Assembly: GCF_007004095.1 (NCBI RefSeq) | Contig: NZ_VHJK01000001.1 | Span: forward strand, 434,001-498,000 | Direction: 5' to 3' | DNA from: Erythrobacter insulae | GTDB taxonomy: Bacteria > Pseudomonadota > Alphaproteobacteria > Sphingomonadales > Sphingomonadaceae | Length of the DNA: 64,000 bases | Shown: piece after piece, positions 1 through 64,000 of the stretch | How the letters are laid out: the number at the start of each line of letters is the position of its first letter | Numbering within the stretch: the stretch's first letter is position 1 | The notes under the pieces: generated by a model | Databases searched by the model: none | Told to the model about the DNA's origin: nothing | Seen by the model: only the letters and a program-made list of their open reading frames with translations | Position numbers and translations under genes: made by a program

Positions 1-421
1 CGACTTTTTCGACTGCGCTGTAAAACGCAATCCACCGGCGCAGCGCCCACCCCAAATCCAAAGCTGGATCATACTGATCCCAGCTTCTGATGGAATCCTG
101 TGGTTTGCGGATCAAAACGATCACCGGAAGGCCCCGGCGGCATCCCGCAAGGATTTGGGCTTCGGAATGTTGGTGTTCCGCGATGCGTATCCGGCGGCCT
201 TGCCAGTGCCGAAACACCCGCACGGTCCAGCTGTTGGCAGAGCGCGGAAACCCTTCGATCACGATTTCGGTTTCATCGCATAACAGCCGCCTGAGGCTCG
301 CTTTGTTCGGCTCTCCAAACGGGTTGCGATAACGCAGGCGCTGAACCGCGATATACAGGTTCGGAAATCGCCCGAGAGCGGCCCGCGCCTTACTCTGTAA
401 GCTGGCTTTGCCTACCACCAT
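1..421 (-). CDS. Sulfotransferase-like P-loop protein (partial, C-terminus outside window)
   Basis: About 140 N-terminal residues are visible and the frame is open to the window edge. Around residue 55 the protein has GFPRSANSW, which matches the 5'-phosphosulfate-binding loop (GFPRSGTTW-like) of PAPS-dependent sulfotransferases. A later stretch, [15 protein letters not shown], resembles the second PAPS-binding segment (RNPxDxxxS). The ATG lies inside the last codons of gatA, so the two frames overlap by 10 bases and translation is probably coupled. The acceptor substrate cannot be told. Family assignment rests on the two motifs only; the strand and frame are secure. Confidence 0.6.
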
Positions 422-1893
422 TTCGCAGGAGCATGCGCAAATCCGCTGCGCTGCTGAATCGCCAATCCCGCATCGAGGACAGTCTGCTCGTCAAACGGCT
501 TACCCACCAATTGCAGGCCAAGCGGCAGACCATCTTCATTCATCGTCGCAGGCACGCTCATCGCAGGAAGACCCGCGAGCGAGGCCGGTACAGCGAACAC
601 ATCGTTGAGATACATCGTCAGCGGATCGGCATCGAGCGATCCCAGCGGGAAAGACGCCGTCGGGGTGGTTGGCGCAAGGATCACATCGCACTCATTCCAG
701 GCATTTTCGAAATCGCGCGCCACCAGCGTGCGGACTTTTTGCGCCTGCGTATAATACGCATCGTAGAACCCGGCCGAGAGCACATAAGTGCCGATGAGAA
801 TGCGGCGCTTCACCTCGTCACCAAATCCTTCGGCGCGGGTTGCGGCATACATATCCTGCAGTCCAGCACCCTCGGGTAGGTCGCGCAAACCGTACCGCAC
901 ACCATCATAGCGCGCGAGGTTGGACGATGCTTCTGCCGGAGCGATAATATAATAGGCTGGCAGCGCGTATTTGGTGTGCGGCAGCGAGATATCGACGATC
1001 TGCGCGCCAGCATCCTTCAGCCACGCCTTACCCTGTTCCCAGCTATCGAGGATCGCCTGATCGGTGCCTTCCATCCGGTATTCCTTGGGAATTCCGACTT
1101 TCTTGCCTTTGAGGTCTGACGAGAGCGCCGCCTCCCAATCGGGCACATCCATTTCCAGGCTGGTCGCGTCTTTGGGATCGAATCCCGCCATCGCGCCCAG
1201 CATGATCGCGCAATCCTCGACCGAGCGCGCCATTGGCCCCGCCTGATCGAGCGAGGAAGCAAACGCCACCACACCCCAACGCGAACAGCGGCCATAGGTC
1301 GGCTTGATCCCGGAGATACCGGCAAAGGCGGCAGGCTGACGGATGGAACCGCCGGTGTCTGTGCCGGTCGCAGCAGGCGCAATCCGCGCGGCGACCGCGC
1401 TGGATGATCCGCCCGATGAACCACCGGGGCTCATCGCGGCATTGCTGCCCTGTTTACGCCATGGCGAGGAAACATTGCCGAAAAAGCTCGTCTCGTTCGA
1501 GGAACCCATCGCGAACTGATCAAGGTTGAGTTTGCCCAGCATCCCTGCACCGGCATCCCACAGCTTTTGTGAGACGGTGCTTTCATAATGCGGCGTGAAC
1601 CCTTCGAGGATGTGGCTCGCAGCGGTGGTTTGCACGCCGTGGGTTGCAAACAAATCCTTCATGCCGATTGGCACACCGGCCATCGGGCCCAGATCCTTGC
1701 CATCGGCGCGCGCTTTATCAGCGGCGTCTGCCGCGGCCAGCGCATGATCGGGGGTGGTGACGATAAAGGCATTGAGCGCAGCGGCACCAGCCACGGCATC
1801 ATTAAAACTTTCGGCCACTTCGCGCGCGGTAAAATCGCCGCTGCGCACGCCATCACGAATGGCTTTGACACCGAGAGAGGTCAGGTCAGTCAT
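412..1893 (-). CDS. gatA: Asp-tRNA(Asn)/Glu-tRNA(Gln) amidotransferase subunit A
   Basis: GatA is the glutaminase subunit of GatCAB. It frees ammonia from glutamine to convert misacylated Glu-tRNA(Gln) or Asp-tRNA(Asn) to the correct amide form in the cytoplasm. The 493-residue protein has the amidase-signature triad: Lys near residue 79 (GVPIGMKD), the cis-Ser in the Gly/Ser-rich [10 protein letters not shown] near 155-165, and the nucleophile Ser near 183 (TGTDTGGS). Length is normal for the family. It follows gatC by 20 bases on the same strand. No gatB is present here; in many bacteria it lies elsewhere. Its stop overlaps the start of the next gene. Confidence 0.96.
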
Positions 1894-1913
1894 AATATTC
1901 GATTACCTTCGGC

Positions 1914-2216
1914 CTATTCGATCACTTTGGGGACGCCGAAAAATCCGTGTTCAGCGGCGGGTGCATTGGCAAGCACATCATCGCGCCTGCCACCGGCGGT
2001 TTTCGGATCGGCGTCTATCACATCTTCGCGCAGGCGCAGCGTATTGGGAATGACCGCGCTCATCGGCTCCACCCCGTCCACATTCACTTCGCCAAGCTGT
2101 TCGACCCATTGAAGGATGTTGTTCAGCTCTGGCACCATTTTTTCGAGCTCGTCATCGCCCATCTTGATCCGGGCAAGGCTCGCAATTTTGGCAACTGTCT
2201 GTTTGTCTACCGACAT
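1914..2216 (-). CDS. gatC: Asp-tRNA(Asn)/Glu-tRNA(Gln) amidotransferase subunit C
   Basis: GatC is the small stabilising subunit that holds GatA and GatB together. The 100-residue product begins [17 protein letters not shown], the typical start of the family, and carries the conserved segment [11 protein letters not shown] followed by the acidic, Asp/Pro-rich linker (VDGVEPMS) that wraps around GatA. It sits between the FKBP gene (15 bases upstream) and gatA (20 bases downstream), all on one strand, so the three are probably co-transcribed. Confidence 0.95.
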
Positions 2217-2231
2217 AGTCTCAGCTTTCGA

Positions 2232-2816
2232 TTATTCGGCCGGAATTGGCGGTGCGGCTGGAGGCGCGCCAGGCCCGCCGGCACCCTGTTGTTGCTGCAT
2301 TGTTTGCTGCAGGATTTGCAGGTTACGATCAAACGTATCCTTCGTCATGAAATCAACCAGCTCGATCTCGAAAATCAAATCGGCATTGGGCGGGATCGGC
2401 GCGCCGGGAGGCGGCTCTGCACCGTAAGCCTGATCGGCGGGGATATAGACTTCGTATTTGCCGCCCTTCTGCATTTCCTGCAGGCTGTTGAAGAAACCAT
2501 CGATGGTCGCGCCTTCTTCAATCGGGAATGGCGTGCCTTCGGGGAACAAGCCCTGGACCGGAAGCGGTATATCCTGCGATTCGTCGAAAACTTCACCGTT
2601 TGAAGCGAGCTTGCCGGTGTATTTCACAAACGCGACATCGCCGACGCTTGGGGTATCGCCCTCACCCGCGACGAGGGTTTCGATATTCGCACCCTTGGGC
2701 ATGGCGCTCCACGCAAGGCCGGCACCGATCAGAATGGCAACAACTACGCCAAGCCACAGCTTGGTAAGCGAGCCTTTGGCGACAGGCTGGATTGGAACTC
2801 GGGTAATCTCGGTCAT
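2232..2816 (-). CDS. Membrane-anchored FKBP-type peptidyl-prolyl isomerase
   Basis: A 194-residue protein with one hydrophobic N-terminal segment (about 20-38) and an FKBP domain (about 55-165) recognisable by GDVAFVKYTGKL, a VDGFF-like IDGFFNSLQEM helix, GGKYEVYIPADQAYG and the closing DLIFEIELVDF strand. It should catalyse cis-trans isomerisation of prolyl bonds in the periplasm, tethered to the inner membrane. A Gln-rich, Pro/Ala-rich tail (QQTMQQQQGAGG) follows the domain. The ATG at 2816 is preferred over an upstream in-frame ATG at 2924 because that extension runs through the rpsU terminator hairpin and has no homologous character. Confidence 0.88.
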   Translation of the reverse strand: MTEITRVPIQPVAKGSLTKLWLGVVVAILIGAGLAWSAMPKGANIETLVAGEGDTPSVGDVAFVKYTGKLASNGEVFDESQDIPLPVQGLFPEGTPFPIEEGATIDGFFNSLQEMQKGGKYEVYIPADQAYGAEPPPGAPIPPNADLIFEIELVDFMTKDTFDRNLQILQQTMQQQQGAGGPGAPPAAPPIPAE

Positions 2817-2880
2817 TGTTGATCCCTGATCGAATGCGCGGCGATTTGCCGATACCGTTAAAAAGTGCCGATTTTTGATA

Positions 2881-2911
2881 GCAAAAGGGCGCGGAATGGA
2901 TACCGCGCCCT
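2881..2911 (-). terminator. Rho-independent terminator of rpsU
   Basis: Perfect 9-bp stem AGGGCGCGG / CCGCGCCCT (2886-2894 with 2903-2911), 8-base loop, followed on the minus strand by TTTTGC. It lies 55 bases past the rpsU stop and just before the FKBP gene, separating the two transcripts. Confidence 0.8.
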
Positions 2912-2965
2912 GATGGCTTATCATGTTGGTGTATTCAAGCGGATTTGCGCCTGAATACCGGCATA

Positions 2966-3172
2966 TTACTTGATGCCGTCACGCTCCATGCGCTTGCGCT
3001 CGAGTTTACGAGCGCGACGAACAGCTGCTGCCTTTTCACGGGCGCGCTTTTCGCTGGGCTTTTCGTAATGACGACGCAGCTTCATTTCGCGATAAACACC
3101 TTCGCGCTGCAGCTTCTTTTTAAGAGCGCGGAGAGCCTGATCGACATTGTTATCGCGAACCATGATTTGCAT
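2966..3172 (-). CDS. rpsU: 30S ribosomal protein S21
   Basis: Small (68 residues), very basic protein beginning [19 protein letters not shown], the standard alphaproteobacterial S21 start, with the Arg/Lys-rich C-terminal helix ([18 protein letters not shown]) that contacts 16S rRNA near the anti-Shine-Dalgarno sequence. A GAGGTAAT ribosome-binding site precedes the ATG. It appears monocistronic, closed by a strong hairpin terminator. Confidence 0.96.
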
Positions 3173-3410
3173 AAACGACTATTACCTCATTCCAAAAGCA
3201 CGAAAGCCCGCTCATGATTCGCGGGGCAAACGCGTAAATTTGACGCTAAAAACGGCGCGTTTCCCGCCATTTAAGGCTCCGGAACGCGCTGCAGTTGGTG
3301 TCCGTATAGCGGCCGGCTCGTAAATTGGCAAGGTATTCAATAGCTCAAATCGGCCTGGAAGCGCGCACTACGCTATGCAGGGCGCGCCTGCGCCGCTAAA
3401 GAGCTGTGCC

Positions 3411-3809
3411 ATGGCAACCCCGGCGGTCTCTTCCATGGCAGCAGCCCTTTTTGTCGCGCTAGGCGGTGCGACGGGATCGGTCGCGCGCTATTTTCTGGGG
3501 CGGTCGCTTACCTCTGTAATGGGCGAAGGCAGCTATCCTTGGGCGATTCTCGGGATTAACACATTGGGCAGCCTTGCCATGGGATTGGTGTTCGGCTGGT
3601 TCGCGTCGCATGGCGGCGGCACCGAAACCCAGCGGCTGCTATTCGCGGTCGGATTGCTGGGCGGGTTCACCACTTTCAGCGCGTTCAGCCTTGAAATCAT
3701 ATTGATGATCCAACGCGGCGCGTTGGGCATGGCCGCATTGTTTATCGCCGCATCGGTGATCGCCGGGGTCGCGGCGCTGTATCTCGGCCTGGTAGTAATG
3801 AAAGACTGA
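3411..3809 (+). CDS. crcB: Fluoride ion channel CrcB/Fluc
   Basis: A 132-residue, four-helix membrane protein with the family hallmarks GGATGSVARYFLG near the N-terminus, the central GINTLGSLAMG (Asn pore residue) and GLLGGFTTFSAFS (the Phe-box/Na-site region). It forms a dual-topology dimer that exports fluoride. The ATG at 3411 is chosen; in-frame ATGs at 3375 and 3435 also exist. It starts a tight plus-strand run: the next gene begins 2 bases after its stop. I looked for a fluoride (crcB-motif) riboswitch in 3220-3410 and could not recognise one. Confidence 0.93.
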   Translation: MATPAVSSMAAALFVALGGATGSVARYFLGRSLTSVMGEGSYPWAILGINTLGSLAMGLVFGWFASHGGGTETQRLLFAVGLLGGFTTFSAFSLEIILMIQRGALGMAALFIAASVIAGVAALYLGLVVMKD

Positions 3810-3811
3810 GT

Positions 3812-5035
3812 ATGAGCGGCCCCCAAACACACAAAACAGACACAAGCGATCAGGTCCGCCAGTTTACGGTAACGCAGGATGATGACGGCATCCGTCTGGA
3901 CCGGTGGTTCAAACGCAATCTGCCGCAGATCGGTTTTGCGACCGTGTCCAAATGGGCGCGCACCGGACAGGTCCGCGTGGATGGCAAGCGCGCAAAACCC
4001 GAAGACAGGCTCGAAGCGGGTCAGACATTGCGGGTCCCGCCGGGCGGCGAGGCAAAGCATAAAGCCCCGCGTCCGAAACGCGAATTGACCGATGAAGAGG
4101 TAGCACAGGCCCACGCCATGGTCATCCGCGAAACGCCGAGCGCGATCGTGCTCAACAAACCTCCGGGCCTTGCGACGCAGGGCGGCAGCAAGATGACCAA
4201 ACATGTTGACGGTCTGCTTGATGCATTTGTGACGGACGAAGACACGCCGCGCCCGCGGCTGGTCCACCGGCTGGATAAAGACACATCGGGCGTGCTTCTG
4301 ATTGCGCGCACACCCGGCAGCGCCGCCAGTTTTTCCCGCCGGTTCGCAGGGCGCAGCGCGCGCAAGATTTACTGGGCGCTGATCGTCGGTGTTCCCGATG
4401 TCCGCGAAGGCACGATCGACGCGCCGCTCGCCAAACAGCCGGGCACCGGCGGTGAGAAAATGCATGTCGATGAAGAAAACGGCGCGATGGCAAAAACGCG
4501 TTACCGCGTTGTTGAACGCGCCGGAATGCGCGCCGCATGGGTAGAGCTTGAACCGCTCACCGGCCGTACGCACCAATTGCGCGTCCATATGGCGGCCATC
4601 GGCCACCCCATTGTTGGCGATGGTAAATATGGCGGGCAGGATGCTTTCCTTACCGGAGCGATCAGCCGCAAAATGCACCTGCACGCGCGGCGTCTGATCA
4701 TCTCCCAGCCTGATAACAAAAGCGCGGGCGGGCAAACAGGCGGCGGCAAATTGGATGTAACCGCCGAATTGCCCGAACATTTTGCAGCCAGCATGGAAGC
4801 GCTCGGCTTTGATGAAAATCTTTCCGATGCCTCCCCCGTTCGCGATGAAGCGCCAGAGCGCACTCCGGCTGAAAAGAAACAGGCCGCGCGCCGCCATGCG
4901 AAACAATATCGCAAGGACCGCCGCGGAGAGCGGCGCGGACGTACCATTTCGGCCGAAACCGCCAAGAAAAAGGCCAAGGCCGAATCAAAAGGCAAAGGCA
5001 AGGGCAAACCGCGTCCGGATCGCCGCAAGAAATGA
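3812..5035 (+). CDS. rluC: RluA-family 23S rRNA pseudouridine synthase (RluC-like)
   Basis: Converts specific uridines of 23S rRNA to pseudouridine. The 407-residue product has an S4 RNA-binding domain (about 25-80, RLDRWFKRNLPQ...RVDGKRAKPEDRL) and a catalytic domain with the RluA signature RLVHRLDKDTSG; Asp155 is the predicted catalytic aspartate. GRTHQLRVHM marks the second conserved block. It carries a long basic C-terminal tail (about residues 345-407, rich in Lys/Arg: RRGERRGR, KGKGKGKPRPDRRKK) beyond the usual domain end. The RluC rather than RluD label is from S4 plus order and is less certain than the family. It overlaps the next gene by ATGA. Confidence 0.85.
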   Translation: MSGPQTHKTDTSDQVRQFTVTQDDDGIRLDRWFKRNLPQIGFATVSKWARTGQVRVDGKRAKPEDRLEAGQTLRVPPGGEAKHKAPRPKRELTDEEVAQAHAMVIRETPSAIVLNKPPGLATQGGSKMTKHVDGLLDAFVTDEDTPRPRLVHRLDKDTSGVLLIARTPGSAASFSRRFAGRSARKIYWALIVGVPDVREGTIDAPLAKQPGTGGEKMHVDEENGAMAKTRYRVVERAGMRAAWVELEPLTGRTHQLRVHMAAIGHPIVGDGKYGGQDAFLTGAISRKMHLHARRLIISQPDNKSAGGQTGGGKLDVTAELPEHFAASMEALGFDENLSDASPVRDEAPERTPAEKKQAARRHAKQYRKDRRGERRGRTISAETAKKKAKAESKGKGKGKPRPDRRKK

Positions 5036-5694
5036 CGATGCGGCTGGCTGTCTTTGATTGCGACGGAACGCTGGTGGATGGACAGGCCGATGTCTGTTGG
5101 TCGATGGAACGCGCATTCACCCGAGCCGGTCTGACCCCGCCCGATCCCAACGCAGTGCGCCGGATGGTCGGATTGAGCCTGGGTGTTGCAGTGCGCGAAT
5201 TGGCGCCGGGTCTGGCCGACAAGCAGGCCCGCGATGTCACCGAATTCTATAAATCCAGTTTTCGCGCGCGCCGCGAAGAAGGCTTGCTGGACGAACCGCT
5301 TTACGATGGCATGGCCGATTTGCTGCATTCACTGCACGCCGATGGATGGAGCCTGGCTGTGGCCACCGGCAAATCGGATCGCGGCCTTGTCGCTTGCCTG
5401 GCCGGGCACAACCTCACCGATCTCTTCGTTTCGTTGCAAACGGCAGACCGCCACCCTTCCAAACCGCATCCCGCCATGCTGGAGGCTGCTTTGTTCGAAG
5501 CGGGCGCTCAGCCATCTGAGGCGGTGATGATCGGTGACACCAGTTTTGATATGCATATGGGCCGCGCCGCTGGCGTTCGCTCGCTTGGCGTATCATGGGG
5601 CTATCATCCGCCACAGGAATTGCTGGAATCCGGTGCGGAACAGGTGGTTGATACGATGGCAGAGCTGCGCGCGGCATTGGATCAGGCCCGATGA
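5032..5694 (+). CDS. HAD-family hydrolase (phosphoglycolate-phosphatase-like)
   Basis: Cytoplasmic HAD phosphatase of 220 residues. Motif I is FDCDGTLVDG (nucleophile Asp9, acid Asp11), motif II is the Ser/Thr in VATGKSDRG, motif III the Lys near KPHPAMLEA, motif IV GDTSFDMHMG. The helical cap between motifs I and II fits the Gph/beta-phosphoglucomutase subfamily. The true substrate cannot be read from sequence. It overlaps the pseudouridine synthase by 4 bases (ATGA) and the next gene by 4 bases, so it is translationally coupled on both sides. Confidence 0.88.
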   Translation: MTMRLAVFDCDGTLVDGQADVCWSMERAFTRAGLTPPDPNAVRRMVGLSLGVAVRELAPGLADKQARDVTEFYKSSFRARREEGLLDEPLYDGMADLLHSLHADGWSLAVATGKSDRGLVACLAGHNLTDLFVSLQTADRHPSKPHPAMLEAALFEAGAQPSEAVMIGDTSFDMHMGRAAGVRSLGVSWGYHPPQELLESGAEQVVDTMAELRAALDQAR

Positions 5695-5930
5695 ACGCAC
5701 CAATCGGCACCGATGAAGCGATCGCCCGCCAACGATTTATGATCATGAATGCGGTGCGGATCGGTTCGCTCGGCGCGCTGATCGTTGGCCTTGCGATTGC
5801 GCGGTCGGTGATCGACCTGCCCTACCCGTTAGGTGTGGCGCTGGCCGTGGGCGGATTGCTGGCATTTTATTTCGGCCCGCGCGCGCTGGCGCGAAAATGG
5901 AAATCATCAGCCGGAGACGACGCACAGTGA
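5691..5930 (+). CDS. Small two-helix inner-membrane protein
   Basis: Unrecognised 79-residue protein with two predicted transmembrane helices (about 24-42 and 48-64) separated by a short turn (DLPYP), and a positively charged C-terminus. It overlaps the HAD gene by ATGA and its stop overlaps the GTG of the ATP12-like gene. Conserved position in the operon and overlaps on both sides argue it is real. A link to F1Fo ATP synthase assembly is possible because of its ATP12-like neighbour, but that is guesswork. Confidence 0.75.
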   Translation: MNAPIGTDEAIARQRFMIMNAVRIGSLGALIVGLAIARSVIDLPYPLGVALAVGGLLAFYFGPRALARKWKSSAGDDAQ

Positions 5931-6628
5931 AGCGGTTCTATGATGCAGTGGACATGCTGCAAACCGAAACAGGCTGGCAGGTAACACTGGACGGGCGCGG
6001 GCTTAAGACGGTCAAGGGATCACCGCAGATCGTACCAAGCCAAACCTTGGCAAAAGCACTCGCGCAGGAATGGGATAGCCAGGGCGAAAAACTCGATCCG
6101 GCGAAATTCCAGCTGCGCGATATGACCGATTATGCGATTGATGTCGTCAGCAGCGATATCGCCGGCCATGCGGACAAGATTGTGACCTATGGCGATACCG
6201 ACACTTTGCTGTACCGGGGCGATCCCGAAGACGCGCTGTATGCCCGGCAACAGCAGGTGTGGGAGCCATTGGTTAGCGCGTTTGAACAGCGCGAAGGCAT
6301 CACCCTCACCCGGATCAGCGGGATCATTCACAAACCGCAAAGCGAAGACGCACTCGCCAAATTGCGCGAACGGCTATGCGCTTTTAGCAATTTCGAGCTT
6401 GCCGGGATCGAGACAAAGACATCGCTTGCCGCGTCCTTGATTATCGCGCTTTCGGCGTTGGAACGCGACGAAGAGCCAGACGCAATTGCGCTGTGGCAGG
6501 CGGCCAGTCTGGAAGAAGAATGGCAGGCGGATTTATGGGGCCGCGATCTCGAGGCGGAACACCGCCGCGCCAAGCGCCAGAATGATTTCCTGACAGCGTG
6601 GAGCTTTGTCCGCGCTGTCCGCGCTTAA
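5927..6628 (+). CDS. ATP12-family F1-ATPase assembly chaperone
   Basis: Matches the ATP12 family, which in mitochondria binds the F1 alpha subunit before assembly; alphaproteobacteria have homologues. Visible features in the 233-residue protein: RFYDAV at the N-terminus, WQVTLDGRGLKTV, the conserved AQEWDSQGEKLDP motif, and the C-terminal block ETKTSLAASLIIALSALE ... LWQAASLEEEWQ. The GTG at 5927 overlaps the preceding stop (GTGA) and starts the protein at the normal point; an in-frame ATG at 5897 lies deep in the previous gene. Last gene of the crcB run. Confidence 0.88.
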   Translation: MKRFYDAVDMLQTETGWQVTLDGRGLKTVKGSPQIVPSQTLAKALAQEWDSQGEKLDPAKFQLRDMTDYAIDVVSSDIAGHADKIVTYGDTDTLLYRGDPEDALYARQQQVWEPLVSAFEQREGITLTRISGIIHKPQSEDALAKLRERLCAFSNFELAGIETKTSLAASLIIALSALERDEEPDAIALWQAASLEEEWQADLWGRDLEAEHRRAKRQNDFLTAWSFVRAVRA

Positions 6629-7245
6629 TCTTCGCCGACGATCCATTCGGCAACGTCATCGGCAACCGAATTGGCCGCCCGGTTAAGCGCCGGACCGACT
6701 GATGCTGCCTCTGGCAGAACATTATCCTCCACCGCTTCGAACCGGCGAGACACAGCCTTACCATCGGCATCGGCCACAATCGCTTCGTACCGCACGATCA
6801 CAGAGGACGTGCCCGCATCATAACCCATATCGAACAACGTGCCGCGCACCGTCCTGGCGGCGAGGGTCGGGGTATCATCGCTGTCGATGATCAAAGCCGT
6901 GCTGCGCGTGCGCAGTGCCTCACCCAGCAGCCGGCGGAACAAGCGCGCAGGCTTTTCCACCCAGACCGCGTCTTGCAAATAGGCGATCTCTGTCGAGCTG
7001 ACAGTCACCGGAATGCGCACAACGTCCAGTTTGGCCGGTGTCTCCGGCGTCAACACGGCAATCGCGCCTTCGCTGTCTTCATCGCCAGCCTGCGCGCCGG
7101 AACCCGCAGGCGCAGAATTTGTCGATTGCAAAGTCAGCAGGCTGGTCGGCAATTCGGTTTCAAAACTGACACAGCCCGCCACGGCAAATGCCGCAGCCGC
7201 GATCACGCCGATACGCAGGGAAGCCAGTGGGGTCCGGGTGGGCAT
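6625..7245 (-). CDS. ABC-type lipid transport auxiliary lipoprotein
   Basis: Outer-membrane-type lipoprotein of about 206 residues (PqiC/ABC_trans_aux-like), the last gene of an Mla/MCE operon. The signal peptide ends with the lipobox AVAGC; the body has the family's pattern of a conserved RIPVTVSSTEIAYLQ strand, WVEKPARLFRRLLGEALR, and a C-terminal VADDVAEWI helix. It probably docks the MCE complex to the outer membrane. Start choice: ATG 7245 has AAGG eight bases upstream; ATGs at 7251 and 7266 are alternatives, the last overlapping mlaD by 11 bases. Its stop overlaps the convergent ATP12-like gene by 4 bases. Confidence 0.82.
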   Translation of the reverse strand: MPTRTPLASLRIGVIAAAAFAVAGCVSFETELPTSLLTLQSTNSAPAGSGAQAGDEDSEGAIAVLTPETPAKLDVVRIPVTVSSTEIAYLQDAVWVEKPARLFRRLLGEALRTRSTALIIDSDDTPTLAARTVRGTLFDMGYDAGTSSVIVRYEAIVADADGKAVSRRFEAVEDNVLPEAASVGPALNRAANSVADDVAEWIVGED

Positions 7246-7255
7246 ACGCATATCC

Positions 7256-8203
7256 TTATGGCTCATAATCGGGCAGCGATTGGCCCTGCACCAGCGCGCC
7301 GACGCCTTGGTTGTCGAGTTTCTCCGTCAGCGCGCGCAAAGCGCGGCTGGTCACGCGCAGATCCTGCAATGTCGCTTCTGCGGTTGGCAAAGTGGTTTCG
7401 CGCAATTGCCGTGCGGCAGGGCGAGTGTCTTCCAACGTGGCCGAAAGAGACGCGGCCGCCAGATTGGCCGAACGCAAGGTTCCGCGCAGCTCCTCTGCCA
7501 AAGCCGGGCCTTCCTTGTTCAGCAGCTCATCAGTCGTCGCAGTCGCTTTTTCAAACGCATTCAGCGCCTCTCCCGCTTCTTTCAAAGCGGTCTCAAGTTC
7601 TGCAAACGTGCCTTCAAGCTGCGGCGCGGTGCGCGCCAGCTGCTGCGTCAGATCATTGGAATTGCGCAAAATCCCGGCAAGCTGCTGTTGATTTTCAGGG
7701 CCGAGCAGAATGTTCAGATTTTCTGTCAGGGTCGCCAGCCGCTCCAGCAGCAGCGGCGCGTTGTTAAGCAGCGCATTGATGCCGCCATCTTTCGGCGGAA
7801 TAACCGGCGCGCCTTCGGGGCAAGCGGTCGTTTCACACGTAATCGCAGGAGCCCCGCCGCGCGCGCCATCAAGCAGGATGCTGGATACGCCGGTAAAACT
7901 CGCCTGAATGGTGGCGGTGGTGCCCACCAGAATAGGGACGTCTTCTTTCACGCGCACGCGAACGCGGACGAATTCAGGGTTATCATCGGACAGCGCAATC
8001 TCTGTCACCTGACCCACGGGCACACCGGCATAAGCCACCTGGCTGCCATTCGCGAGGCCGGAGACAGATTGGGCATAGAAGATGTCGTATTCGTTCTGCT
8101 GACCTTTTCCGAGGCCAGCAATCCAGACAATTGCCGCTGCCAATCCCGCCAGCAATAGCAGCGTGACCGCACCGACCCAGAGATGGTTAGCTCTTGTTTC
8201 CAT
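7256..8203 (-). CDS. mlaD: MlaD-family MCE-domain protein
   Basis: Substrate-binding component of a phospholipid/sterol-type ABC transporter. The 315-residue protein has one N-terminal transmembrane helix (about 8-30), an MCE domain (about 36-115, GLANGSQVAYAGVPVGQV followed by a VRVRVKEDVPI strand) and a long alpha-helical C-terminal region with many Leu heptads (about 150-300) that would form the periplasmic needle or tunnel. It is longer than E. coli MlaD (183 residues), which is common in alphaproteobacteria. It lies between the ATPase gene and the lipoprotein gene on the same strand. Confidence 0.9.
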   Translation of the reverse strand: METRANHLWVGAVTLLLLAGLAAAIVWIAGLGKGQQNEYDIFYAQSVSGLANGSQVAYAGVPVGQVTEIALSDDNPEFVRVRVRVKEDVPILVGTTATIQASFTGVSSILLDGARGGAPAITCETTACPEGAPVIPPKDGGINALLNNAPLLLERLATLTENLNILLGPENQQQLAGILRNSNDLTQQLARTAPQLEGTFAELETALKEAGEALNAFEKATATTDELLNKEGPALAEELRGTLRSANLAAASLSATLEDTRPAARQLRETTLPTAEATLQDLRVTSRALRALTEKLDNQGVGALVQGQSLPDYEP

Positions 8204-8265
8204 GTCGGTTCCCTATGAACGCCCAAAGGCGTGTCTGTCCATCGCCTTATCCATCTGGCAGTCTG

Positions 8266-9093
8266 TCATTCCGAGCCATCTTGACGTTGATGCGCGCGTT
8301 GATGCGAGCTTTGCGCTGCGCGGCCGCGCGGTCCGTTGAAATACGCCTCGATCCATGGATGGCCGGTTTCGATAAGTTCGGGGATCGTGCCGACAGCCAC
8401 CACTTGTTTATCCGCGATCACCGCCACCCGGTCGCAAATTTCATATAGCGTATCGAGATCGTGCGTGATCAGAAAGACGGTGAGGCCCAGCGTCTCTTTC
8501 AGCTCTCTGGTCAGCCGGTCAAAAGCAGCCGCGCCAATCGGATCGAGGCCCGCTGTTGGCTCATCAAGAAACAGCAATTCAGGATCAAGCGCGAGCGCGC
8601 GGGCCAGACCGGCACGTTTTTTCATCCCGCCGGACAATTCCGAAGGGAATTTGGCAATCGCATCTTCGGGCAGGCCCGACAAAAGCACTTTATAACGCGC
8701 AATTTCTTTGCGCAGTTCAGGCGAAATATCGGGATAAAACTGCCTGAGAGGCACTTCGACATTTTCGCCCACGGTTAAGGTTGAGAACAACGCGCCGCCT
8801 TGGAACATAACGCCCCAGCGGCATCTGACGCCCAGGTCCTGATCCGGATCAATTCCGGTGATTGTGCGTCCGAATACCGAGATATGGCCATCATTGGGTG
8901 TTTGCAGCCCGATGATCGAGCGCATCAACACCGATTTGCCGGTACCCGAACCGCCAACGACGCCCAGAATTTCGCCTTCGCGAACCTCCAGCGAAAGGTC
9001 TTGATGGACCGTGAAATCGCCGAACCGGTTGACCAGCCCTTTGACCACAACCGGCGGGTTTCCGCTGAAACGGGGGTGAAGCGTATCATCCAT
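8266..9093 (-). CDS. mlaF: Mla-type ABC transporter ATP-binding protein
   Basis: Cytoplasmic ATPase driving the MCE lipid transporter. The 275-residue protein has Walker A GGSGTGKS, the signature LSGGMKKR, Walker B ELLFLDEPTAGLDP and the H-loop LITHDLD. The Met/Lys-rich signature (SGGMKKRAGLARA) is the form typical of MlaF/Mkl ATPases. It begins 3 bases after the permease gene, so the two are surely co-translated; mlaD follows after 62 bases. Confidence 0.93.
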   Translation of the reverse strand: MDDTLHPRFSGNPPVVVKGLVNRFGDFTVHQDLSLEVREGEILGVVGGSGTGKSVLMRSIIGLQTPNDGHISVFGRTITGIDPDQDLGVRCRWGVMFQGGALFSTLTVGENVEVPLRQFYPDISPELRKEIARYKVLLSGLPEDAIAKFPSELSGGMKKRAGLARALALDPELLFLDEPTAGLDPIGAAAFDRLTRELKETLGLTVFLITHDLDTLYEICDRVAVIADKQVVAVGTIPELIETGHPWIEAYFNGPRGRAAQSSHQRAHQRQDGSE

Positions 9094-9096
9094 CGC

Positions 9097-10209
9097 TCAG
9101 CCCCAGCCGATTTCTGTAAAGAACACCGCGAAAAACGCATCGAGCACGATGACGGCAAAGATGGCAGAAACCACCGCCATGGTCGTGCGCAGGCCGACCT
9201 GTTCCGAATTCCCCTCTACCTTCATGCCGTGATAACAACCGGCAAGCCCGATAATCAGGCCAAATACCGGGGCCTTGATCAATCCGACCCACATATCATG
9301 TGTCGGTACCACTTCCTGAATACGTTCGAGAAACGTGAAGAACGGTATGCCGAGCGCAAACTGCCCGACCACAGCGCCCCCGATTATCGCGACGACGGAG
9401 GAATAAAAGCCGAGCAGCACCATCATAAACGTGCAGGCGAGAATGCGCGGGATCACCAGGCGTTCTGCGGGGGAAATGCCGATTGTGCGCATCGCATCGA
9501 CTTCCTCGGTGAGCTTCATCGTGCCCAATTGTGCGGCAAAGGCGCTGCCGGATCGCCCGGCAACCATGATCGCTGTCATCAAGACGCCAAGTTCGCGCAA
9601 GGTGATCCGTCCGACAAGATTGATGGTCAGCGATTCCGCGCCGAACTGTTCCAGCTGCACCGCGCCTTGCTGCGCGATGACAATCCCGATCAGAAAGCTC
9701 ATCAATCCGATAATCGGCAGAGCGGACACACCGACCAGTTCCATCTGGCGTACCGTCGCCTTGAGCGGGAAACGGCTCGGATTGCGGATCAGGCGGCCCA
9801 TCCCGATCAGCACGCGGCCCAAAAACCCGACTACCCCGATGATCCCGGCGCGCATATCGAAAACCAGCTCGCCCATCGCTTTGGGCACGCGGATCCACAC
9901 CGGGTCGCGCACAGGGCCATCGCCGGCATCGCCGCTTGCATCCTGAACCGCATTTAGCAGCCGCGCGGCGCGATCATTCGCTCCGACGATTTCGGCTTCG
10001 TGACGATCCGCAAGCCGAACCATGACCCACGCGCCGATTGTGTCGATTTCATTTACGCCGCTGATATCGATGACAGAAATGTCGGCATCAAGCCGATTGA
10101 ATTCATTATCAAGCGCGCCGATGCTGGAGACGAGCAGCGCCCCTTCGATTGACAGCAGGGCGCGCCCATCGTCCCTTTGATCAAGTGTGAATTGCGCGGC
10201 CGCGTCCAT
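9097..10209 (-). CDS. mlaE: STAS-MlaE fusion permease
   Basis: Inner-membrane permease of the MCE transporter, 370 residues from the ATG at 10209. Residues about 1-95 form a STAS domain ([14 protein letters not shown] ... [16 protein letters not shown]), the function supplied by the separate MlaB protein in E. coli. Residues about 110-370 are the MlaE permease with the conserved helices [20 protein letters not shown], the EFxR-like [23 protein letters not shown] block and AGCYHGM. A longer in-frame reading back to 10515 is rejected: it runs through the divergent valS promoter and start. First gene of the Mla operon, divergent from valS. Confidence 0.9.
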
Positions 10210-10356
10210 AACGCCGTAAGCTATGCGGTTAAATCGCAGCGCAAACAACCCGCCAGTTCGGCAATTATCAAACTCTCCGTTGCGCCCGCCCATTGGCGCT
10301 GTATTGGAGGGAGACGAAAATCTGGCGCTTTCACAGCGCAGCATACGAGAAAAAGA

Positions 10357-13110
10357 ATGACACTCGACACCACATTCAACCCCGCCTCTATCGAGGAACG
10401 CTGGTACAAACATTGGGAAGAAACCGGCGGTTTCCGGCCCGAGCGGCCCGACGCGGAAGCCTTCACCATTGTGAATCCGCCGCCCAATGTCACCGGCAGC
10501 CTGCATATCGGCCATGCGCTGGACAACACGCTTCAGGATATCGTGATCCGGTATGAACGGATGCGCGGCAAGGATGCTTTATGGGTGGTCGGCACCGATC
10601 ATGCGGGCATTGCCACGCAGATGGTAGTCGAACGCCAGATGGAGGCGAAGCAGGACAAGCGCACCAATTATTCGCGCGAAGAATTCGTCGATAAAGTGTG
10701 GGAATGGAAAGCCGAAAGTGGCGGCACGATCACCAATCAGCTGCGCCGGCTGGGCTGTTCGATGGACTGGAGCCGCGAACAGTTCACGATGGACCCGCAT
10801 TTCACCAAAGCGGTCCTGAAAACCTTTGTCGATCTGTACAATGACGGCCTGATCTACCGCGACAAACGGCTGGTAAACTGGGACCCGAAACTGAAAACCG
10901 CGATCTCCGACCTTGAAGTCGAGACGCAGACGATCGCAGGCAGTTTCTGGCACTTTAAATACCCGTTAGAGGCCGGTGTGACGTTGGCAGATGGGCGCGA
11001 ATATATCGAGGTTGCGACCACGCGGCCCGAAACGATGCTGGCCGATATGGCGGTCGCGGTGCACCCGTCAGACGAACGCTATGCCAGCGTCGTCGGCAAG
11101 CATGTCGTCCTGCCGATTACGGGCCGCCGCATCCCGATTGTGGCGGACGAACACGCCGACCCCGAACTGGGCAGCGGCGCGGTGAAGATCACGCCGGGCC
11201 ACGATTTCAACGATTTCGAAGTCGGCAAACGCGCAGGCTTTGCGGCGGGCGAGATGCTCAACATGCTCGATGGCGATGCCAATGTCTGTCAGACTTCTGA
11301 CGGCATGGTCCCTGACGAATTTATCGGCCTGCACCGCTTCAAGCGTGACGGACAAGACGGCGCCCGCGAAGCTGTGGTCGCGCGTCTGAAAGCAGACGGC
11401 TACCTGATCCCGCACATCGCCAAGACGAAAAAAGGCGAAGAGGTCGAACACGACGCAGAGCCGCGCCAAATCGCAACGCCTTTCGGTGATCGCGGCGGCG
11501 TGGTGATTGAACCGTGGCTGACCGATCAATGGTATGTCGATGCGGAAAAGCTCGCCGCCAAACCGATCCAGCAGGTCAAATCCGGCGAGATCGAGATTGT
11601 CCCTGCGACATGGGAAAAGACGTTCTTCAACTGGATGGAAAACATCCAGCCATGGTGCATATCGCGTCAGCTGTGGTGGGGGCACCGGATTCCCGCGTGG
11701 TTCGATGCGGACGGCAATGCCTATGTCGCCGAGGACGAGGCAAGCGCTCAGGCGCAGGCCGGTGACGGTGCCGTGCTAACGCAGGACAATGACGTCCTCG
11801 ACACGTGGTTCTCCTCTGCGCTGTGGCCGTTTGCCACGCTCGGCTGGCCGGACAATACCGATCTCGTCAAGAAACACTTCCCCAACAACCTGCTGATCTC
11901 CGGCTTCGACATCCTGTTTTTCTGGGATGCGCGGATGATGATGATGGGTCAGTACAATATGGGACAGGCCCCGTGGCCCAAACTGTATCTGCACGGTCTG
12001 GTCCGCGCAGCAGACGGCGCGAAAATGTCCAAGTCCAAGGGCAATGTCGTCGATCCGCTCGGCCTGATTGACCAATATGGCGCGGATGCGCTGCGGTTTT
12101 TTATGGCCGCGATGGAAAGTCAGGGCCGCGACATCAAGATGGATGAACGCCGTGTCGAGGGATACCGCAATTTCGCGACCAAGCTGTGGAATGCGACCCG
12201 TTTCTGCCAGTCCAACGGCATCGGCGCGTCCTCCACGCTGCGCGCGCCCAAAGCCAAGCTCGCCGCGAACCAATGGATCATCGGCGAAGTCCAGCAAGTC
12301 TGCGCCGAGATTGAACATGCGATGGCCGATCTGCGTTTCGATGCGGCGGCCAATGCCATTTACCAGTTCACATGGAGCAAATTCTGCGACTGGTATCTGG
12401 AACTGATCAAGCCCGTATTTGCCGAAGGCGCAGACCCGGACGCGATGCCAGCGGTTGAAACCCGCGAGGTCGCCGGTTGGGCGCTCGACCAGATCCTTGT
12501 CATGCTGCACCCGTTCATGCCGTTCATCACCGAAGAACTGTGGCACGCGCAGGTTGAACAGGGGGGCACGCGCTCCTACGATCTGATCGTCGCCAGTTGG
12601 CCAAACCCGCGCGCCGAAGTTTCCAAGGAAGCAACCGACGCGATCGACTGGGTGATCGACCTCACCACCAATGTCCGCAGCGCGAAAAACGAGCTTGGCA
12701 TTCCGCCCGGCGCGAAACTCGCCGCGTTCCTGCCGAATGCCTCGCCCCTCGCGGCCAGCACAATCGAGCGCAGCAGCGCCGCGATTGAGCGCCTCGCGCG
12801 CCTGACGCCCGTCACCATCGGCGAAGCGCCCGATGGCCCCGCCATGCAGGTAACGGCGCAGGCATCGGGAGGCAGCGACGTGTTCATCGTCCCGCTCGAA
12901 GGGATCATCGACATCGCCGAGGAAAAAGCGCGTCTGGAAAAAGCGCTCGCCGCTTCGCAAAAGGAAGCCAAATCGCTCGAAGGGCGGCTTTCAAATGCGA
13001 ACTTCGTCGAACGCGCCAAGCCCGAAGCGGTGGAGAAAGCCAAGGCTGACCACGCGCATCATTCAGCCGAAGTGGAGCGGCTGGAAGGCGCGCTGAAACG
13101 GTTGGGGTAG
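10357..13110 (+). CDS. valS: Valyl-tRNA synthetase
   Basis: Class I aminoacyl-tRNA synthetase of 917 residues. HIGH appears as [10 protein letters not shown] and KMSKS as [13 protein letters not shown]. The large editing (CP1) insert is present ([19 protein letters not shown] ... [19 protein letters not shown]), the anticodon-binding domain follows, and the C-terminus ends with the two-helix coiled coil typical of ValRS ([17 protein letters not shown] ... [16 protein letters not shown]). The start at 10357 (MTLDTTFNP) is preceded by a purine-rich GAGAAAAAGA; an upstream in-frame start at 10177 would overlap mlaE and adds unrelated sequence. Confidence 0.97.
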
Positions 13111-13255
13111 ACAACGTTATCGGCGGAATGTCTGTTTTCAAGAAACCACGGGGGACTGCGTTATATCCGAGTGCGGGGCGGATGAATGCAAAGGCGGCTT
13201 AGGCGCTAAGTGTATTACCCTTGTAAAACACCTGTGGACCTTCTAGCTAAGTGAT

Positions 13256-14236
13256 ATGGATAAAAAACGAACCGTTCGCTCAATCGTAAACCTCATTTTG
13301 ACCGGAGTGGCAGCTGCGACTTTAAGCCTGCCGCTTCACGCCAAAGAAGACGCTCCGCATGTGAGCGCAATTCTTTCATCGGATGGCACACTCAATTCCT
13401 CGGTCGTCGGATATGACCGTGCCAACGCCGCGTTCAATATTGGATCAATCGGCAAGTTCGCCTGTACGCTGGCGGCCCTGCGACTATCCGATCAAGGCCT
13501 GCTCGATATTGATCAGCCAATTGCCGATATTCTTCCTGATTTCGATGGCGGTTCGCCAGTAATTACTACCCGTCATTTGCTCGCCAACCGCTCGGGCCTG
13601 CCCGACGGACCGAGACCACAGTTTCTGACGGATGCAGCGGTCCCGCCCTCTACAATAACCGCAATTGAGGCCGCAAATCTCTACGCTTCTGGTGAGACGA
13701 TTGGCGCGCCAGATGAGACCTTCTCTTACAACCTGCTCAATTGGGTTGTCGTGCAAGCTGTTCTAGAACATGCCAGCGGGCGTAGCTTTGCCGACCTGTT
13801 GCAGGATACCGTTTTGAAACCGGCGGGAATGAGCAATAGCTACATGTTCGTCGGTCAGCTTGGTCCACGCGGACAACAGCCGGAAAACCCCGCAAAAAAT
13901 CTTCCGCGCTTCTTGCAGTGTGCAGGCGGCCCTGCAACCACACCCGCTGATTTGTTAGCGCTATTGCGCTTCCCTCACAAAGGCGGACTTTCGTTTGAGT
14001 CACTGGCTGCTTTGACAACTATTACAACGCCAGACCAAAGCTATACTCTGGGTGGAAGATATATTGAGCATATGGGGCGGCAATGGAGCTGGCAGAGCGG
14101 TAGTATCGGCCCATACAAAGCCTTTGCGATTTATGATCCGCAAAACGATATCGGTTTTGCTGCGATGACCGCATCCGGCAAAGAGCATGCTGTCGAGGAT
14201 CCTCGGAATGCATGGTTGGGCAGTCTCCCGGAATGA
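13256..14236 (+). CDS. Exported serine-hydrolase (class C beta-lactamase/DD-peptidase fold) with altered motifs
   Basis: 326 residues with a signal peptide (about 1-28) and the beta-lactamase/PBP4*-like fold: GSIGKFACTLAALRL contains the SxxK nucleophile motif and ITTRHLLANRSGLPDG is the usual block before the second motif. The second motif region reads FSYNLLNWVVVQAVLE, so the Asn of the YxN triad is Leu, and the third box reads WQSGSIG in place of H/KTG. It could have a changed or weakened activity. Codon use looks somewhat more AT-rich than in valS, and there is no strong ribosome-binding site; it may be an acquired accessory gene. Function unknown. Confidence 0.75.
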   Translation: MDKKRTVRSIVNLILTGVAAATLSLPLHAKEDAPHVSAILSSDGTLNSSVVGYDRANAAFNIGSIGKFACTLAALRLSDQGLLDIDQPIADILPDFDGGSPVITTRHLLANRSGLPDGPRPQFLTDAAVPPSTITAIEAANLYASGETIGAPDETFSYNLLNWVVVQAVLEHASGRSFADLLQDTVLKPAGMSNSYMFVGQLGPRGQQPENPAKNLPRFLQCAGGPATTPADLLALLRFPHKGGLSFESLAALTTITTPDQSYTLGGRYIEHMGRQWSWQSGSIGPYKAFAIYDPQNDIGFAAMTASGKEHAVEDPRNAWLGSLPE

Positions 14237-14446
14237 ACGAGGCGCCGTGACCACCAACCTTTCCTACGCGTGCCATTCACGCTAACGCGCAACCATGTTG
14301 AACGCCGACGCCATGCCGCCGAAATTGGAAAGTTGTCACCTGTGTCCTACTCGCAGTTTTTCACGCGTTCTCAAAGCTTTGGGCATGTATGAAACGGGTG
14401 ACATGTTGGATAATGTGTCATGCGTTCCCAACACAGGAATGCCGCC

Positions 14447-15181
14447 ATGGCTTTAGTACTTGCCACTGACGACACCGGCGGACCTGAAATTTTCGCCTCG
14501 CTGCAAGGCGAAGGGCCAAGCGCAGGCGTGCCGGTGGCGTTTATCCGCCTGTCGCGGTGCAACCTTGCCTGCACGTGGTGCGACACGGCCTATACGTGGC
14601 ATTTCGAAGGCGATAATCGCGAGCACCGCGATGGGGTGACGTTCGACCGTACAGCCAATCAGGTGTCGCTTGATCCGAAAGATGCGGCGCAGCGGATTGC
14701 TGCTTTGGGGCAAAAGCGCCTCGTGATTACGGGCGGAGAGCCGTTAATGCAGGGCGGCGCGCTCGCCGATATGCTGGCGCACCTGCCCGATATCGAAGTC
14801 GAGATCGAAACCAACGGCACCACCAAAGCGCCCAGCCACGTCGATATTCGCGTCGATCAATACAATGTCAGCCCCAAGCTTTCGCATAGCGGTAATGCCG
14901 CCGACCTCGCGCTGATCCCAGAGCGGCTTGATTTCTATGCCTGCGACCCGCGTGCTTTCTTCAAATTCGTGATCGCCAGCCCCGAGGACGTCGACGAAGT
15001 GCTGGAATTGCAGCGCACCTACCGGTTCAAACCGGGCCACGTCTTTCTGATGCCCGAAGGCACCGATAGCGAGACGCTGCGCATACGCGAGAAATGGCTC
15101 AGCGGTTTGTGCCTCGAACATGGTTTCCGGATGAGCGACCGAATGCATATCCATCTGTATGGAGACACACGCGGCACGTAG
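14447..15181 (+). CDS. queE: 7-carboxy-7-deazaguanine synthase (radical SAM)
   Basis: QueE makes CDG from 6-carboxy-tetrahydropterin, the radical-SAM step of queuosine/7-deazaguanine synthesis. The 244-residue protein has the CxxxCxxC cluster site at Cys38, Cys42 and Cys45 (CNLACTWC), preceded by FASLQGEGPSAGVP, and the SAM-binding VITGGEPLMQ and EIETNGT segments. Start MALVLATDD at 14447; an in-frame ATG at 14420 is less likely. No other queuosine gene lies in the window. Confidence 0.93.
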   Translation: MALVLATDDTGGPEIFASLQGEGPSAGVPVAFIRLSRCNLACTWCDTAYTWHFEGDNREHRDGVTFDRTANQVSLDPKDAAQRIAALGQKRLVITGGEPLMQGGALADMLAHLPDIEVEIETNGTTKAPSHVDIRVDQYNVSPKLSHSGNAADLALIPERLDFYACDPRAFFKFVIASPEDVDEVLELQRTYRFKPGHVFLMPEGTDSETLRIREKWLSGLCLEHGFRMSDRMHIHLYGDTRGT

Positions 15182-15215
15182 GATCTTGGGCCAAAAGCAG
15201 CCGGAGAAATCCCGC

Positions 15216-16889
15216 CTAGCCTTGCGAGCGCCAGCGCAGAACAACGCGTTCGACCAGCTCCTCTTCTCCGCCGTCCTCTCTCCAAAGATCGACAAAGCTG
15301 GGGTCTTCGGAAGCAGGGCGTTTGTGTTCTTCGAGGAAGTCAAAGTTTACGCGGATCGGGATGGCAACACCCTCTCCGCAGACGATGCATTCGCGGTTGC
15401 GCAAGGCAGGGATGGAATCGAGGAAACCGCGCGCGCCTTCGGGCATCGCTGCTTTCACGAAAGCCTGATCGCGTTCGTTGTTGAGGCGCATCGATATGAT
15501 CGTACCGCACTGCGACAAAACGCCTTCTGCCAAGTCGGAGGGACGCTGGGTAATCAGACCGAGCGAAATACCGTATTTCCGGCCCTCCTTGGCAATCCGG
15601 CTGAGGATTTTGCCAACCGATGACCCGTCGGCGTTTTTCTCGTTGGGAACATAACGGTGCGCTTCTTCGCATACGAGCAAGATTGGACGGGTGCGCTCTT
15701 CGCGGCCCCAGATTGCGAAATCAAAGACCAGACGCGAAAGGACAGCAACCACGGTCGAAGTGATGTCGGATGGCACACCGGACACATCGATAATCGAAAT
15801 CGGTTTACCCCCGCCGGGCATGCGGAACACTTTGGAAATGAAATCTGTCATCGTGTCGCCGACCAACATGCCGGAGAACATGAATTGATAGCGCGGATCG
15901 GCCTTCAGCTCATCGAGCTTGCCCTTGATCCGCATGTAGGGGGCTGACGACGTTGCTTTATCGAGCTTGCCCATCTCGTCCTGAATGACGTTGGAAAGAT
16001 CGGAAAGGAGATAGGGAATCGGCGAATCCACCGTGATTTTGCCCATCGTTTCCGCCAGCCGGTTTTTCGAGCGCGCGTGCAAGAGGCACTTGGCCAGAAT
16101 ATCCATGTCGACCTGGCGTTCATTGCCCGCGCTGGTGAGAAGCACTTCGCAGTGTTCTTCAAAGTTCATCAGCCAATACGGCATCTGAAGATTGGACACA
16201 TCGAGGATTTGGCCGGTTGTGCGGAAGGCTGCGGAATATTCGCCGTGCGGGTCAATCATGACGATATGACCATTCGGCGCAGCTTCGCAGATGCGGTGGA
16301 GGATCAACGAGGCGCTGGTGGATTTACCGGTACCGGTCGAACCGAGCAACGCGAAGTGTTTGCCCAGCATCGCATCGATATACAAACCGGCCCGAATATC
16401 GCGGGTCGGGAAGACCTTGCCAATGGTGATGTTTGCCCGGCCATCGCTGGCATATATCTGTTCAAGATCTGGCGTGCTGGCAGGAAATACCATCGCTCCG
16501 GGAACAGGATAGCGGGTCACACCGCGTTTGAATCCGTTGATCCGACCCGTCAGCTTCTCCTCGCTGCCTTCGCCGAGAAAGTCGATATGTGCGATAATCC
16601 CGCTTTCGCTGCGGCGATCCTTGCGTTGATCGCGAACACTTGCGAGCAACCATGCATCGCCGACGCGAATTTTAATCTGGCTGCCGACCTGACCTGCCAG
16701 TTTAATCGAGGGGTCATCATCATCCATGCATTCGTTGAGACGCTGGAGATCAAGCGCAATTTGCGAGCCCGCGCCTGAAATTTCCAGCACGACACCAATC
16801 GGCATACGGGCATTATCCATCTCGTCATCCGGCGAAGGCCGTGCGTCTGCCGCCGCGCTGTCGAAATTCTGGCTGGCCATATCGTTCAT
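15216..16889 (-). CDS. HerA/DUF87-family ATPase
   Basis: 557-residue ATPase of the HerA-FtsK superfamily. An N-terminal HAS-barrel-like region (about 28-125) precedes Walker A GSTGTGKS (183-190), the strand MIDPHGEYS, a Walker-B-like ILLVCEEAHRYV (about 415) and the sensor/arginine region GLITQRPSDLAEGVLSQC. Archaeal HerA works with the nuclease NurA in DNA end resection; bacterial relatives are sometimes DNA-processing or defence proteins. No NurA, Sir2 or DUF4297 gene is adjacent, so the role here is open. It converges on queE. Confidence 0.88.
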   Translation of the reverse strand: MNDMASQNFDSAAADARPSPDDEMDNARMPIGVVLEISGAGSQIALDLQRLNECMDDDDPSIKLAGQVGSQIKIRVGDAWLLASVRDQRKDRRSESGIIAHIDFLGEGSEEKLTGRINGFKRGVTRYPVPGAMVFPASTPDLEQIYASDGRANITIGKVFPTRDIRAGLYIDAMLGKHFALLGSTGTGKSTSASLILHRICEAAPNGHIVMIDPHGEYSAAFRTTGQILDVSNLQMPYWLMNFEEHCEVLLTSAGNERQVDMDILAKCLLHARSKNRLAETMGKITVDSPIPYLLSDLSNVIQDEMGKLDKATSSAPYMRIKGKLDELKADPRYQFMFSGMLVGDTMTDFISKVFRMPGGGKPISIIDVSGVPSDITSTVVAVLSRLVFDFAIWGREERTRPILLVCEEAHRYVPNEKNADGSSVGKILSRIAKEGRKYGISLGLITQRPSDLAEGVLSQCGTIISMRLNNERDQAFVKAAMPEGARGFLDSIPALRNRECIVCGEGVAIPIRVNFDFLEEHKRPASEDPSFVDLWREDGGEEELVERVVLRWRSQG

Positions 16890-17012
16890 GTTCGGCGGTC
16901 CTCTGACTGCAAGATTGCTCGCCTAGATCATTACAATCTGGCTGTGTTTCCAAAGTCAGGGGATTATCGGGACTCGGTTAAGATCGCGTCAACGATACGC
17001 GTACCGGCGGCG

Positions 17013-17780
17013 CTAAGAGCGATTGAAATACCGTCCCGCAAACCAGCCCATGCCCAGCGAAAGCAGGATTGCGACAAGACCATAGACGAAGGAGTTCCGT
17101 TCGGCTTCGGCCACAACGCGGCCTTCGAGGCCGACTTTTGCCACTTCGATATCCGCAGTGGCACTGGCCAGAACGCGGCCTTCGGCAATGGCGAAAGTTT
17201 CCGCCGTGTATAGGCCGGTGATCACATTGGACGGGAGGGTAATACGCGCCTGATACAGCACCCCTTCGCTGATCCGGACGCCGTCTTCGTCTTCTTTATA
17301 CAGCCCTGCACGCTGGCGCATTTCGACAAGACCGGCTGCAAAGCGTGCTTGTTCTTCGGGTTCAATCTCCCCGCTCGGGCTTAGCTGGATAAATTCAGTG
17401 CCCAGTTCATAGATGGCGGCAGTGCGCTCATCGACGATTTCCGCAACCGGTCTGGAGGATGCCACGGCGAAAAATGCCGGCGCCGAACGAAAATCGCTCG
17501 CTCCGGCATTCATCCAGATACCCGCGATCCGGTCTTTCTCTCGCAAGCGGATTGGTTCAGCCGGGCCTTTCAAGACGACGACGATATCGTATTGCGCTGC
17601 GTCCCGTCCGCCGACAGGATCAATCACTGCGCCGTAAAGCAGCAGGTCCGCTCCCGTAAAACCCTGGCGCACCTCAATCCGCGATTGGCTGACCTCGGGA
17701 ACCAGAATAGGCTCGCGCTGGGCCGTCAGTGAAAACGCAGCCAGGCCCAAAAATGCAATCCGAAAAGCGCGCTCGATCAT
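17013..17780 (-). CDS. Alph_Pro_TM (TIGR02186-type) membrane protein
   Basis: 255-residue protein with a signal peptide (about 1-20), a beta-rich periplasmic body beginning RIEVRQGFTGADLLLYGAV and a single C-terminal transmembrane helix (FVYGLVAILLSLGMGWFAG). I recognise it as the alphaproteobacterial family commonly found beside TauE/SafE exporters. The ATG at 17780 overlaps the stop of the exporter gene (ATGA), so the two proteins are made together. It is probably an accessory subunit of that exporter; this is inference from order and not shown by motif. Confidence 0.8.
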   Translation of the reverse strand: MIERAFRIAFLGLAAFSLTAQREPILVPEVSQSRIEVRQGFTGADLLLYGAVIDPVGGRDAAQYDIVVVLKGPAEPIRLREKDRIAGIWMNAGASDFRSAPAFFAVASSRPVAEIVDERTAAIYELGTEFIQLSPSGEIEPEEQARFAAGLVEMRQRAGLYKEDEDGVRISEGVLYQARITLPSNVITGLYTAETFAIAEGRVLASATADIEVAKVGLEGRVVAEAERNSFVYGLVAILLSLGMGWFAGRYFNRS

Positions 17781-18691
17781 AGCGGACTGACGGTGTAAAT
17801 CTCGTCCGGCTGAACCCCCAGACCATAAAGCATACGCAGCGCGACCAAGAGCACGATAGCAGCCAGCACCAAACGCAGCACTTCGGGCCTGGCCTTCATT
17901 GCAACTTGCGTCCCGAATTGCGCACCCAGCACAGATCCGAGCAGCAACAGACCGGCAAGGACAATATCGACCGCTTTGGTGGTCAGCGCGTGGGTCATGG
18001 TTGTTACCATCGTCACAAACAGGATCTGGAACAGCGACGTACCAACCACCACGTTGCCGCTCATCCCAAGCAAATACAGCATCGCTGGTACCAGCAGGAA
18101 ACCCCCGCCGACCCCCATCAGCATGGTCAAAATTCCAACCAATGTTCCCAAAATCAGCGGAGCAAGCGGAGAGATATACAAACCCGAACGGTAAAACCGC
18201 CACCGAAACGGTAAACCAGCCACCAGCGGATGGTGACGTCGCTTGCGCGGCTGCGCAGTCTCGCCCGATTTGCTCGGACGAAGCGCGGTGAGGGCCTCAC
18301 GCATCATGAGCGATCCAATTGATCCCAGCAGCACTACGTAGAGAATATTGATCACAACATCGATCTGGCCAAGCGCCTCGAGGATGTTGAAAAAGACAGC
18401 ACCGATCAGCGCGCCGACAACACCGCCGCCAACCATGACCGCGCCCATACGATAATCGACGCCCTTGCGTTTCGAATGGGCCAGCACGCCAGAAACACTC
18501 GCACCGGTTACCTGAGTTGCTGCGGATGCCGCAGCGACAGTGGGCGGGATGCCGTAAAAAATCAGCAAAGGCGTCGTCAAAAAGCCCCCGCCAACCCCGA
18601 ACAGACCGGACAAAATACCCGTCAGCCCGCCAAGCAGCACGATGAACAATCCGTTCACCGAGAGATTCGCAATTGGGAGGTAGACGTCCAT
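17777..18691 (-). CDS. TauE/SafE-family sulfite/organic-acid exporter
   Basis: 304-residue membrane protein with about eight helices and the two family repeats: GLFGVGGGFLTTPLLIFYGIPP in the first half and MLMGVGGGFLLVPAMLYLLGM in the second. These Gly-rich loops form the substrate site in TauE/SafE proteins, which export sulfite, sulfoacetate or similar anions. No sulfonate or sulfur gene is next to it apart from the coupled Alph_Pro_TM partner, so the substrate is unknown. Confidence 0.9.
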   Translation of the reverse strand: MDVYLPIANLSVNGLFIVLLGGLTGILSGLFGVGGGFLTTPLLIFYGIPPTVAAASAATQVTGASVSGVLAHSKRKGVDYRMGAVMVGGGVVGALIGAVFFNILEALGQIDVVINILYVVLLGSIGSLMMREALTALRPSKSGETAQPRKRRHHPLVAGLPFRWRFYRSGLYISPLAPLILGTLVGILTMLMGVGGGFLLVPAMLYLLGMSGNVVVGTSLFQILFVTMVTTMTHALTTKAVDIVLAGLLLLGSVLGAQFGTQVAMKARPEVLRLVLAAIVLLVALRMLYGLGVQPDEIYTVSPL

Positions 18692-18790
18692 GGTGCCAGC
18701 GATACTCCACGCAGCGCTTTGATGATAGCCGCTCTTGCGCGGTGTTCCCCCATGAAGCCGCGCGGATCAAGCGCGTCTTCATCCGACTGT

Positions 18791-19915
18791 TCAGAAGCGT
18801 GTCGACAAAGTGGCTGCAACCCCGGAACCGGGCGACGCATCGCCGCCAACCCGCTCTCGCCAATCAATCGACAGCCGGGCCGGAACCTCGCCTAAAGTCA
18901 GATCAAGCCGCATTGTCGGCCCGACATCCATTCTGGCCGCCCCTTCTTGTGCCCCGCCCCACGCGCCTGCCCCTAATGAAAGGCGGGCATTGGTATCGGC
19001 AGGACCAGAGAAATTGACCAGCTTCCGCGTTACCGCTGCTTGACCATCGGCAAACGCCGTTGCGCCTTCGCCGCCAACATATCCTGCCCCGCCATATGCC
19101 TCCAATTGGAAATTGGCCGGCAGTTTCTGCGGAGGCAATTCAGTGATGGCCATAACTGCTGGGCGGACGTTCGTTGAAAACCGCGTCTGTGTGACGCGCC
19201 ATTCTGCGGCGAGGCGCACCGGAACCGCGCCGATCGGCCGGGCCGATGCGCCTGCTGCCAGCTCGCTCTCTCCATTGTCGACCATAGCCCGGTATGCACG
19301 GGCATAAATCCGCGGATCCCGCAGCGATGAGGGGTTAATCCGGTACTGCAAATTGGCACCAATCTGGCTTGCCCCGTAAATCGGAACGCGTCCCTGCGAG
19401 ATCGCTGTCGATGATGACCCCGCGCGCCAGAAACCCCATGTGTCGAAACTCCATCGGCCAGGCTTCGATCGCCCTTGGATAGGCGGCGCAATAGGAGTGA
19501 CACCGGCGAGCTGCTCTGGCGCTTTTGTTGCATGCATTGGCGTTTCACCCAGCGGCAATTTTGCACCTAGGGCTTTCAACCACAGCATATGATGGCCGAA
19601 TGAAATATCGGGATCCGTTTGCACGCTAACGGTGCCTTCCATCCCCGGCCTTGCCGCAAATTGAGCAGGAAGGGCATCGATCTGTGATCGACCGCCCTTT
19701 GTGAAGACCGAAAACTTGTTCTCTTTGTTGACGGGCGCTGATGATACCGGACGGCTATTCGCGTCAGCGAACAACGTCTGTGCGGTCGGAAACGGCAGGG
19801 CGATAGGAAACGGATTTTCCCATGTCATCGCCCGTCCACCGGCCCAAACCGCAAAGACCAGACCCAACACGATTAAGGGGCTGCCCCTGCGGGATGTATA
19901 AGTTTTGTGGGTCAT
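18791..19915 (-). CDS. NfrA-like outer-membrane barrel domain protein
   Basis: 374 residues. The N-terminus has a transmembrane/signal segment (about 13-31). Residues about 200-374 look like a beta-barrel: alternating hydrophobic strands, many Gly/Tyr/Arg (IYGASQIGANLQYRINP, ARAYRAMVDNGESELAAG) and a C-terminal STRF ending in Phe, the usual signal for barrel insertion. Its start overlaps the NfrB-like glycosyltransferase stop by ATGA. In E. coli NfrB is paired with NfrA, whose C-terminal barrel resembles this; here the long TPR region of NfrA (about 990 residues in total) is absent. Assignment is from gene order and barrel character. Confidence 0.55.
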   Translation of the reverse strand: MTHKTYTSRRGSPLIVLGLVFAVWAGGRAMTWENPFPIALPFPTAQTLFADANSRPVSSAPVNKENKFSVFTKGGRSQIDALPAQFAARPGMEGTVSVQTDPDISFGHHMLWLKALGAKLPLGETPMHATKAPEQLAGVTPIAPPIQGRSKPGRWSFDTWGFWRAGSSSTAISQGRVPIYGASQIGANLQYRINPSSLRDPRIYARAYRAMVDNGESELAAGASARPIGAVPVRLAAEWRVTQTRFSTNVRPAVMAITELPPQKLPANFQLEAYGGAGYVGGEGATAFADGQAAVTRKLVNFSGPADTNARLSLGAGAWGGAQEGAARMDVGPTMRLDLTLGEVPARLSIDWRERVGGDASPGSGVAATLSTRF

Positions 19916-21333
19916 TGGGCGCCTGCCCGCGCGTTGGCGAGAGATGCCGGGTGCGATCTGTGCGGGGTCTTGTCCCAAACAGCTGCGCTGCCCGACAAAG
20001 TTTTGATATAGGCGAACGTCGCCCTTCTTCCGGCCATGATCGCAACGATATTCGTGATAGGGATGCGCAAAACAGCCCTCAGCCCCTCGGCTGGGCCATA
20101 TTCCCGCGCTGTAAAGCCAAACCGGAACCCGGCTCTCCAGAGAAACGCAATAAAGTTGGCAATCAGCAACCATTCAAGCAGCGGTGACAGCGCCACAGGT
20201 TGCCCATATCCCATCGCAGCCGCGGTCCACCCCAATGTGGTCAGCGCGAGAAGGGTATACCCCATTAGCAACACGAGCGCCGTCATCGGGCCGCGCCGGT
20301 CGCGGCCTCTCATCCACATTTCGATCACGCTACCGCCCCAGCCAATCCTGTCCCAACCCTGCAATGCGATCCCGTGAACCCAGCGAGTTTTCTGACGGAT
20401 CACCTCCTCCAATCGCGAGGGGAAATAGGCCCGTGTCGCGACAAGAAGCCCGTCTTGATCGCGGGCTCTTACAAACTGGCAGATCCCGCCGGCCTGTGCG
20501 ACAGCCAGACCCAGCTCGTAATCTTCGGTCAGCGATTCCGCGTTGAAGGGGCGGTGATCGGCGCGTTGATGGCACAACCGCTCAAGCGCGCCGCGCGATA
20601 CGGCACATCCCACCCCGGCCGCTGGCAAGCCCGCGCCCAGAGCATTGCGCACGACCATCGCCTTGCCATGCGCCTCGGCAAACTCTTCGCAATAATGGCT
20701 CCCAAGCCACCGGCTGCGCGCTTGCGGGAGGGGTTCGACCGGTAGTTGAGCAAAATCGGCGCCTGCACAAACCGCCCTGTCGAGCAGTGCGAGGCCAGCA
20801 GGATCGACCAGGTCTTCTGCATCGTGGAAAACGGTCATGGTAAAGCGCTCACCGCTTCGCCGTTCATCGTCACACATCGCCTCATATAAACGGTTCAGGC
20901 AATCGGCTTTGGTGCTGGGGCCGGCGCAATCGTGAATCACTATGCGAAGACGCGCATCGCCCCCAGCGGCGGCCATCGCAGCGGTGATCGAGGCCGGATC
21001 ATTGCGATAACAGCCGATGTAAAGCCGCAGCCCCTTTTGCGGCCAGCTTGAAAGGGCGTGCCGGATCGTGTCGCCGATCACCTCGGCTTCGTCCCATGCC
21101 GGAATGAATATCGCAGCGCCCCCGTGTAAGGGTTCGCGCTGCATCCGAGCGCGGTCAATCACAGGAGTATCGGCTTTCCCTGTCAGCTTAAGCCATATCC
21201 AGACCAGATCGACGGCCAGATCATCAGCCGCACCGATCAGGAAAAACACGCCTGCAAATAACAGCAATTCATGCTGGAACAAAGCCAGCCATTGCCACAA
21301 ATCAAAACTCAAAAGCGTCAAGGCGACCCCCAT
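19912..21333 (-). CDS. NfrB-like family 2 glycosyltransferase
   Basis: 473-residue inner-membrane glycosyltransferase that matches E. coli NfrB along its catalytic part: N-terminal helix, AIFIPAWDEAEVIGDTIRHAL, GCYRNDPAS, GPSTKADCLNRLYEAM, FHDAEDLVDP (the DxD-type metal site), LTEDYELGLAV, REYFP-like ATRAYFPSRLEEVIRQKTRWVHGI (QxxRW-type motif) and a closing VWDKTPH. The C-terminal c-di-GMP-binding MshEN region of NfrB (about 745 residues) is missing. Likely makes an exopolysaccharide from a UDP-sugar; substrate unknown. First gene of the two-gene unit, divergent from nhaA. Confidence 0.82.
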   Translation of the reverse strand: MGVALTLLSFDLWQWLALFQHELLLFAGVFFLIGAADDLAVDLVWIWLKLTGKADTPVIDRARMQREPLHGGAAIFIPAWDEAEVIGDTIRHALSSWPQKGLRLYIGCYRNDPASITAAMAAAGGDARLRIVIHDCAGPSTKADCLNRLYEAMCDDERRSGERFTMTVFHDAEDLVDPAGLALLDRAVCAGADFAQLPVEPLPQARSRWLGSHYCEEFAEAHGKAMVVRNALGAGLPAAGVGCAVSRGALERLCHQRADHRPFNAESLTEDYELGLAVAQAGGICQFVRARDQDGLLVATRAYFPSRLEEVIRQKTRWVHGIALQGWDRIGWGGSVIEMWMRGRDRRGPMTALVLLMGYTLLALTTLGWTAAAMGYGQPVALSPLLEWLLIANFIAFLWRAGFRFGFTAREYGPAEGLRAVLRIPITNIVAIMAGRRATFAYIKTLSGSAAVWDKTPHRSHPASLANARAGAQ

Positions 21334-21411
21334 ACCTCACGAGAAAAATAGACTAACGCGGCCTGATAGGCCTTGCAACCAGTTCAAGTTTTCTCAAAGA
21401 GTGCGCGCAAT

Positions 21412-22668
21412 ATGCCAGATATCGATCCTCTCCCCATCAAACCGCTTCGCAAAATCTTTGCGCCGGTCCGCGCGCTGTTCGTAGGCGATGCCTCTGCAGG
21501 GATTTTGCTGATTATTGTGGCTGCCGCCGCAATGCTCGCCGCGAACTCCGCCTATGCAAGCGAATATCGTGAACTGTTTTACGGCGAGCTGTCCTGGACG
21601 CCCATCGCAAAACTCAAGGATCTCCATTATTGGATCAATGATGGATTGATGGCGATTTTCTTTTTTGTCGTCGGGCTAGAGGTTAAACGCGAGGTTGTTG
21701 CCGGCCAACTGGCCGATCCGGCAGCGCGGCGTTTGCCGATGCTCGCCGCAGCAGCGGGCATGCTGGTTCCGGCTGGCGTTTACATGGTAATCTCGGGCGG
21801 AGGCACATACGCCGATGGCTGGGCCATTCCCGCAGCCACCGATATCGCTTTTGCAATGGGTGTACTTGGATTGCTGGGCAGCCGTGTGCCCGCATCCTTA
21901 AGGCTATTTTTGCTTACGGTTGCCATCGTCGATGATATTGGCGCCGTGGTCGTCATCGCGCTGTTTTATACAAAGTCGCTCTATGCCGAATGGCTGCTCG
22001 CAGGGGTTATCGTATTCGGCCTGATGTTTGCGCTCAACCGGATGCGGGTATCGGTGTTTTGGCCCTATATCCTGCTTGCTGTGGTGCTGTGGTATTGCGC
22101 GCTCAATTCCGGTGTCCATGCAACGATCGCAGGAGTGGTCGCCGCGTTGACTATCCCGTTGCATCGCAAAGACGGCAATTCGATGCTGGAGCGGCTCGAG
22201 CACGGGCTTGCTCCTTGGAGCGCGTATCTTGTGGTGCCCGTATTCGGCTTTGCCAATGCAGGTGTTTCTCTTGCCGGGATGGGTCCAGAGGCGCTTGTCG
22301 CGGCGCTGCCTTTGGCCGTTGCCGCAGGATTGGTGGTTGGCAAACAGCTTGGCATCTTCACAATCGTGTGGATCGCGGACAAGACCGGCTTTGCAAAGCG
22401 TCCTGAAGGGGCCAGTTGGCCCGAGATTTGGGGCGTATCGATCCTTTGCGGGATCGGTTTCACAATGAGCATTTTCATCGGCGGACTGGCGTTTCCTGAC
22501 CAACCAACCCTGGTCGAGGAAGCGAAAATCGGCATCCTGCTGGGTTCAGGGATCTCTGCGATACTGGGCTTCGTGATCTTGCGGCTTACGACCACGCATC
22601 CCGATGAGGATTGCGACGATCAGGGCACCGCCCCGTTGGACCCGTATCCAGAAGACCCCTTGCGCTGA
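21412..22668 (+). CDS. nhaA: Na+/H+ antiporter NhaA
   Basis: 418-residue antiporter with the conserved NhaA blocks: LHYWINDGLMAIFFFVVGLEVKRE near the N-terminus, IPAATDIAFAMGVL containing the D-I-A-F region, and SLRLFLLTVAIVDDIGAVVVIALFYT with the Asp-Asp pair equivalent to Asp163/Asp164 of E. coli that binds the cation. It exports sodium in exchange for protons at alkaline pH. Start MPDIDPLP at 21412 is chosen over 21373 because the family begins near this point. Confidence 0.94.
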   Translation: MPDIDPLPIKPLRKIFAPVRALFVGDASAGILLIIVAAAAMLAANSAYASEYRELFYGELSWTPIAKLKDLHYWINDGLMAIFFFVVGLEVKREVVAGQLADPAARRLPMLAAAAGMLVPAGVYMVISGGGTYADGWAIPAATDIAFAMGVLGLLGSRVPASLRLFLLTVAIVDDIGAVVVIALFYTKSLYAEWLLAGVIVFGLMFALNRMRVSVFWPYILLAVVLWYCALNSGVHATIAGVVAALTIPLHRKDGNSMLERLEHGLAPWSAYLVVPVFGFANAGVSLAGMGPEALVAALPLAVAAGLVVGKQLGIFTIVWIADKTGFAKRPEGASWPEIWGVSILCGIGFTMSIFIGGLAFPDQPTLVEEAKIGILLGSGISAILGFVILRLTTTHPDEDCDDQGTAPLDPYPEDPLR

Positions 22669-22700
22669 TTATTACAGCGCAGAGGGGCCCGCGCGGCGAA

Positions 22701-23138
22701 TTACCAGTTTCCGGTGTTTTCCATGCTGGCCCACGGCTCTTGCGGCTCAAGATTGCCGTCCTGCAACAACTCGATTGAAATCCCGTCCGGTGATTTCACG
22801 AACGCCATATGGCCGTCACGCGGCGGGCGATGGATAATATGGCCTGCATCGGCGATCCGTTGGCACGTTTCGTAGATATTATCGACGCGGTAGGCGAGAT
22901 GGCCGAAATTGCGGCCACCATCGTAATGCTCTGGCGCGCTGCCATCTTCGGCTGGCCAGTTATAGGTTAATTCAACCTCGGCGATGCCCTCCTGCCCCGG
23001 CGCAGCGAGAAAGATCAGAGTGAACCGGCCCGCTTCGACATCAAACCGGCGCACCTCCTCCAATCCGATCAGCTTGAAAAAATCCACCGTGGCATCGGGA
23101 TCAGAGACCCTGATCATGGAATGAAGATACTTGGTCAT
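22701..23138 (-). CDS. gloA: Lactoylglutathione lyase (glyoxalase I)
   Basis: Metal-dependent isomerase that turns the methylglyoxal-glutathione hemithioacetal into S-lactoylglutathione. The 145-residue protein has the four expected ligands: His in YLHSMIRV, Glu in AEVELTYNW, His in NFGHLAYRV and Glu in ISIELLQ. A GAGGAG ribosome-binding site stands 5 bases from the ATG at 23138. Confidence 0.93.
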   Translation of the reverse strand: MTKYLHSMIRVSDPDATVDFFKLIGLEEVRRFDVEAGRFTLIFLAAPGQEGIAEVELTYNWPAEDGSAPEHYDGGRNFGHLAYRVDNIYETCQRIADAGHIIHRPPRDGHMAFVKSPDGISIELLQDGNLEPQEPWASMENTGNW

Positions 23139-23231
23139 GCTGACTCCTCGCGTTCATTTGGCAGCAATTCAATTTCGGTTCATCGATTATTATGCACAAC
23201 TCACCGCAGGTTTAGCGATGAGGAGGATTTG

Positions 23232-24002
23232 ATGACCGGAAATAATTCAACGACACACGCGGACATGGAGGCACCGGCGCCAGCGCGCAAGGGCAACCTT
23301 GGATCTGTAACCACACGCTGGTTCGGCACGGCCGCCATTGTATCGGTTGGTATGGTCGCGGGCGGATACCTGCTGGGCGATGGATTGTTGAGAGCCAAGG
23401 AAGCCGAACGGTCAGTAACTGTGCGCGGTTTGGCCGAGCGCGATGTAACCGCAGACCTTGCGACATGGACCATTTCCTATTCCGCGAGCGCGACCGATTT
23501 GGGCGAAGCGCAGGGAAAGGTACGCAGTGATACACAGGCCATCGAGGCATTTTTTGCCGGGCTCGGCTTTCCTGAAAGCGCGCTTCAACCGACCGGAGCA
23601 AACGTGTCCAGTTACACCAATCGCGGCGTGACAACCTACACCGTTAGGCAACGGCTTTCATTGCGGACCAATGATATTGCGCGCGCGCAAAAGGCAGTGG
23701 CCCGGCAATTTGATCTGGTTAGCCGCGGCGTGTTTCTCGAGGAAGGGTCCGGGATGAGCTACACATTCACCCGCCTCAATGACATTAAACCGGAAATGGT
23801 GGCCGAGGCGACCAAGAATGCGCGCGCTTCAGCGCAGCAATTTGCCGAGGACTCGGGCGCAGGGGTCGGACCAATCAAGGATGCAACGCAGGGATATTTC
23901 TCCATCGACGCGCGCGACGGTGTTGGCGGCGGCTGGGGCAAATCCGATAGTCCGTACAAAAAGGTACGCGTTGTCACGACCGTGAATTTCAACCTCGACT
24001 AA
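23232..24002 (+). CDS. SIMPL (DUF541) domain periplasmic protein
   Basis: 256-residue protein with a short cytoplasmic Pro/Ala-rich start, one membrane anchor (about 31-52) and a SIMPL domain (about 60-256) with the typical SVTVRGLAERDVTADLATWTISYSA start, YTVRQRLSLRTNDI and the closing KKVRVVTTVNFNL strand. SIMPL proteins are poorly understood and oligomerise in the cell envelope. ATG at 23232 follows AGGAGG directly, one of the best ribosome-binding sites in the window. Confidence 0.85.
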   Translation: MTGNNSTTHADMEAPAPARKGNLGSVTTRWFGTAAIVSVGMVAGGYLLGDGLLRAKEAERSVTVRGLAERDVTADLATWTISYSASATDLGEAQGKVRSDTQAIEAFFAGLGFPESALQPTGANVSSYTNRGVTTYTVRQRLSLRTNDIARAQKAVARQFDLVSRGVFLEEGSGMSYTFTRLNDIKPEMVAEATKNARASAQQFAEDSGAGVGPIKDATQGYFSIDARDGVGGGWGKSDSPYKKVRVVTTVNFNLD

Positions 24003-24008
24003 GCAAAA

Positions 24009-24042
24009 AACGCGGGACCATCGCTGGTCCCGCGTTCTTTAG
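24009..24042. terminator. Bidirectional terminator between the SIMPL gene and the TorF-type porin
   Basis: 12-bp perfect stem AACGCGGGACCA / TGGTCCCGCGTT (24009-24020 with 24025-24036), 4-base loop TCGC. It is followed by CTTTAG on the plus strand and TTTTTTGC on the minus strand, so it can stop both converging transcripts. Confidence 0.85.
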
Positions 24043-24102
24043 AGGTCCCGCTATTCCGCTTATCTGCGGATAGGGCGTTCGCTCCTGCGACTGAGCAACT
24101 GT

Positions 24103-25038
24103 TTAGAAGCTTGCGCTGAGCGTTACGACGAATGCATCATCGGTGAAAGTTCCTGCTGGATCAATCAATGCATCGCCTTCAACACCAATGTAAGCGGCGC
24201 TGAATGTAACCGGTCCAACGGCCAGATCAGCGCTGATCGACCAATCGACAGCGGAGCTATCGGCGGTGAACGTCAAGAAGCCTTCGGTATAGCCAAGGTG
24301 GCCATTCAAGGTGATCGGCGAGTCTGGGATGGCGACACTGACATCGGAATAGAGGTACAGATTGTCCGTCCCGCCAAGCGAATCCTGATCCGGTGCGTAA
24401 GCAATACCACCAGTCAGCGATGCCGGGCCGAGGCCGAAACTGACCGAGCCGTAAAATTCGATGTAATCGAAATCACCTGGACCGGTCGCGTCAGGGTAAA
24501 GATAAGCGATAGCGCCGACATCAGCCGAAAGGCCATCGGTTAGATTACCGCTCCAACCGCCATACAGGTCAAGCTCTGTCGAGCCGTATCCGACAGTCTG
24601 TTCATCCAGATTGGAAGCCCAGGTGCCGACGTAAAGACCCGATTCGTGTGAAAGGTCAAAGCCGCCTTGGACAGCGAATTCACCGTCAGTCAGCGCAACA
24701 CCGCGAAAACGGTATTCGGTAGCAAAAGCAATGTTGGCGGAAAATGAGAGAGGGCTGCTCTCTTCTTCTTCGCCTTGGATATTGCTGATCTTGGCATCAT
24801 CAACCGGCGCGTTTGCACGATCGATAGAGGTCGCCATGACGACGACATTCTGATCGCTTGCGGTGCCATCCAGCTCAGCTGAAGCTGCGAGCAGCTCGTC
24901 ACTGATTTCGATTGCACCTGTATCGACGGTGATATTGACCACCTCTGAAACGGTTTCAGAGGCAAATGCGGGCGCCGCAGAGAGGAGGAGGCCCGCAGAG
25001 AAAGTAGCGGCGGTTAGGCCGCGGATGGACGTGAGCAT
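24103..25038 (-). CDS. TorF-family putative porin
   Basis: 311-residue outer-membrane protein with a clear signal peptide (about 1-26, ending AFASE) and a barrel with the family block FSANIAFATEYRFRGVALTDGEFAVQGGFDLSHESGLYVGTWASN. The last strand ends TLSASF with terminal Phe. Family members are often linked to nitrogen-regulated nutrient uptake in alphaproteobacteria, but nothing here proves this. The ATG at 25038 follows AAGGAAG; a reading that starts at 25188 adds a non-signal extension and is rejected. Confidence 0.85.
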   Translation of the reverse strand: MLTSIRGLTAATFSAGLLLSAAPAFASETVSEVVNITVDTGAIEISDELLAASAELDGTASDQNVVVMATSIDRANAPVDDAKISNIQGEEEESSPLSFSANIAFATEYRFRGVALTDGEFAVQGGFDLSHESGLYVGTWASNLDEQTVGYGSTELDLYGGWSGNLTDGLSADVGAIAYLYPDATGPGDFDYIEFYGSVSFGLGPASLTGGIAYAPDQDSLGGTDNLYLYSDVSVAIPDSPITLNGHLGYTEGFLTFTADSSAVDWSISADLAVGPVTFSAAYIGVEGDALIDPAGTFTDDAFVVTLSASF

Positions 25039-25371
25039 TACAACTTCCTTAAATTTTTGTTGTTGCTTCGTCCCACCTGCACATCCGGCGGTCATCATTT
25101 TATGCGATGATCTCATCCAAATGCGAAACAAACGTGCACAATTATGCCGCACCGCACAAGAGAAATTGCGCGATGCGACCAAAACCAAACGAATTGTGTG
25201 ATTTATGCATCATACCAATCGATAGGGCCGGGTCATTTGCGGTTCAGTGAAGCTATGCCTATGTGAAACCTGCCGCCCGCGCTGCCATCGCAGTGCAAAC
25301 GCAGCGGCGAACACCCTATTTCAGGCCTGCTATCCCCCCAATTGCGGCCATGCTAAAACGAATATCGAGCT
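25039..25371. other. 333-bp divergent intergenic region
   Basis: Lies between the outward-reading porin and phosphatase genes, so it must hold both promoters. I see AT-rich stretches and a short palindrome GATGA-TC-TCATC near 25105, but no recognisable operator, riboswitch or RNA gene. No convincing sigma-54 (TGGCAC/TTGCA) element was found. Confidence 0.5.
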
Positions 25372-26172
25372 ATGCTAAACACTCTAAGCAAGATCTTCAG
25401 ATCCCGCTCTCAAATACAGCGCCCCGCTGTGCCAGACGGCACGCGGTATTATGTGATAGGTGACATTCACGGGCGGCTCGATCTGTATGAGGCTTTGATT
25501 GATGCCGTCGAGCGTGACGACGCGGCCAGCATTCCGGCAGCGACTCAAATTATCCTTTTGGGAGATCTGGTAGACCGAGGCCCGGACAGTGCCGGTGTGA
25601 TCGAGCGAACGCGCAAATGGCAGAAAGAGCGCAATGTTCGCGTGCTTGCCGGTAACCACGAAGAAATGTTTCTGCAGTCGTTTGAAAAGCCTGACATTCT
25701 GCGCCACTTCTTAAAACATGGCGGACGCGAGACTATCCTGAGTTACGGGATATCGCAAAAGCAGTTCAACGCGATGACACTTGAAGAGATGCACGCATTC
25801 CTTCCGCAACTGATCCCCCAATCAGAACGCGATTATATCGCCGCGTTCGAAGAGATGATCGTCGCTGGCGACTACGCCTTCGTCCATGCAGGAATTGATC
25901 CGGCGGTGCCGCTCAACGCCCAGAAACGCAGTGATATGCTGTGGATTCGGGATCGCTTCCTTGATCATCAAGGCGCGCTGGAAAAGGTTGTCGTGCATGG
26001 CCATACAATTTTCGACAAAGTCATGGATTGCGGCAACCGCATTGGGATCGACACAGGTGCATTTCGGTCTGGAGTGCTGACCGCGCTCGTCCTTGAAGGG
26101 GATAGCCGCAGGACCATTCAAACCTCCACCAATGACGATCAAATCACTGTTGAGATTGCACAATCGGCATAA
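25372..26172 (+). CDS. PPP-family metallophosphatase (serine/threonine or nucleotide phosphatase)
   Basis: 266 residues with the full PPP metal-site set in order: GDIHGRLD, GDLVDRGPDS, GNHEEM, FVHAGIDP and VVHGHT. These coordinate two metals for phosphoester hydrolysis. The ~60-residue helical insert before HAGID is typical of bacterial PrpA/ApaH-like phosphatases. It could act on phosphoproteins or dinucleoside polyphosphates; motifs do not tell these apart. Single gene, divergent from the porin. Confidence 0.9.
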   Translation: MLNTLSKIFRSRSQIQRPAVPDGTRYYVIGDIHGRLDLYEALIDAVERDDAASIPAATQIILLGDLVDRGPDSAGVIERTRKWQKERNVRVLAGNHEEMFLQSFEKPDILRHFLKHGGRETILSYGISQKQFNAMTLEEMHAFLPQLIPQSERDYIAAFEEMIVAGDYAFVHAGIDPAVPLNAQKRSDMLWIRDRFLDHQGALEKVVVHGHTIFDKVMDCGNRIGIDTGAFRSGVLTALVLEGDSRRTIQTSTNDDQITVEIAQSA

Positions 26173-26277
26173 TTCCTCCCGATTGCAGTAGACACCTGTC
26201 TTTCTGATAATACCATGCATCCGGTATAGCCGTGATTGAAAAGCCTGCCGGCACACCATTGGATGAGGGACGATAAA

Positions 26278-27765
26278 ATGACTGCAATTCTGGACGGATT
26301 GACCAGCCTGTTCATCTTTATCGTGGGTTTGATCGTCCTTGTTCTCATCGCGATTTTCTTCATCGACCGCTATCAGACCAGCGATACGGTTCGCCGCAAT
26401 TACCCGGTGATTGGCCGGATGCGTTATGTCTTGTCGGAACTTGGTGAATTCTTCCGGCAATATTTCTTTGCGATGGATCGTGAAGAGCTCCCCTTTAACC
26501 GGGCTCAGCGTGATTGGGTCGATGATGCATCCAAAGCCATATCGACCAATGTGGCCTTTGGCTCCACCCGCAATCTTGACGCTGTTGGCACCCCGATTTT
26601 CGTCAATTGCCCTTGGCCTACGCTTGAGCGGGATGCGGTAAAAGCACCGGCAATGAAAATTGGCGAAGGCGCAGCCCGCATTCCTTATGACGCGCCATCG
26701 GTCTTCAACATATCCGGGATGAGCTATGGCGCGCTTTCGACGCCGGCTGTGCGCGCTTTATCGAATGGCGCGGCCAAGGCCGGTTGCTGGATGAATACCG
26801 GCGAAGGGGGCCTTGCTCCCTATCATCTCGAAGGGGGCTGCGACATCGTGTTCCAGATCGGTACCGCCAAATATGGCGTGCGCGACAATGAAGGCAATCT
26901 GTCGGACGAAAAGCTGCGCGAAGTGGCATCGCACGATCAGGTCCGGATGTTCGAATTAAAGCTTTCTCAGGGAGCGAAGCCGGGCAAAGGGGGTATCTTG
27001 CCCGCCGCAAAAGTGAATGCCGAAATCGCCGAAATTCGCGGCATCCCGGAAGGCGAAGCGTCGATTTCACCCAATCGCCATACGGATATCGGCAATATCG
27101 ACGAATTGCTCGATATGATTGCGCATATCCGCGAGGTGACCGGGAAACCTGTGGGGTTCAAAACTGTCATCGGAGCCTATGGCTGGTTGGAAGACCTTTT
27201 TGCCGAAATCAACAAACGCGGGGCGAAGAGCGCGCCAGATTTCATCACCGTCGATAGCGGTGACGGCGGAACGGGCGCGGCTCCGATGCCGCTCATCGAT
27301 AATGTTGGCCTGACCTTGAGAGAGGCGTTACCGATGCTGGTCGATTTGCGCGACGCAGCAGGCCTTACCGATCGCATCCGCATTGTCGCCAGCGGCAAAC
27401 TGGTGACACCCAGCGAAGTGGCATGGGCTCTTTGCGCGGGTGCGGATTTCACGATATCGGCCCGCGGTTTCATGTTTGCGCTTGGCTGTATTCAAGCGAT
27501 GAAATGCAACAAAAACACCTGCCCGACCGGTATCACCACCCACGATCCCAGCCTGCAACGCGGACTAGATCCGGCGAATAAAGCGGTGCGGGTTGCCAAT
27601 TTTGTAAAGCAGATGCGCAAGGAGGTGGGCGTTATCGCCCATTCGGTGGGCGTGACCAATCCGCGCGGCATGAAACGGCATCATGTGCGGTTGGTGTGCG
27701 CCGATGGAAGGTCCCGCCCGCTAGATGAACTGTATCCGAGTGTCGGCACATCAAAAGCGGCATGA
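26278..27765 (+). CDS. FMN-binding glutamate-synthase-family protein
   Basis: 495-residue protein with a transmembrane helix at residues about 11-33 and the glutamate synthase central/FMN domain: ADGRSRPL end, FNISGMSYGALST, GEGGLAPYHL, DFITVDSGDGGTGAAPMPLID and CNKNTCPTGITTH, whose cysteines fit the 3Fe-4S binding loop. It lacks the glutamine amidotransferase domain, so it is a stand-alone oxidoreductase like archaeal-type GltB or related proteins whose reaction is unproved. ATG at 26278 has GAGGGA upstream. Confidence 0.85.
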   Translation: MTAILDGLTSLFIFIVGLIVLVLIAIFFIDRYQTSDTVRRNYPVIGRMRYVLSELGEFFRQYFFAMDREELPFNRAQRDWVDDASKAISTNVAFGSTRNLDAVGTPIFVNCPWPTLERDAVKAPAMKIGEGAARIPYDAPSVFNISGMSYGALSTPAVRALSNGAAKAGCWMNTGEGGLAPYHLEGGCDIVFQIGTAKYGVRDNEGNLSDEKLREVASHDQVRMFELKLSQGAKPGKGGILPAAKVNAEIAEIRGIPEGEASISPNRHTDIGNIDELLDMIAHIREVTGKPVGFKTVIGAYGWLEDLFAEINKRGAKSAPDFITVDSGDGGTGAAPMPLIDNVGLTLREALPMLVDLRDAAGLTDRIRIVASGKLVTPSEVAWALCAGADFTISARGFMFALGCIQAMKCNKNTCPTGITTHDPSLQRGLDPANKAVRVANFVKQMRKEVGVIAHSVGVTNPRGMKRHHVRLVCADGRSRPLDELYPSVGTSKAA

Positions 27766-27771
27766 ACCGGC

Positions 27772-28560
27772 CTAAACACCCAGCCAATGGCGGCGGTTAC
27801 TCGGCGTAGACAAGCCGATAAAGGCAGCCAGTGCAACCATGATGCCGGAGCCGATACAGGCCCATGCAATCGCCGGATCTTCCTGTCCGCCGCGAAAATA
27901 AATCGCCGTCAGCGCCCAGCAAAATACCAGCGCATACCACGGGTTGCCCCGGCTTCGCACAGTGGCAAGCGCGGCAATTATGCCGCCAATCGCGACCATG
28001 ATCGCCGTGACGAGCGGATAGGGTCCGTCCGCAAGAACACCCGAATACACAAGCGTCGCAGAAACATTGACGATACTGGCCGCGGTAAGCCAGGCGGCAA
28101 GCCCGCTAAAAACCAGAGCGACAATCCAGCGCTCTTTATGCGTAAAATAGGATTGCTCTCCCAACGCGCGCAGAACCACCAGCAAACCAATCAGCGACGT
28201 GAAGATGATAACGGCGGATATCACCGTGAGATTATTGAATTGCGTATACATCGCCCACACACCTTGCGCAGCCAATGCAATCGCCGCAGGCCAGCCAATT
28301 GTACCGAGCAACGCATTGCGGCGCTGGCCGGGCAGCGCCTGCCAGATCGCAAACACCAATGAGCCCAGGAACAGTGGCCCCCAAATGGAAAAGGCCCATC
28401 CAGATGGCGTGATCAGCGTCCTGACAGAATCCGAACGCGCACCGATTTGTTCTCCCATTCCAAAAGCGGGAAGAAAGGTTGATCCAATCTGGCAGACGAC
28501 CGCAAGAACAATAGCGATCCTCTGAAAGACGCTGCGCTCACGAAATAGGGTGTTTTCCAT
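27772..28560 (-). CDS. TspO/MBR-related tryptophan-rich membrane protein
   Basis: 262 residues, about seven predicted helices, with the TspO-like block ITPSGWAFSIWGPLFLGSLVFA and repeated Trp/Pro in helices. It is longer than bacterial TspO (about 160) and resembles the larger TspO/MBR-related family found in marine alphaproteobacteria. Function is unclear; TspO proteins bind tetrapyrroles and lipids. It is 6 bases from the convergent gltB-like gene and 84 bases after rnpB on the same strand. Confidence 0.7.
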   Translation of the reverse strand: MENTLFRERSVFQRIAIVLAVVCQIGSTFLPAFGMGEQIGARSDSVRTLITPSGWAFSIWGPLFLGSLVFAIWQALPGQRRNALLGTIGWPAAIALAAQGVWAMYTQFNNLTVISAVIIFTSLIGLLVVLRALGEQSYFTHKERWIVALVFSGLAAWLTAASIVNVSATLVYSGVLADGPYPLVTAIMVAIGGIIAALATVRSRGNPWYALVFCWALTAIYFRGGQEDPAIAWACIGSGIMVALAAFIGLSTPSNRRHWLGV

Positions 28561-28606
28561 AATGTTCTAACGGCTCTTTGATTGCCACGTTCCGGGGCTC
28601 GCTCAA

Positions 28607-28637
28607 TTGGCCTCACCCTGGCAAAGGTGTAGGCCAA
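28607..28637 (-). other. Stem-loop after RNase P RNA
   Basis: Inverted repeat TTGGCCT-CACC / GGTG-T-AGGCCAA just past the 3' end of rnpB. It may help form the 3' end, but there is no U-tract on the minus strand, so a normal intrinsic terminator is not supported. Confidence 0.35.
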
Positions 28638-28644
28638 CGATAGT

Positions 28645-29062
28645 GTCAGGGGGCTTCATAAGCCGGGTTCTGTCTCCGCCCGCGGTATCTGCCAGGCAGA
28701 CCTGCCGTGCGGCGGCAACCATTCATCTAGGCTGTCCATTGCTGAACAGCTCAAGCAGCCAACCCGGATCTCTCGGCGCGAAGCGCTCCTGCCGTAACGG
28801 CGCGAGATCCCTATTTGGCCTTGCTCCAGGTGGGGTTTACCATGCGGACGATGTTACCAGCGCCCCGGTGCGCCTTTACCGCACCCTTTCACCCTTGCCT
28901 GTGCCCTTTAGGGGCCATCGGCGGTATACTCTCTGTGGCACTTTCCCTAAATGCCCGCCTAAAAGGCGAACACTCGGCGGGCATTACCCGCCACCTTTGC
29001 TTCGTGGAGCCCGGACTTTCCTCGCGATCTTTCGACCCCGCAGCTGCCTCGGCCCCCTGACA
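28645..29062 (-). ncRNA. rnpB: RNase P RNA (class A)
   Basis: Catalytic RNA that matures the 5' end of tRNAs. On the minus strand the 5' conserved region reads GAGGAAAGTCCGGGCTCCA and the 3' conserved region ACAGAACCCGGCTTAT. The termini TGTCAGGGGG and CCCCCTGACA pair as helix P1. About 418 bases, correct for alphaproteobacterial class A RNA, with the GGTGAAAGGGTGCGGTAA-type CR-II/III region between. Exact ends are estimated from P1. Confidence 0.97.
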
Positions 29063-29095
29063 ATGACACTTATACCGAAAGGGCCAGCTTTAGGA
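29062..29095 (-). promoter_or_regulatory. rnpB: Candidate rnpB promoter
   Basis: Just upstream of the RNA start the minus strand has TATAAG about 7 bases before the first G. A weak -35 candidate TTTCCT lies 17 bases further up, inside the aqpZ terminator hairpin. Only the -10 is convincing. Confidence 0.35.
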
Positions 29096-29106
29096 AAGCC
29101 GGCCCT
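29078..29106 (-). terminator. Terminator-like hairpin after the aquaporin gene
   Basis: AAGGGCC-A-GCTTT / AAAGC-C-GGCCCTT (7- and 5-bp arms around a single mismatch) at 29078-29106, 27 bases after the aquaporin stop on the minus strand, followed by TTTCGG. It lies directly upstream of rnpB. Confidence 0.5.
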
Positions 29107-29132
29107 TGAAGGATGATAGGTTTAGGCAATCA

Positions 29133-29846
29133 TTATTCTTGACCGCCAATATTCTCGATCGGCTCATCCGGCGAAATCAGCTTCCAGATCAGCGCGCCGA
29201 CTGCGGCTCCAATAAGAGGCGCAGCCCAGAACAGCCATAGCTGCGAGACCGCTGCTGTATCTGCATAAAAGGCCACGCTTGTGGACCGCGCTGGATTTAC
29301 CGATGTATTGGTCACCGGGATCGAGATCAGATGGATCAGCGTCAGAGCAAGACCGATCGCAATCGGCGCAAAGCCCGCAGGAGCTTTCGCGGAAGTCGAC
29401 CCGAGGATCACGATCAAGAACCCTGCGGTCAGTACAATTTCGATCACTAGCGCCGAGGTCATCGAAAAGCCGCCGGGCGATAATTCGCCATACCCATTCG
29501 ACGCAAAGCCGCCCGCCTGAAAATCCGAAACACCGCTTGCAACAAGATACAGCATACCCGCTGCAGTGAATGAGCCGAGAAGCTGTGCGACCCAATATGG
29601 GATCAACTCACCCCAGCTGAAACGATTGCCAAGCGCGAGCCCAAGCGAAACAGCGGGGTTGAAATGCCCGCCTGAAATACCGCCGACCGCATAAGCCATA
29701 GTCAGAACAGTCAGTCCGAATGCAAGCGATACGCCGACAAAGCCAATCCCGAGTTCAGGAAAAGCCGCTGCCAGCACCGCCGATCCGCAGCCTCCGAACA
29801 CCAACCAGAATGTACCGATAAATTCGGCTCCAAGCTTCCGCATCAT
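29133..29846 (-). CDS. aqpZ: Aquaporin Z-type water channel
   Basis: 237-residue MIP-family channel with six helices and both NPA boxes: [15 protein letters not shown] and [14 protein letters not shown]. The aromatic/Arg selectivity residue Arg follows the second NPA as in water-selective channels. The ATG at 29846 sits 7 bases after GGAGGG, which decides the start over an ATG at 29861. An extended loop [20 protein letters not shown] is as in AqpZ. Confidence 0.93.
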
Positions 29847-29937
29847 TTCAGATCCCTCCATATTTCAAAACCGCGTTATGCAGTCATAAAAGCACAAATG
29901 GCCGAAATCTGCTGTAAGGGTTTGTAAACTGGCGGCT

Positions 29938-30657
29938 CTAACGCGTGTCGCCTCGGTCACGCTCCAACAGCAAATGCCACAGGATCGCGCCCAGTTGCGC
30001 GTCGTACCGGCCTTCGATCCGGTTGGGCCGCCAACGCCGCTCAAACGCTTCGATGGTTTTGCGCCCTTCGGTTATGTCGTAACCGTATCGCTCCAATGCG
30101 AGGATAAAGGCGCCTTCATTATGGAAGGGATCAACCTGATCCAGTTTTTCCGGACGCGGCAGGCACAGGCCATATTCCGCGAGACGATCCCAAGGGAACA
30201 GCTCGCCCGGGTCCACTTTGCGAAGCGGGGCAACATCGGAATGGCCCACCACATTGGCGCGCGGAATATCATATTGCTTCAGAATTCTCGCAGCCAGAGG
30301 CACCAGAGCTTCGATTTGCACGTCTGTAAATTCGCGGTAGCCACCGGCATGTCCCGGATGATCCAGTTCGATCCCGATACTGGCGGAATTTACATCTTTC
30401 GTGCCGCGCCAAAACGAAGCGCCGGCATGCCAGGCCCGCTTTTCTTCCGGCACAAGCTGGGTGACCACACCCTCTTCACTGATCAGGTAATGCGCCGAAA
30501 CCTTGGCCTCGGGATCGGTTAACCGTTCCAGCGCGGTCTCCACCGGTTTCATTTCGGTATAATGCAGCACCAGCATGCTGATCGGAGACGTGCGCTCGTC
30601 AAAATTGGGTGATGCTTTCACCGCATGGACTAGCTCATTTGTCTCCATCGCGCTCAC
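29938..30657 (-). CDS. N-acetylmuramoyl-L-alanine amidase (AmpD-like)
   Basis: 239-residue amidase_2 enzyme that cuts the bond between MurNAc and the stem peptide. Zinc ligands: His in LVLHYTEM, His in VVGHSDVAP and Asp in RKVDPGELFPW. RAWHAGASFW and SIGIELDHPG are conserved. No signal peptide is visible, so it is probably cytosolic, acting in muropeptide recycling, like AmpD. The GTG at 30657 overlaps the chpT stop (GTGA); ATG at 30648 is an alternative. Confidence 0.88.
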   Translation of the reverse strand: MSAMETNELVHAVKASPNFDERTSPISMLVLHYTEMKPVETALERLTDPEAKVSAHYLISEEGVVTQLVPEEKRAWHAGASFWRGTKDVNSASIGIELDHPGHAGGYREFTDVQIEALVPLAARILKQYDIPRANVVGHSDVAPLRKVDPGELFPWDRLAEYGLCLPRPEKLDQVDPFHNEGAFILALERYGYDITEGRKTIEAFERRWRPNRIEGRYDAQLGAILWHLLLERDRGDTR

Positions 30658-31307
30658 CCGATCATGCCTTCTGGTTCCGGCAACACAGCGCCAAGCACCA
30701 GCGCATCATCAGTGACCGCATATTGCAAGCCGCCGCCAATTTCCTCCGCCAGCAATGCGATCATATGCGCTGCAGCGGTGCGGCTGGTGATTTCAACCGC
30801 GGCAATATCGCCCTGCAATGCGTGGCCGATTGTCTCGTCAAAGGCGATTTTTGGTCCCGTTGCGCGGGCCACAATCTCGATATTGCCATCGCGTTTTTCC
30901 GCGCCAATATCCAGCGTGCCGCCGCGCACCAGCGCGTCCAGCGCGATTTGCGACAGGTTCAGCATCACTTTAACCGCAGGTTTGGGGAGGCTATTTTCCG
31001 AAATGGCCCATTGGATCTCAACCCGTTTGGCATCACTGGCCAGCGCGTTGATCACGTCGCGCGCTTCTTCGACAGGAACATTCTCTCCAAAACCGCCCGC
31101 CGCGCCGAAAGCCAGCCGGAAAAATTTGAGTTTATCCGTACTGGTCTTGGCGCTTTGTTCGAGCAATTCGACGCATCGCGCCCGCATTTCGGGATCTTGC
31201 TCATCAGCGAGCAGCTCAAGCCCGTTGGCCAGCGCCCCGACAGGAGAGAGCAGATCGTGGCACAGGCGCGAACAGAGCAGCGCAGCAAGGTCGGTTTGCG
31301 AAGTCAT
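30654..31307 (-). CDS. chpT: Histidine phosphotransferase ChpT
   Basis: ChpT passes phosphate from the hybrid kinase CckA to the master regulator CtrA (and CpdR) in alphaproteobacteria. The 217-residue protein has the phospho-accepting His in LLCSRLCHDLLSPVGALANG (His17) within a two-helix dimerisation domain, then a degenerate Bergerat-like domain without the full ATP-binding boxes, as expected for this family. It overlaps the amidase gene by GTGA. I see no CckA or CtrA gene in the window. Confidence 0.9.
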   Translation of the reverse strand: MTSQTDLAALLCSRLCHDLLSPVGALANGLELLADEQDPEMRARCVELLEQSAKTSTDKLKFFRLAFGAAGGFGENVPVEEARDVINALASDAKRVEIQWAISENSLPKPAVKVMLNLSQIALDALVRGGTLDIGAEKRDGNIEIVARATGPKIAFDETIGHALQGDIAAVEITSRTAAAHMIALLAEEIGGGLQYAVTDDALVLGAVLPEPEGMIG

Positions 31308-31503
31308 TGCGCGTTCCCATCGTCAATCAAAGTGGTCGAAGGTGACACAGAACCGTGTTCCTGCATTCCAACCGATGAATAGTATACCATTGTCATTGCT
31401 GTATTTAATCCCATTCTACCGGCGTAAAGTGTGACTTTCGCCTTGTCCGATACGACTAGAGCAAAAATTGCTCCCCGGCGCACCCCTCATTTGCCAAATT
31501 TTC

Positions 31504-31899
31504 CTAGTCGGTTCCCATAGCGTAGGAAAGCGTGTCAAAGTTGTCTTTATTATCTCGCCAGAACGCGATGGTGCCGCCGGCAAATATGGCCCATACTTTG
31601 CCGTCATGCGCAGCCATGGCGCGGTCGGTCGCGGACGGGCTGGGATCGCCGCTGGGATGGGAATGGAAGTATCCGATCACCTGCAAACCGCCGCTGCGTT
31701 CGGCTTTAAATGCGCGGATCAAGGCGTGCGGATCGATCTCAAAATGCGTGCGCGGGTCGGGATGAACATTGCGCGTCTCTAACAGTGCAGAGATGCAATT
31801 GCCCTGCCCCAGCAAAATGGCGCAGGCTTCCTCGGGCTGCGCGGCGATTGCGGCGCGCTCCATCCTCTCGATTACTGCTCTTGAGACTTCCAATGACAT
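31504..31899 (-). CDS. JAMM/MPN metallopeptidase (M67 family)
   Basis: 131-residue zinc peptidase with the complete JAMM motif HSHPSGDPSPSATD (HxH, Pro-rich gap, S..D) and an upstream Glu in QPEEACAILLG that serves as the general base. Bacterial members cleave isopeptide-like bonds, for example on ThiS/MoaD-type ubiquitin-like proteins. No sulfur-carrier gene is near. Its ATG and the ATG of the divergent rluD-like gene lie within 7 bases. Confidence 0.9.
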   Translation of the reverse strand: MSLEVSRAVIERMERAAIAAQPEEACAILLGQGNCISALLETRNVHPDPRTHFEIDPHALIRAFKAERSGGLQVIGYFHSHPSGDPSPSATDRAMAAHDGKVWAIFAGGTIAFWRDNKDNFDTLSYAMGTD

Positions 31900-32870
31900 C
31901 GCCCATTGCCATAACCATGTCCGCTGAAGAAATCATCTCCGGCACTGTGCGCATTGCCGCGCGGCTCGACAAAGCGCTGGCCGAGGCCACGCAATTGTCG
32001 CGCGCCCGCGTTCAGGCGCTCATCGCCGAGGGTCAGGTTGAGATTGGCGGCCATGTCGCCTCGTCTCCATCCGCAAAAGTCGATGAGGGCACAGTTTTTC
32101 GGATTGCTGTTCCCCCGGCGATTGAAGCAACGGCAAAACCGCAAGACATACCGCTCGATGTTGTGTTTGAGGATGAGCATCTGATTGTCGTCAACAAGCC
32201 CGCCGGAATGGTCGTGCATCCTGCTGCGGGTAATCCCGATGGCACATTGGTCAATGCGCTGCTGCACCATTGCCGGGGGCAGCTGAGCGGCATCGGCGGG
32301 GTGGCCCGGCCCGGTATCGTCCACCGGATTGATAAAGACACATCCGGCCTGCTTGTGGTTGCAAAATCAGATGCCGCGCATGAAGGGCTTGCCGCGCAAT
32401 TTGCGGATCATTCGATTCACCGGCGCTATCTGGCGGTATGCAGCGGACACCCCAAGCCGGTGGAAGGCACAATCGACGAGCGAATCGGCAGATCCGAAGC
32501 CAATCGAAAGAAAATGGCTGTGCTCGACAAGAAATCCTCACGCGGGAAGCATGCAGTTACCCATTATAAGGTTTTGCAAGCGATGGAGGAAAGCGCGGTG
32601 ATCGAATGCCGCCTTGAAACCGGCCGCACCCATCAGGTGCGCGTTCACTGCGCATCAATCGGCCATGCTTTAATAGGAGATCAGACCTACGGGAAAACAC
32701 CCAAGCGATTGAAAACGCTGATTTCAAAGATAGGTTTTGCACGGCAAGCCCTGCACGCGGCCGAATTGGGATTTTTGCATCCTATTTCGCGCCAGACCGT
32801 ATCTCTTTCAGTACCGGTTCCCGCCGATATGGCGGAACTAATCGACCAACTTGGGCGTTTTAATCGATGA
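31893..32870 (+). CDS. rluD: RluD-family 23S rRNA pseudouridine synthase
   Basis: 325-residue synthase with S4 domain (ARLDKALAEATQLSRARVQALIAEGQV, about 20-50) and the signature GIVHRIDKDTSGLLVVAKSD with catalytic Asp in RIDKD. GRTHQVRVHCASIGHALIGD is the second conserved block. E. coli RluD modifies helix 69 of 23S rRNA. ATG 31893 has a GAGAC stretch upstream; ATG 31917 is an alternative that would remove the overlap with the M67 gene. Confidence 0.88.
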   Translation: MTSPIAITMSAEEIISGTVRIAARLDKALAEATQLSRARVQALIAEGQVEIGGHVASSPSAKVDEGTVFRIAVPPAIEATAKPQDIPLDVVFEDEHLIVVNKPAGMVVHPAAGNPDGTLVNALLHHCRGQLSGIGGVARPGIVHRIDKDTSGLLVVAKSDAAHEGLAAQFADHSIHRRYLAVCSGHPKPVEGTIDERIGRSEANRKKMAVLDKKSSRGKHAVTHYKVLQAMEESAVIECRLETGRTHQVRVHCASIGHALIGDQTYGKTPKRLKTLISKIGFARQALHAAELGFLHPISRQTVSLSVPVPADMAELIDQLGRFNR

Positions 32871-32983
32871 AATGCGCAACAAAACGCGCAGTTTATGTGT
32901 ATATGTAACCGTGTGGCCCGAAATGACGGATGCCCATCAGGGGTCCGTCGGTAGAGGTCGACATAAGAAAGGTTAGGATTAAA

Positions 32984-33886
32984 GTGAGTAAAGCAAAGAC
33001 CACAGTCCCGGCACTGGGCGGAGAGAAAGGCCTCAACCGGTATCTGTCGGAAATCAAAAAATATCCGGTGCTGACGGCTGAGAATGAATACATGCTCGCC
33101 AAGCGCTATTCCGAACACGAAGACCCCGATGCCGCGGCACAGCTCGTATCGAGCCACCTGCGTCTCGTCGCGAAAATCGCGATGGGTTATCGCGGCTATG
33201 GGCTGCCCGTGTCTGACCTTATTTCCGAAGGGAATGTGGGCCTGATGCAGGGCGTCAAGAAATTTGAGCCCGATCGCGGTTTCCGCCTCGCGACATACGC
33301 GATGTGGTGGATCAAGGCCTCTATCCAAGAATACATCCTGCGCAGCTGGTCGCTCGTGAAAATGGGTACGACTGCCGCTCAGAAAAAACTGTTCTTCAAC
33401 CTTCGCCGGATGAAAAAACAGCTCGAAGCCTACGAAGACACCGATCTGACACCGGATGATGTGACGAAAATCGCCACTGATCTCGGCGTACCGGAACAGG
33501 AAGTCGTCAATATGAACCGGCGCATGATGATGGGCGGCGATGGCTCGCTCAACACGCCCATGCGCAACGGTGAAGAGGGTTCGGGCGAATGGCAGGATTG
33601 GCTGACCGATGATGGCCCCCTGCAAGATGAGCTGGTCGCTGACGCACAGGAAACAGAAGTGCGGCACGATATGCTGGTCGAAGCGATGGGTTCGCTGAAC
33701 GACCGCGAAAAACACATCCTGACAGAGCGTCGCTTGACGGAAAAACCGCAGACCCTCGAAGAGCTGTCACAGGTTTACGATGTATCGCGCGAGCGTATTC
33801 GTCAGATCGAAGTGCGGGCCTTTGAAAAACTGCAAAAAGCAATGCAGCGGATCGCCGGTGAACGGTTGTTGCCGGGAGTGGCGTAA
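32984..33886 (+). CDS. rpoH: Heat-shock RNA polymerase sigma factor RpoH
   Basis: Sigma-32 that directs transcription of chaperone and protease genes. 300 residues from a GTG at 32984 (preceded by AAGGTTAGGATTAAA). Region 2 shows LVSSHLRLVAKIAMGYRGYGLPVSDLISEGNVGLMQGV and TYAMWWIKASIQEYILRSW; the RpoH box AAQKKLFFNLRRMKKQ is present; region 4 is LDREKHILTERRL-type with VSRERIRQIEVRAFEKLQKAM. An in-frame ATG at 32930 would add a non-family extension. Closed by a strong terminator. Confidence 0.95.
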   Translation: MSKAKTTVPALGGEKGLNRYLSEIKKYPVLTAENEYMLAKRYSEHEDPDAAAQLVSSHLRLVAKIAMGYRGYGLPVSDLISEGNVGLMQGVKKFEPDRGFRLATYAMWWIKASIQEYILRSWSLVKMGTTAAQKKLFFNLRRMKKQLEAYEDTDLTPDDVTKIATDLGVPEQEVVNMNRRMMMGGDGSLNTPMRNGEEGSGEWQDWLTDDGPLQDELVADAQETEVRHDMLVEAMGSLNDREKHILTERRLTEKPQTLEELSQVYDVSRERIRQIEVRAFEKLQKAMQRIAGERLLPGVA

Positions 33887-33911
33887 GCTTTAACTGACCT
33901 GAAAACAGAAA

Positions 33912-33946
33912 ACCGCCGCGAGCCAGCAGGTTCGCGGCGGTTTTTG
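33912..33946 (+). terminator. Rho-independent terminator of rpoH
   Basis: 10-bp stem ACCGCCGCGA / TCGCGGCGGT (33912-33921 with 33932-33941), loop GCCAGCAGGT, then TTTTTG. Close to the end of rpoH. Confidence 0.9.
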
Positions 33947-33954
33947 TTTGGTCG

Positions 33955-35292
33955 TCACTTAACCGGCGCGAGGTCCATCACCGCTGCGATCATCGCGCGC
34001 GTGCCCAGCGTTACGCTTTCACGCGGGGCAATTTTGAATAGGGGCGAATGGTGCGATGGCACGCGCGGACCGCCATTCTCAGCCGCCTCGAATGCCTCGG
34101 CAGGGGTTCCGCCGACGCGAAAATAATAGCCGGGCACGCCGTATTCATCGGCGACGAAATAGGCGAAATCTTCTGCACCCATGCCGCCTTGGCTGAATGG
34201 TATGAAAACTTCCGCACCCAGATCCCGCTGAATCACCGAATTAAGCCGCCGCGCGAGCTCTGGATCGTTGTTGGTCACCGGCGTGCCCTCGCTTACTTTC
34301 ACCGTCACAGGCAGATCATCAGGCAGGCCGTGGGTTTTTCCCATATTAACGGCGATACGCTCGATCGCGGCGAGCAATTGCGCGCGTGTCCGCTCATCAT
34401 TGGCGCGCACCGTCAATTGCAGATCGGCGCGGTCGGATATGATGTTGTGCTTGGTGCCAGAGTGGATCGAGCCGACCGTGATGACAGCCGGAGAAAGCGG
34501 GCCGATTTCGCGGCTTACGATGCTCTGCAAAGCGGTGACGATCTGCGACGCGATATAGACTGGATCGCGGCCCGTATGCGGGCTTGCACCGTGCGCTCCG
34601 ATCCCCGGCACCATGATATCGACCGAATCCGCGCTGGAATACTGGATGCCTTCCGATGCGGTAATCGTGCCCGTCTCCATGTTCGAGCCGACATGAAGTG
34701 CCAGCGCGTAATCCGGTTTGCCGAAACGGTCATACAGGCCATCTTCGAGCATCGCCTTGGCCCCGCCCACGCGCTCCTCGGCGGGCTGGACCACAAACAT
34801 GATCGTGCCGCTCCACTGGTCCTTCATCGCCATCAGCCGCCGCGCAGTGCCCACCATCGAAGTGATATGCACATCATGGCCGCAGGCATGCATGACCGGA
34901 TATTCTTTTCCGTCTTGCCCCACTTGCATCGCAGTGGATGCGTAATCGAGGCCGGACTTTTCGGGCACCGGAAGACCATCCATATCCGCTCGCAGCAGGA
35001 TCAGCGGCCCATCCCCGTTGCGCATCATGCCGACAACACCCGTGCCGCCGACGCCCTCTGTTACATCCATACCCACCGCGCGCAGTTCTTTGGCCATACG
35101 CTTGGCTGTTTTTGTTTCGAGAAAGGACAGCTCGGGGTTCTTGTGAAAATGCACGAACAAAGGTGCAAGGTAGCTGTCATAATCGGCCTCTACCGAGGCG
35201 GCTATTTCACGGTCATTGGCAATTGCCGGCATTGAAAATGTCGCACCTGCCAAGGCAATGGCAGCGGCGGCGGTCTTGTAATAAGTGTACAT
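33955..35292 (-). CDS. Exported M20-family amidohydrolase
   Basis: 445 residues with a signal peptide (about 1-24, ending MPAIAND). The M20D/amidohydrolase metal site is recognisable: LLRADMDGLPVPE, HACGHDVHITSMVGTA, VQPAEERVGGA, and the C-terminal HHSPLFKI. Family members hydrolyse N-acyl amino acids or hippurate-like substrates; the periplasmic location suggests use of external acyl amino acids. ATG at 35292 follows AAGGGGAAAA; the longer frame to 35610 lacks a signal and overlaps mtgA. Confidence 0.9.
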   Translation of the reverse strand: MYTYYKTAAAAIALAGATFSMPAIANDREIAASVEADYDSYLAPLFVHFHKNPELSFLETKTAKRMAKELRAVGMDVTEGVGGTGVVGMMRNGDGPLILLRADMDGLPVPEKSGLDYASTAMQVGQDGKEYPVMHACGHDVHITSMVGTARRLMAMKDQWSGTIMFVVQPAEERVGGAKAMLEDGLYDRFGKPDYALALHVGSNMETGTITASEGIQYSSADSVDIMVPGIGAHGASPHTGRDPVYIASQIVTALQSIVSREIGPLSPAVITVGSIHSGTKHNIISDRADLQLTVRANDERTRAQLLAAIERIAVNMGKTHGLPDDLPVTVKVSEGTPVTNNDPELARRLNSVIQRDLGAEVFIPFSQGGMGAEDFAYFVADEYGVPGYYFRVGGTPAEAFEAAENGGPRVPSHHSPLFKIAPRESVTLGTRAMIAAVMDLAPVK

Positions 35293-35388
35293 CTGTTTTC
35301 CCCTTGGACAGCTAAAAAGCACGCGCCACGGCGATCCGCAAGGCAGACGTAATTGCGCAATCGGCCAAGCCCCTCTAAATGCAGCGCG

Positions 35389-36060
35389 ATGGCCATAAAA
35401 CTCACCCGAATTCTTGCGAAGATCATATTGTGGTTTGTCGGCATAAGCCTGATTTTGGTGATCGCGTTCAAATGGATACCTGTACCGGTAACAGCGACCA
35501 TGCTGATGGACGAAAATGGCATCACCAAAGATTGGGAAAGCCTTGAAAATATCGATCCCAATCTCGTCGCCGCTGTAATCGCGGCGGAGGATGGCAAGTT
35601 TTGTGAGCATTGGGGATTTGACACCGAAGCGATCGAAAAAGCGATCAAGGAGAATTCTCAGGGTCAGCGCCGCCGGGGTGCCTCCACAATCAGCCAGCAG
35701 ACCGCCAAAAACGTGTTCCTATGGCAAGGTGGCGGCTATTTCCGCAAAGGGCTGGAGGCGTGGTTTACATTTCTGATCGAAAGCATCTGGGGCAAGGAGC
35801 GGATCATGGAAGTGTACCTGAATGTCGCGGAGACCGGCATCGGTACCTATGGTGCAGAGGCCGGCGCGCAGCGATATTTCGGCAAATCCGCAGCGCGGCT
35901 TTCAGCCGATGAAGCCAGCCGGATGGCAGTCGCCCTGCCCAGCCCCAAAACCCGCTCTGTTACCAATCCCGGTGGTTGGCTTGGCCGGTATGGCAACACG
36001 ATAGAGGCCCGGATGCGCACCGTTCAAGGTGACGGCCTCGCTTCCTGCGTGTATGATTGA
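35389..36060 (+). CDS. mtgA: Monofunctional biosynthetic peptidoglycan transglycosylase
   Basis: GT51 transglycosylase that polymerises lipid II into glycan strands on the periplasmic face. The 223-residue protein has an N-terminal anchor (about 10-30), AAEDGKFCEHWGFD with the catalytic Glu, RRGASTISQQTAKNVFLW, and IMEVYLNVAETG. No transpeptidase domain. Its stop overlaps the ATG of the CDF transporter (TGATG), the first link in a coupled chain. Confidence 0.93.
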   Translation: MAIKLTRILAKIILWFVGISLILVIAFKWIPVPVTATMLMDENGITKDWESLENIDPNLVAAVIAAEDGKFCEHWGFDTEAIEKAIKENSQGQRRRGASTISQQTAKNVFLWQGGGYFRKGLEAWFTFLIESIWGKERIMEVYLNVAETGIGTYGAEAGAQRYFGKSAARLSADEASRMAVALPSPKTRSVTNPGGWLGRYGNTIEARMRTVQGDGLASCVYD

Positions 36061-37064
36061 TGCAAATGGGCCACGGACACGCACATCATCACGCGCAAAA
36101 CGATCACGCGCATCATGGTCACGCGCCGGGCCGCGGCGACGGCGATACCGATTGTCACGGCCTGCATAACCATCATGGCCACCATCATTCGCCCGCAGAT
36201 TTCGGCAATGCATTCCTGATCGGTGTAATTCTGAACAGCGTCTTTGTCGTGGTCGAGGCTGTTTTCGGCTTCCTCTATGGCTCAATGGCATTGGTTGCCG
36301 ATGCCGGGCATAACCTGTCCGATGTCATGGCTCTGCTGCTGGCATGGGGCGCCAGCATTGCCGCCAAACGACCTCCTTCGGAAAGATACACCTACGGCTT
36401 CAAAAGCTCGACCATTCTTGCCGCGCTTGGCAATGCCTTGCTGCTCGCCATTGCAGTCGGCGCGATCTTGTTCGAAACATTCCACCGGCTGTTCGAACCG
36501 ACCGAGCCGCAGGGAATGGTTATGGTGATCGTTGCGGGTATTGGTGTTGCCATCAACGCCTTTACCGCGTTCCTGTTTATGCGCGGACAAGAGGATTTGA
36601 ACATTCGCGGCGCGTATCTTCATATGGCCGCCGATGCGCTTGTTTCGGTGGGGGTCGTGGCCGCAGGTCTTGCGATCATTTTCACCGGATTGTGGTGGAT
36701 CGATCCCATGGTCAGCTTTGCTATTGTCGCGATGATCGCATGGGGCACGTGGGGCCTTGCCAAAGACAGCCTGAAAATGGGCTTGCTTGCAGTTCCTGCA
36801 AGGATTGACGTGGCCGAGGTGCGGGGCCATTTGGCAGGGCTTGAAGGGGTAACAACCGTGCATGATCTGCATATCTGGCCAATGTCGACCACAGAGACGG
36901 CTCTGACTGCGCATCTGGTAATGCCGGGCGCGCCGTGCAGTGACGAATTTCTGCATGAAATCGCGCATTCTCTCGAAGACCGGTTCGGAATTGGCCACGC
37001 GACCATTCAGGTGGAACGCGGCACCGATGGTGCCGGCGCGCTGAATTGCGGAACCGGTTGCTGA
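36060..37064 (+). CDS. Cation diffusion facilitator (Zn/Co-type) transporter
   Basis: 334 residues. A His-rich cytoplasmic N-terminus (about 20 His in the first 45 residues) is followed by six transmembrane helices with the metal-site residues: ALVADAGHNLSDVMALLLAWG (HxxxD in helix 2) and GAYLHMAADALVSVGVV (HxxxD in helix 5), then the cytoplasmic domain VTTVHDLHIWPMSTTETALTAH. This matches CzcD/ZitB-type efflux pumps. It starts in the mtgA stop and ends in the next start (TGATG), so it is coupled on both sides. Confidence 0.93.
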   Translation: MQMGHGHAHHHAQNDHAHHGHAPGRGDGDTDCHGLHNHHGHHHSPADFGNAFLIGVILNSVFVVVEAVFGFLYGSMALVADAGHNLSDVMALLLAWGASIAAKRPPSERYTYGFKSSTILAALGNALLLAIAVGAILFETFHRLFEPTEPQGMVMVIVAGIGVAINAFTAFLFMRGQEDLNIRGAYLHMAADALVSVGVVAAGLAIIFTGLWWIDPMVSFAIVAMIAWGTWGLAKDSLKMGLLAVPARIDVAEVRGHLAGLEGVTTVHDLHIWPMSTTETALTAHLVMPGAPCSDEFLHEIAHSLEDRFGIGHATIQVERGTDGAGALNCGTGC

Positions 37065-37648
37065 TGGCTGATCGCGGCCCGACACCGGCCAGCACCGAGG
37101 CCCGCGAAGCTCTGCGCGCAGCCATGGTTCGTCTGGCAGACGGGGACAGTGATGCGTTGGAACAGATTTACGCCGCGACCCGTGTGAAACTTTACGGGAT
37201 TTGCTTCCGTATCTTGGGGGATACAAAGGAGGCAGAAGACGCGTTGCAAGACGTCTACATAAATCTATGGCAGCGGGCCGACCGTTATGATCCCACGCGG
37301 GCAAGCCCGATTTCGTGGCTCGCGACGTTTGCGCGCAATCGCGCGATTGATCGCCTGCGCACGGGAAAAGTGCGCGGCGGGGCCGTGCCTGTCGAAGAAG
37401 CAGCGCCGTTGCCCGATGCCGCTCCACTCGCCGATCAATTGATGATCGATGGCGAGCGGGCGGCGCGTGTTCACGCCTGCCTTGCGAAACTCGAAGACCC
37501 GGCACGCACCAATATCCGTGCCGCTTTTTTTGATGGCAAAACCTATGCCGAGCTCGCGGAAAGCGCCGATGTACCCTTGGGCACAATGAAAAGCTGGATC
37601 CGCCGCGGCATTATGAAATTGCGCGTTTGCCTGGAGGCGGGCGAATGA
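37064..37648 (+). CDS. ECF RNA polymerase sigma factor (SigK-like)
   Basis: 194-residue ECF sigma factor. Region 2: YAATRVKLYGICFRILGDTKEAEDALQDVYINLWQRADRYDP; region 4: LAKLEDPARTNIRAAFFDGKTYAELAESADVPLGTMKSWIRRGIMKLRVCLE. The following RskA-type anti-sigma and the fasciclin gene match the SigK-RskA-fasciclin arrangement known in mycobacteria, which is why I name it SigK-like. Start overlaps the CDF stop by TGATG; stop overlaps the anti-sigma ATG by ATGA. Confidence 0.92.
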   Translation: MADRGPTPASTEAREALRAAMVRLADGDSDALEQIYAATRVKLYGICFRILGDTKEAEDALQDVYINLWQRADRYDPTRASPISWLATFARNRAIDRLRTGKVRGGAVPVEEAAPLPDAAPLADQLMIDGERAARVHACLAKLEDPARTNIRAAFFDGKTYAELAESADVPLGTMKSWIRRGIMKLRVCLEAGE

Positions 37649-38451
37649 GCCAGGATACCGAAATGACCAAAGGCATCAAACGCGACGATCCGATGATTGC
37701 CATCGAATACGCTTTGGGCTTGCTTGAAGGGCAGGAATTGCTCACCGCGCGCGGACGCGTTGCTTCAGAGCCTGAATTCGCAGCCGAAGTGGCTTTGTGG
37801 GAAGATCGCTGTGCGCCGCTGCTGGATGAAGTCGCCCCGATGGTTCCGCGCAGCGAGCTTTGGGCCCAGATCGAAGCGCGCGTAAATGCGCAGCGCGAGG
37901 CCGAAACAGCGGGCAATGTTGCGGCAAGCACCAACAATATGCCAGATCGCTCAGCCGGCAATGTCATTGATCTGCAGTCACGGCTGCGCCGCTGGCAATG
38001 GACCGCAGGCCTTACCTCTGCCGCTGCTGCAATAGCCTTGGCGTTTGCCGCTTTTGGCCCTTCCGCAGTCCAGTCTCCGACAGATGTGCCGACAACCACT
38101 CTTGCCTCGGCAGATCCGTTGGTTGCGCAGGTACCGATCGGTGATACCGGGCTCCGGCTTGATGTGACCTACATTCCCGCAAGCGAGAAAATGCTCATCG
38201 GAGCCATCGGTCTGACCGCCGATGGGGTTCACGATCATGAACTTTGGCTGGTCCCCGCCAATGGCGGCGATCTGCAATCATTGGGCGTGGTCGCACCGGG
38301 CGAAGTTCAATCGATGGATTTGCCGGAAACCATCGCGCGAAACCTGAGCGACGGAGCGCAACTGGTGCTGACCCGCGAACCGATTGGCGGAAAGCCGGAA
38401 GGCGTCGATGCCGGGCCGGTTGTGGCCGAAGGCGCGTTCTCACAAGTTTGA
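37645..38451 (+). CDS. RskA-family anti-sigma factor
   Basis: 268-residue anti-sigma factor. The N-terminal cytoplasmic part (about 15-75, DDPMIAIEYALGLLEGQELLTARGRVASEPEFAAEVALWEDR) is the sigma-binding domain; one transmembrane helix (about 124-143) follows and the periplasmic RskA domain ends with GGKPEGVDAGPVVAEG and the EPxGGS-like segment LTREPIGG. It should hold the ECF factor inactive until a periplasmic signal triggers proteolysis. ATGA overlap with the sigma gene makes equimolar synthesis likely. Confidence 0.92.
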   Translation: MSQDTEMTKGIKRDDPMIAIEYALGLLEGQELLTARGRVASEPEFAAEVALWEDRCAPLLDEVAPMVPRSELWAQIEARVNAQREAETAGNVAASTNNMPDRSAGNVIDLQSRLRRWQWTAGLTSAAAAIALAFAAFGPSAVQSPTDVPTTTLASADPLVAQVPIGDTGLRLDVTYIPASEKMLIGAIGLTADGVHDHELWLVPANGGDLQSLGVVAPGEVQSMDLPETIARNLSDGAQLVLTREPIGGKPEGVDAGPVVAEGAFSQV

Positions 38452-38532
38452 TCGGCGGCTATGTGTCCTGCGCGATTTCATCTTTTGGTGCGCTAATTTC
38501 ATATTATTTTTCAATTATTTGTGATTTTTTCG

Positions 38533-38557
38533 CATCCACTTTGAGAAGGCCTGCGTA
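38533..38557 (+). promoter_or_regulatory. Candidate ECF promoter for the fasciclin gene
   Basis: CATCC (38533-38537), 16-base gap, then CGTA (38554-38557), upstream of the fasciclin start in an AT-rich gap. The CATCC box recalls the -35 element used by SigK-type factors. Candidate only: one copy, not compared with other promoters. Confidence 0.35.
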
Positions 38558-38605
38558 GCTCTACATGCAAGATCCGGGAGGGGCTTGCAGACAAAGGAGA
38601 TACCA

Positions 38606-39175
38606 ATGCCTGTAACCCCGAAGACACTCAAATCCGCAGCTTTTGCTGCTATCGCCGCAACCACTGGCCTGGCCGCTTTCGCCGCCGCCCCGGTTGCCGC
38701 ACACGATCACAAAACCGCAGCCAAAACGGCGCCAAACATCGTTGAAACCGCGCAAAGCACCGGTGTGCATAACACTCTGGTTGCAGCCGTAACCGCCGCC
38801 GGTCTGGGCGAAACACTTTCCAGCCCCGGCCCATTCACCGTATTCGCGCCAACCGACACCGCGTTTGCAAAACTGCCCGATGGCACGGTTGCGACGCTGG
38901 TAAAGCCGGAAAATAAAGGCACGCTGACAACCATTCTGACCTATCACGCGGTCGCTGGAAAAGTGACCGCCGGTGATCTTGTTGCGCTGATTAACAAGCA
39001 CGGCGGGAGCGCCACAATCGACACCATTTCGGGTGGCAAACTGACTGCGCGCCTGTCCGGCGACACTGTCATCATCACCGATGCCAAAGGCCGCGCGGCT
39101 GCGGTAACGCAAACAGATGTCATGACCTCGAACGGCGTAATCCACGTAACTGACGGAGTGTTCCTGCCGGCCTAA
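38606..39175 (+). CDS. Exported fasciclin-domain protein
   Basis: 189 residues with a signal peptide (about 1-33, AAPVAAHDH) and one fasciclin (FAS1) domain: NIVETAQSTGVHNTLVAAV, GPFTVFAPTDTAFAKLP (H1 box), LTYHAVAGKV, and NGVIHVTDGVFLPA (H2 box). FAS1 proteins mediate adhesion or matrix binding. AAAGGAGAT stands 6 bases before the ATG. Downstream of the sigma/anti-sigma pair and probably its target, as the mycobacterial fasciclins MPT70/MPT83 are for SigK (established there, inferred here). Confidence 0.93.
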   Translation: MPVTPKTLKSAAFAAIAATTGLAAFAAAPVAAHDHKTAAKTAPNIVETAQSTGVHNTLVAAVTAAGLGETLSSPGPFTVFAPTDTAFAKLPDGTVATLVKPENKGTLTTILTYHAVAGKVTAGDLVALINKHGGSATIDTISGGKLTARLSGDTVIITDAKGRAAAVTQTDVMTSNGVIHVTDGVFLPA

Positions 39176-39245
39176 CGCCAATACCTCTTACCGCGTCGTT
39201 TCATCGTTCCCCCCAACCCCTCCCAATGGAACGGCGCATTGCACG

Positions 39246-39283
39246 ACCCCGTCTGGCCACCCCCTCCGGCCAGGCGGGGTTTT
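39246..39283 (+). terminator. Terminator of the fasciclin gene
   Basis: Long stem ACCCCG-T-CTGGCC / GGCCAG-G-CGGGGT with an ACCCCCTCC loop followed by TTTTGTG on the plus strand. The small phosphatase gene converges from the other side. Confidence 0.85.
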
Positions 39284-39287
39284 GTGT

Positions 39288-39623
39288 TTACTGCACGGGA
39301 AGCCAGCGGCTCATTTTGGTTTTTAGAAGGGTCACTAGGCGTTGATCCATAAACGCGTAGTCGTCCGGTATTACGAGAACGACTATGCGCGCGCCTTTCA
39401 ATGCGGCGCTGTGCGCCTTTTGCAGCTTCGTGCGATGTTGGCGCTCCATCACGAAAATGATGTCCGCCCATTCGACAAGTTCATCGGACACACGCTCCTG
39501 CGCGTCGCGATTCACGCCTGCGGAAAGCGTATTAATGCCCGCGACGTTTGCAAAAATGTATTCAGCAGTAGGGCTGCGGAGCTTGTTCTTTCCGCAAACG
39601 AACAGGAAATTCTGGCTAACCAA
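39288..39623 (-). CDS. Small low-molecular-weight protein-tyrosine-phosphatase-like protein
   Basis: 111 residues. The N-terminal LFVCGKNKLRSPTAE contains the CxxxxxR catalytic loop of low-molecular-weight protein tyrosine phosphatases, but the protein is about 40 residues shorter than the usual 150 and has VIPDDYAFMD in place of the DP general-acid loop. This short variety is a known bacterial subfamily. Target unknown. It reads into the fasciclin terminator and follows 8 bases after the clpX stop on the same strand. Confidence 0.8.
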   Translation of the reverse strand: MVSQNFLFVCGKNKLRSPTAEYIFANVAGINTLSAGVNRDAQERVSDELVEWADIIFVMERQHRTKLQKAHSAALKGARIVVLVIPDDYAFMDQRLVTLLKTKMSRWLPVQ

Positions 39624-39631
39624 TCCGGAGA

Positions 39632-40906
39632 TTAAGCCGCCTCTTCCTTTGCCTCTCCATCGTCGTTGGCGACAACGCGGATCGGGTCTTTCTTGCCCGA
39701 AACAACGTCTTCGTCGATCACGATTTCGGATACATCGTCCATATCGGGCAGATCGAACATCGTATCGAGCAGGATGCCCTCCACGATTGAGCGAAGGCCG
39801 CGCGCGCCGGTTTTGCGCAGGATTGCGCGTTCGGCGATGGCGACCAGTGCTTCATCAGTGAAGGTCAGATCGACGTCTTCGAGTTCGAACAGCTTGCGAT
39901 ACTGTTTTACCAGAGCGTTTTTCGGCTCTTGCAGAATCGTGACGAGCGCATCGACATCGAGATCATGCAGAGTCGCGATCACTGGCAAACGGCCAACGAA
40001 TTCCGGGATCAGGCCAAATTTCAACAGATCTTCCGGCTCGCTCTTTTCGAGCAATTCGCCGACTTTGCGCTTGTCGGGATCGGCAACATGCGCGCCGAAA
40101 CCGATTGAACGTTTCTGAAGACGGTCCGCAATAATTTTATCGAGGCCCGCAAACGCACCGCCGCAAATGAACAGGATGTTCGTCGTATCGACCTGAAGGA
40201 ATTCTTGCTGCGGATGCTTACGGCCGCCCTGCGGCGGGACAGAGGCGGTTGTGCCTTCCATCAATTTCAGCAGCGCCTGCTGAACACCCTCACCCGACAC
40301 ATCGCGCGTGATCGATGGGTTTTCCGCCTTGCGCGTAATCTTGTCGATTTCGTCGATATACACGATGCCGTGCTGCGCTTTTTCAACATTGTAGTCGGAC
40401 GACTGCAGCAGTTTGAGAATGATATTTTCGACATCCTCACCCACATAACCGGCTTCGGTCAGAGTGGTCGCATCGGCCATTGTAAACGGCACATCAAATG
40501 TACGGGCCAGCGTCTGCGCCAGCAGGGTTTTACCTGTCCCGGTCGGGCCGACCAGCAGGATGTTGGATTTCGCCAGCTCTACATCACCGCCAGCTTTGCC
40601 TGAGTGCTTCAGACGCTTATAGTGGTTGTGCACGGCGACCGCGAGGTTCCGTTTCGCACTGTTTTGACCGATGACATAATCGTTCAGCGTTTCAAAGATT
40701 TCGCGTGGGCTGGGGACTTCGCCTTCTTTCTTGCCCGCGATACCCGCTTTGGTTTCTTCGCGGATGATATCATTGCACAGCTCCACGCATTCATCGCAGA
40801 TGAATACGGTCGGGCCCGCGATTAGCTTTCGCACTTCGTGCTGCGACTTTCCGCAGAAACTGCAATACAGAGTGCTCTTGCTGTCAGATCCGGTCAATTT
40901 GGTCAT
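39632..40906 (-). CDS. clpX: ATP-dependent protease ATP-binding subunit ClpX
   Basis: AAA+ unfoldase that feeds proteins to ClpP. 424 residues: zinc-binding domain with Cys15, Cys18, Cys37 and Cys40 (YCSFCGKSQ ... [10 protein letters not shown]), Walker A GPTGTGKT, Walker [11 protein letters not shown], the [22 protein letters not shown] pore region and [11 protein letters not shown] sensor 2. In alphaproteobacteria ClpXP degrades CtrA, linking it to ChpT elsewhere in this window. ATG at 40906 follows AGGATTACAGG. Confidence 0.97.
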
Positions 40907-41111
40907 CCTGTAATCCTCGAATCCCTTCGATTCACACGCCTGTGAACCCAAGGGGATTCGTCAACATTATCTGTCATGCCGAATGAATCAACTCATCCGC
41001 ATGGTTTTTCGGTCCGCATAGGAGAGAAAGCCCCTGCCTGTGTGGCCGATTTATCGGCTTCAAAAGGTGCCTGTCCCGCTTCGGGGCGATCGGCAATGGC
41101 TGGCGCCCGCT

Positions 41112-41816
41112 TTACGCAGGAGCGCCGCCAGAGCCTTCTTTCTCGTCACCTTCTTCATTTTCGGGCCGGGTCTCGAACACTTTATCGACAAGGCCAAATT
41201 CTTTGGCTTCTTCCGCTTCAAGGAACGTATCGCGGTCCATCGCGTCTTCGATCACTTTCAACGTTTTGCCGGTGTATTTCACATACAGGTCGTTCATCCG
41301 CGATTTGATCCGCAGGATTTCGCGTGCCTGAATTTCGATATCTGATGCCATGCCGCGCGCGCCGCCCGAAGGCTGGTGGATCATGATCCGCGCATTCGGC
41401 AACGCCACCCGCATACCGGGCTCACCTGCGGCAAGCAGGAAACTGCCCATCGACGCCGCCTGACCCATGCAAACGGTCGAAACCCGCGGTTTGATGTATT
41501 GCATCGTGTCATGGATCGCCATGCCCGCTGTAACCACGCCGCCGGGTGAATTGATGTACATCGAAATCGGTTTGGAAGGGTTCTCGCTTTCCAGAAACAG
41601 CAGCTGCGCTGTAATCAGGGACGCCATGCCATCTTCGACCTGACCGGTCACAAACACGATCCTCTCGCGCAGCAGCCGCGAGAAAATATCAAAGCTGCGT
41701 TCGCCCCGGCTGGTCTGCTCGACCACGACCGGCACCAACGCTCCTGTCAGCGGGTCAGTCGTGAATTGGCCTTGCGAGCCATAGGTTTCGCCGGAGTTGC
41801 CGAACAGATTGATCAT
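41112..41816 (-). CDS. clpP: ATP-dependent Clp protease proteolytic subunit
   Basis: Serine protease forming the ClpXP core. 234 residues with the catalytic Ser in [14 protein letters not shown], His in [13 protein letters not shown] and Asp in the [12 protein letters not shown] region. Upstream of clpX on the same strand with a 205-base gap that shows no other gene. The C-terminal Glu/Gly-rich tail ([13 protein letters not shown]) is an acidic extension of about 15 residues. Confidence 0.97.
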
Positions 41817-41910
41817 GTAAAAAGCCCTTTTGAATGTCGGATACGCAATGTCGGGTCATGCCGCTTTGGATTCAAGGGCTTTAACCTTTGAACACCCAGT
41901 CATTTGCCAA

Positions 41911-43197
41911 TCATCTGGGGGAAAGCGACCCTTTGGAGCCAATCGCACCCGCTTGCTGCGAACCTTTAGAGGTTTTCTGAACTTTGCCAAACGCTGCCAG
42001 AAAGCCGGGCTGTTTCTTGATCGCTTCGATATCGGTCTTGCCGTTGAACAACAGCCGGACAAGCGCGAAACGACGGACCAGCCCTTCGTGAATGGCGATC
42101 ACTGTAACCGCAGCGGCGACAGTCAGAACCGTAAATTCAACCACGATCGGCCATTCGACAGCAGTCAGCATCCTCCCGTAAATATACACAAAGCAGTGGT
42201 GGAACAGATACATCGACAGCGCGCAATCGGCGAGCCACCTCGTGCGCTGCCCGCCCTCGCTGAAAAAGCGATGGAAGAATTGCAGGATGAACAGCACGAT
42301 TGTCCAAATCGCCAGTTGGTTCGCGAACAGCATGGCAAGCCCGACTTCGAAAGTTTGTGAGGGGTCGGGATAGGGCTGGAAAAACAGCGCAGATGCGGCG
42401 GCATAAGGCATCCACCAGCGCCATTCGAACAAGGCATTGAGCAAACGCGGGGAAAGCGCCGCCATAACGCCCATCACAAAGAACGGGAATTCAGACGCCA
42501 GTTTGTACCAGCTTTGAAAACCCGGAAAGATCAGGTCGTATCCGCCGGGGACCAAAGCAGCGGCAGAATAATTGGCCGTGTTGACCAGCGCAAAGATCAA
42601 CAGTGCAAAGGCGAATGCGAGGCTGCCGGAAATCCAGCCTGCCGTGCGATTCGAAAATTGCACCGCCAAAGTGCGCAAACGCGAAGTCTTTGGCAGGATC
42701 GAATGCACTGTCACCGCCAACAGGAACATCGGCAGCAAGCTGACAAGAAACCACAGGTGCAATTGCCAGGTGCCATTGGCCCAGATCTCTATGAACGCAG
42801 GGCTGCCTGCCCATTCGATCATCGACCCCTGACCGCCGGTATCAAGCCAGCGCAGATAATGTTCGATCATGTTGAATGTAAGCGCAATCGCAACCAGCGG
42901 GACTGCAGTACGAAGCAATCTGTTCGCAATGAAATCTCCCGCTGCACGCCGGGTCAGTAGCAGCACCGCGAAGAACCCGCCGACAAAGAAAAATGTCGGC
43001 GTAACAAACAGGTGAAACCCGAAAATCAGCCAATCGAAGAAATCTGCCCGGTCGGTGTTACCCGTGATCCACGGGCGAGCGGGCGCGTACACCGTCCCCG
43101 CGTGCAGCGCGACCGACAGAAACATCAATACCGAACGCGCACCATCAATATCGTGATAGTGTTTTCGTGCAGGCGGCGATTTGATCGTGTTTTGCAT
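41911..43197 (-). CDS. Acyltransferase-3 (OpgC-like) membrane protein
   Basis: 428 residues, about ten transmembrane helices, starting KHYHDIDGARSVLMFLSVALHAG with the conserved His/Arg of acyltransferase-3 proteins, and SMYLFHHCFVYI near the end. Members transfer acetyl or succinyl groups to exported glucans or polysaccharides. ATG 43197 has GGAAGCCC upstream. It sits between clpP and the amidase gene, breaking the usual tig-clpP-clpX order; the target glycan is unknown. Confidence 0.82.
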   Translation of the reverse strand: MQNTIKSPPARKHYHDIDGARSVLMFLSVALHAGTVYAPARPWITGNTDRADFFDWLIFGFHLFVTPTFFFVGGFFAVLLLTRRAAGDFIANRLLRTAVPLVAIALTFNMIEHYLRWLDTGGQGSMIEWAGSPAFIEIWANGTWQLHLWFLVSLLPMFLLAVTVHSILPKTSRLRTLAVQFSNRTAGWISGSLAFAFALLIFALVNTANYSAAALVPGGYDLIFPGFQSWYKLASEFPFFVMGVMAALSPRLLNALFEWRWWMPYAAASALFFQPYPDPSQTFEVGLAMLFANQLAIWTIVLFILQFFHRFFSEGGQRTRWLADCALSMYLFHHCFVYIYGRMLTAVEWPIVVEFTVLTVAAAVTVIAIHEGLVRRFALVRLLFNGKTDIEAIKKQPGFLAAFGKVQKTSKGSQQAGAIGSKGSLSPR

Positions 43198-43395
43198 GGG
43201 CTTCCAATTAACTAGGGCCAATGAGCGGGGCCCGCTGAATTAAGGTTCGGCGGTATGGTGTTGCTTTGCGCAGCACCTCACCAGCTTCAATGGCAGGAAT
43301 TCGTGCGTCTATTATTGAGACGCAGCCCTTCCAAATGGTTACCAACCGATTCACTGCCTCTTGCGCGTGATCGGGGAAGGCGCGATACATTGGCC

Positions 43396-44997
43396 ATGAC
43401 AACACACAGATCACCGTTTTTCGCCGCCAGCCTTTCCGCAAGTGCCATTGCCCTTGCTGCTTTAACCAGCCCCGCTTTATCGCAAGACAGCGCGGCAAAT
43501 ACGCCAAGCACTCCGATGGTTGGAAAGATCAATCCGGCAAATGCGGCGCAATCATCGCGGCCTCAATCCGAAGCGGAAGTGATGGCGATGGATGCAGTCC
43601 GGCGCATAGAGCAGTATAATAGCGGTCCGGACGGTCTGAATGCTGTGATCGCGCTCAACCCGAATTGGCAGCAAGACACGCGCAATGCCGCTCAGACCCG
43701 CACGCTGCTGCGCGGGCGGACCGTTTTGGTAAAAGACAATATCGAAACGCGCGAATTGCCAACAACCGCCGGCAGCCTTGCTCTCAAAGACAATATGACC
43801 GGGCGCGATGCGCCTTTGATTGCCAATCTGCGCCGCAATGGCGGGGTTATGCTCGGAAAGGCGAACTTGTCCGAATGGGCCAATATCCGGTCGAACAATT
43901 CCACCAGCGGATGGAGCGCAATCGGCGGCCTGACACGCAACCCACATGCGATTGATCGCAATTCGTGCGGGTCTTCCTCTGGAAGCGGTTCTGCGGTTGC
44001 AGCTGGCTTTGCATGGGGCGCGATCGGCACAGAAACCAACGGATCGATAACCTGCCCCGCCGCGATCAACGGTGTCGTAGGCTTCAAACCGAGCGTTGGC
44101 GTAGTCAGCCGGACCCATGTTGTGCCGATTTCGAGCACTCAGGATACCGCTGGCCCGATGACAAAGACGGTCGCGGATGCGGCTTTGCTGCTTACGGCGA
44201 TTGCCGGAGCAGATCCGGCGGACAGCGCCACTTTAAGCGCAAAACGCAGCACCAATTATGCTGCGGGCCTCGATGAATATTCTTTGGAAGGCGTACGGAT
44301 CGGAGTCATGCGCAACCAGATTGGTAACCGCGCCGACGTGACCGAATTGTTCGAACAATCTCTGGCTGATCTTGAACGGGCTGGCGCGATCCTCGTCGAT
44401 ATCGATTTTGAAATCGATACGCAGATGTTCAACGACAGTTTTACGGTGCTGATGTTTGAATTGCGTGATGAAATGGGGAAATACCTGTCTTCCATCCCGG
44501 CCTTTGCAGAAGGCAAAACTCCGCGCAGTCTGGCTGATTTGATCGCGTTTAACGAAGCCAACGCAGAGACAGAGATGCGCTGGTTCGATCAGAGCACGTT
44601 TGAAACGGCCGAAAACACCAAAGATCGCGAGGCGTATGAAAAGGCGCGCAAAAACGCTGTACGGATCGCGGGTGAGGAAACGCTCGACGTGCTGCTGGCT
44701 GATAACGATGTCGAATTTCTCGTGTCCCCCACACGGGGTCCGTCATGGGTGAGCGATCTGATCGTCGGCGACAATTTCAATGGATCAATCGGCTTCGGAT
44801 CACCCGCCGCCATCGCGGGATACCCGCACCTCACCGTACCGATGGGCGCGATTGAAGGATTGCCAGTAGGCATCAGCTTTTTCGGAGCCAAGTGGGAAGA
44901 TCACGCCGTGTTAAAGGCAGGCGCCGCTTATGAACGAGCGCGCAGTGCCGCTCTGCCCACCCCATCGTTTAAACGCTGGTCAGAGGATCGCGAATAA
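43396..44997 (+). CDS. Exported amidase (amidase-signature family)
   Basis: 533 residues with a signal peptide (about 1-30, ending ALSQD). Amidase-signature triad: Lys in TVLVKDNIETRE, Ser-rich GSSSGSGSAVAAGFAWG with the cis-Ser and the nucleophile Ser in TETNGSITCPAA. The preceding GNPH-like LTRNPHAIDRNSCG is conserved. Paralogous to gatA in fold but secreted, so it acts on an external amide; substrate unknown. Confidence 0.88.
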   Translation: MTTHRSPFFAASLSASAIALAALTSPALSQDSAANTPSTPMVGKINPANAAQSSRPQSEAEVMAMDAVRRIEQYNSGPDGLNAVIALNPNWQQDTRNAAQTRTLLRGRTVLVKDNIETRELPTTAGSLALKDNMTGRDAPLIANLRRNGGVMLGKANLSEWANIRSNNSTSGWSAIGGLTRNPHAIDRNSCGSSSGSGSAVAAGFAWGAIGTETNGSITCPAAINGVVGFKPSVGVVSRTHVVPISSTQDTAGPMTKTVADAALLLTAIAGADPADSATLSAKRSTNYAAGLDEYSLEGVRIGVMRNQIGNRADVTELFEQSLADLERAGAILVDIDFEIDTQMFNDSFTVLMFELRDEMGKYLSSIPAFAEGKTPRSLADLIAFNEANAETEMRWFDQSTFETAENTKDREAYEKARKNAVRIAGEETLDVLLADNDVEFLVSPTRGPSWVSDLIVGDNFNGSIGFGSPAAIAGYPHLTVPMGAIEGLPVGISFFGAKWEDHAVLKAGAAYERARSAALPTPSFKRWSEDRE

Positions 44998-45024
44998 ACC
45001 AGGCTTCAAACGGGCTTCAAACAA

Positions 45025-45064
45025 AACGGGCTGCGCTTTTCACAAAGCGCAGCCCGTTGATTTT
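45025..45064. terminator. Bidirectional terminator between the amidase gene and tig
   Basis: 15-bp perfect stem AACGGGCTGCGCTTT / AAAGCGCAGCCCGTT (45025-45039, 45044-45058; loop TCAC). Plus strand continues GATTTTGGG; minus strand continues TTTTGTTTGAAG. Confidence 0.88.
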
Positions 45065-45084
45065 GGGTTTATGCCAAAGCCGGT

Positions 45085-46671
45085 TTAATCGGCTTTCTTG
45101 GCCGGAGCTTTCTTCGCAGCGGGTTTCTTGGCGGCTGGCTTTTTAGCAGGCGCTTTCTTGGCTACAGGTTTCTTGGCCGCGGCCTTCTTTGCTGCTGGCT
45201 TTGCTGCTGGCTTTTCATCTGCCGCTTTTTCAGCACTGGCCTTCTTGGCTGGAGCTTTCTTGGCCGGGGCTTTCTTGGCTGCGGCCTTCTTTGCCGGCGC
45301 TTTCTTCTTTGGTGCGGCCTTGGCTTTTGCCGCTTCGGCTTCATCTTCGGCTTCAATCGCCGCTTGCAGCTCTTCCTGCGTAACTTCGCGCTCGGTCACG
45401 TCTGCTTTATCGAACAGGAAATCAACAACCTTGTCTTCGTAAAGCGGCGCGCGCAGCTGGGCTGCGGCCATAGGCTCTTGCTGTACATACTGCACGAAAC
45501 GTTCACGATCTTCTTCGCGATATTGCTGCGCAGCTTGCTGGATCAGCATCTGCATTTCCTGCGCAGACACCTCAACACCATTGGCTTGGCCAATTTCAGA
45601 CAGCAACAGGCCCAAACGCACGCGGCGTTCGGCAATTGAACGGTAATCGTCTTTTTCGTCTTCGATCTGCTTCAAAGCCTCTTCAGGGTTCTCCTCGTTA
45701 GAGGCCTCCTGCTGCAGCTGAGCCCAGATCTGTTCGAATTCGGCATCGACCATCGTGGCCGGAACCTCAAAATCATGACCAGCGGCCAGTTGATCCAGTA
45801 GCGACCGCTTCATTTGCGTGCGCGTCAGACCGGCGGTTTGCTGTTCCAGCTGACCCTTCATGATCTCTTTCAGCTTGTCGATGCTGTCGAGGCCGAGTTG
45901 CTTGGCGAATTCATCGTCGATCTTGGTGTCGGTTTCCACCTTCACCGCTTTCACGGTGACATCAAAGGTCGCTTCCTTACCGGCGAGATGCTCGGCCTGA
46001 TATTCTTCAGGGAATGTCACGGTGATTGTTTTCTCATCACCGGTCTTCACGCCGACCAATTGCTCTTCGAAACCCGGAATGAAAGTGCCCGACCCGATTA
46101 CCAGAGCGGCGTCTTCAGCTTTGCCGCCTTCAAATTCTTCACCGTCAAGCTTGCCGACAAAATCGATGATCAGCTGGTTGCCGTCGGCAGCTTTTTTGGT
46201 TTTGGCTGCGTCCTTATAGCTCTTGTTTTGACCGGCGATGTTCTGAATTGCTTCGTCGATCTGCTCATCGGCCACTGGCACGACCAGCTTTTCAAGCTTC
46301 AGACCGTCTGTTTCAGGAACGTCGATCTTTGGCAGAACTTCAAGCTCGACGGTGATTTCGGCGTCTTTGCCTTCGTCATAGCCTTCGCCAAGCGAAATGG
46401 ACGGCTGCATTGCGGGACGCAGCTCTTCGTCCTTCATCAGTTTGTCGACCGATTCGCGGATCACATCATTGACGGTCTGCGCGTGGATCTGTTCGCCGTG
46501 CATTTTCTTGACGAGATTGGCCGGCACCTTGCCCGGGCGGAAACCCGGCATCTGGACCTGCGGAGCGATCCGTTTGATCTCGGCATCAATCTTGGCGCTG
46601 ATTTCATCAGCGGTGATGGTGACGGTGTAGGCGCGCTTTAGGCCTTCGTTGGTTGTCTGCTTAGTTTGCAT
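45085..46671 (-). CDS. tig: Trigger factor with long Lys/Ala-rich C-terminal tail
   Basis: Ribosome-bound chaperone and prolyl isomerase. 528 residues from ATG 46671: ribosome-binding region with FRPGKVPANLVKK (GFRxGxxP), PPIase domain (about 165-245), chaperone domain, then at 452-528 a tail of KKAPAKKA-type repeats with about 28 lysines in 77 residues. E. coli trigger factor is 432 residues and has no such tail. Upstream starts are rejected because they enter tRNA-Leu. Downstream of it is a strong terminator. Confidence 0.95.
   Translation of the reverse strand: MQTKQTTNEGLKRAYTVTITADEISAKIDAEIKRIAPQVQMPGFRPGKVPANLVKKMHGEQIHAQTVNDVIRESVDKLMKDEELRPAMQPSISLGEGYDEGKDAEITVELEVLPKIDVPETDGLKLEKLVVPVADEQIDEAIQNIAGQNKSYKDAAKTKKAADGNQLIIDFVGKLDGEEFEGGKAEDAALVIGSGTFIPGFEEQLVGVKTGDEKTITVTFPEEYQAEHLAGKEATFDVTVKAVKVETDTKIDDEFAKQLGLDSIDKLKEIMKGQLEQQTAGLTRTQMKRSLLDQLAAGHDFEVPATMVDAEFEQIWAQLQQEASNEENPEEALKQIEDEKDDYRSIAERRVRLGLLLSEIGQANGVEVSAQEMQMLIQQAAQQYREEDRERFVQYVQQEPMAAAQLRAPLYEDKVVDFLFDKADVTEREVTQEELQAAIEAEDEAEAAKAKAAPKKKAPAKKAAAKKAPAKKAPAKKASAEKAADEKPAAKPAAKKAAAKKPVAKKAPAKKPAAKKPAAKKAPAKKAD
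45088..45318 (-). repeat. Short tandem repeats encoding the KKAPAKKA tail
   Basis: The last 77 codons of tig repeat a 15-base-like unit (Lys-Lys-Ala-Pro-Ala / Lys-Lys-Ala-Ala-Ala) with synonymous drift, seen as recurrent GCTTTCTTGGC blocks on the plus strand. Prone to slippage and to length differences between strains. Confidence 0.85.
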
Positions 46672-46746
46672 GAGGTTTTTACTAAAGCCTTCTTGAGCCA
46701 GAATAGTTTGCGTTTCTGCTTTCATCCGAGGTCCGGGGCGAGTCAT

Positions 46747-46831
46747 TGGTGCGGGCGAAGGGACTCGAACCCCCACATCTTACGATACTGGTACCTAAAA
46801 CCAGCGCGTCTACCAATTCCGCCACGCCCGC
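46747..46831 (-). tRNA. tRNA-Leu (UAG)
   Basis: 85-base tRNA including encoded CCA. Acceptor stem GCGGGCG / CGCCCGC, anticodon stem CTGGT / ACCAG around loop TTTAGGT giving anticodon UAG, a long variable arm (TATCGTAAGATG) as in class II leucine tRNAs, and T-arm GGGGGTTCGAGTCCC. It lies upstream of tig on the same strand, about 75 bases before the start codon. Confidence 0.96.
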
Positions 46832-46974
46832 ATTCCCAGACGAAGCCGCGCGGAAAACCAAGAGTCTCCCGCGCGCATCTGGGCTGGCCTGTATATCCGG
46901 TTGAACAAAAGGGCAAGCACAGGCTTGTGATTGGATGCTTGTTTCGCAGTGCCGAGCAGACTAATGGGCCGCTT

Positions 46975-47274
46975 ATGACTGAAGAAAACACACCAGAACC
47001 ATCCGGTAACGACGTTCCGCCAGACCACCTGTCGGTCAATCCGCGCAATCCGGCCTTTGACGCCGAGGCGCTGCAACGCGGCGTGGGCATCCGGTTTAAA
47101 GAGCGCGTGCGCACCGACATTGAGGAATACTCGATCTCCGAAGGCTGGGTTCGCGTTCAGGCCGGCAAAACGATGGACCGCAAGGGCCAGCCGCTCACGA
47201 TCAAACTGACAGGCCCGGTCGAAGCCTGGTTTGAAGATCTGGGCGACAATCCGCCCATCGCCAAAAAAGGTTAG
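46975..47274 (+). CDS. DUF3297-family protein
   Basis: Conserved small protein of 99 residues of unknown role. The family block is LSVNPRNPAFDAEALQRGVGIRFKERVRTDIEEYSISEGWVRV then GKTMDRKGQPLTIKLTGPVEAWF. The acidic N-terminus (TEENTPEPSGND) is variable. It starts a plus-strand group with der 43 bases behind. Confidence 0.85.
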   Translation: MTEENTPEPSGNDVPPDHLSVNPRNPAFDAEALQRGVGIRFKERVRTDIEEYSISEGWVRVQAGKTMDRKGQPLTIKLTGPVEAWFEDLGDNPPIAKKG

Positions 47275-47316
47275 ACGCGCCCTTTCCTTGCCAAGTGGCA
47301 GGATAGGGGCCACTTG

Positions 47317-48780
47317 ATGCGCTCTATGAAACCTCAGGTCATCATCATCGGACGTCCCAATGTGGGCAAGTCGACGCTATTCAATCGGCTCGTCGGCAAA
47401 AAGCTTGCGTTGGTGGATGACCAGCCCGGCGTCACGCGTGACCGCCGGATGGGCGATGCTGAAATTGCGGGACTGCAATTTACAGTCGTCGATACCGCCG
47501 GATGGGAGGATGAGGACGAGCTCACTCTGCCGGGCCGGATGCGCAAGCAAACCGAAGCCAGCCTTGAAGGCGCAGACGCCGCGATGTTCGTTATCGATTC
47601 GCGCGTTGGCCTGACCCCGCTTGACGAAGAGATTGGCCGATATCTGCGCGAGAACGATGTTCCCATCGTGGTCGTCGCCAACAAGGCCGAAGGCTCCGCC
47701 GGGGAATCGGGCATTCTGGAATCCTATTCCCTCGGCCTTGGCGATCCAGTCCCGCTGTCGGCAGAACACGGCGAAGGCATTGCCGATTTGTTCAGCGCGC
47801 TTTGGCCAATTATTGGCGAGAAAGCCGACGCGGCAGAGGCCGCAGCTGAGCTTCAGGATGAACTTGACGAAGACGCGCCGCTGGGACCGCTGAAACTCGC
47901 GATTGTCGGGCGGCCGAATGCGGGCAAATCCACGCTGATCAATCGCCTGCTTGGCGAAGACCGCCTGTTAACCGGTCCCGAAGCCGGGATCACACGCGAT
48001 TCGATTGCGATTGACTGGCAATGGACCGATCCCAAGGCCGGGCCTGATGATGACGGTGTTCGTGAAATCCGTCTGATCGACACCGCCGGAATGCGTAAAA
48101 AGCGCAATGTAACGGAAAAGCTGGAGAAGCTTTCGGTTGCCGACGCGCGCCGCGCGGTCGATTTTGCCGAAGTCGTGATTCTTTTGCTCGATGCGACTCA
48201 GGGTCTGGAGCATCAAGACCTCAAGATCGCCAGTCACGTTCTTGAAGAAGGGCGCGCTCTCATGATCGCGATCAACAAATGGGACGTCGCTGGCCAGATC
48301 GGGACCGATACGCCTTCGGGCCTGTTCAATGGAATTCGCGGGGCGTTGGATGATGGCCTCGCGCAGGTTCGCGGACTGCCGCTCTTCGCAGTCAGTGCCA
48401 AGAACGGCAAAGGGCTTGATACGATGCTGCGCGCCGCGTTTGAGATCCGCGAAAGCTGGTCAAAACGGGTTCCGACAGCGGCGTTAAATCGGTGGTTTGA
48501 CGATGCTCTGGACGCAAATCCGCCCCCTGCGCCGGGCGGCCGCCGGATCAAGCTGCGCTATATCACTCAGGCAGGCACGCGTCCGCCGCGCTTTGTCATC
48601 TTCGGGACGCGTCTCGACGATTTGCCAAAAAGCTATGAACGCTATCTGGTGAACGGCATCCGCGCGAAGTTAGGCTTTGACGCTGTGCCGGTCCGCGTTA
48701 CTTTGAAAAGTCCGAAAAACCCGTACAATGCCAATCGCGGCGGAGGCGGCAATTTCAGCGGTGGATCAAACAGGACGTGA
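47317..48780 (+). CDS. der: Ribosome biogenesis GTPase Der (EngA)
   Basis: 487 residues with two tandem G domains: GRPNVGKST, DTAGWEDED and NKAEG in the first; GRPNAGKST, DTAGMRKK and NKWDV in the second, then a KH-like C-terminal domain (KLRYITQAGTRPPRFVIFGT). Der is needed for 50S assembly. Starts at ATG 47317, 47326 or TTG 47314 are all possible; 47317 has GGATAGGGGC upstream. The stop overlaps the next start (TGATG). Confidence 0.97.
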   Translation: MRSMKPQVIIIGRPNVGKSTLFNRLVGKKLALVDDQPGVTRDRRMGDAEIAGLQFTVVDTAGWEDEDELTLPGRMRKQTEASLEGADAAMFVIDSRVGLTPLDEEIGRYLRENDVPIVVVANKAEGSAGESGILESYSLGLGDPVPLSAEHGEGIADLFSALWPIIGEKADAAEAAAELQDELDEDAPLGPLKLAIVGRPNAGKSTLINRLLGEDRLLTGPEAGITRDSIAIDWQWTDPKAGPDDDGVREIRLIDTAGMRKKRNVTEKLEKLSVADARRAVDFAEVVILLLDATQGLEHQDLKIASHVLEEGRALMIAINKWDVAGQIGTDTPSGLFNGIRGALDDGLAQVRGLPLFAVSAKNGKGLDTMLRAAFEIRESWSKRVPTAALNRWFDDALDANPPPAPGGRRIKLRYITQAGTRPPRFVIFGTRLDDLPKSYERYLVNGIRAKLGFDAVPVRVTLKSPKNPYNANRGGGGNFSGGSNRT

Positions 48781-49256
48781 TGCTCGATCTTTTCGCCGCG
48801 ACTGATTTTGCCGCCGAGATTATCGAGCGAACATCCAGCACACCCGACGTCCTTCGCGCAGTTCAGCTCAGCCTTGCCCCGGCTTTCCTGCTGGTCGGCA
48901 TCGGTAGCATCATGAATGTGATGGTCACCCGGCTCAATTGGATCGCTGGCCGGATTGAACGTCTGATGGATCAGGAAACGGATCAGGTAATCGACAAATT
49001 CTCAAGCGAGATTGTCTGGCTGCGCAAGCGACGGTTGTTTGCGAGACGGGCGATAATGCTGGCAACTGCGGCGGCTGGCATCATCAGTGTGGTAATCGCG
49101 GTGCTGTTCGTATCGGTGTATATCCATACGCGTATCGGGACCCTCGTGGTGTTCTTGTGGGTCGTAACGATGGCCTTGTTGATCACCGCGCTGTATCACT
49201 TCCTGCGCGAAACTTTGCTGGCCGCTACCGGTCCAGATCACACGAAAGCGGTGTGA
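48780..49256 (+). CDS. DUF2721 membrane protein
   Basis: 158-residue protein with three predicted helices (about 28-50, 95-118, 122-142) and the family block AVQLSLAPAFLLVGIGSIMNVMVTRLNWIAGRIERL. Function unknown. The ATG at 48780 overlaps the der stop, so it is translated from the der message. Confidence 0.85.
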   Translation: MLDLFAATDFAAEIIERTSSTPDVLRAVQLSLAPAFLLVGIGSIMNVMVTRLNWIAGRIERLMDQETDQVIDKFSSEIVWLRKRRLFARRAIMLATAAAGIISVVIAVLFVSVYIHTRIGTLVVFLWVVTMALLITALYHFLRETLLAATGPDHTKAV

Positions 49257-49382
49257 CCGCGCGCAATCTGGCCTGCCTTTCGCGCTGAAAGCGAAGGGGC
49301 GAACTCCCCATAAGAAAGCCCGCCCCAACAGATTTTCAAAAGCCCTCCCAAAGGCCGAACGGCCCGGAAGAAGAAGCCTGAC

Positions 49383-49865
49383 TTACTCTTCGCCTGCGGC
49401 CTTGCTTTGCAGTTGTACGTAATTTTGCAGGCCCATTTTCTCGATCATGTCGAACTGCGTTTCGAGAAAGTCGACATGCTCTTCCTCGTTGTCGAGGATG
49501 TGTGCGAACAGGTCACGGCTGACATAGTCACGCACACTTTCACAATATTCGACCGCATCGCGCAGCAGCGGAATTGCATCGCCTTCCAGCGCAAGATCGG
49601 CTTTCAAAAGCTCTTCGACATTCTCGCCGACGCGCAGATTATGGATCGCCTGAAAATTGGGCAGACCATTAAGGAACAGGACACGCGCAGCAAGCTTGTC
49701 TGCATGCTCCATTTCCTCAATCGATTCCTTACGCTCATATTCGGCGAGCTTCGTCAGGCCCCAATCATCGAGCACGCGGTAATGCAGCCAATATTGGTTG
49801 ATCGCGGTCAGCTCGTTGGTGAGCGCCTTGTTCAGAAATTCGATAACTTTGGGATCGCCCTTCAT
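49383..49865 (-). CDS. bfr: Bacterioferritin
   Basis: 160-residue haem-containing iron-storage protein. It begins MKGDPKVIEFLNKALTNELTAINQYWLHYRVLDDWG; the ferroxidase ligands Glu18, Glu51, His54, Glu94-region and His130 (DNEEEHVDFLETQ) are present, and haem Met52 sits in ESIEEMEHADKL. AAGGAA lies 8 bases before the ATG. Bfd is 159 bases upstream on the same strand. Confidence 0.96.
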   Translation of the reverse strand: MKGDPKVIEFLNKALTNELTAINQYWLHYRVLDDWGLTKLAEYERKESIEEMEHADKLAARVLFLNGLPNFQAIHNLRVGENVEELLKADLALEGDAIPLLRDAVEYCESVRDYVSRDLFAHILDNEEEHVDFLETQFDMIEKMGLQNYVQLQSKAAGEE

Positions 49866-50024
49866 GGCGTTGCATTCCTTGGACTATGGCCGCGCAAAGG
49901 CACGGCGGTGTTGAATTGAGCACGCACTATATGCGCCCTCTCCCCCGCTCTTGCAAGGCCACGTTTCAATTTTTTCGTTAAAAATCAGGTACTTGCGATC
50001 AGTTCGCAATAACGCTTTCGCAAC

Positions 50025-50228
50025 TTATACTGCGACTTTCTCGCAAGATGCATGCTGACCTGCCAGCGCCCGTTCCTGATCGATGATTTCGCCCGCTTTT
50101 CCAAGGCATTGCCCGCAATTGGGACGTTTGCCCAGGCACGCATAGGTCGTTTCAGCGTCACCGCCGCTCGTCAAAGCGGCTTTGCGTAGGTCCGTTTCCC
50201 GGATTGCGTTGCATATGCAAATATACAT
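50025..50228 (-). CDS. bfd: Bacterioferritin-associated ferredoxin
   Basis: 67-residue (2Fe-2S) protein that reduces bacterioferritin to release iron. Ligand cysteines Cys4, Cys6, Cys38 and Cys41 (MYICICN ... RPNCGQC); an extra Cys at 31 is in TTYACLG. Normal length for the family. Upstream has a Fur-box-like site, consistent with induction under iron limitation. Confidence 0.95.
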   Translation of the reverse strand: MYICICNAIRETDLRKAALTSGGDAETTYACLGKRPNCGQCLGKAGEIIDQERALAGQHASCEKVAV

Positions 50229-50273
50229 TGGCTTAAAGAATCACTCCTGCGAAGCGTTTGCAAAAAGCAATTT

Positions 50274-50292
50274 ATGCGAATTATTATCAATA
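50274..50292 (-). promoter_or_regulatory. Fur-box-like site upstream of bfd
   Basis: Minus strand TATTGATAATAATTCGCAT: the left half TGATAAT is perfect for the 7-1-7 Fur site (TGATAAT/ATTATCA) and the right half ATTCGCA matches 5 of 7. About 46 bases upstream of the bfd start. Not tested. Confidence 0.55.
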
Positions 50293-50301
50293 GCAAGACA
50301 T

Positions 50302-51576
50302 TTAGCGCTTCAGAGGGAATATTTTCCCATACGTCATGCAGCGCCATAGCCATTCAAGCGGTCCGTAACGGTACCGGTCGAGCCACGGCTTTGACCATAA
50401 CAGCATCAATCCCCACGCCAGCAGAGTGACGATATAGAGCTGCGGCCGGTTAAGCTGTCCGAACAGCCCCAGCCCCCATGCCTGGAACACAAACAGCATC
50501 ACAATCGAAGTGCCGAGATAATTGGTAAAGGCTGCGCGGCCTGCCGCCCTGACCCGTTCGGCAAACCAGCCGGTCCAGCCCGGAGAATATTCCACCATCA
50601 GCGCCGCCAGACCGACAACCATCATCAATTGCGGAATGGCGCTCCACCCGACAAACGCGGCAAGCATCGCGTAATAGCTGAAACCGACGGATTTGAGCCA
50701 TATGCCCAGCGCAAGGAACCACGCAGATCCGATCGAGACACCAATCCAGCCCCACATCCGCATCTTTCGCGACGCAAAACCTCCGCTGAAAAAACCAAAC
50801 CTGTAAAGTGCAACGCCCAGCATCATCAGTGGCAGCGTTTCCAACGAGAAGAGCATGACGTTCCCGAGCGGATCAGCCCAGTGCTCGCTGAACCGGTGGC
50901 CGATTTGCCCTGCAAAATCGCCCGATTTGATCAAAGCGGTTTCCACCTCGCCATCTTTCAAAGCCACCTGAACAGCGTCCAGAGTGCCTTGGCGCATTTC
51001 TGTGAAAGGTCCGCTTTCACCCATGCTGGTCTCAGCCGCGAGGTAAGGCAGCGTCAGCATCGCTGCATACAAAATTGCACCCACAAGATACCCGAGCAGA
51101 CCGGTCACAAGCTGGGTTTTTGCGGTCCATTTCAAGCAAGGCACGATCAAAAAGCCGAGCAAGGCATAATAGAGCAGGATATCTCCGTACCAAATGAAGA
51201 AGAAATGGATCAGGCCAAAAATCAGCAGCACAAACAATCGCCACATCTGCCGCCAGCGGGTTCCGCCGCGTGACCATGTACGCTCCATAAAAAGATACAG
51301 TCCGGCACCGAACAGCAGCGTAAACAATCCGCGCATCTTGTTGTCGATCAGCACAAATTGCGCGATCAAGAGCCAGTCGGAAGTCTCGCCGTGCTCGGTC
51401 AGAAACGCTGCCGGATACATGTAGGCTGCAAATGGCTGACCAAACGCGACGATATTCGCCGCCAGAATACCCATGACCGCAATGCCGCGAATAAAATCGA
51501 GGCTGAGGATACGCTCGCCGGGGGCAGTCGGCGCGATCTGCTCTACGCCGGTATGTTCGTCCGCTATATCAGTCAT
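50302..51576 (-). CDS. DUF418-family membrane protein
   Basis: 424 residues, about ten helices. Family block RILSLDFIRGIAVMGILAANIVAF near the N-terminus and LGTSIVMLFVFQAWGLGLFGQL followed by GPLEWLWRCMTYGK at the end. DUF418 proteins are of unknown function. ATG at 51576 follows GGGGAAAG. It ends close to the Fur-box region but reads away from bfd on the same strand, so it is downstream of nothing obvious. Confidence 0.85.
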   Translation of the reverse strand: MTDIADEHTGVEQIAPTAPGERILSLDFIRGIAVMGILAANIVAFGQPFAAYMYPAAFLTEHGETSDWLLIAQFVLIDNKMRGLFTLLFGAGLYLFMERTWSRGGTRWRQMWRLFVLLIFGLIHFFFIWYGDILLYYALLGFLIVPCLKWTAKTQLVTGLLGYLVGAILYAAMLTLPYLAAETSMGESGPFTEMRQGTLDAVQVALKDGEVETALIKSGDFAGQIGHRFSEHWADPLGNVMLFSLETLPLMMLGVALYRFGFFSGGFASRKMRMWGWIGVSIGSAWFLALGIWLKSVGFSYYAMLAAFVGWSAIPQLMMVVGLAALMVEYSPGWTGWFAERVRAAGRAAFTNYLGTSIVMLFVFQAWGLGLFGQLNRPQLYIVTLLAWGLMLLWSKPWLDRYRYGPLEWLWRCMTYGKIFPLKR

Positions 51577-51664
51577 GCTTTCCCCCGATTGATCCCGCCG
51601 CAAGACTAGCAGGGGATCGGTTCAGGGAAAGCAGAATATCACTAGAACGCGCAAACCCGCCAGT

Positions 51665-52672
51665 CTAACCTGAAGTCACCATACAGCCCTGGCCCTGAGC
51701 CTTAAGCTGCGCACAGGCCGCTTGGGCATCGGCGCGGGTTGCAAACCCTGCGGCTTGCAACCGCGTGACTTTGCCGCCGGGCACCAACACTTTGCGTGTT
51801 CCCGAAAGCGCAGGATTGCGCGACAATTTCGACCAGAGCCGATCGGCATTGCTCGGCACGCCGAATGCACCGAGTTGCACTTTCCATTTGCCGCCAGTGG
51901 CTGCGGGCTGATTGTTCACAGCGCGAACAGGTGGTTCGGGCGGCGCTGCTGCTGCCAAGCGGGGCGCCGGCGCGCGCGGTGTGGGTACAGGTGAAGCCAC
52001 AGAAGGGGCCACCCGCGGCGTGATCGGGCGGCTGGTGTTAAGATCGACAGCCGCCAGCTCGGCAGCGCGGCGATTGCCTGCCTCTGCTTCAATTTCGCGT
52101 GCAAGCGATTGCGCGCCCTGGCGATCTTCGACAGGGATAAACTGGTCCATCTGACCAAGAGCCTTTGACGCCTGCGGCAGGCCTGCCGATTGTGCAAGGC
52201 TCAGCAAGGCATAGGCCCGCACCCAGTCTTTTTCGGCATAGTCGGCGTTGAAATGGGCAAGGCCCAACACGTATTGCGCGCGCGGATCACCGCGCTCCGC
52301 AGCAGCCCGGATCAGCGGCATCGCATCAACCTGCTGGCCTTGTTGGAAAAGCAGCAGGCCGTAATTATCAGCCGCCTTCACATGGCCTTTCTGTGCGGCC
52401 TCGGCATACAATTCTTTGGCGCGCTCCACATCGGCTGGCACGCCGCGGCCCAATCGATAGGCCTGCGCCAAGTTAAACAGCGCATCGGCATCGCCGTTTT
52501 CGGCTGGCCCTCTCCATTCGGATACCGCGCGGCCATATTGACCGGCGCTCCACGCTTCCACACCCGCTTTAACATCGGCAAAGGCCGGTGCAGCCATGGA
52601 CGCCAGCCCAGCCGCCACGACAAGGCCAGCGCGGCGAATAAAACGGGATGGTCGGGTGATGCGGTTTGCCAT
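51665..52672 (-). CDS. Exported Sel1-repeat/SPOR protein
   Basis: 335 residues: signal peptide (about 1-32, MAAPAFADV), four or so Sel1 repeats (about 45-160, ADALFNLAQAYRLGRGVP, VKAADNYGLLLFQQGQ, PRAQYVLGLAHF), a Pro/Ala-rich linker and a C-terminal SPOR domain (about 255-335, WKVQLGAFGVPSNADRLWSKL ... VTRLQAAGFATRADAQAACAQLK). SPOR domains bind denuded peptidoglycan at the division site. Divergent from the ParA operon; shares the 230-base control region. Confidence 0.88.
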   Translation of the reverse strand: MANRITRPSRFIRRAGLVVAAGLASMAAPAFADVKAGVEAWSAGQYGRAVSEWRGPAENGDADALFNLAQAYRLGRGVPADVERAKELYAEAAQKGHVKAADNYGLLLFQQGQQVDAMPLIRAAAERGDPRAQYVLGLAHFNADYAEKDWVRAYALLSLAQSAGLPQASKALGQMDQFIPVEDRQGAQSLAREIEAEAGNRRAAELAAVDLNTSRPITPRVAPSVASPVPTPRAPAPRLAAAAPPEPPVRAVNNQPAATGGKWKVQLGAFGVPSNADRLWSKLSRNPALSGTRKVLVPGGKVTRLQAAGFATRADAQAACAQLKAQGQGCMVTSG

Positions 52673-52812
52673 GTGCTTACGCTCCTTGATTACAGCCGGC
52701 CGCTCGGCGCGGCGCGGCACTTATGTCTATTGGCAGCCGCTATAGTGAATCAAGAGTTAGGATTTCGTTGCCTGCCTTGTGACGCGCGCAATCCGGTTTA
52801 GATCTTCGTCCA

Positions 52813-52827
52813 TTAACCTAAAATTAG
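52813..52827 (+). promoter_or_regulatory. CtrA-box-like site in the ParA/SPOR control region
   Basis: TTAA-N7-TTAG (52813-52816, 52824-52827), 7 of 8 bases of the alphaproteobacterial CtrA consensus TTAA-N7-TTAA. A single such match can arise by chance in an AT-rich gap; not tested. Confidence 0.35.
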
Positions 52828-52846
52828 GGGTAGTCTGCGATCTCAA

Positions 52847-52883
52847 GGTCACTCGGTCGCATTTGAGCGACACCATTGGTCAC
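52847..52883 (+). promoter_or_regulatory. Candidate operator for the ParA/RHH pair
   Basis: Cluster of related elements: GGTCAC (52847-52852), GGTCGC (52855-52860), GCGACACC in reverse (52867-52874) and GGTCAC (52878-52883). GTCGC-ATTTGA-GCGAC is a perfect inverted repeat. It lies just upstream of the ParA start and suits a ribbon-helix-helix repressor. Confidence 0.45.
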
Positions 52884-52902
52884 AATCAGGGGGACCCAGA
52901 CG

Positions 52903-53622
52903 TTGCGTGTACTTGCTTTGGCATCGCAGAAAGGCGGATCAGGGAAAACAACCCTTTCCGGACATCTGGCCGTCCAGGCTCAGCGCGCAGGCGCTGGCCC
53001 GGTGGTACTTATAGACATCGACCCGCAAGGATCGCTGGCCGATTGGTGGAATGAACGCGAGGCGGAATATCCGGCCTTTGCACAGACCACTGTATCCCGG
53101 CTGGCCAATGACCTTGCGGTTCTTCGTCAACAAGGTTTCAAACTGGCTGTCATCGATACGCCGCCTGCGATCACCATGGCTATTCAGTCGGTGATCGGAG
53201 TTGCAGAATTGATCGTAGTGCCGACCCGCCCCAGCCCGCATGATTTGCGCGCGGTCGGTGCCACCGTTGATCTGTGCGAACGCGCTGGCAAACCGCTGGT
53301 CTTCGTCGTCAATGGTGCCACCCCGAAAGCAAAAATCACATCGGAAGCCGCCGTCGCGCTATCGCAGCACGGCACTGTTGCACCGATCACGTTGCACCAT
53401 CGCACGGACTTTGCAGCCTCGATGATCGATGGCCGCACCGTGATGGAAGTGGAGCCAGAAGGCCGAAGCGCTGCCGAAATGACTGCATTGTGGAAGTATA
53501 TTTCGGACCGCCTCGAAAAGAATTTCCGCCGGACTGTGTTTGCCGCGCCTCCGGGTGGCGGTCAGCCGCAGGCCAACACCGCGCGTGCAGGTGGTAGCTT
53601 CGGCCGCCGGGTTGCTCAGTAA
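52903..53622 (+). CDS. ParA-family ATPase
   Basis: 239-residue deviant Walker ATPase: ALASQKGGSGKTTLSGHLAVQ (Walker A with signature Lys), LIDIDPQGSLADW (A'), and LAVIDTPPA (B). ParA proteins move or position cargo by patterning on the nucleoid. It is chromosomal, 15 bases from a gene with a ribbon-helix-helix C-terminus, not a ParB. The start is TTG at 52903 with AGGGGGA upstream; a TTG at 52876 is an alternative that would overlap the operator-like repeats. No ParB or parS is nearby. Confidence 0.85.
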   Translation: MRVLALASQKGGSGKTTLSGHLAVQAQRAGAGPVVLIDIDPQGSLADWWNEREAEYPAFAQTTVSRLANDLAVLRQQGFKLAVIDTPPAITMAIQSVIGVAELIVVPTRPSPHDLRAVGATVDLCERAGKPLVFVVNGATPKAKITSEAAVALSQHGTVAPITLHHRTDFAASMIDGRTVMEVEPEGRSAAEMTALWKYISDRLEKNFRRTVFAAPPGGGQPQANTARAGGSFGRRVAQ

Positions 53623-53637
53623 AAGGCTGATTGGACC

Positions 53638-54225
53638 ATGTCAGAAGCTAGCTTTGCCTCTTTGAATCCGGCTCTGCTCGCTCGCAAGGGCGGGGCGAAG
53701 CCTGCCATGCGCCCGCAGCTCGCACCGCTCCCCAACGATCCGGCGGAGATGGCAGCGATGGCGGACGAACAGCTCGAAGATCTGGGCTGGAACGATATGG
53801 GCGGTGAAAACGCCGAGACGCCGCGGAACACTGCGACAAACCATGGCCCAGACCGCGGTGCTGAGGTGGTTTCCATCACTGCCAGCGCGGCGAATGAGGA
53901 CATCATCGAGGCCCCCAGCCCGATTGTCTGCCGCCAGCAAAAAGACCTTTCCGAACGGGTACTCGCCCAGGCGGCGATGCCAACCAGTGAAAAGATTGCC
54001 GAGCAGACCGCAAACCGGGCAGCTCGCACGATCAAGAAAGCCAAAACGTCTGGCAGACGCGCAGCCTTTACGCTGCGCCTTGATCCGGAACGTCACCTCA
54101 AGCTGCGGCTTGCATCGACGATCAAGGGCATCAGTGCGCAAGCGCTCGTAACCGAAGCGCTCGACGCCATGCTTACCGAATTTCAAGAACTAGATGCGCT
54201 CGCCGAGCGCATGAAACGCAATTGA
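53638..54225 (+). CDS. Ribbon-helix-helix DNA-binding protein, partner of ParA
   Basis: 195 residues. About 130 residues of low-complexity, Ala/Pro/Asp-rich sequence (MAAMADEQLEDLGWNDMGG) precede a C-terminal ribbon-helix-helix fold (about 145-187): AAFTLRLDPERHLKLRLAS then KGISAQALVTEALDAML, which has the strand-helix-helix pattern and the Arg-x-Asp strand of the CopG/ParG type. Such proteins are often the second half of ParA partition pairs and repress their own operon. It is 15 bases after parA and ends close to the SPOR gene. Confidence 0.72.
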   Translation: MSEASFASLNPALLARKGGAKPAMRPQLAPLPNDPAEMAAMADEQLEDLGWNDMGGENAETPRNTATNHGPDRGAEVVSITASAANEDIIEAPSPIVCRQQKDLSERVLAQAAMPTSEKIAEQTANRAARTIKKAKTSGRRAAFTLRLDPERHLKLRLASTIKGISAQALVTEALDAMLTEFQELDALAERMKRN

Positions 54226-54251
54226 GCGATACGGCACAGGGAAACAGAATC

Positions 54252-55685
54252 ATGGCCAACACAACTCAAAGCATCACCAAGAGCCGCGTGAACGCGCCAA
54301 AATTGGCGCTTGTCGTGACAACAGCGCTTGCAAGCGTTGCGCTTTCCGGTTGCACCACGTCTTCTGCGCCGCCGGCTGCGTCGTCTTTCACCAAAGCGCA
54401 AGTCGCGCTTGAAAAAGGTCAGGTCGATAAAGCGATCGGCTTTGCCGAGGAGGCTGTTTATGCCGAACCGCGCAATTCCGGTTTCCGCGCCATGCTGGGC
54501 GCTGCATATCTTGAAGCAGGCCGTTTCCAATCGGCAGCAACCAGTTTTGAAGATGCGATGGAACTGGGCGACGAAGATTCCCGCACCGTGCTAAGCTATG
54601 CGCTGGCAAAGGTCGCTATGGGTGACAACAATGCCGCCCTGCAAAAACTTGGCGAGTGGGAAAGCGCAATCAATCCCGCCGATTACGGTCTGGCGATCGC
54701 GCTCGCTGGAAAGCCTGAGCGCGGCGTCCATGTGCTTACCAACACACTGCGCGGCGGTCAGAACACTGCAAAAGTGCGTCAGAACCTTGCTTACACATAT
54801 GCGCTCGCCGGAAACTGGCGCGCTGCACGCGTGATGGCCGCCGAAGATGTACCCGCCGGTCAGGTCGATAGCCGTTTGTCCGATTGGGCGTCCAAGTCGA
54901 AGCCTGAGGACTTTCAAGTTCGCGTCGCATCCTTGTTGAATGTGTCACCGCGGGCCGATGGCGGCCAACCACAACGCCTTGCGCTGGGCAATTTCCCAAG
55001 CCAGCAAATGATGGTCGCAGAAGCAGCCGCGCAGGCACCTGTTAAAACGGCAATGGCAAAACCAGCCGTTGCCACCGTTCCAAACTCGGCAGCGACACTG
55101 TCCGAAGGACCAAAACGGGTCCGCAAAGCCGACCCTGCTGTCGCCCAAATTCTGGCGGCCACCCAAAGCAAGCCTGTATCGCCTACAGCCGGTAAAACGG
55201 TCACCGATACCAAGCCGGCAGCCCGCGTCGCAGCCAAGCCAGCGCCCAAATCCGGCCCGCGCTTTGTATCTAACACGATGGTACAAAAGGTCCCCGCTGC
55301 GTCAGCAAAGCCGGCCCCAGTTCCGGCGCCAACACGCGTCGCACAGAAAACATCTCAGCGCCGCATGGCCGCTGCGTCAGGCATGAACAGCACGCATCTG
55401 GTTCAGCTAGGCAGTTTCAACACCCGCTCTGTGGCTGAGGCGAAGTGGGATGATATGCAGCGCAAACATCCTGAGCTGAAGGGTCATGATGTCGTGATCA
55501 CGGAAGCCAAGGTAAACGGCAAAACATATTTCCGCGTAGCCGCAGCCGGTTTCACTTCCAAAAGCGCGCGCACCATGTGCGGCTCTGTCAAATCGAGCGG
55601 CCTGGGCTGTTTCGCCTATGCGGCATCCAGCCCGCCAAAAGGCGCAGTGGATCGCGGCGTACGCATCGCTGCCCGCACCCGGTAA
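54252..55685 (+). CDS. SPOR-domain TPR lipoprotein
   Basis: 477 residues: signal peptide with lipobox LSGCTTS (lipidated Cys about residue 33), TPR-like repeats (about 45-210, ALEKGQVDKAIGFAEEAVYAEP, AMLGAAYLEAGRFQSAATSFEDAM), a long Ala/Pro/Lys-rich stalk (about 240-390) and a SPOR domain (about 395-477, THLVQLGSFNTRSVAEAKWDDMQR). It could tether an envelope complex at the septum. ATG 54252 has AGGGAAA upstream; a TTG at 54222 is an alternative. Together with the first SPOR protein it flanks the ParA/RHH pair. Confidence 0.87.
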   Translation: MANTTQSITKSRVNAPKLALVVTTALASVALSGCTTSSAPPAASSFTKAQVALEKGQVDKAIGFAEEAVYAEPRNSGFRAMLGAAYLEAGRFQSAATSFEDAMELGDEDSRTVLSYALAKVAMGDNNAALQKLGEWESAINPADYGLAIALAGKPERGVHVLTNTLRGGQNTAKVRQNLAYTYALAGNWRAARVMAAEDVPAGQVDSRLSDWASKSKPEDFQVRVASLLNVSPRADGGQPQRLALGNFPSQQMMVAEAAAQAPVKTAMAKPAVATVPNSAATLSEGPKRVRKADPAVAQILAATQSKPVSPTAGKTVTDTKPAARVAAKPAPKSGPRFVSNTMVQKVPAASAKPAPVPAPTRVAQKTSQRRMAAASGMNSTHLVQLGSFNTRSVAEAKWDDMQRKHPELKGHDVVITEAKVNGKTYFRVAAAGFTSKSARTMCGSVKSSGLGCFAYAASSPPKGAVDRGVRIAARTR

Positions 55686-55709
55686 ACACACCCAAATTCT
55701 TAGCAAGAC

Positions 55710-55742
55710 TGCCCCCGAAGCGAGAGTTTCGGGGGCATTTTT
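55710..55742 (+). terminator. Terminator of the ParA-RHH-SPOR operon
   Basis: Stem TGCCCCCGAA / TTTCGGGGGCA with loop GCGAGAG, followed by TTTTTG on the plus strand. The pseudo-dihydroorotase gene converges from the right. Confidence 0.88.
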
Positions 55743-55765
55743 GTATTGGTTGGCAGATGGCAGCT

Positions 55766-56995
55766 TTAGATCCGCACACCGCCTTTAAACAGCGCCTTAA
55801 CCCGGCCCTGGACACCCTGACGGTCAAACGGGGTGTTGTCAGAGGTCGCTTCCATCTTGGTGCGATCAACAAACCACGGCGCATCAGGATCGATCACCGC
55901 GATATCAGCCTCACGCCCTGCTGAAATCGCACCCGCATTCACACCAAGCAGATCCGCAGGGTTCGCGGCCAGCAATTGGAAAGCGCGCGTCATGTCGATC
56001 ACGCCGTCACGAACCAATCCCAGTGTCAACGCCAGAAGCGTTTGCGCCCCTGCCATACCGGGCTCTGCATCGGCAAAAGGCAATCTCTTGCCCTCGGGAC
56101 CGCGCGGATCGTGGCCGCTTGAAATGACATCAACCACGCCTTCACCGATTGCATCGCGCGTAGCCTGTCGGTCCGCTTCACTGCGCAGCGGCGGCGACAA
56201 CCGGGTAAAGGTGCGGAAATCGGCCGTTGCAAGATCCGAAAGCATGAAATGCGCAGGCGTAATGCCGCAGGTGACATTCACCCCCCGCGCCTTTGCATCG
56301 CGCATCAGATCAAAGCCGCGCTTGGTTGTGACCTGCCGAAAATGCACGCGTGCGCCGCTCATTTCAGCAAGCGCGATATCGCGCGCCAATGCCAGAGCCT
56401 CCGCCTCGGCAGGCGCGCTGGGCAGGCCCAGACGCGTAGCGATTTCGCCTGCACTCGCGGCCGCATTTCCAGTCAGATTGCCATCTTCGGGATGGGAAAC
56501 CACAACCAGATCGAGCATCGAGGCATATTGCAGCAATCGCAGCATAACACCGCTATCAGAAATCCAGTGCCTGCCCGTGGCGACGCCGCGCGCGCCGGCC
56601 TCTTTCATCAAGGCGATTTCCGCCAATCGCTGACCTTCCAGCCCGCATGTCCCAGCGGCAAGAGGATGCACCCATAGGTCCGGCTTTCCGCTCTTGGCGA
56701 TGAAGTTCACCCGGCTGGGATAATCGAGCGGTGGCGACTGATCAGGCATCAATGCGGCACGCGTGATCCCGCCAAAATGAAACGCGGTCTTGTCGACTGA
56801 AAAAACCCCTAGATCGACCAGTCCAGGTGCAATCAATTTGCCCCGCGCATCCAGCGTCTCATCCCCATCACGGGCACAGACATCAGGTCCCGCCTCCGCA
56901 ATAAGACCATTCTCCAGCCGGACCGCGCCTTTGATCAGTCCGCCGGGCGTAACCAGTGACCCGTTTATGATGGTGACAGCAGGAATGTGTTTCAT
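55766..56995 (-). CDS. Dihydroorotase-like protein lacking catalytic metal ligands (PyrC'/PyrX type)
   Basis: 409-residue amidohydrolase-superfamily protein related to dihydroorotase. The metal-binding motif PGLVD(M)HxH is PGLVDLGVF here, so both His ligands are lost, and the ATDHAPH motif reads SSGHDPR with the Asp lost. VVSHPED is kept. This matches the inactive PyrC' partners that stabilise aspartate carbamoyltransferase in some bacteria (known in pseudomonads). It starts in the stop of pyrB (ATGA), which supports the complex. An active dihydroorotase must then exist elsewhere. Confidence 0.85.
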
Positions 56996-58017
56996 GACCA
57001 CCCCTCCTGCCCGCGCGCAGTGCGGGTCAGAATATCAAGACACGCCATTCTGATCGCGACACCCATTTCGACCTGCTGCGTAATGATTGAACGATCAATC
57101 ATGTCAGCGACTTCGCTATCAATCTCGACCCCGCGATTCATCGGACCGGGATGCATGACGATGGCATCATCTGCAGCCTTGCCGAGCCGCGCTTTCGTAA
57201 GGCCATAAAGGTGATGATATTCCCGTTCAGACGGAATGAATTGACCGGCCATCCGTTCGGATTGAAGGCGCAGCATCATCACCACATCGGCCCCCGAAAG
57301 CGCCGCGTCAAAATCGTGAAAGGCCTCGGCTCCCAGCGCCTCTATCCCTGTCGGCATCAACGCTGGCGGTGCACATACGCGCACACTGGCTCCCATCGCC
57401 TGAAGGCACAGGATATTCGACCGGGCGACACGGCTGTGCAAGATATCGCCGCAAATGGTGATCGTCATGCCGGTGAAATCATCACCCGTCTCGCCGCGAT
57501 CTTTCAGCTTGTGACGAAGCGCCAGCGCATCCAGCAAAGCCTGTGTGGGATGTTCGTGCTGCCCGTCTCCCGCGTTCAAAACGGGGCAATCCACCTTATC
57601 CGCGATAAGCTGCGTCGCGCCGCTTGAACCGTGCCGGATAACAATCGCATCCGCGCGCATCGCGTTAAGAGTGATCGCTGTATCGATTAGCGTTTCACCT
57701 TTTTTCACAGAGCTTTGCGCGGCGTGCATATTGACGACATCTGCCCCCAAACGCTTGCCCGCGATCTCGAAACTCAAAAGCGTGCGCGTCGAGTTTTCGA
57801 AAAAGGCATTGATGATCGTCATCCCGCCCAGCAGATCCACATGTTTGGCGCTTTGACGGTTCAGATCGACCCATTGTTCGGCCTGATCCAGCAAATAAAG
57901 GATTTCGTGCCGCTCTAGCTGGCCAATGCCGGTCAGATTGCGATGCGGAAATGCGAGACGGCCCGCTGGAAAGCGGTTTTGCGCCTGAGAAGAATTTGCT
58001 GCTGTCATTAAAGCCAT
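56992..58017 (-). CDS. pyrB: Aspartate carbamoyltransferase catalytic subunit
   Basis: Second enzyme of pyrimidine synthesis. 341 residues with the carbamoyl-phosphate motif [15 protein letters not shown], the [12 protein letters not shown] motif and the C-terminal [12 protein letters not shown]. Length is somewhat above the E. coli 311 because of an N-terminal extension of about 25 residues ([22 protein letters not shown]). Gene order pyrB-pyrC' is the usual one. The intergenic stretch before it is only 125 bases from sppA. Confidence 0.96.
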
Positions 58018-58142
58018 GCCTTTAGTCGAGGCCTATGCGTCACTCAACCCATTGCGCAACGCCTTGCCCATGGAAATTCGCTGCATTGGTGTCTAGGTGG
58101 GCACAACATTATGGGCGGTGCGCCCTACAGGGGACTGATTAT

Positions 58143-60023
58143 ATGAGTTTTGTCGGCAAAGTCTGGAAAATCCTGGTCGGGGTCAAAGATGGCCTTGTTA
58201 TGATTTTCATGCTGCTTTTCTTTGTGGCGCTGTTCAGCCTGCTGTCGGCCAGCCCCAATCCGGGCCAAGTGCGCGATGGCGCGCTTTACATCGATATGTC
58301 CGGCTTTGTTGTTGAAGAACGCTCATCAGTCGATCCTATCGCGACCTTGCTCAGCGGACAGGCCCCGCCGATCGAACATCAGGCGCGCGATCTTGTGCGC
58401 GCGCTCGACGCGGCGGCCTCGGATGACCGCATCAAAGCGGTGGTGATGGATCTCACCACATTTCTGGGAGGCGGTCAGGTCCACATGCAGGAAGTGGGCG
58501 AGGCTATGGACCGCGTTCGCAAAGCCGACAAACCGGTCTTTACCTATGCGCTGGCATACAGTGACGATCATATGCATCTGGCTGCCCATGCCAGCGAGGT
58601 TTGGGCCGATCCGTTCGGCGGCGCGATGATATCCGGCCCCGGGGGAAGCAATCTGTATTACGCGGATCTGCTCGACCGGCTGAAAATCAACGCCCGGATC
58701 TACCGTATCGGCACATTTAAAGCCGCAGTTGAGCCCTATTCGCGCAACTCTATGTCTGATGAAGCCCGCGAAAATATTGGCGCGCTCTATGGCGCTTTAT
58801 GGGAAGAATGGCAGGCCAACGTATCCAAAGCGCGTCCGGGTGCCGATCTGGAACAGGTGACCAAAGATCCGGTTGCATGGATCGAGGACAATGGCGGAGA
58901 CATGGCCAAAGCCGCGCTTGCCGCTGGGCTTGTTGACAAGCTGGGTGACCGCGTTGAATTCGGCAATCGCGTTGCCGAAGTCGCTGGCGAAGACGATTGG
59001 AGCAAAGCCCCCGGAAGCTATGCGAAAAGCGATTTTGCACCTTTCCTCGCTGACATAGCCTCCGCCAAAAAAGGCAAAGCGATCGCTGTAGTCACTGTTG
59101 CCGGCACCATTGTCGATGGCGAAGCGGGACCGGGAACGGCGGGCGGCACGCGCATTGCCAAGCTGCTTGACGATGCGCTTTCCGATGATCTTGCCGGACT
59201 GGTCGTGCGCGTCAATTCGCCAGGCGGCTCCGTGCTTGCCTCTGAAGAAATCCTTCGCGCTATCGAGCGCCATCAGGCCAAGGATATTCCGGTTGCCGTC
59301 TCCTTTGCCAATGTCGCAGCAAGCGGCGGATATTGGGTCGCAACCTCCAGCGACCGCATCTTTGCCCAGCCAGAAACCATCACCGGTTCCATCGGCGTAT
59401 TTGCCGTGCTGCCAACCTTTGAAAATGCCGCTGGCGAAATCGGTGTGAACGCAGACGGTTTCCGCACCACGCCGCTGTCTGGTCAGCCGGACCTGATCGG
59501 CGGTTTGACGCCGGAAGTGGACACCATTTTGCAAGCGTCCATTGCCAACACTTACAACCGGTTCTTGGCGCGGGTCGCCGAAGCGCGCGGCAAATCGACC
59601 GCCGATGTCGACACCATTGCCCAAGGGGGCGTGTGGGATGGCGGATCAGCCCGTCAGCTTGGCCTGATCGACCAATTCGGCGGGTTGGACGATGCGCTGG
59701 CATGGGTTGCTGGCAAAGCCAACCTTGAAGAGGGCGACTGGCATCCGGTGTTCCTGGGTGAACAAGCTGCCAATTACAATTCCCTGATCCGGCAATTGCT
59801 GTCTGCTGAAACCGCGCAGCCAACGGGCGGCGCCGATCTGTTCGCGCGCGCAGCGATCAACCGCGAATTGATGCTGGGAAGGCTTGCAGGGGATATCGAA
59901 CGGCTTACCGGCACGCGCGGCATTCAGGCCTATTGCCTCGAATGTCCGGCCGAATACGATACCTCAGCCTCGCGCAGCTCTTCGGACCTGATCGAAATAT
60001 TCCGCGCTGTGATCACAAAGTAG
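58143..60023 (+). CDS. sppA: Signal peptide peptidase SppA (67 kDa type)
   Basis: 626 residues: an N-terminal anchor (about 15-35), two ClpP-fold repeats. The Lys base is in RIGTFKAAVEPYSR in the first half and the nucleophile Ser in ANVAASGGYWVATSSD in the second, as in E. coli SppA. It degrades leftover signal peptides in the membrane. ATG 58143 follows AGGGGACTG; a start at 58035 adds non-anchor sequence. Confidence 0.93.
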   Translation: MSFVGKVWKILVGVKDGLVMIFMLLFFVALFSLLSASPNPGQVRDGALYIDMSGFVVEERSSVDPIATLLSGQAPPIEHQARDLVRALDAAASDDRIKAVVMDLTTFLGGGQVHMQEVGEAMDRVRKADKPVFTYALAYSDDHMHLAAHASEVWADPFGGAMISGPGGSNLYYADLLDRLKINARIYRIGTFKAAVEPYSRNSMSDEARENIGALYGALWEEWQANVSKARPGADLEQVTKDPVAWIEDNGGDMAKAALAAGLVDKLGDRVEFGNRVAEVAGEDDWSKAPGSYAKSDFAPFLADIASAKKGKAIAVVTVAGTIVDGEAGPGTAGGTRIAKLLDDALSDDLAGLVVRVNSPGGSVLASEEILRAIERHQAKDIPVAVSFANVAASGGYWVATSSDRIFAQPETITGSIGVFAVLPTFENAAGEIGVNADGFRTTPLSGQPDLIGGLTPEVDTILQASIANTYNRFLARVAEARGKSTADVDTIAQGGVWDGGSARQLGLIDQFGGLDDALAWVAGKANLEEGDWHPVFLGEQAANYNSLIRQLLSAETAQPTGGADLFARAAINRELMLGRLAGDIERLTGTRGIQAYCLECPAEYDTSASRSSSDLIEIFRAVITK

Positions 60024-60082
60024 CGCGGGGCCTGATCACGAACACTTTTCAAGGCGATGCGAAGCGGGCATAGGCGCAAGCC

Positions 60083-61366
60083 ATGCACGATATTCGTTTT
60101 ATCCGAGAGAACCCCGAAGCATTTGACGCCGCGCTGGCCCGGCGCGGCGCCGACCCTGTTGCCGCCGCAATCCTTGCGCTGGACGAGAAACGCCGCGCCG
60201 TCGCGACCAAGCTGCAAGAGGCGCAAAGCCGCCGCAACGAAGCCTCCAAAGCCATTGGCAAGGCGATGGGCCAAGGCAACACCGACGAAGCCGAGGCGCT
60301 GAAGGCGGAAGTCGCCCAGATCAAGCAGGACATGCCCGCTCTGGAAGAGCGCGAGCGTGAGCTGGGCGAGCAACTGCAAACCGCTCTGGCGGTGATCCCG
60401 AACATGCCGTTTGATGACGTGCCCGAAGGCGCGAACGAAGAGAGCAATGTCGAAGTTTCGACTTGGGGCACAAAACCGGAATTTGATTTCGAGCCAAAGG
60501 AACACGCCGATTTCGCGCCTGATCTCGGCATGGATTTCGAGACCGGCACGAAGCTTTCGGGAGCGCGCTTCACCTTCCTGCGCGGCGACATGGCCCGCCT
60601 GCACCGCGCACTCGGCCAATTTATGATCGACCGCCAGACCCGCGAATATGGTTACACCGAGTGTATGCCGCCGGTTCTGGTTCGGGACGAGGCGATGTAC
60701 GGCACGGATAAGCTGCCAAAGTTTGCCGAGGATAGTTTCCGCACAACCGAAGCGCATTGGCTCATCCCCACATCCGAAGTGCCTCTCACCGCGTCCGTCA
60801 TGGGCGATCTCCTCGACGAAAGCGCCCTGCCCATCCGCCTGACCGCGCTCACGCAATGTTTCCGCTCCGAAGCGGGCTCAGCGGGCCGCGATACGCGCGG
60901 ATTTATCCGTCAGCACCAGTTCGAAAAATGCGAACTCGTCAGCATTGTCAAACCCGAAGACAGCAGCGCCGAACATGAACGCATGACCGGCGCCGCCGAA
61001 GCGATCCTGCAGGCGCTCGATCTGCCTTACCGCAAAGTGCTGCTGTGCACCGGCGATATGGGCTTTGGCGCGCGCAAAACCTACGATCTCGAAGTATGGC
61101 TGCCCGGACAAAGCGCCTATCGCGAAATCAGCTCGTGTTCCAACACCGGCGATTTTCAGGCGCGGCGGATGAACACCCGTTACCGCCCCGAAGGCGAGAA
61201 AAAGAAGACCGAATTCGTCCACACGCTCAACGGTTCCGGCCTCGCCGTGGGCCGCACACTTGTTGCCGTGATCGAAAACTATCAGCAGGCCGATGGCAGC
61301 GTTCTCGTTCCTGAGGTTCTGCATCCCTATATGGACGGCGTGACCAAGCTGGAGCCTGTTTCTTAA
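60083..61366 (+). CDS. serS: Seryl-tRNA synthetase
   Basis: Class II synthetase, 427 residues. N-terminal coiled-coil arm (about 28-100, [21 protein letters not shown] ... [16 protein letters not shown]) that holds the long variable arm of tRNA(Ser), then the class II motifs: motif 2 [23 protein letters not shown] and motif 3 [19 protein letters not shown]. The stop TAA shares a base with the surE start. Confidence 0.97.
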
Positions 61367-62130
61367 TGCGCATCCTTTTGACCAATGACGATGGCTATCA
61401 CGCGCCCGGTTTCGAAGTGCTGGAGAAAATCGCGCGCCAGTTTTCCGATGACATCTGGATTTGTGCCCCGTCCGAAGAACAATCGGGCGCAGGGCATTCG
61501 CTGACACTCAATCGCCCGGTGCGTTTGCAGCAATTTGCCGAGCGGCGGTTCGCCGTCACGGGTACACCGACCGACAGCGTTATGATGGCGCTGCGCGAGG
61601 TGATGGACGGTCCGCCTGATCTTGTGCTGTCCGGTGTGAACCGCGGGGCCAATCTGGGCGATGACATCACCTATTCGGGCACGGTTTCCGCCGCCATCGA
61701 AGGCGCGCTGGCAGGGGTCCGCTCCATCGCTCTCAGCCAAGTCTACGCCCGCGAAGGCATGGCCGACACCGTGCCTTTTGGCGCGGCTTTGGAATGGGGC
61801 GCGAAAGTGATCGAACCGCTGTTGAATGCTCCGTTTGCAGAACGCACACTGGTCAATGTGAACTTCCCGCCCCTACCGGCAAACGAAGTCAAAGGCATCC
61901 GCGTTGTGCGTCAGGGTTTCCACGATTATTCGCGCGGTAGCGTTGTCGAAGGCAAAGACCCGCGCGGCTACCGGTATTTCTGGTTTGGCCTTCACGCCAT
62001 CGAACACACGTTGGATCACGGCACCGATCTGGAAGCGATCGACGAAGGCTATATTTCTGTGACGCCGCTACAGCTTGACCTTACCCATCACGCATCGCTT
62101 AATGCGATGGCACAGCGGTTTGAGGGGTAA
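61366..62130 (+). CDS. surE: 5'-nucleotidase SurE
   Basis: 254-residue metal-dependent phosphatase of nucleoside monophosphates. NDDGYHAPG holds the Asp-Asp metal site; LNRPVR, TGTPTDSV, LSGVNRGANLGDDITYSGTVSAA and VNVNFP are family blocks. The start shares one base with the serS stop (TAATG). In many alphaproteobacteria it lies next to a protein repair methyltransferase, which is not seen here. Confidence 0.95.
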   Translation: MRILLTNDDGYHAPGFEVLEKIARQFSDDIWICAPSEEQSGAGHSLTLNRPVRLQQFAERRFAVTGTPTDSVMMALREVMDGPPDLVLSGVNRGANLGDDITYSGTVSAAIEGALAGVRSIALSQVYAREGMADTVPFGAALEWGAKVIEPLLNAPFAERTLVNVNFPPLPANEVKGIRVVRQGFHDYSRGSVVEGKDPRGYRYFWFGLHAIEHTLDHGTDLEAIDEGYISVTPLQLDLTHHASLNAMAQRFEG

Positions 62131-62151
62131 GCCGCGAGGCTGGGATATTTC

Positions 62152-63243
62152 ATGGCAAAACGCGAGACGGACAAGATTTTCTCCGGCAAACCTGACAGGA
62201 TTGTTGCCGCCAGCAAGTTCAAGCCGCTGCGTCGCTCTGTAAAACTGCCGGTGTGGGGCGATCTCAGCATCCGGCTTGGTCTTGCGCTTTTCTTGATTTT
62301 CATCGTGGTGATGATCCATTGGCTTGACCGTGACGGGTTGGTCGATAGCGTCGATGGCGAAATCAGTTTTCTCGACGTGGTGTATTTCACCATGATTTCG
62401 ATCACCACCACTGGGTTCGGCGATATCGCGCCTGTCACCGACAGCGCGCGATTGATCGAAGCGGTGATTGTGACCCCGATCCGTTTTGCAGTCTTTTTCA
62501 TTTTCGTGGGCACTGCCTACAATTTCATCATCAAACGTAGCTGGGAGAAATGGCGTATGGCCCGTATCCAGGAAAAACTAAGCGATCACGTGGTCGTGCT
62601 CGGCTATGGCATATCGGGCTCGCAAAGCGTCGAAGAACTGATCCAACGCGGCACTGATCCGAACGATATTGTTGTTGTCGATCCGAGCGAGGAACGACTG
62701 GCATCGGCTGAAAAGCTCGGTGTGAATGTGATGGGTGCGGACGCCACACGCGATGAGACCCTGAAAGCGGTGCGTATTCAGGAGGCGAGCAATGTGCTCG
62801 TGTCCGCCGGACGTGATGACACCTCGATCCTGATCGTTCTTACGGTGCGTCACCTCGCACCGAAAGTCCCGATCAGCGTCGTCGTTCGCGCCGATGACAA
62901 TGAATTGCTGGCCCGTCAGGCGGGTGCCAACAACGTCATCAACCCGGTACGCTTTACCGGCCTGTTGCTGGCCGGATCGGCAAAGGGAGAACATATCGCC
63001 GATTATCTGGCCGATCTCGCTTCGGTGAGCGGGCGTGTCCAATTGGTCGAACGGGTCGTGACCGAAGAAGAATGCGGCTGCTCTATCACAGAGCTCAGCA
63101 GCGGCGGGCGCGGCCTGCGGATCTATCGCAACGGGCGCGCTATCGGATACTGGGAAGAGGAAAGCGAGAGCCTTCAGCCGGGAGACGTGCTGGTTGAAAT
63201 CGTGCCTAGCGAAAATGGCAAGACCCAAGGCGACGGGCATTAG
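62152..63243 (+). CDS. Potassium channel with RCK (TrkA-N/TrkA-C) domain
   Basis: 363 residues: two-helix pore region with selectivity filter TTTGFGDIAP (GFG instead of GYG), then a TrkA-N nucleotide-binding domain (about 150-265, VVVLGYGISGSQSVEELIQRG; Rossmann GxGxxG as GYGISGS) and TrkA-C (about 275-355, GRVQLVERVVTEEECGCSITEL). It probably is a ligand-gated K+ channel like MthK. GGGAT stands before the ATG. Confidence 0.9.
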   Translation: MAKRETDKIFSGKPDRIVAASKFKPLRRSVKLPVWGDLSIRLGLALFLIFIVVMIHWLDRDGLVDSVDGEISFLDVVYFTMISITTTGFGDIAPVTDSARLIEAVIVTPIRFAVFFIFVGTAYNFIIKRSWEKWRMARIQEKLSDHVVVLGYGISGSQSVEELIQRGTDPNDIVVVDPSEERLASAEKLGVNVMGADATRDETLKAVRIQEASNVLVSAGRDDTSILIVLTVRHLAPKVPISVVVRADDNELLARQAGANNVINPVRFTGLLLAGSAKGEHIADYLADLASVSGRVQLVERVVTEEECGCSITELSSGGRGLRIYRNGRAIGYWEEESESLQPGDVLVEIVPSENGKTQGDGH

Positions 63244-63289
63244 TGTAACACCGCCCGGCATTCGCAGATGACCGGGCCCGCGCCCGCTC

Positions 63290-63688
63290 TTACAGGAACA
63301 GCAGGAAGACGCCGCCCATGGCCGCCATTCCGGTGATCATGTGACCCGAATCGATCAAAAAGTGCGCGAGGCTTTTGCGCAGATACAGATAATGGATGCC
63401 GACCGCGGGAATCATCACGCCGATGGCAAATCCGACAGACATCATCATGACCACGTGCGGAGCCGGATTGGTGCGGGCGATAAGATGCCACAGGACCATC
63501 GCAATCAATATCTCAAACAGAAATGTCAGGCCGAAAATCACAAGCATATTACCGCTTTGCACCTGATCATCTGACATGCCGGCGGCCTTTTGCCAGGCTG
63601 TGCCAAAGATCACGCCGTACCACAGCGCGCCGACAACAAAGAACGCGCCTGCGCCAGCGAGTACGGGCCAAAGTGCGAAATCGCTCAT
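63290..63688 (-). CDS. DUF1761 membrane protein
   Basis: 132 residues, four predicted helices. Family features: LAGAGAFFVVGALWYGVIFGTAWQKAAGM near the N-terminus, GIHYLYLRKSLAHFLIDSGHMITGMAAMGGVFL at the end. Function unknown. ATG 63688 follows GGGAG by 8 bases. Confidence 0.8.
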   Translation of the reverse strand: MSDFALWPVLAGAGAFFVVGALWYGVIFGTAWQKAAGMSDDQVQSGNMLVIFGLTFLFEILIAMVLWHLIARTNPAPHVVMMMSVGFAIGVMIPAVGIHYLYLRKSLAHFLIDSGHMITGMAAMGGVFLLFL

Positions 63689-63755
63689 CAAGAATCTCCC
63701 TGTTCGTTTACGAAACTAGCGCAATCGCCTGCCTACGTGTAGAGGCGCGGCCAAG

Positions 63756-64000
63756 ATGAACAACACAACCACCTCAGATCCAACAAAGCTGGCCGATCAA
63801 AAACGCGTCGGCATGGTTTCGCTCGGCTGTCCCAAGGCATTGGTCGATTCCGAACGCATCCTGACCCGCCTTCGCGCAGATGGCTACGCGATGAGCCCCG
63901 ATTATGCCGGAGCCGATGTGGTTCTGGTGAATACATGCGGATTTCTGGATAGCGCCAAAGAGGAAAGCCTCGCTGCGATTGGCGAAGCGATTTCAGAAAA
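63756..64000 (+). CDS. rimO: Ribosomal protein S12 methylthiotransferase RimO (partial, C-terminus outside window)
   Basis: The first 81 or so residues are visible: [28 protein letters not shown] and [21 protein letters not shown]. These are the N-terminal MTTase domain of RimO with two of its three cluster cysteines ([10 protein letters not shown] and NTCGF). RimO adds a methylthio group to Asp89 of ribosomal S12. The radical SAM domain would lie beyond the window. Confidence 0.92.

What the first reader, a model, noticed from the sequence alone, without database searches (positions are those of the whole stretch)
52673..55742. ParA and ribbon-helix-helix pair embedded between two SPOR proteins
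Seen: ParA (52903-53622) is followed 15 bases later by a protein with a C-terminal ribbon-helix-helix, then a SPOR lipoprotein, while a Sel1/SPOR protein reads away from the same control region. There is no ParB or parS nearby. Known: ParA ATPases position cargo (Par, MinD, McdA), and SPOR domains bind septal peptidoglycan. Inference: this may be a positioning system for an envelope complex, with the RHH protein as operator-binding adaptor. The control region holds GGTCrC repeats, a perfect 5-bp inverted repeat and a CtrA-like site, so it may be cell-cycle controlled.
Basis: partly seen in the sequence, partly recalled or inferred. Interest (0 to 1): 0.72.

Follow-up and report, generated by a model that had tools for sequence, protein, structure and literature searches.

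The report
Partition motor recruited beside septum proteins
A plasmid-type DNA-partition motor and its DNA-binding partner have become a long-kept chromosomal gene pair between two cell-wall-binding proteins, and in some distant relatives the partner's DNA-binding end is replaced by a membrane anchor with such a cell-wall-binding domain, so one motor family may serve two kinds of cargo.

Summary
In detail: ParA (52903-53622), an RHH protein (53638-54225) and a TPR-SPOR lipoprotein (54252-55685) run together, with a Sel1-SPOR gene (51665-52672) reading away. It is not local. ParA-RHH-TPR/SPOR order holds in 80 of 80 loci found with the RHH protein and 31 of 31 ParA loci, one per genus of the family; a SPOR frame lies within 4 kb of ParA in 35 of 36 loci of other families of the order.

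The pair resembles plasmid ParF/ParG (RHH hit not significant) and has plasmid relatives. The partner's N-terminal tail (ASLxxxLLARKGxAxP) is the shared part: in 318 class genomes 41 of 42 tail matches lie behind this ParA. In six genomes that tail is joined not to RHH but to a hydrophobic segment plus SPOR domain. That supports a ParA-SPOR link and an adaptor with exchangeable heads.

In the window's lineage RHH should be cytoplasmic and the SPOR proteins exported, so envelope positioning is unproven. A conserved TTAA-N7-TTAG element is CtrA-like; the GGTCrC repeats are not conserved. New variant of a known kind.

The parts
51665..52672 (-). Sel1-repeat + C-terminal SPOR protein with signal peptide (read by eye), divergent from parA
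   Evidence: Pfam SPOR 65.2 bits, Sel1 31 bits; divergent upstream in 62 of 80 close relatives and 29 of 31 one-per-genus family loci
52813..52827 (+). TTAA-N7-TTAG element (TTAACCTAAAATTAG), CtrA-like, 90 bases before parA
   Evidence: 75 of 79 close relatives, 24 of 31 family genera, 4 of 37 loci of other families in the order, 2 of 40 in the class; 0.36 of 79 in shuffles. Found in three of four loci that lost parA and rhh but kept both SPOR genes. Genome coordinate C1:486813
52903..53622 (+). ParA ATPase, 239 aa, Walker-only type, signature lysine K10, conserved C-terminal tail
   Evidence: NCBIfam NF041546 165 bits, cut-off 180; nearest solved structures by profile 5u1g ParA and TP228 ParF
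53638..54225 (+). ParG-like partner: N-terminal tail motif, LEDLGWNDMG motif, variable linker, C-terminal ribbon-helix-helix
   Evidence: alignments, tail model A4, AlphaFold model, Foldseek, single PDB profile hit ParG 1p94 at E 0.72, not significant
53647..53712 (+). 22-residue tail (residues 4-25), presumed ParA-docking/ATPase-activating segment
   Evidence: in the own genome E 5e-9, next match 0.27; 41 of 42 class matches within 1 kb behind ParA
54252..55685 (+). TPR + SPOR lipoprotein (lipobox LSGC by eye, C34 nearly invariant)
   Evidence: Pfam; alignment A3; follows RHH in 80 of 80 close relatives

Best explanation
It is a chromosomally fixed type-Ib-like partition pair (a ParF/ParG-like motor and adaptor) built into a SPOR gene cluster. 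Shown by sequence: a Walker-only ParA; a partner with a conserved basic N-terminal tail and an RHH head; co-directional with a TPR-SPOR lipoprotein behind a conserved TTAA-N7-TTAG element; lost as a pair; and the same tail joined to a hydrophobic segment plus SPOR in some other Alphaproteobacteria. Inferred: nucleoid-bound ParA-ATP is docked and switched by the tail (its R16 acting like the ParG arginine finger), and the other end decides the cargo. In Sphingomonadales the head is a DNA-binding RHH dimer, which holds a DNA site (perhaps its own promoter region). In the TM-SPOR version the head is an inner-membrane protein that grips denuded septal peptidoglycan. The likely job of both is to couple nucleoid position to the septal or polar envelope, timed by a CtrA-type promoter.
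For: Gene order in 80 of 80 and 31 of 31 loci; SPOR within 4 kb in 35 of 36 order loci, but in only 6 of 40 class loci, all six being the partner itself. Cluster reshuffled yet kept in six f5 loci and inverted against its flanks in four Erythrobacteraceae. Of 133 family genomes 122 have both genes, 10 have neither orthologue and 1 has ParA alone. Tail-ParA adjacency 41 of 42. Six TM-SPOR partners above the Pfam cut-off with a hydrophobic segment. Plasmid relatives with a version of the tail, by eye, in 6 of 6 read. Precedent: TP228 ParB (ParG) binds ParA by a disordered N-terminal segment with Arg19, followed by RHH (PMC5393062 passages); partners use the N-terminus for the ATPase and the rest for cargo (PMC10241942 passages).
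Against: No binding, ATPase or localisation data. RHH and SPOR proteins should sit on opposite sides of the inner membrane in this lineage and I found no linking membrane protein. No conserved repeat array like a plasmid centromere was seen. The promoter element also stands upstream of TPR-SPOR genes that have lost ParA/RHH, so it is not an RHH operator. The pair is missing from 10 family genomes that are 99-100% complete, so it is dispensable there. Similarity of the RHH profile to ParG is not significant (E 0.72), and no RHH fold hit is. Outside the order 34 of 40 loci show no SPOR frame within 4 kb, so the SPOR link is not general for this ParA family.
Confidence: 0.55

Rival explanations
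1. Regulatory reading: the RHH protein, with ParA as ATP-dependent co-regulator (as some plasmid Par proteins repress their own operon), mainly controls transcription of the divergent SPOR genes; no cargo is moved.
For: RHH beta-strand is nearly invariant; genes share one intergenic region; both SPOR proteins should be on the far side of the membrane; no array of the promoter element elsewhere.
Against: No conserved operator found beyond the CtrA-like element, which survives loss of RHH in three of four loci; the TM-SPOR partners lack the DNA-binding head; a near-invariant ParA (92% mean column identity) and tail are more than a repressor needs.
Confidence: 0.22
2. A true chromosomal DNA segregation or anchoring system: RHH binds one or more unknown centromere sites and ParA segregates or positions that locus; the SPOR neighbours are only operon partners.
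For: Plasmid homologues next to replication genes; ParA nearest to ParF; most class loci have no SPOR frame nearby (34 of 40).
Against: A ParB_N gene with a ParA-like frame just before it lies elsewhere; no repeat array seen; the TM-SPOR head swap and order-wide SPOR linkage would be unexplained.
Confidence: 0.15
3. Selfish or passive remnant of a plasmid partition module, carried along by operon inertia.
For: Missing in several genera; plasmid ancestry plausible.
Against: ParA is 86-97% identical to the window's in 32 aligned relatives; the block survives inversion and rearrangement; 41 of 42 tail matches stay with ParA.
Confidence: 0.05

Closest known systems
TP228 ParF/ParG (type Ib plasmid partition)
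   Same: Walker-only ParA; downstream small partner with disordered N-terminal tail and C-terminal RHH (PMC5393062, passages seen)
   Different: Chromosomal, flanked by SPOR genes; partner about 2-4 times longer, with a LEDLGWNDMG motif; no centromere repeats found; some relatives have TM+SPOR in place of RHH. That the tail motif differs from ParG's is recalled, not aligned here
NCBIfam NF041546 ParA family partition ATPase
   Same: Best model for the window ParA, 165 bits over residues 3-198
   Different: 15 bits below its cut-off; one plasmid relative (170) and one TM-SPOR-linked ParA (156) are below it too
HubP/FimV polar landmark proteins
   Same: Membrane protein with a periplasmic LysM-like domain (PMC12918733, abstract in a search listing); link to ParA-type ATPases recalled
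   Different: LysM not SPOR; extensive acidic cytoplasmic part, not a 20-residue ParA tail; sequences not compared here
McdA/McdB and PpfA/TlpT cargo-positioning ATPases
   Same: ParA-type ATPase with adaptor whose N-terminus meets the ATPase (PMC10241942, passages seen)
   Different: Cargo is carboxysomes or chemoreceptors; RHH or SPOR heads not known to me there
MipZ
   Same: Alphaproteobacterial ParA-like division regulator; P-loop similarity
   Different: Only residues 3-54 match; a separate MipZ lies beside one TM-SPOR locus (L203)

Membership tests
Type Ib (ParF/ParG-like) partition system | ParA without N-terminal HTH, deviant Walker A with signature lysine | tested here: met
   239 aa, AAA_31 from residue 1, QKGGSGKTT with invariant K10 and K15
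Type Ib (ParF/ParG-like) partition system | Downstream partner with N-terminal tail and C-terminal RHH | tested here: met
   the RHH assignment rests on weak domain and fold hits that agree with the sequence pattern
Type Ib (ParF/ParG-like) partition system | Centromere of repeats near the operon | tested here: inconclusive
   GGTCrC not among the enriched words; no array of the promoter element in the genome; degenerate repeats not excluded
Type Ib (ParF/ParG-like) partition system | Stabilises the replicon; partner stimulates ATPase | not testable with these tools
   Needs bench work
Type Ib (ParF/ParG-like) partition system | Located on a plasmid | tested here: not met
   Contig C1, which also holds the only ParB_N gene; flanked by der, pyrB and pyrC genes (labels by eye) here and in relatives
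MipZ | Full-length match to PF09140 | tested here: not met
   33.6 bits, residues 3-54 only
BcsQ (cellulose) | NCBIfam cut-off TIGR03371 | tested here: not met
   56.8 against 157.85 bits
Canonical chromosomal ParABS | ParB_N partner next to ParA | tested here: not met
   Only ParB_N match in the genome is about 670 kb away

The most novel reading that the evidence does not exclude
A ParA motor family with exchangeable cargo heads: the same activating tail is joined to a DNA-binding RHH (plasmids, Sphingomonadales and others) or to a transmembrane SPOR protein that would grip septal peptidoglycan across the inner membrane. The latter would be a nucleoid-bound ParA that positions, or is positioned by, the septal cell wall, a direct mechanical link between nucleoid and septum. 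In Sphingomonadales the two functions would be split between RHH and neighbouring SPOR proteins.
Probability: 0.4. Interest if true: 0.82.

Novelty: new variant of a known kind. Interest (0 to 1): 0.64.

Why it matters
How ParA-type motors acquire new cargo, and how alphaproteobacteria tie the nucleoid to the division septum, are open questions. A family in which one short tail is fused to either a DNA-binding or a septum-binding head makes both testable with a handful of constructs, and gives a set of alphaproteobacterial ParA genes of unknown cargo a recognisable partner.

Tried and rejected
GGTCrC repeats as centromere: not among the 14 most enriched 6-, 7- or 8-base words of 63 intergenic regions. 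TTAA-N7-TTAG as RHH operator or dispersed parS: the pattern TTAACN6TTAG occurs 3 times in the genome, its reversed control 36 times, and the element stays in three of four loci that lost RHH (L139, L143, L144; not L217), so rejected. My first pattern for it was one base too short. Leader inverted repeat as RNA hairpin or operator: a perfect repeat in some of the 40 relatives printed, wobble-type changes in some, absent in others; left open. Second tail-bearing partner in the genome: none below E 0.27. TM-SPOR partner on plasmids: 17 records, none over 80% of the query; the 15 rows shown cover only the SPOR domain. Fold search of the RHH model: 11 hits, none under E 1.9; the first is a ribosomal chain, the others are, as I recall them, RHH proteins. 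Profile comparison of the tail with the L216 partner: 11% probability. Literature: no paper linking a ParA to a SPOR protein appeared in the listings of searches (open-licence papers only; top rows only). MipZ, BcsQ, canonical ParABS: rejected (membership test).

Selection and rows left out: the 80 loci are the best 80 of 219 and were found by the RHH protein; the 31 one-per-genus loci were chosen because they have ParA. In 18 of the 80 the divergent Sel1-SPOR was not found; some of these are cut by contig ends, others (such as L007, L008) are not. L222 (cut) is not in the 36 order loci. Class loci fetched were 40 of the 58 ParA places outside the window's family (63 places in all). In these 40 the RHH profile matched 24, one of them (L178) by the tail alone; six have SPOR; the rest were judged by eye, and in L187 (no tail found), L190 (contig end) and L194 no clear partner was called. 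L199 (stop inside ParA) and rows under 150 residues were left out of the tree. Plasmid partners were read in 6 of 585 records. The tail regex failed in 22 of 213 loci: five are paralogues, one has lost RHH (L136), the others have variant tails or start calls that I did not settle. Of the ten family genomes without the pair nine loci were read; G200 was not. TPR-SPOR was sought only in the fetched stretches of L137, L138, L140, L141 and L142, not in the rest of those genomes. The names of the G-handle genomes are unknown to me.
Full report
Observation. ParA is a Walker-only ATPase (AAA_31/CbiA; NCBIfam NF041546 at 165 bits against a cut-off of 180). The RHH protein is complete: the 37 aligned sequences share an N-terminal block, the motif LEDLGWNDMG, a variable linker and a C-terminal RHH. 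The AlphaFold model (mean pLDDT 66) is confident mainly in the C-terminal helices and one middle helix; Foldseek gives 11 weak hits, among them CopG, Arc and NikA. By eye the TPR-SPOR protein has a lipobox and the Sel1-SPOR protein a signal peptide, so both should be outside the inner membrane.

Synteny. A scan with the RHH protein gave 80 loci (the best 80 of 219 relatives). All 80 have ParA-RHH-TPR/SPOR in that order, 62 also the divergent Sel1-SPOR; in four (L059, L065, L075, L081) the block, with the neighbouring DUF418 gene (label by eye), is inverted against its flanks. In 31 loci, one per genus of the window's family and chosen for having ParA, all have RHH and TPR-SPOR and 29 have Sel1-SPOR. 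In other families of the order 20 of the 20 loci L145-L164 have TPR-SPOR and 15 Sel1-SPOR; in six f5 loci (L208, L210, L211, L213, L214, L215) Sel1-SPOR lies between the partner gene and TPR-SPOR, on the other strand, but still in the cluster. A SPOR frame lies within 4 kb of ParA in 78 of 80, 31 of 31 and 35 of 36 loci of these three sets, against 6 of 40 in the class set.

Co-occurrence and natural deletions. Of 216 genomes of the order, 163 have the RHH protein (E <= 1e-3) and 188 a ParA (E <= 1e-20). By my count of those lists, in the window's family (133 of the 216) 122 have both, 10 have neither orthologue (three of these, G120, G182 and G200, keep only a remote ParA), and one (G124) has ParA without RHH; that ParA sits on a long branch (1.26). 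Outside the family ParA is found more often than the RHH profile (63 against 41 genomes), since the partner diverges fast. In four ParA-less loci the two SPOR genes lie next to each other on opposite strands with ParA and RHH gone (L139, L143, L144, L217). In five others (L137, L138, L140, L141, L142) no TPR-SPOR is in the stretch either and Sel1-SPOR lies next to pyrC. So ParA and RHH leave together.

The tail and the head swap. Across the class, 52 of 318 genomes have ParA at E <= 1e-40 (63 places). I fetched 40 of the 58 places outside the family and read the gene behind ParA. Of the 40, 24 match the RHH profile somewhere, nearly always with a version of ASLTxxLLARKGEAxP at the start. In six (L175, L189, L195, L196, L198, L203; families f16, f93, f103, f112) the same tail is followed by one hydrophobic segment (mean hydropathy 2.1-2.7 over 19 residues; next highest among the other tail-bearing partners 1.51) and a C-terminal SPOR domain above the Pfam cut-off. 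L166 carries the tail with no recognised domain and L178 with a weak HTH match. A 22-residue model of the tail finds 42 places in the 318 genomes, 41 of them within 1 kb behind ParA on the same strand; the exception is a weak match in G501 (E 4.5e-4). The tail model was built from such partners, so it finds them by design; the point is that it finds almost nothing else. In the window's own genome it finds only the RHH protein. In the ParA tree (98 rows) the order's SPOR-flanked ParAs outside f5 form one supported group (97/95) and f5 lies apart; the six TM-SPOR ParAs fall in two places (four rows 100/97, two rows 88/85) inside a group that also holds rows with other partners, mostly RHH. One origin is not ruled out. 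The simplest reading is that the head was exchanged once or twice while the tail was kept.

Origin. Plasmid records with a similar ParA number 585 (E <= 1e-20). In the six read, the frame behind ParA is short, begins by eye with a version of the tail and ends in a segment that reads like RHH (two of the six frames are not annotated; no NCBIfam match for the four given); in three a replication gene follows one or two genes on. Among solved structures the ParA profile is nearest to 5u1g ParA and TP228 ParF, and the RHH profile has a single, non-significant hit, ParG. For TP228 the tail-plus-RHH partner and the tail's place at the ParA dimer interface are described in PMC5393062 (passages). That partners meet the ATPase by the N-terminus and cargo by the rest is stated in PMC10241942 (passages).

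Control region. TTAA-N7-TTAG lies 87-107 bases before parA in 75 of 79 close relatives and 66-104 bases before it in 24 of 31 family genera, against 0.36 of 79 by shuffling. That this is a CtrA-type site rests on the recalled consensus TTAA-N7-TTAA; Sphingomonadales keep the CckA-ChpT-CtrA phosphorelay (PMC2877005, passages), and CtrA is not needed for growth in Sphingomonas melonis (PMC8116508, passages). The element also stands upstream of TPR-SPOR in L139, L143 and L144, where ParA and RHH are gone, but not in L217. So it looks like a promoter feature of the operon, not a site for RHH. It is not kept outside the family (4 of 37, 2 of 40). GGTCrC repeats are not conserved.

Mechanism. Best reading: a ParF/ParG-like motor and adaptor, taken into the chromosome early in the order, with the tail as ParA switch and an exchangeable head. 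In Sphingomonadales the head is DNA-binding and the SPOR proteins are separate exported neighbours; in some other lineages tail, membrane anchor and SPOR domain are one protein. One TM-SPOR pair lies beside mipZ (L203) and three f16 pairs beside a class III aminotransferase gene. Shown: anatomy, linkage, co-loss, tail specificity, head swap. Inferred: ATPase activation, DNA target, septal location, cell-cycle timing, and any physical link between RHH and the SPOR neighbours, for which a membrane go-between would be needed. The short LEDLGWNDMG motif, which my regex finds only in the window's family (LEDLGWNDM in 69 of 80 close relatives; a variant in 20 of 31 genera, a lower bound; 0 of 36 and 0 of 38 elsewhere), is a candidate docking site for it.

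Verdict. Real, widely kept and functional-looking; a new variant of a known kind.

Noticed in passing
Partners in loci L145-L224 (other families of the order and class): More than half of the partners outside the window's family have a C-x-C motif in the last 35 residues (23 of 36 order loci, 17 of 32 class loci; 0 of 80 close relatives, 1 of 31 family genera). Function unknown; possible metal or membrane contact.
   Followed up: partly
L203:3932-5920: A TM-SPOR/ParA pair ends against a mipZ gene (PF09140, 275 bits), suggesting a division context.
   Followed up: no
L195, L196, L198: In three f16 genomes the ParA/TM-SPOR pair neighbours a class III aminotransferase and, in L195 and L196, a HAD hydrolase.
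   Followed up: no
L166:5425-5958 and L178:5354-5863: Two further head types on the same tail: no recognised domain (L166) and a weak HTH_23 match below cut-off (L178).
   Followed up: partly
window 53773-53802 (residues 46-55 of the RHH protein): LEDLGWNDMG, a near-invariant acidic-aromatic short motif found by regex only in the window's family, looks like a binding motif for an unknown partner.
   Followed up: partly
G000:C2:98354-98980: A remote ParA (36% identity) on contig C2 (about 300 kb), with no tail-bearing partner recognised behind it.
   Followed up: partly
window 52856-52871: Leader between promoter element and ribosome site holds a 5-bp inverted repeat (GTCGC/GCGAC here, GCCGC/GCGGC in some relatives, a wobble-type change in others, absent in more); not universal.
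   Followed up: partly
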